In this document: positions 1 through 12,001 of the stretch, one piece after another
Position numbering within the stretch: the first letter of the stretch is position 1
Layout of the letters: each line of letters opens with the position of its first letter
NCBI GenBank assembly: GCA_027604185.1
Contig: JADGKB010000207.1
Span: 1-12,001 of the forward strand
Source of the DNA: Boothiomyces macroporosus
Lineage: Eukaryota > Chytridiomycota > Chytridiomycetes > Rhizophydiales > Terramycetaceae
Direction of reading: 5' to 3'
Length of the DNA: 12,001 bases
Notes under the pieces: model-generated
Told to the model about the DNA's origin: nothing
The model's input: the letters and a program-made list of their open reading frames with translations, nothing else
Database searches by the model: none
Made by a program: the position numbers and the translations under genes

Positions 1-522
1 TCTTATATCCGGTGTTAGATATAATTGTTTGGCATTTCAAGCAGGTCAATGTGTTCATGTTAATAGTACACATTCAGCAATATTCACTTCATATCAATTT
101 CGTATCAGGACAAGCTCAATAAAAGTAAGTTAAAAATGTACACCATTGTAAAGCTAGTTGACAGAATCCAGCTTTTTAATTTCGTAAACCAAAGATAGAA
201 TTTGAATGCAATGACGAAAGGTACTCTCTCAGAGAAGCAGTACTGTTCTAAAATCTATGATGAAAGATCAATATGGATACAATTTAAATCAGCAAGACTC
301 AATTGATAAAAAAGCAAATTTAAAAGTTAAAAATGAACATATTCGAATACTTCAAGATTTCAAGCTTCTTTTTGGATCAATAACATATCATAATTTAAGT
401 AATAGTTGTAACAGAGGGGCTTTATTTCATTATACAAGTATTATCAAAATGTTTATGGGCTGATAGAGACTTTGATCCAGATGGAGAATTAAATTGGGAT
501 AGTGCTGCATCTGTATATAAAA
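1..522 (+). other. Unresolved region with short open segments, possibly a broken or multi-intron gene
   Basis: No gene can be closed here. Several adjoining plus-strand segments are open in different frames. One (about 2-136) ends just before a GTAAGT. One (about 215-463) contains LQDFKLLFGSITYHNL. A third (about 405-530) contains LWADRDFDPDGELNWDSA, which resembles an imperfect EF-hand loop. Joining them would need gaps of roughly 11-29 nt, some with GT and AG ends, for example a 16-nt GTAATAGTTGTAACAG at 401-416. I could not separate true mini-introns from small indels in a decaying gene. The last segment would run into the opposite-strand gene that ends at 523. No family recognised. Confidence 0.2.
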
Positions 523-1221
523 TTATTTCCATGTACGTCTTGCTTCTGAACAAACACCAGCAGCGAAGGCACAACATAGTTCTTTATGTGGAGGGGTTGT
601 CAGAGTTTTTGCTATATCTTGTTTTGAAGGCAGTCGAAGTCCCAAATGTAAACGTAGGAAAAATTGCACTTTTTGAATGTAAATATCCTTATCTAATTCT
701 GCAATATTGATTCTGTTGCAGACTCTACATTTTTGATTCCATACTTTAACACAAAATTCACTCTTGTTTGTGTATATTTCTACGCAAATCTTTCCACTCC
801 TCCAACAGATTTCCTTTTTCTTGTGTTTACAAATGAATGTTCCAACAACATGTCTTCGCACAGGTTTGGTGTTTTCAAAAATCTTGTAATTCAATAATAG
901 TGGCTGTTCGTGTTCTCTTATCAATTCAATGGCAGCTTGAATGTTCAATAAATGATAAAATATATAATCTCCACTAGCACTCCTTTCCGTTTCAGGCCCA
1001 TCCCATTTCTGCAATAATACAATATTATTTTCAATTTCTCTTTGGATTTTCTCTCCTTTTTTGTCCTCTAGGCATTAACTTGTACTTTTACCTTCTTGGA
1101 TTCTATTATCATTCTCAATTCGTTGCCTTTCCAGCTGGTTCACTCTCCTATCATTTTCGATTCGTTGCCTGTATCTTCTCTCTCTTTCTGTTCGTTGGAG
1201 AAGTGCTTGTCTTTTTGCAGA
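523..1221 (-). CDS. Coiled-coil protein with degenerate 3CxxC-type zinc finger; 5' end unresolved, apparent frameshift
   Basis: The downstream exon runs from 1067 to the TAA at 523-525. Its C-terminal half resembles 3CxxC zinc-binding domains: GTFICKHKKKEICWRSGKI, then NQKCRVCNRI, then PHKELCCAFAAGVC. Only the middle CxxC pair is canonical; the first and last are altered, so metal binding is doubtful. The upstream exon (1221-1092) encodes an Arg/Glu/Gln-rich coiled coil with a repeated RQRIEND motif. The exons join in phase 1 across an intron at 1091-1068 (24 nt), or 1085-1068 (18 nt) with the other GT. No in-frame ATG exists in this stretch. Upstream of a run of five A (minus strand, 1216-1212), the open frame continues one base out of register as KWVAAIRLKTIDLQK, suggesting a one-base deletion or an assembly error. 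A possible first ATG is at 1445-1443. The function is unknown; it may be a pseudogene. Confidence 0.5.
1068..1091 (-). other. Candidate mini-intron (24 or 18 nt) in the zinc-finger gene
   Basis: GT...AG segment joining the coiled-coil exon to the zinc-finger exon. Retention would place a TAA in the downstream frame. It has the TTAAT branch-like motif seen in the better-supported introns of this window, followed by GCCTAG. Both possible donors (GT at 1091 or 1085) keep the frame, so the exact 5' end is not settled. Confidence 0.5.
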
Positions 1222-1596
1222 TCAATTGTCTTCAATCGAATAGCAGCAACCCATTTAAAAAATAATTGGGAGTTACAAAATTTGGGTGCTTCAAAACGCA
1301 GTAATTGTATTATAATTAGAAATGAAAATAAGCAGATTGCTTCATCTATTCCATAGTAGTACGACTGGAGATTCTAGTAGGGTATACTGGTCACGGTGAA
1401 TTGTACCTTAAACAGAAATACAGAGTTATTGCAAGCTAAACACATAGCTAACTGTAAAATCTAGCAAGTTCTCATACTGTGGCCAACTCATCAAGTTTTC
1501 GACTGGTTGTGATCAAAGTTTACTTTTGTGTCTGCCAATCGAAATTTGGGATAGAATCTGGCTATTCTGTAGTTACTCTAATGAATACAAGCGAAT
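1222..1596. other. No closed gene; probable 5' part of the minus-strand zinc-finger gene
   Basis: On the minus strand a frame is open from about 1372 down to 1212, with LRFEAPKF and KWVAAIRLKTIDLQK, one base out of register with the coiled coil below. A minus-strand ATG at 1445 could connect to it through a 21-nt GT...AG segment (about 1393-1373), but its GTGACC donor and CTAC branch are weak. The hydrophobic middle (ICLFSFLIII) may simply be translated non-coding AT-rich DNA. Plus-strand open frames here look like antisense shadows. Confidence 0.25.
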
Positions 1597-1866
1597 TACA
1601 AAGTGAATACGTAAAGAAAAGCACAGAGTCGTGCATATTTACTAAAGCAGCAGGAAATGGAAACTTGGAAATATGAAATGGTTAAAATAGTATGATTGTC
1701 TTTGGAATGCAATACCTTTCGTCGAGCAGCGGGATATTGAAACCTGGACAATATCAAATGGTTAAAAGAGAATAAATGTCTGTGGGGTAAAGAAACATTC
1801 AAAAAACCAAAATGTAATGGTAATGCAGAATTACTGCAATATCTGATCAACCATTCAATAAACTAG
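1597..1866 (+). pseudogene. Decayed C-terminal end of an ankyrin-repeat gene
   Basis: Conceptual translation shows repeats of the type found in large ankyrin families: FTKAAGNGNLEI, then in shifted frame MKWLK, then NTFRRAAGY, a TGA, and NLDNIKWLKENKCLWGKETF followed by AELLQYLI. The open frame is broken by at least two frameshifts between about 1670 and 1700 and by the TGA at 1738-1740, so no functional product is expected. The end, TAG at 1864-1866, is preceded by AATAAA at 1857-1862, matching the terminal layout of intact genes nearby. The repeat style (WLKENxCLW) differs from the LLLxDxRVDP style of the neighbouring ankyrin gene, so this is not simply its broken 5' part. The left boundary is approximate. 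Mini-introns cannot remove the in-repeat TGA in any way I could find. Confidence 0.7.
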
Positions 1867-2082
1867 ATATAATATTACGCGTCCGTATAGTAACGTATAT
1901 CCCAATGTTCGTTATATATAATTTCGGTCAGAAATCGATAGTTGGTTTATTTGCGAGAATACGTTCGTTTCTTCCAACGCAACTGTATCCTTATTTGACT
2001 CCAATCCTCCAATCTGTCTCTGATCTACGTCTAACCCTGACTGGCTGCAACCCTAACTCTGCCCAGGATTTTTCCAAGTGAA
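1867..2082. promoter_or_regulatory. Upstream region of the ankyrin gene
   Basis: A 216-nt gap between the ankyrin relic and the intact ankyrin gene. It contains a TATATA stretch near 1912-1919, about 165 nt before the ATG, then a pyrimidine-rich tract leading to the start. CTAACCCT and CCCTAACT occur near 2031-2057. No defined promoter element can be claimed. Confidence 0.25.
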
Positions 2083-4050
2083 ATGATATTCAGTGAAATC
2101 AACAATGAATATTTTCTAATTGCAAAATACTTTACACTGTCAGAATTAATTCAATTCCTATCAGCCATCAAGTGTGACGTGGATTTTAAAACACACATCA
2201 ACAAGATTTATTTCCGGCAGTCGATTCTAGAATATTTCAAATGCGACGAAAGGGGTCCAATCAATTACAGGCCATACTTTACTCGGTTTGAAGAGTTTAT
2301 CGAGTTTCTATACAATACCGGAAATTTGGTTCAAGCGATTTTAAAGATCAAGCACATGATGTTCATCCAGCCTTATTTTCGTTTTAATCAGTTTGATCCC
2401 AGGCAAGTGATGGTGGAGAATAGTATTGAATACCTCGCGTCTTTGGCGTTCCATGCGCAGAGCAATTTCCAGCGATTGCTCAATCACTCTGTGGTTAGAG
2501 GATCCATGTATGGACTAGAGTACTTTTTAAAGTCATCGATAGACCTAGACTTCAACACTACATTTATCATAGCAGTGAAATTAAACAGACTAGAAATGGT
2601 AAAACTGCTCCTCAAAGATCCAAGAGTAGATCCATGTTGTTTCAATAATCGAGCACTGGAGATTGCATGCAGAACGAATATTGCGATGGTACAAGTATTG
2701 CTGGATGATAAAAGAACATTTTCCAAGTTTGCAGTGGTATGTGCTAGTTATAAAGGCAATTTGCCGATAGTTCAACTTCTACTGCAAGATGATAGATTTA
2801 TACTCACAAATAGAGCCCTCAGAGATGCTGTTACTATGGGGCACACAGAAATTGCAAAACTATTGGTTGAAAAAGGGTTGGATCCCAGTGTGGATGATAA
2901 TTTGAATATTCAAAGAGCTGCTCAAAATGGACATTATAGTCTGGTAGAATACCTGCTCAGAGACCCTAGAGTAGATCCAGCAAGTAAAAACAATCAAGCT
3001 GTTGGCCAGGCTGCAAGAAGAGGATATCTGGATATAGTAAAGCTACTATTGACGGACAAACGGGTTAAAGTAAATAATCGGTCAATAGTGGAAGCTGCTA
3101 TTGGTGGGCATTTTGAAACGGTAGAATTTTTGACTATTGAATTTGATATTGTTGCTGTCGATTCAGCACTAAATGATAAACTAGGCATATATTGCGCCTG
3201 CGTCCACAGAGGAAAGTTAGACATTTTGGATCTCGTTCATCCGTTCCTAGAGAAATCTCCAACGATTGAAGAGTACCCGTACAAAGCAAGATTACAGTCT
3301 GCATTCATAAAAGCCGCCAGGAAAGGCTATACTAAAGTTGTGAAATTTCTTGTACAAAATGCAAAAGTCAATCCATCAATTGAAAATAACTCTGCTTTCA
3401 TGTATGCAGTGAAACGCGGTCATGATGATATTGTAGCATTTCTGCTTGAGCAAAGCTCTGTTGATCCAGCAAATGTGGTAAATGCAAGTTTCAATAGAAA
3501 TGAACCAATTAGGGAAGCTGCATCAAGTGGATATTCGAGAATAGTAGAGTTACTTTTATCTCAACAAACAGTAGATCCCAATGTAGCTCCATACGGAAAA
3601 GCGCCTCCACTTGCTCTTGCAGTAATTAATGGCCATGTTGATGTAGTAAAAGCTCTCCTCAAAAACCGAAAAGTTGATCCAGCAGTGAACGATAGTATGG
3701 CATTTCGCGAAGCTGCCAAGAAGGAAAACATTGAAATACTTGACCTACTTTTAAAAGATGGTCGGTCCAAATTCAACGCTAAAAAGAATGAAGCATTCAT
3801 ATCAGCAATTAAAGTTGGCAATCCACAAATAATCAGATTGCTCTTGAATGAAAAAACTATATCTCCAAATGCAGAAAACAATTTTGCAATTAAACATTGC
3901 GCTCAAATGGGGAATTTGGAGCTTGTAGAAATGCTCTTGAGTGATGTGCGTGTAGATCATACCTGTGATAACAACCATGCTTTATGGCGAGCTGAGTTGT
4001 ATGGACATACTAAAGTAGCTGAATTATTAAATGGCTTTAATAAAAAGTGA
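2083..4050 (+). CDS. Ankyrin-repeat protein, 655 aa, possibly F-box-like at the N-terminus
   Basis: An uninterrupted frame from ATG to TGA. Residues about 130-650 form some 16-17 ankyrin repeats with the recurrent pattern AxxxGHxxIVxLLLxDxRVDP, for example residues 171-184 (EMVKLLLKDPRVDP), 281-299 and 513-533. This predicts an elongated solenoid for protein binding. There is no signal peptide and no membrane segment, so a cytosolic or nuclear location is inferred. Residues 1-40 (SEINNEYFLIAKYFTLSELI onward) resemble the F-box layout often fused to ankyrin arrays in fungi, which would suggest a ubiquitin-ligase substrate adaptor. That likeness is by eye and weak. Residues 350-405 are irregular, with a longer insert between repeats. 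AATAAA at 4039-4044 lies within the last codons. It stands downstream of a decayed ankyrin gene and converges with the Yip1-family gene. The binding partner is unknown. Confidence 0.93.
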   Translation: MIFSEINNEYFLIAKYFTLSELIQFLSAIKCDVDFKTHINKIYFRQSILEYFKCDERGPINYRPYFTRFEEFIEFLYNTGNLVQAILKIKHMMFIQPYFRFNQFDPRQVMVENSIEYLASLAFHAQSNFQRLLNHSVVRGSMYGLEYFLKSSIDLDFNTTFIIAVKLNRLEMVKLLLKDPRVDPCCFNNRALEIACRTNIAMVQVLLDDKRTFSKFAVVCASYKGNLPIVQLLLQDDRFILTNRALRDAVTMGHTEIAKLLVEKGLDPSVDDNLNIQRAAQNGHYSLVEYLLRDPRVDPASKNNQAVGQAARRGYLDIVKLLLTDKRVKVNNRSIVEAAIGGHFETVEFLTIEFDIVAVDSALNDKLGIYCACVHRGKLDILDLVHPFLEKSPTIEEYPYKARLQSAFIKAARKGYTKVVKFLVQNAKVNPSIENNSAFMYAVKRGHDDIVAFLLEQSSVDPANVVNASFNRNEPIREAASSGYSRIVELLLSQQTVDPNVAPYGKAPPLALAVINGHVDVVKALLKNRKVDPAVNDSMAFREAAKKENIEILDLLLKDGRSKFNAKKNEAFISAIKVGNPQIIRLLLNEKTISPNAENNFAIKHCAQMGNLELVEMLLSDVRVDHTCDNNHALWRAELYGHTKVAELLNGFNKK

Positions 4051-4533
4051 ACAGTGCAATTCATTCTTTTCATTCTTTTGGTAGGAATGGTTTCATGGGA
4101 ATTTAGAGAGTGTTCAATAGTATTCCAGGATGTGATTGGAATATAATAATACTTTCTATATGACTCTTGTGATTGGTATTAATAGATCATTCTATTGCTT
4201 AATAGACATTGACCAAATATGAAATTTAACTTGTTAAACTCTTGACATGGTGAGAAACGTGAACAGGATTCATTATTGTCCATTTCTTGAAATTACCCAT
4301 CTTTTCTGCAAAACTGGGTGTAATAGTACCTCTCTATTTCTTGAACATCCACAGACAATCTTTTTCCAACCTGATTTGAGATTCTTCAATCCTCATCACT
4401 ATAGGCGTTTGAGCAAAGTCCATTTTTTTGTATTCTCCATATTTAAAAGCTCCTTGCTCTCTATTCCCATATATAATCCCTAACACCTTCAACTATAGAG
4501 TGCACAAAAACCAAAGAATCATGAAAATATATT
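4051..4533. other. Convergent intergenic region with a possible minus-strand gene fragment
   Basis: It lies between the 3' ends of the ankyrin and Yip1-family genes. On the minus strand, 4495 down to about 4340 is open for 52 codons (with YGNREQGAFKYGEYKKMDFA), hits a TAG, and continues open for 37 codons (with TITPSFAEKMGNFKKW) to about 4224. A second minus frame over part of the same stretch is also open. The plus-strand 78-codon frame at 4247-4483 is rich in F, S, L and P, as antisense of Lys/Glu-rich coding sequence often is. I recognise no family; this may be a gene remnant or chance. Confidence 0.25.
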
Positions 4534-5254
4534 TTATTCAGAAATCAATATTAACCAACTAATCATGAAATAAAACAAAAAGATGGGGTAGATTGCCAGT
4601 AGCCTCTTGTTGTCCAAATTCATATCCGTCAAGAAATTAAGCGAAGCTAGGTTAGAAAGAATCAACCATAGGTAGCCCACACATAGGCAACTATAACACA
4701 CACGAATTTGATAATGTAAGGTATCGCCCAAGTAAACATTGACACAGCAACAAGTGGAAAGATGCAGTAGCCTAATACACACACCGACTGATAAAACGAT
4801 CTAGATTAAATATGGGTACATTGTGCCTCCCAACAATTTAGAGTTTAATGTAACTACAGCTGACCCGAACCATATAATGAAAAATGTTGCAGAAAAGACA
4901 GCTGGTCCCTGGTCTTTTAACGCAGTCAAACTCAATCTCCTGATTTTAAACAAAAATTACACAGAGAGCGCCAGACATAGTAATAACGGTCCCCACCAAT
5001 CCCAATCTCTCAAGAGATTCTGTTTATTGGTTTGACGAGGATCCAACACATGCCGAATCTTGTTCCATATGTTGGTTACATCTCTCATCTTTGTTAGTGA
5101 TGGTTACTATTGTGACTTTGATTGGTTCATCGAGTGTGTTTTCGATTTTGGGTTGCTCTGTCTGCGGTCCAATGTTTCCTTGAACACTAGTGATATCTAT
5201 TGCATGTGAAAATTCAATTTCTGGGTCTTGTAGCTGTGTGTATTTTCCAGCCAT
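4534..5254 (-). CDS. YIPF6/Yip4-like Yip1-family Golgi membrane protein, five exons, 213 aa
   Basis: Exons (minus): 5254-5108, 5088-4961, 4939-4820, 4800-4667, 4646-4534; total 642 nt including TAA. Yip1-family proteins span ER and Golgi membranes and bind Rab GTPases in vesicle transport. After splicing the family signatures appear in order: cytosolic TLDEPIKVTI (residues 40-49), LLRDWDWWGPLLL (74-86), AVVTLNSKLLGG (about 119-130), FYQSVCVLGYCIFPL (134-148) and NKRLLAIYPIFLFYF (about 188-202). The C-terminal half holds about five membrane spans. The closest layout I recall is YIPF6 of animals and Yip4 of yeast; the length (about 235 in those) agrees. The ATG opens the acidic cytosolic domain. 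The first two introns fall between TLDEP and WWGP and straight after the first membrane span; all four contain or cause a stop if retained. AATAAA overlaps the TAA (minus 4538-4533). Subfamily is less sure than family. Confidence 0.9.
4647..4666 (-). other. 20-nt spliceosomal intron 4 of the Yip1-family gene
   Basis: Sequence on the minus strand GTTGATTCTTTCTAACCTAG. Phase 1; joining gives an Ala codon and links VWATY to ASLNFLTDMN. It has CTAAC followed by CTAG. Retention creates a TGA at once. Confidence 0.9.
4801..4819 (-). other. 19-nt spliceosomal intron 3 of the Yip1-family gene
   Basis: Sequence on the minus strand GTACCCATATTTAATCTAG. Phase 2; joining rebuilds an Ile codon and restores SKLLGGT-I-SFYQSVCVLGY, a highly conserved family stretch. 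TTAAT is followed by CTAG. Confidence 0.9.
4940..4960 (-). other. 21-nt spliceosomal intron 2 of the Yip1-family gene
   Basis: It begins GTAATTTTTG and ends TTTAAAATCAG on the minus strand. Phase 2; the junction rebuilds a Val codon. It is a multiple of three but contains an in-frame TAA when retained. The TTTAAAAT stretch sits where the branch motif lies in the others. Confidence 0.88.
5089..5107 (-). other. 19-nt spliceosomal intron 1 of the Yip1-family gene
   Basis: Sequence on the minus strand GTAACCATCACTAACAAAG. Phase 0, between the codons for TI and MRD. It contains a textbook CTAAC branch motif whose A lies about 5 nt before the end of the intron. Reading through shifts the frame away from the RDWDWWGP motif. 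Confidence 0.88.
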
Positions 5255-5466
5255 TTGATTTGATTTTTAAATTTTCAAGCTTTTTCAATCTCTGAATCAG
5301 ATATGGTACTGGTTGAATATTACTAGGGTTAACTCCTGGGTTGACTCCTAGTACCATTGAATACGTACATACGAATCTAATGAGATTCAACGATAGCCGT
5401 ACTGTGCAATCTAATTAGATTGTTTGTCAGATCCCACCATAATGGCATGTAAATCACTCGAGTTCA
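5255..5466. promoter_or_regulatory. Upstream region of the Yip1-family gene with twin palindromes
   Basis: It lies between the 3' end of the seven-span gene and the start of the Yip1-family gene, both on the minus strand. It contains a 12-bp tandem repeat GGGTTRACTCCT (5326-5337, 5338-5349) and two related dyads: GAATCTAATGAGATTC (5373-5388) and a perfect 16-bp palindrome CAATCTAATTAGATTG (5407-5422), centres 34 bp apart. These could be protein-binding sites or 3' structures of the upstream gene; direction is not shown. Confidence 0.45.
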
Positions 5467-6231
5467 TTAATAGTTTTTATTACTGGAATCAGCTTCTTCT
5501 TTTGATATCTCTGCTGCCAGCATGCGACAGACAGAGTAGTGCAATAAGATTAATCCTACACTCCCCAGTAAGCTGACCAACCTTCCGTCTCTTCCCAAAT
5601 TAGAAATCAATAAAACGATTCCAAGCAGCCCATCAACCAACTGAAACCCAGATATAGCTATATAATTCAATCCCAGTTTACGCACCACACCATTGCTCAG
5701 CTGTGAGATATCCTTGATCAAATAAAGAATCCAAATTGTTGAAAACATTCGAGGAATACACACCGCACTCTGGATTATATTGACTGCAATTAGTGTTTGG
5801 AACATTGGAGGTAGGTCATAGTAAGCAGACAAGTAATCCAAAGTCAAAAAAATTCCATCAACAAAGAGCGCAATCGTAATCAAAAGTCTAGCAATATCAG
5901 CCATATATGCTTGTGACGGTCTAACTGCTTTGACAATTGCTATAAACTGTGAAAATTCTAGGTAGGCTATTGCTGGGCAACTTGTCATCCAAAATAAAGA
6001 GGCAATGACGTTCAGCACAGAGCTAGTAGATGTTGAAACGGAATTCAACTTTGAAATACATACTAGAACGTAATATGTACTGTATAGTAGGAATAGTCCC
6101 AGAGCTTTGAATCTATTTACTCTGCCGGTAGTAGCAACCACTGTAACCAGATCTGCAGCCAAAGTCATACAGAGTAGTAATTCACCAATTCTATCGTAAG
6201 CAAGATCATTGTTGAACAACGAGGTAGTCAT
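5467..6231 (-). CDS. Unrecognised integral membrane protein, about seven spans, 254 aa
   Basis: An uninterrupted frame from ATG (6231-6229) to TAA. Hydrophobic segments lie at about residues 14-36, 41-61, 71-100, 113-133, 145-172, 188-211 and 217-239, followed by a charged tail (EISKEEADSSNKNY). There is no cleavable signal peptide. Seven spans of this length recall small seven-helix proteins. The retinal-lysine context of rhodopsins is not evident, and I see no DRY or NPxxY motif of class A receptors, so receptor status is not supported. The last codons (AAT AAA AAC TAT TAA) contain AATAAA at minus 5481-5476. It is transcribed in the same direction as the Yip1-family gene, 212 bp upstream of it; the spacing gives no reason to link their functions. 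No family assigned. Confidence 0.8.
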   Translation of the reverse strand: MTTSLFNNDLAYDRIGELLLCMTLAADLVTVVATTGRVNRFKALGLFLLYSTYYVLVCISKLNSVSTSTSSVLNVIASLFWMTSCPAIAYLEFSQFIAIVKAVRPSQAYMADIARLLITIALFVDGIFLTLDYLSAYYDLPPMFQTLIAVNIIQSAVCIPRMFSTIWILYLIKDISQLSNGVVRKLGLNYIAISGFQLVDGLLGIVLLISNLGRDGRLVSLLGSVGLILLHYSVCRMLAAEISKEEADSSNKNY

Positions 6232-6864
6232 TTTTGAATACTGCCAAGATGCCGCTTTTTAACATTTAGTGGCTAGGCAACATGACACAGCGCCACCAAA
6301 TGTTGTTTATTCATTTGTACAAGAAACACTTGGCTCACAAGTACAATTCCTCGATAAATATAGATAGTCAACTACTATGAATATGCTCCGATTATCGGAA
6401 ACAATCTGTAACAATATGTGTTCAACTGTGCAAATTTGTTATATTCAGATCAACGTGGCGGTGGTGGGCTCTTTGAGCAAAAAAGGATATCCCTGACAAG
6501 TCCGAATTCTCATTGAGTTGGTCAGATGCTTATTGCATTACTAAATTGGTTCAAGTTAAATTTCATTCTATTGTTCAAAAACACTATTTCAAGGTTTTCT
6601 ACATACAGTACAATTTGGTCTTTATTCTTTGGCAAGTATATACTGTTCAAAGGGAATTGAACCAAATGTAAGACCAGTAGCCTAATTTGGAGCTATTCTA
6701 GATTAAAGCGAAAACATTTTCCTGGCTGATCTATTAGAATAACTAACCTCAAATAGAGGTAATACTCAGAGTATGAGCTCTTTCTGTCCCCAAATATACA
6801 AATCATTCAGTACATACCACTTTGGATTCATTTTGATACCAGCACGTTCTCTCACCATTAGTAA

Positions 6865-6882
6865 CTGATTATAAATAATCAG
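6865..6882. repeat. Short inverted repeat (8-bp arms, 2-nt spacer)
   Basis: CTGATTAT, AA, ATAATCAG: perfectly complementary arms. It lies about 410 bp upstream of the glycoprotein gene and 635 bp from the membrane gene start. It may be a dyad binding site; AT-rich DNA can produce such dyads by chance. Confidence 0.35.
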
Positions 6883-7252
6883 AAATAGCGATTCACAAAA
6901 GAAATGGGTTTTAGCTGAAATCACGCACACTATCAACAAACGATAAATCTAAGGTTTATATGGTTTACCGATACCTGTCCGCTTAAATTTCAAGTTCCAC
7001 TCTTTCAAAAGCTGTCAAATTTTGCTAATTGCACTTTTCAGCAAGATTTCGGTGACTGGGTTTGGGAATTCCACCGCCATTCAATTAAACAGCCATAATG
7101 TTGAAAAAATTCCAACACTCCCCTAGGACCCAAGACGCCCTGATTTCTTACTCCAAGATCCTATGATATTGAGGCTTTTGGATAGAAAAAAGTTTATATC
7201 ACCTATGGGAACAATGGAAAAAAGGCTTTGCTGAACAATATTGCGGAAAATG

Positions 7253-7260
7253 TATAAAAG
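7253..7260 (+). promoter_or_regulatory. TATA box of the glycoprotein gene
   Basis: TATAAAAG 37 nt upstream of the ATG at 7290. If initiation occurs about 30 nt downstream, the 5' leader would be only some 10 nt or less. The position and perfect consensus support the chosen start. Confidence 0.65.
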
Positions 7261-7289
7261 CAAAGGGACTTGAGCAAAAACCAGATAGA

Positions 7290-8402
7290 ATGAAATTCCT
7301 AACACTTGCTGCATTGTTAGTGGCTGCTGCTGCCCAAGATACCAATGGAACAGACTACCCAAGAAACGATACCGAATCTACTGATTTGGACAGCTCCTTC
7401 AGCTCCGTAGGTTATCGCAACTTTCAAATTCCAGAAGCTGATGCTGAAGACTTGAACGAAGGATTCACTGTCTACAATGGAACAAATGGAAGGGCTCTTA
7501 GGGTAAAAGTTGAAGACAAAAGGGTTATTGTCTTTTCCTTCAATCCAAGCACTAATGCAACCACTGCACTTCGATTCAACGTCAAAAACGAACCTCGATT
7601 GGGATTGGAATGGCACCGTGCTAGCAGTACCCTCAATGATACCAAGGCTCCACCAGTTGCATTTGCAACCAGAATGATGGGTCTCTTTGAAACCAATACT
7701 ACTTCAAACACTTTCTGGAACACTACTGGCACCCAGTACTTGTTCAAGAACTGGGACTGGAGCGACATCTCAATTACTTGGGCCAACAACTCCAACAGCA
7801 TTCCAGCTCTTTATTTGAACTCTATTGGTTCACCAAACAATCAAACCAGTCCAAAAGTCAATTTGACTGTGGAAATTCCATCCAACAGTTACAATGCCGC
7901 TAGTGGATTTACCATCAGCCCAACCGGTTTGAAATACGACTTTGACATTATCGGTCAAATGAACTATACCTTGGCTCCAGCAACCTCCTCTTCTTGGCAA
8001 CTAGTTAGCAGAGTGTTCACCTCTACTACAAACGCAACATTCTCCAACAACACCATTGCTGACGCAAACAATGCCGCCAAGCTACAATGGATCAGAAATC
8101 TCACTGTTGATGGACAACCAGCCAACATGATTGTCAATGGTATCATGCCAATTCCATCAAAATTCGCATGGGGTACTGGTGATATCTCTAGCAGAGATGA
8201 AATGTTGGACAATGTTTGCTCCAAGATGGCTCTAGTTCAAACCCTCCCATACTTTAACCAATCAGTTTACTGGGATCCGCTCGTTAACGTTGACGAAAAC
8301 CAAGCTCTCAATGCTGCAATTGCTAGCAGTGCTTTCAAGAAGGCTGGATACTCATTGACTTCTATGGCAGTTGTCTTGATCACTGCCATCTTCTTGCTTT
8401 AA
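7290..8402 (+). CDS. Secreted, heavily N-glycosylated, probably GPI-anchored protein, 370 aa
   Basis: An uninterrupted frame from ATG to TAA. Residues 1-15 (MKFLTLAALLVAAAA) form a signal peptide, with cleavage likely before Gln16. Fifteen N-x-S/T sequons are visible (N19, 26, 63, 89, 116, 136, 144, 166, 184, 191, 225, 248, 253, 270, 323). The C-terminus has small residues (ASSA at 345-348), a short KK-containing spacer and a hydrophobic end (about 359-370), the layout of a GPI-attachment signal; a single anchor helix is the alternative. The interior is rich in Asn, Thr and Ser with aromatic pairs (WDWSDISITW, 155-164), suggesting a beta-rich extracellular domain. I do not recognise the family; a cell-surface or wall role is inferred. 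Codon use looks C-biased at wobble positions, which may mean high expression. The start is supported by the TATA box 37 nt upstream. AATAAA at 8401-8406 overlaps the TAA. Confidence 0.9.
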   Translation: MKFLTLAALLVAAAAQDTNGTDYPRNDTESTDLDSSFSSVGYRNFQIPEADAEDLNEGFTVYNGTNGRALRVKVEDKRVIVFSFNPSTNATTALRFNVKNEPRLGLEWHRASSTLNDTKAPPVAFATRMMGLFETNTTSNTFWNTTGTQYLFKNWDWSDISITWANNSNSIPALYLNSIGSPNNQTSPKVNLTVEIPSNSYNAASGFTISPTGLKYDFDIIGQMNYTLAPATSSSWQLVSRVFTSTTNATFSNNTIADANNAAKLQWIRNLTVDGQPANMIVNGIMPIPSKFAWGTGDISSRDEMLDNVCSKMALVQTLPYFNQSVYWDPLVNVDENQALNAAIASSAFKKAGYSLTSMAVVLITAIFLL

Positions 8403-8406
8403 TAAA
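8401..8406 (+). terminator. AATAAA poly(A) signal overlapping the stop codon
   Basis: AATAAA begins inside the TAA stop (8400-8402) of the glycoprotein gene. The 3' untranslated region is therefore likely to be very short. The 177-bp gap to the convergent gene at 8580 holds nothing else I can name. Confidence 0.55.
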
Positions 8407-8579
8407 GCGGATTGATTCCTGATATTTGATTATTTGAAGCAAATACGACTTGACTGAATATTTAGAGGATGCAATTCTCAGCATTCATACCTTGATGAGT
8501 ATACAGTGTTTGCTGAATTTAAAGTCTTCAACTTCAATCTTGTAGTAATCGATATATTAAGAATATTTTAATCAATATA

Positions 8580-9311
8580 CTAAGCAAATTTCAAAAAATC
8601 ATTCCACAATTCATCGACTGGCGAATAAACAGCCTTTTGCAATTGCAGCAAAGTATACTTTTGAAACTGTGATATTTCTGCATACAACATATCTGAGAAT
8701 TCCCTCTCTCTATCTTTGGCTGTCATGCCTTTCAAATCGGGGTGATCTGCCACATTCCCAAACCTAACAGCAATATCTTTGGATATCCACTCCCCAACTT
8801 GGACCCACCCTTTCCGTGTTTCTGCATAAATCGACAAGGTTAAATTTACCAAATCTTTTTTTCTATCCCTAATTGCTAATTTGATTCGTTTATACTTGAT
8901 TTGCAAATCTTCTGGTTTTAGTTTATGGATAGAAAGTTTATGTTTGTTGATGGTATCAGTGCTAAATATGATTTCATTTGGCGTTTCAGTCCTTGACCTG
9001 CGTGTCAAGTCAGTAACTTGTTCAAGCCGAATGCCGCTAGCTTCTTTAACTACAGTCTTGAATTTCCCAGTTAGTTGCGTATTTGAATAGATTAATATTT
9101 TTTCTTCCAGTAATCTAAAGAATGTTGGGTGTAGCCGCAAGGATATATGCAAGTAGTTTGCTTTGAGGCAGGTAATAGTACGGCTGCTGTTCCTGTTGGC
9201 CCAGAACAGATTGCGGTCGCAAGCAACGTGAAAGCAATCGCTGATATGAACGGCTTCTCCTCCAATAATCAAACATTTGTCTGTCCAAGACCCAAGGATT
9301 GATTCAAACAT
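8580..9311 (-). CDS. Unrecognised 243-aa protein
   Basis: An uninterrupted frame from ATG (9311-9309) to TAG. There is no signal peptide or membrane segment, so it is probably soluble and intracellular. Residues 1-60 contain several Cys and His (CLIIGGEAVHISDCFHVAC) and could begin a beta-rich fold. The middle (residues 80-165) is basic with repeated LKPEDLQIKYKRIKLAIRD-like character. The C-terminus (about 195-243) is a predicted helix with AKDREREFSDMLYAEISQFQ. No catalytic motif is clear. A 21-nt GT...AG stretch at 9181-9161 (minus) could be removed in frame but lacks a branch-like motif, so I keep it as coding. It converges with the glycoprotein gene and diverges from the PHI-1 gene. Real by length and composition; function unknown. 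Confidence 0.75.
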   Translation of the reverse strand: MFESILGSWTDKCLIIGGEAVHISDCFHVACDRNLFWANRNSSRTITCLKANYLHISLRLHPTFFRLLEEKILIYSNTQLTGKFKTVVKEASGIRLEQVTDLTRRSRTETPNEIIFSTDTINKHKLSIHKLKPEDLQIKYKRIKLAIRDRKKDLVNLTLSIYAETRKGWVQVGEWISKDIAVRFGNVADHPDLKGMTAKDREREFSDMLYAEISQFQKYTLLQLQKAVYSPVDELWNDFLKFA

Positions 9312-9981
9312 TATCTAGTGTGATGTTTCATAGACATGTCAATCGTTAAATACTTGAAAAGCAGTCAGTGACCTGCTTGTAGGCCACGGCGCAGCTTTAA
9401 TGGAAATTGAGTTTGTATTAATATTTATCATACAACAAAATACTAGACCTATTACGAATATGACACTATCTTTTCTTTGAGAAAATAAATACCGATTTCT
9501 TTATTCATCATTATTATTGGTTTTGCTTTGAAGCGTTACACAAGGCCGCTGCTGCTTTGTCCGTTATCGAATCTCAAACCTCGTGAAAGAAATCATTAAA
9601 GACCCAGTTAGTACTTACCAAAGGCTTGTTTATCATGTACCATTGTTGTTTTAGTTTTTATGGGGCCCTAATCAAATATCTTTCACAAAAGATGGTTGAT
9701 ACCTAATCAGCCGTCCTTAAGAGCTATATTTGGGAAGCTGTTCAAAAGAGTGCAACAAAAGCAACACTCCACCTAATACTGCCAGAGCAACACTCCACCT
9801 AATACTGCCAGAGCAACACTCCACCTAATACTGCCAGAGCAACACTCCGCTTAATGCTGCCATGTATGTCGGGTTCTATTAACAACAAGCATTGAATAAA
9901 GTGGCTAGTACAGGCGAAGCACAGTTACTTGACAATGGTGCAAGCCACCAAAGTTTTTCAACCAAGAACGCAATCCCATTC
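9312..9981. other. Intergenic region with a minisatellite and a possible small minus-strand gene
   Basis: It lies between the divergent 243-aa gene and the PHI-1 gene. The minus strand at about 9643-9504 is nearly open: MINKPLVSTNWVFNDFFHEV, a TGA at 9576-9574, then a second segment ending in GAATAAA, where AATAAA overlaps a stop as in neighbouring genes. A 25-nt GT...AG removal would join HE to QQRPCVTLQ. The evidence is too thin to call a gene. The rest is AT-rich with no recognised element besides the 26-bp repeats. Confidence 0.25.
9760..9863 (+). repeat. 26-bp minisatellite, four copies
   Basis: The unit starts AGCAACACTCCACCTAATAC and ends TGCCAG. Copies lie at 9760-9785, 9786-9811 and 9812-9837, which are identical, and at 9838-9863, which is diverged (GCTTAATGCTGCCAT). 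The array lies about 120 bp upstream of the PHI-1 gene start and may affect its promoter. Identity of three copies implies recent expansion. Confidence 0.9.
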
Positions 9982-11024
9982 ATGAAATTCATTCTACTAG
10001 CGTCACTAGCATTCGCAAAACGGCATTCTGGGTCAGGAAGGCACTCGTTACACCCTCACGGCGAACCGAATAATTACCCTGGATACAGCGATGATGAACT
10101 GGAATACTCCAATTATGACTCTACCAACAGTAATTCTCATCAATATCAATACTCACCTTCCAATGATCGACATGGTGATTCGTACAACTATGCCGAGTAT
10201 CACCAAGATCATTATTCCCTCCACCCACACGGTAAATCACTCCGATCCGAAATGAATGTATTTGCCTTTTCCAGTTCATTTGGGAAAGCGTTCTCGCTGA
10301 ATAGCGATAGTGCACCTTCTGGCAATTTGAAATACCGCGGAGGCCCAGTAGTATCCAACATTGAAGTAACTCCTATTTACTATGGAAATTTCAAATACAT
10401 GTCTGAGATTACCGCATTCTATAAGGGTATTGTTGATTCTACTTATATGGACTGGCTGTCTGAATACAACACTCATACGCAAAAGATTGGAAGAGGAAAA
10501 GGGTTTGGTGGGATTATTGTAAAGAATCCTAAAAAAACTGTAACCACGAGTGACTTGGAAATGCTGTTTGACACCTTGATTGAACAGCGGTTTATCAAGC
10601 CAAACCAAAACTCTTACTACCCAATTCACTTTGCAAAAGGAATCACAGTCACTTCAGAGGCAGGAATGTGTAGTAAATGGTGTGGTAATATTGTTTAATT
10701 GTAGCTTATCATTCATCGTTCACTACAAAGTCTGGAGTGTTGATTTTGTACGGCATTATACCTGATTTGGATGACCAAGGCTGCGCTGGTGCTTGCGGTC
10801 TAAGCAGTGATTTGAACAACATCATGTCTACCTCTGCGCATGAGTTGATTGAAACTGTTACTGATCCAATTAGTCACAATCTTGCTTGGTATGATGATGG
10901 AGATGACAAAGGTGAAATTGCAGATATTTGCAACCAAATGCAAGGCAATGTCATTGGCGGCGATGGAAACTCTTATGTTGTTCAATTACAATGGAGCAAC
11001 AAGGAGCAAAAGTGTCGTTTGTGA
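9982..11024 (+). CDS. PHI-1/EXORDIUM-like secreted protein, two exons, 340 aa
   Basis: Exons 9982-10684 and 10705-11024, total 1023 nt including TGA. The start is the ATG that opens a signal peptide (MKFILLASLAFA, cleavage about residue 12); the same frame reads further upstream without an ATG. Residues 13-90 are a low-complexity His/Tyr/Ser/Asn-rich linker with the motif SLHPHG twice. The PHI-1 (phosphate-induced protein 1) domain spans about 110-340, with GGPVVSNIEVTPIYYGNF, MCSKWC-AYHSSF across the splice junction, a Cys-rich DDQGCAGACG, STSAHELIETVTDP (276-289) and LAWYDDGDDKGEIADIC. In plants, members affect growth at the cell wall; in fungi the role is little known. The HExxE-TDP signature resembles a metalloprotease motif, but activity is unproven. 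Without splicing, the frame stops at TAA 10696. AATAAA lies at 11028-11033, just past the TGA. Confidence 0.92.
10685..10704 (+). other. 20-nt spliceosomal intron of the PHI-1-like gene
   Basis: GTAATATTGTTTAATTGTAG, phase 1. Removal joins TGT-G to CT and yields CSKWCAYHSSF, matching the conserved CxxxC(G/A)YH stretch of the family. TTAAT lies 5 nt before the acceptor end. A 35-nt alternative from 10670 also keeps frame but deletes the conserved cysteines. Confidence 0.9.
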
Positions 11025-11110
11025 GCTAATAAACAATTTGACGTTGGTACTCTTGAATTTTCCATTATCGTGCAATCGAATAACACTTGGAAGTACAACT
11101 TGATATACTG

Positions 11111-11141
11111 TCACCTGGTTAGTATAGTTCACCTGATTAGT
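11111..11141 (+). promoter_or_regulatory. Direct repeat with CACCTG (E-box type) in the dioxygenase promoter
   Basis: TCACCTGGTTAGT (11111-11123) and TCACCTGATTAGT (11129-11141), identical at 12 of 13 positions and 18 bp apart. Each contains a CANNTG core. They sit about 30-60 bp upstream of the TATA box, a usual place for activator sites. Confidence 0.45.
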
Positions 11142-11172
11142 TAGTCGGAATTTTTGGCCAATGACCGCTGCT

Positions 11173-11179
11173 TATAAAG
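11173..11179 (+). promoter_or_regulatory. TATA box of the DOPA dioxygenase gene
   Basis: TATAAAG 29 nt upstream of the ATG at 11202, implying an extremely short 5' leader, or initiation slightly upstream of the usual distance. Confidence 0.5.
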
Positions 11180-11201
11180 TTACCAAACAAAAAGTAAATT
11201 C

Positions 11202-11726
11202 ATGACCCAAAAAGATCCAGAATACCAATACTCAGCACCAGATCTTACTCCACCGCAAGTCTACCCTAGTGACTTTGTAATCAAAGAGTTTCATTTCCAC
11301 ACATATTGGTTCCTCCATGATAAAAAGACTCAAGACAAGGCAGAAGAATTGTTTTACAAAATACAGAAATCAAGGTTTGGAAAGCCATTGCGATTAAACT
11401 ACGAGCCTGTTGGTCCACATCCGATTGGGTCGTTTGAAACCTGGGTTCCAATTGAATACTTTGCTGAAGCATATTCTTTTTTTTTGCTAAACAGAGGAGA
11501 GTTGAGTGTTCTCCTTCATCCGCTGACTAGGGAGGAACAGAGGGATCATACGGAAAGAGCTGTTTGGTTAGGAAAGCCAATTCCACTTAAAGTTGATGTT
11601 CTTCCTGTATTGTCTGATACGGAGCCAAGACAGTACCCAGAGCTAGGGCTGGGATACAGCAAGAATGAATATACTGTTTTGATTTACTTGTTTTTAATCT
11701 TAATATACATTTACTTTTTCTACTAG
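11202..11726 (+). CDS. DOPA 4,5-dioxygenase family protein with a hydrophobic C-terminal tail, 174 aa
   Basis: An uninterrupted frame from ATG to TAG. The family cleaves the ring of L-DOPA or related catechols between carbons 4 and 5; in plants and the fly agaric related activities lead to betalain-type pigments. Visible signatures are EFHFHTYWF (residues 27-35), GPHPIGSFETWVP (72-84), LSVLLHPLT (101-109) and RDHTERAVWLG (114-124). The His residues in FHFH, LHP and DHT are candidate Fe(II) ligands. Family members usually end near the GLGYSKN stretch. Here it continues as EYTVLIYLFLILIYIYFFY, an 18-residue hydrophobic helix, which would make it tail-anchored. A missed splice or chance extension is the alternative. 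It follows the PHI-1-like gene by 177 bp with its own TATA box. The substrate is inferred from family only. Confidence 0.9.
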   Translation: MTQKDPEYQYSAPDLTPPQVYPSDFVIKEFHFHTYWFLHDKKTQDKAEELFYKIQKSRFGKPLRLNYEPVGPHPIGSFETWVPIEYFAEAYSFFLLNRGELSVLLHPLTREEQRDHTERAVWLGKPIPLKVDVLPVLSDTEPRQYPELGLGYSKNEYTVLIYLFLILIYIYFFY

Positions 11727-11838
11727 CAATATTTGATTAACTTGCAATCGACAAGTTTACCAACGAGTGATTATATCTATATGCTGAGTTTAACTTAATA
11801 ACTTTAAATTCGATTGAAAAGGGATCAATAAACTTTAT

Positions 11839-11875
11839 GAAGTAGTCCATAGGATTAAACCTTATAGACTACTTC
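11839..11875. repeat. Imperfect inverted repeat, 15-16-nt arms
   Basis: GAAGTAGTCCATAGG, a 6-nt spacer (ATTAAA), then CCTTATAGACTACTTC. The outer 9 bp pair perfectly and the inner part has one mismatch and one bulge. It lies about 115 bp downstream of the dioxygenase stop, next to a CAATAAAC (11826-11833). It may be a transcript-end structure or a relic of a small mobile element. The remaining sequence to 12001 shows no gene. Confidence 0.6.
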
Positions 11876-12001
11876 AATGTATAGATGCAGTTTAAATGAG
11901 ACCATAAACGTGATAATTTAATTGTTATATTTTGGGCATTTACTTTGGAGAGAGGTTGATAATAACTAAACAATTAAAAACCAAATTACAAAAAAGACTT
12001 T

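Follow-up and report, generated by a model that had tools for sequence, protein, structure and literature searches.

Four GT...AG segments of 19 to 21 nt interrupt a Yip1-family gene in the window, the whole stretch of DNA analysed here, which is an entire contig of 12,001 bases within a 15.2-Mb assembly of 216 contigs. These segments almost certainly belong to a class of U2-type spliceosomal introns of ultra-short length, which would number in the thousands across the genome and is probably its near-sole intron class. Their length is near the minimum recorded for any organism, while the genome appears to retain the greater part of a splicing apparatus of normal appearance.

The Yip locus illustrates the class in a single gene. 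The first-pass annotation had proposed that removal of four tiny GT...AG segments restores one 213-aa frame, and a direct check of the sequence verified coordinates, lengths and frame alike. Left unspliced, the locus carries stop codons in all three minus-strand frames; without the four segments (19, 21, 19 and 20 nt, at the coordinates first proposed) it forms 642 nt that encode 213 aa and a stop. The gene is arranged as follows, where "ungapped" denotes the lack of a gap within 3 residues of the junction in an alignment of 20 homologues hand-chosen from 120 listed.

5108..5254, minus strand: Yip exon 1, 147 nt
5089..5107, minus strand: Yip intron 1, 19 nt, GTAACCATCACTAACAAAG, phase 0, branch motif CTAAC; ungapped in 16 of 20 homologues
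4961..5088, minus strand: Yip exon 2, 128 nt
4940..4960, minus strand: Yip intron 2, 21 nt, GTAATTTTTGTTTAAAATCAG, phase 2; ungapped in 18 of 20 homologues
4820..4939, minus strand: Yip exon 3, 120 nt, 40 codons; absent from the annotated Boothiomyces sp. JEL0866 protein
4801..4819, minus strand: Yip intron 3, 19 nt, GTACCCATATTTAATCTAG, phase 2, branch motif TTAAT; ungapped in 19 of 20 homologues
4667..4800, minus strand: Yip exon 4, 134 nt
4647..4666, minus strand: Yip intron 4, 20 nt, GTTGATTCTTTCTAACCTAG, phase 1, branch motif CTAAC; ungapped in 19 of 20 homologues
4534..4646, minus strand: Yip exon 5 with the stop codon, 113 nt

The spliced product is by homology a YIPF6-type protein of the Yip1 family. 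The Pfam Yip1 profile matches residues 63-208 (E 9.8e-19, 68.3 bits against a curated cut-off of 28.6), and the best relatives among 120 listed matches are chytrid proteins, some of them labelled Yip1 member 6 or YIPF6. The top relative among the matches listed comes from Boothiomyces sp. JEL0866, with 95% identity over aligned positions. As a protein it is an ordinary member of its family, with nothing unusual noted, and a PDB search with it gave 0 matches. Alignment to YIPF6-type relatives had been suggested as a check, and it bore the gene structure out, the junctions being ungapped in 16, 18, 19 and 19 of 20 rows. The four exceptions at junction 1 are proteins whose start falls just past that junction; at the other junctions they are one protein without exon 3 and one with 6 extra residues at junction 2 that also diverges at junction 4.

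These last two proteins seem to carry traces of the same segments. In the annotated Boothiomyces protein, residues 93-132 are missing, a gap that corresponds exactly to the 40 codons of exon 3 and looks as though the annotation had merged that exon and its flanking introns 2 and 3 into a single intron. At intron 2, a metagenomic relative carries precisely six additional residues; their back-translation would fit an 18-nt segment of the form GTAY..AG. The same protein leaves the family pattern at intron 4. Because of this gap and this six-residue insertion, tiny introns are probably common to close relatives, and, judging from one case, the protein sets of the Boothiomyces group may hold many such exon losses. 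A CLC transporter on another contig (C8) was compared in the same way with 7 of 120 listed homologues. It is 94% identical to the protein of Boothiomyces sp. JEL0866, 93% to a partial one of Terramyces sp. JEL0728 and 68% to that of Globomyces sp. JEL0801. The Boothiomyces CLC protein is full length (698 aa), so its gene appears to be annotated without visible error. Together, the Yip and CLC proteins place the host among Rhizophydiales chytrids (Chytridiomycota), within the Terramycetaceae or close beside them. Chytrids of this kind live freely as saprobes.

Another short intron was modelled in the neighbouring Phi_1-domain gene (9982-11024) of the window:

10685..10704, plus strand: Phi_1 intron, 20 nt, GTAATATTGTTTAATTGTAG, frame restored

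The spliced Phi_1 product gives a weak family match (31.1 bits against a cut-off of 25). A nested 32-nt intron, the gene finder's choice at this place, was dropped for the 20-nt form on the basis of the family pattern. Other parts of the window include an intronless 655-aa ankyrin-repeat ORF in a gene-finder model (2083-4050, plus strand), a Dopa 4,5-dioxygenase family ORF (11199-11726, plus strand; Pfam E 1.4e-29) and three coding-like ORFs with no Pfam match at E 0.001 (5470-6231, minus strand; 7290-8399, plus strand; 8583-9311, minus strand). An Rfam scan of the window gave 0 matches.

Beyond the window, the abundance of the class was estimated with a strict pattern, GTAHN{6,7}YTAAYN{2,3}AG, and with the same pattern reversed as a control. 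Across the whole 15.2-Mb genome the strict pattern matches 8,955 times and its reverse 742 times, giving an expected background of about 8% among the strict matches. The excess of about 8,200 matches above control is the firmer genome-wide figure; extrapolation from a ratio of 68/154 puts the total, very roughly, at 15,000-20,000 tiny introns. A 242-kb sample was also assembled from 23 stretches of 10 kb on 20 large contigs (C1-C20) together with the window, two stretches that duplicate window sequence being excluded. In this sample the strict pattern has 134 sites, compared with 2-11 in each of nine controls. Predicted genes, which span 62% of the sample, contain 76 of the 134 on their coding strand and 2 on the other; the remaining 56 lie outside them. 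A modelled intron coincides with 68 of the 134 sites. Since the same spacing and branch motif occur in strong genome-wide excess, the Yip segments are more than chance. On contig C1, the same pair of intron sequences found at about 16455-16829 recurs 2,469 bases on, at 18924-19298, which suggests a tandem duplicate gene.

The lengths of these introns fall within a narrow range. Sites of the form GTAH..YTAAY-N1,4-AG in the 242-kb sample number 42, 81, 37 and 24 at 19, 20, 21 and 22 nt, compared with 4-9 for every length at 16-18 and 23-30 nt and an average of about 6.5 at lengths of 31-200 nt, and the peak vanishes when the donor, acceptor or branch motif of the pattern is altered. Gene finding was performed by dynamic programming trained on long open frames, using borders only and no length preference. 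With GT..AG borders it returned 63 introns of 19-22 nt in the 242 kb, against 0, 6, 3, 7, 5, 4 and 9 for seven control pairs. In the coding regions of the sample no GT..AG excess appeared at 23-30, 31-60, 61-100 or 101-250 nt, where the counts were 10, 26, 33 and 185 against control ranges of 10-22, 37-46, 33-43 and 190-205. Noisier than border-only gene finding, a test that counted GT..AG segments between coding-like flanks yielded 32 of 19-22 nt, where twelve other border pairs yielded 0-12; over 15-25 nt its result was less clean, with 52 against 6-42.

When splice-signal models were included, 154 of 214 introns in the sample measured 17-24 nt, 2 measured 16 nt, none fell at 25-28 nt and 58 fell at 29-100 nt; in this signal-model gene set, 53 of 87 genes contain at least one short intron. 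The gene finder failed to report the Yip gene, and its SF1 and Slu7 models include doubtful introns of 13, 24 and 65 nt. A length distribution had been proposed as a check by the first-pass annotation, and across predicted introns and pattern sites in the 242-kb sample it peaks at 19-22 nt. This peak is narrow and lies at or below about 25 nt, as in genomes with uniformly ultra-short introns. At the sequence level, the pattern excess, the border-only gene finding and the length spectrum lend strong support to the wider proposal, that a fungal host has ultra-short introns throughout its genome; the two proteins described above support the fungal host.

The introns share a compact anatomy, with class lengths of 19-22 nt and a mode of 20. 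The donor reads GUA(A), with U favoured at +5 and +6 and G at +5 in merely 16-19%, and about two thirds of the introns have T immediately before the AG. Of the 63 border-only introns, 44 carry T[AG]A[CT] at 3-5 nt from the end, a motif that played no part in their selection; the corresponding counts are 35 of 244 for longer predicted segments and 1,765 of 28,472 (6.2%) for AG sites at large. Where a branch site can be recognised in introns of 19-23 nt, its A occupies nt 14-17 and is followed by 4-7 nt. The A+T content is 72% in short introns and 60% in coding sequence. Excision from RNA is predicted from the DNA and from protein homology, and use of this branch point is predicted as well.

Protein-level controls were drawn from other genes. 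Five proteins, comprising four of the 53 short-intron models plus U2AF65 and picked for expected conservation rather than at random, were aligned with solved structures. All 13 junctions inside the printed alignments, as read by eye, lacked a gap within three residues: 3 in a CLC-3 homologue, 2 in U2AF65, 2 in HisC, 4 in RuvBL2 and 2 in an acyl-CoA dehydrogenase whose query was trimmed to 335 of 464 residues. Among the other U2AF65 junctions, one lies in an unprinted domain match and one outside the match. Ten of the 53 models, chosen as likely known families, contain 37 short introns between them; a Pfam scan placed 19 of these within the best-matching stretch of an above-cut-off family, or 21 when two marginal matches of one protein are counted. 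The RuvBL2 and acyl-CoA dehydrogenase models, both on the minus strand, each contain a 7-residue insertion absent from the human protein, corresponding to a stop-free, in-frame 21-nt GT..AG segment that the gene finder retained as coding. Both segments would be introns that leave the frame open if kept.

Components of a U2-type spliceosome were also sought in the genome. Profile searches returned U4 (58 bits) and U6 (62 bits) above their Rfam cut-offs, two diverged U2 loci on different contigs (142 and 135 bits, above cut-off) with the same GTAGTA region, and a U1 candidate of 68.8 bits, just below its cut-off of 69.5. The recognition elements ACUUACCUG, GUAGUA and ACAGAGA are intact in the U1, U2 and U6 genes, respectively. 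At the U6 locus, two near-identical inverted stretches seem, by eye, to lie upstream of the match. For U5 there was no match in the genome at E <= 0.001, and the same search gave none in controls either; U5 may be divergent, lie outside the assembly or have been missed by this first look. SF1, Slu7 and Prp18 domains score above their cut-offs. Read through its introns, the U2AF large-subunit model reached 230.7 bits, below the cut-off of 310.3, and two bacterial controls also gave sub-cut-off matches; the spliced U2AF65 model, with modelled introns of 19, 20, 19 and 19 nt, matches U2AF65 structures at 1.3e-61. Judged by these similarities, U1 and U2AF65 are nearly certainly present. Yeast work indicates that a short branch-to-AG gap might permit loss of Slu7 or Prp18. 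Such a loss, as an adaptation to the short gap, was considered and ruled out here, both factors being present.

Ordinary two-step splicing, the likeliest mechanism, would proceed on these introns with little room to spare. The donor would be read by U1 and then by U6, while U2, through GUAGUA, would pair with the branch site, yielding a lariat loop of about 14-17 nt and a short tail. Since an intron of this length scarcely has space for U1, SF1/U2AF and U2 next to one another, assembly may proceed by stepwise hand-over or by exon definition, and U1 would presumably depart before or as U2 binds.

How complete the dominance of the class is depends on whether ordinary longer introns have escaped the tests. 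The signal pattern is blind to introns with a distant branch site, the signal models do place 58 of 214 introns at 29-100 nt, and the longer-intron tests cover coding regions and lengths up to 250 nt. Real ultra-short introns accompanied by a substantial longer class are nevertheless unlikely, given that border-only finding detects no GT..AG excess over controls in any bin from 23 to 250 nt and that the pattern spectrum shows no excess at 31-200 nt. The ultra-short introns are possibly the only class of the genome. A different concern is that the Yip gene could be a decayed copy, or could contain assembly indel errors, with GT..AG borders arising by chance, and a single assembly does lie behind the locus. 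This explanation is vanishingly improbable in view of thousands of segments that agree in borders, spacing and branch motif and show a strand bias towards genes, of the exact restoration of RuvBL2, CLC-3 homologues and other conserved genes, and of the traces of the same Yip segments in a relative's annotated protein and in a metagenomic protein.

The removing agent is itself deduced from sequence, which leaves some room for a non-spliceosomal one, such as DNA elimination or another RNA reaction. The segments are nonetheless present in the assembled genome, their GT..AG borders are combined with a branch motif matching the GUAGUA of U2, and the genome encodes U2, U4 and U6 and nearly certainly U1, with ACUUACCUG, GUAGUA and ACAGAGA, so that such an agent is very improbable. 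Within the preferred reading of U2-type spliceosomal introns, a more specific and tentative proposal, rated at somewhat less than an even chance, is that the spliceosome works as a fixed ruler: thousands of 19-22-nt introns would keep a near-constant donor-to-branch distance, longer introns would be lost or nearly so, and the setting would be a main genome not of parasite or relict size. If true, this would make it the first fungal genome of its kind. Earlier ultra-short cases concern a relict nucleus, ciliates and reduced parasites, leaving ambiguous whether an odd cell or a stripped spliceosome is needed. A 15-Mb fungus with several core factors and thousands of 20-nt introns makes the sharing of a tiny RNA by U1 and U2 testable, in the kingdom with the best-developed spliceosome biochemistry.

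Chlorarachniophyte nucleomorph introns have GT..AG borders as well, and the introns of Yarrowia lipolytica are far longer than those described here. Introns of 15-16 nt are described in heterotrich ciliates, 16-17 nt in mikrocytids and 18-21 nt in the chlorarachniophyte nucleomorph (PMC10245619), and Stentor coeruleus has 8,806 annotated introns of 15-16 nt (PMC9505925). Against this background, the first-pass claim that the usual minimum for spliceosome assembly is challenged was overstated: no absolute length limit is broken, since introns of similar or smaller size have been described from ciliates, mikrocytids and nucleomorphs, and the first-pass annotation had itself named ciliates and nucleomorphs. 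No chytrid or other fungus is reported to have introns so small in the portions covered of the open-licence literature (including PMC5364385, PMC13391722, PMC11649378, PMC9698843 and PMC6733946), a scope outside which JGI portal statistics, preprints and most subscription papers fall; the density table of PMC8476143 includes two Chytridiomycota. This absence lends weak support to novelty, and as far as seen the ultra-short kind is known and its occurrence in the fungal kingdom is new.

The nucleomorph comes closest in length, with nearly the same narrow range of 18-21 nt (PMC10245619), but its tiny introns are hosted by a relict endosymbiont nucleus, whereas here they occupy a main 15.2-Mb fungal genome. 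Mikrocytid introns of 16-17 nt are likewise uniform and conserved in sequence (PMC10245619), yet M. mackini is a reduced intracellular parasite with 224 introns, against at least about 8,000 here. In Yarrowia lipolytica the branch motif and the 3' splice site are nearly joined (PMC2911113), as they are here, and the likeness is confined to this 3' end. Stentor coeruleus shares the narrow length, the GT..AG borders, the A+T-richness and the conserved U1, U2 and U6 recognition elements, and its commonest intron likewise begins GUAAUU (PMC9505925). The 3' tail measures 5 nt in Stentor and 4-7 nt here, while the branch A lies at nt 10-11 in the ciliate and at nt 14-17 in the fungus, where the branch motif is clearer; the corresponding lariat loop of 10-11 nt in Stentor (PMC9505925) compares with the roughly 14-17 nt proposed here.
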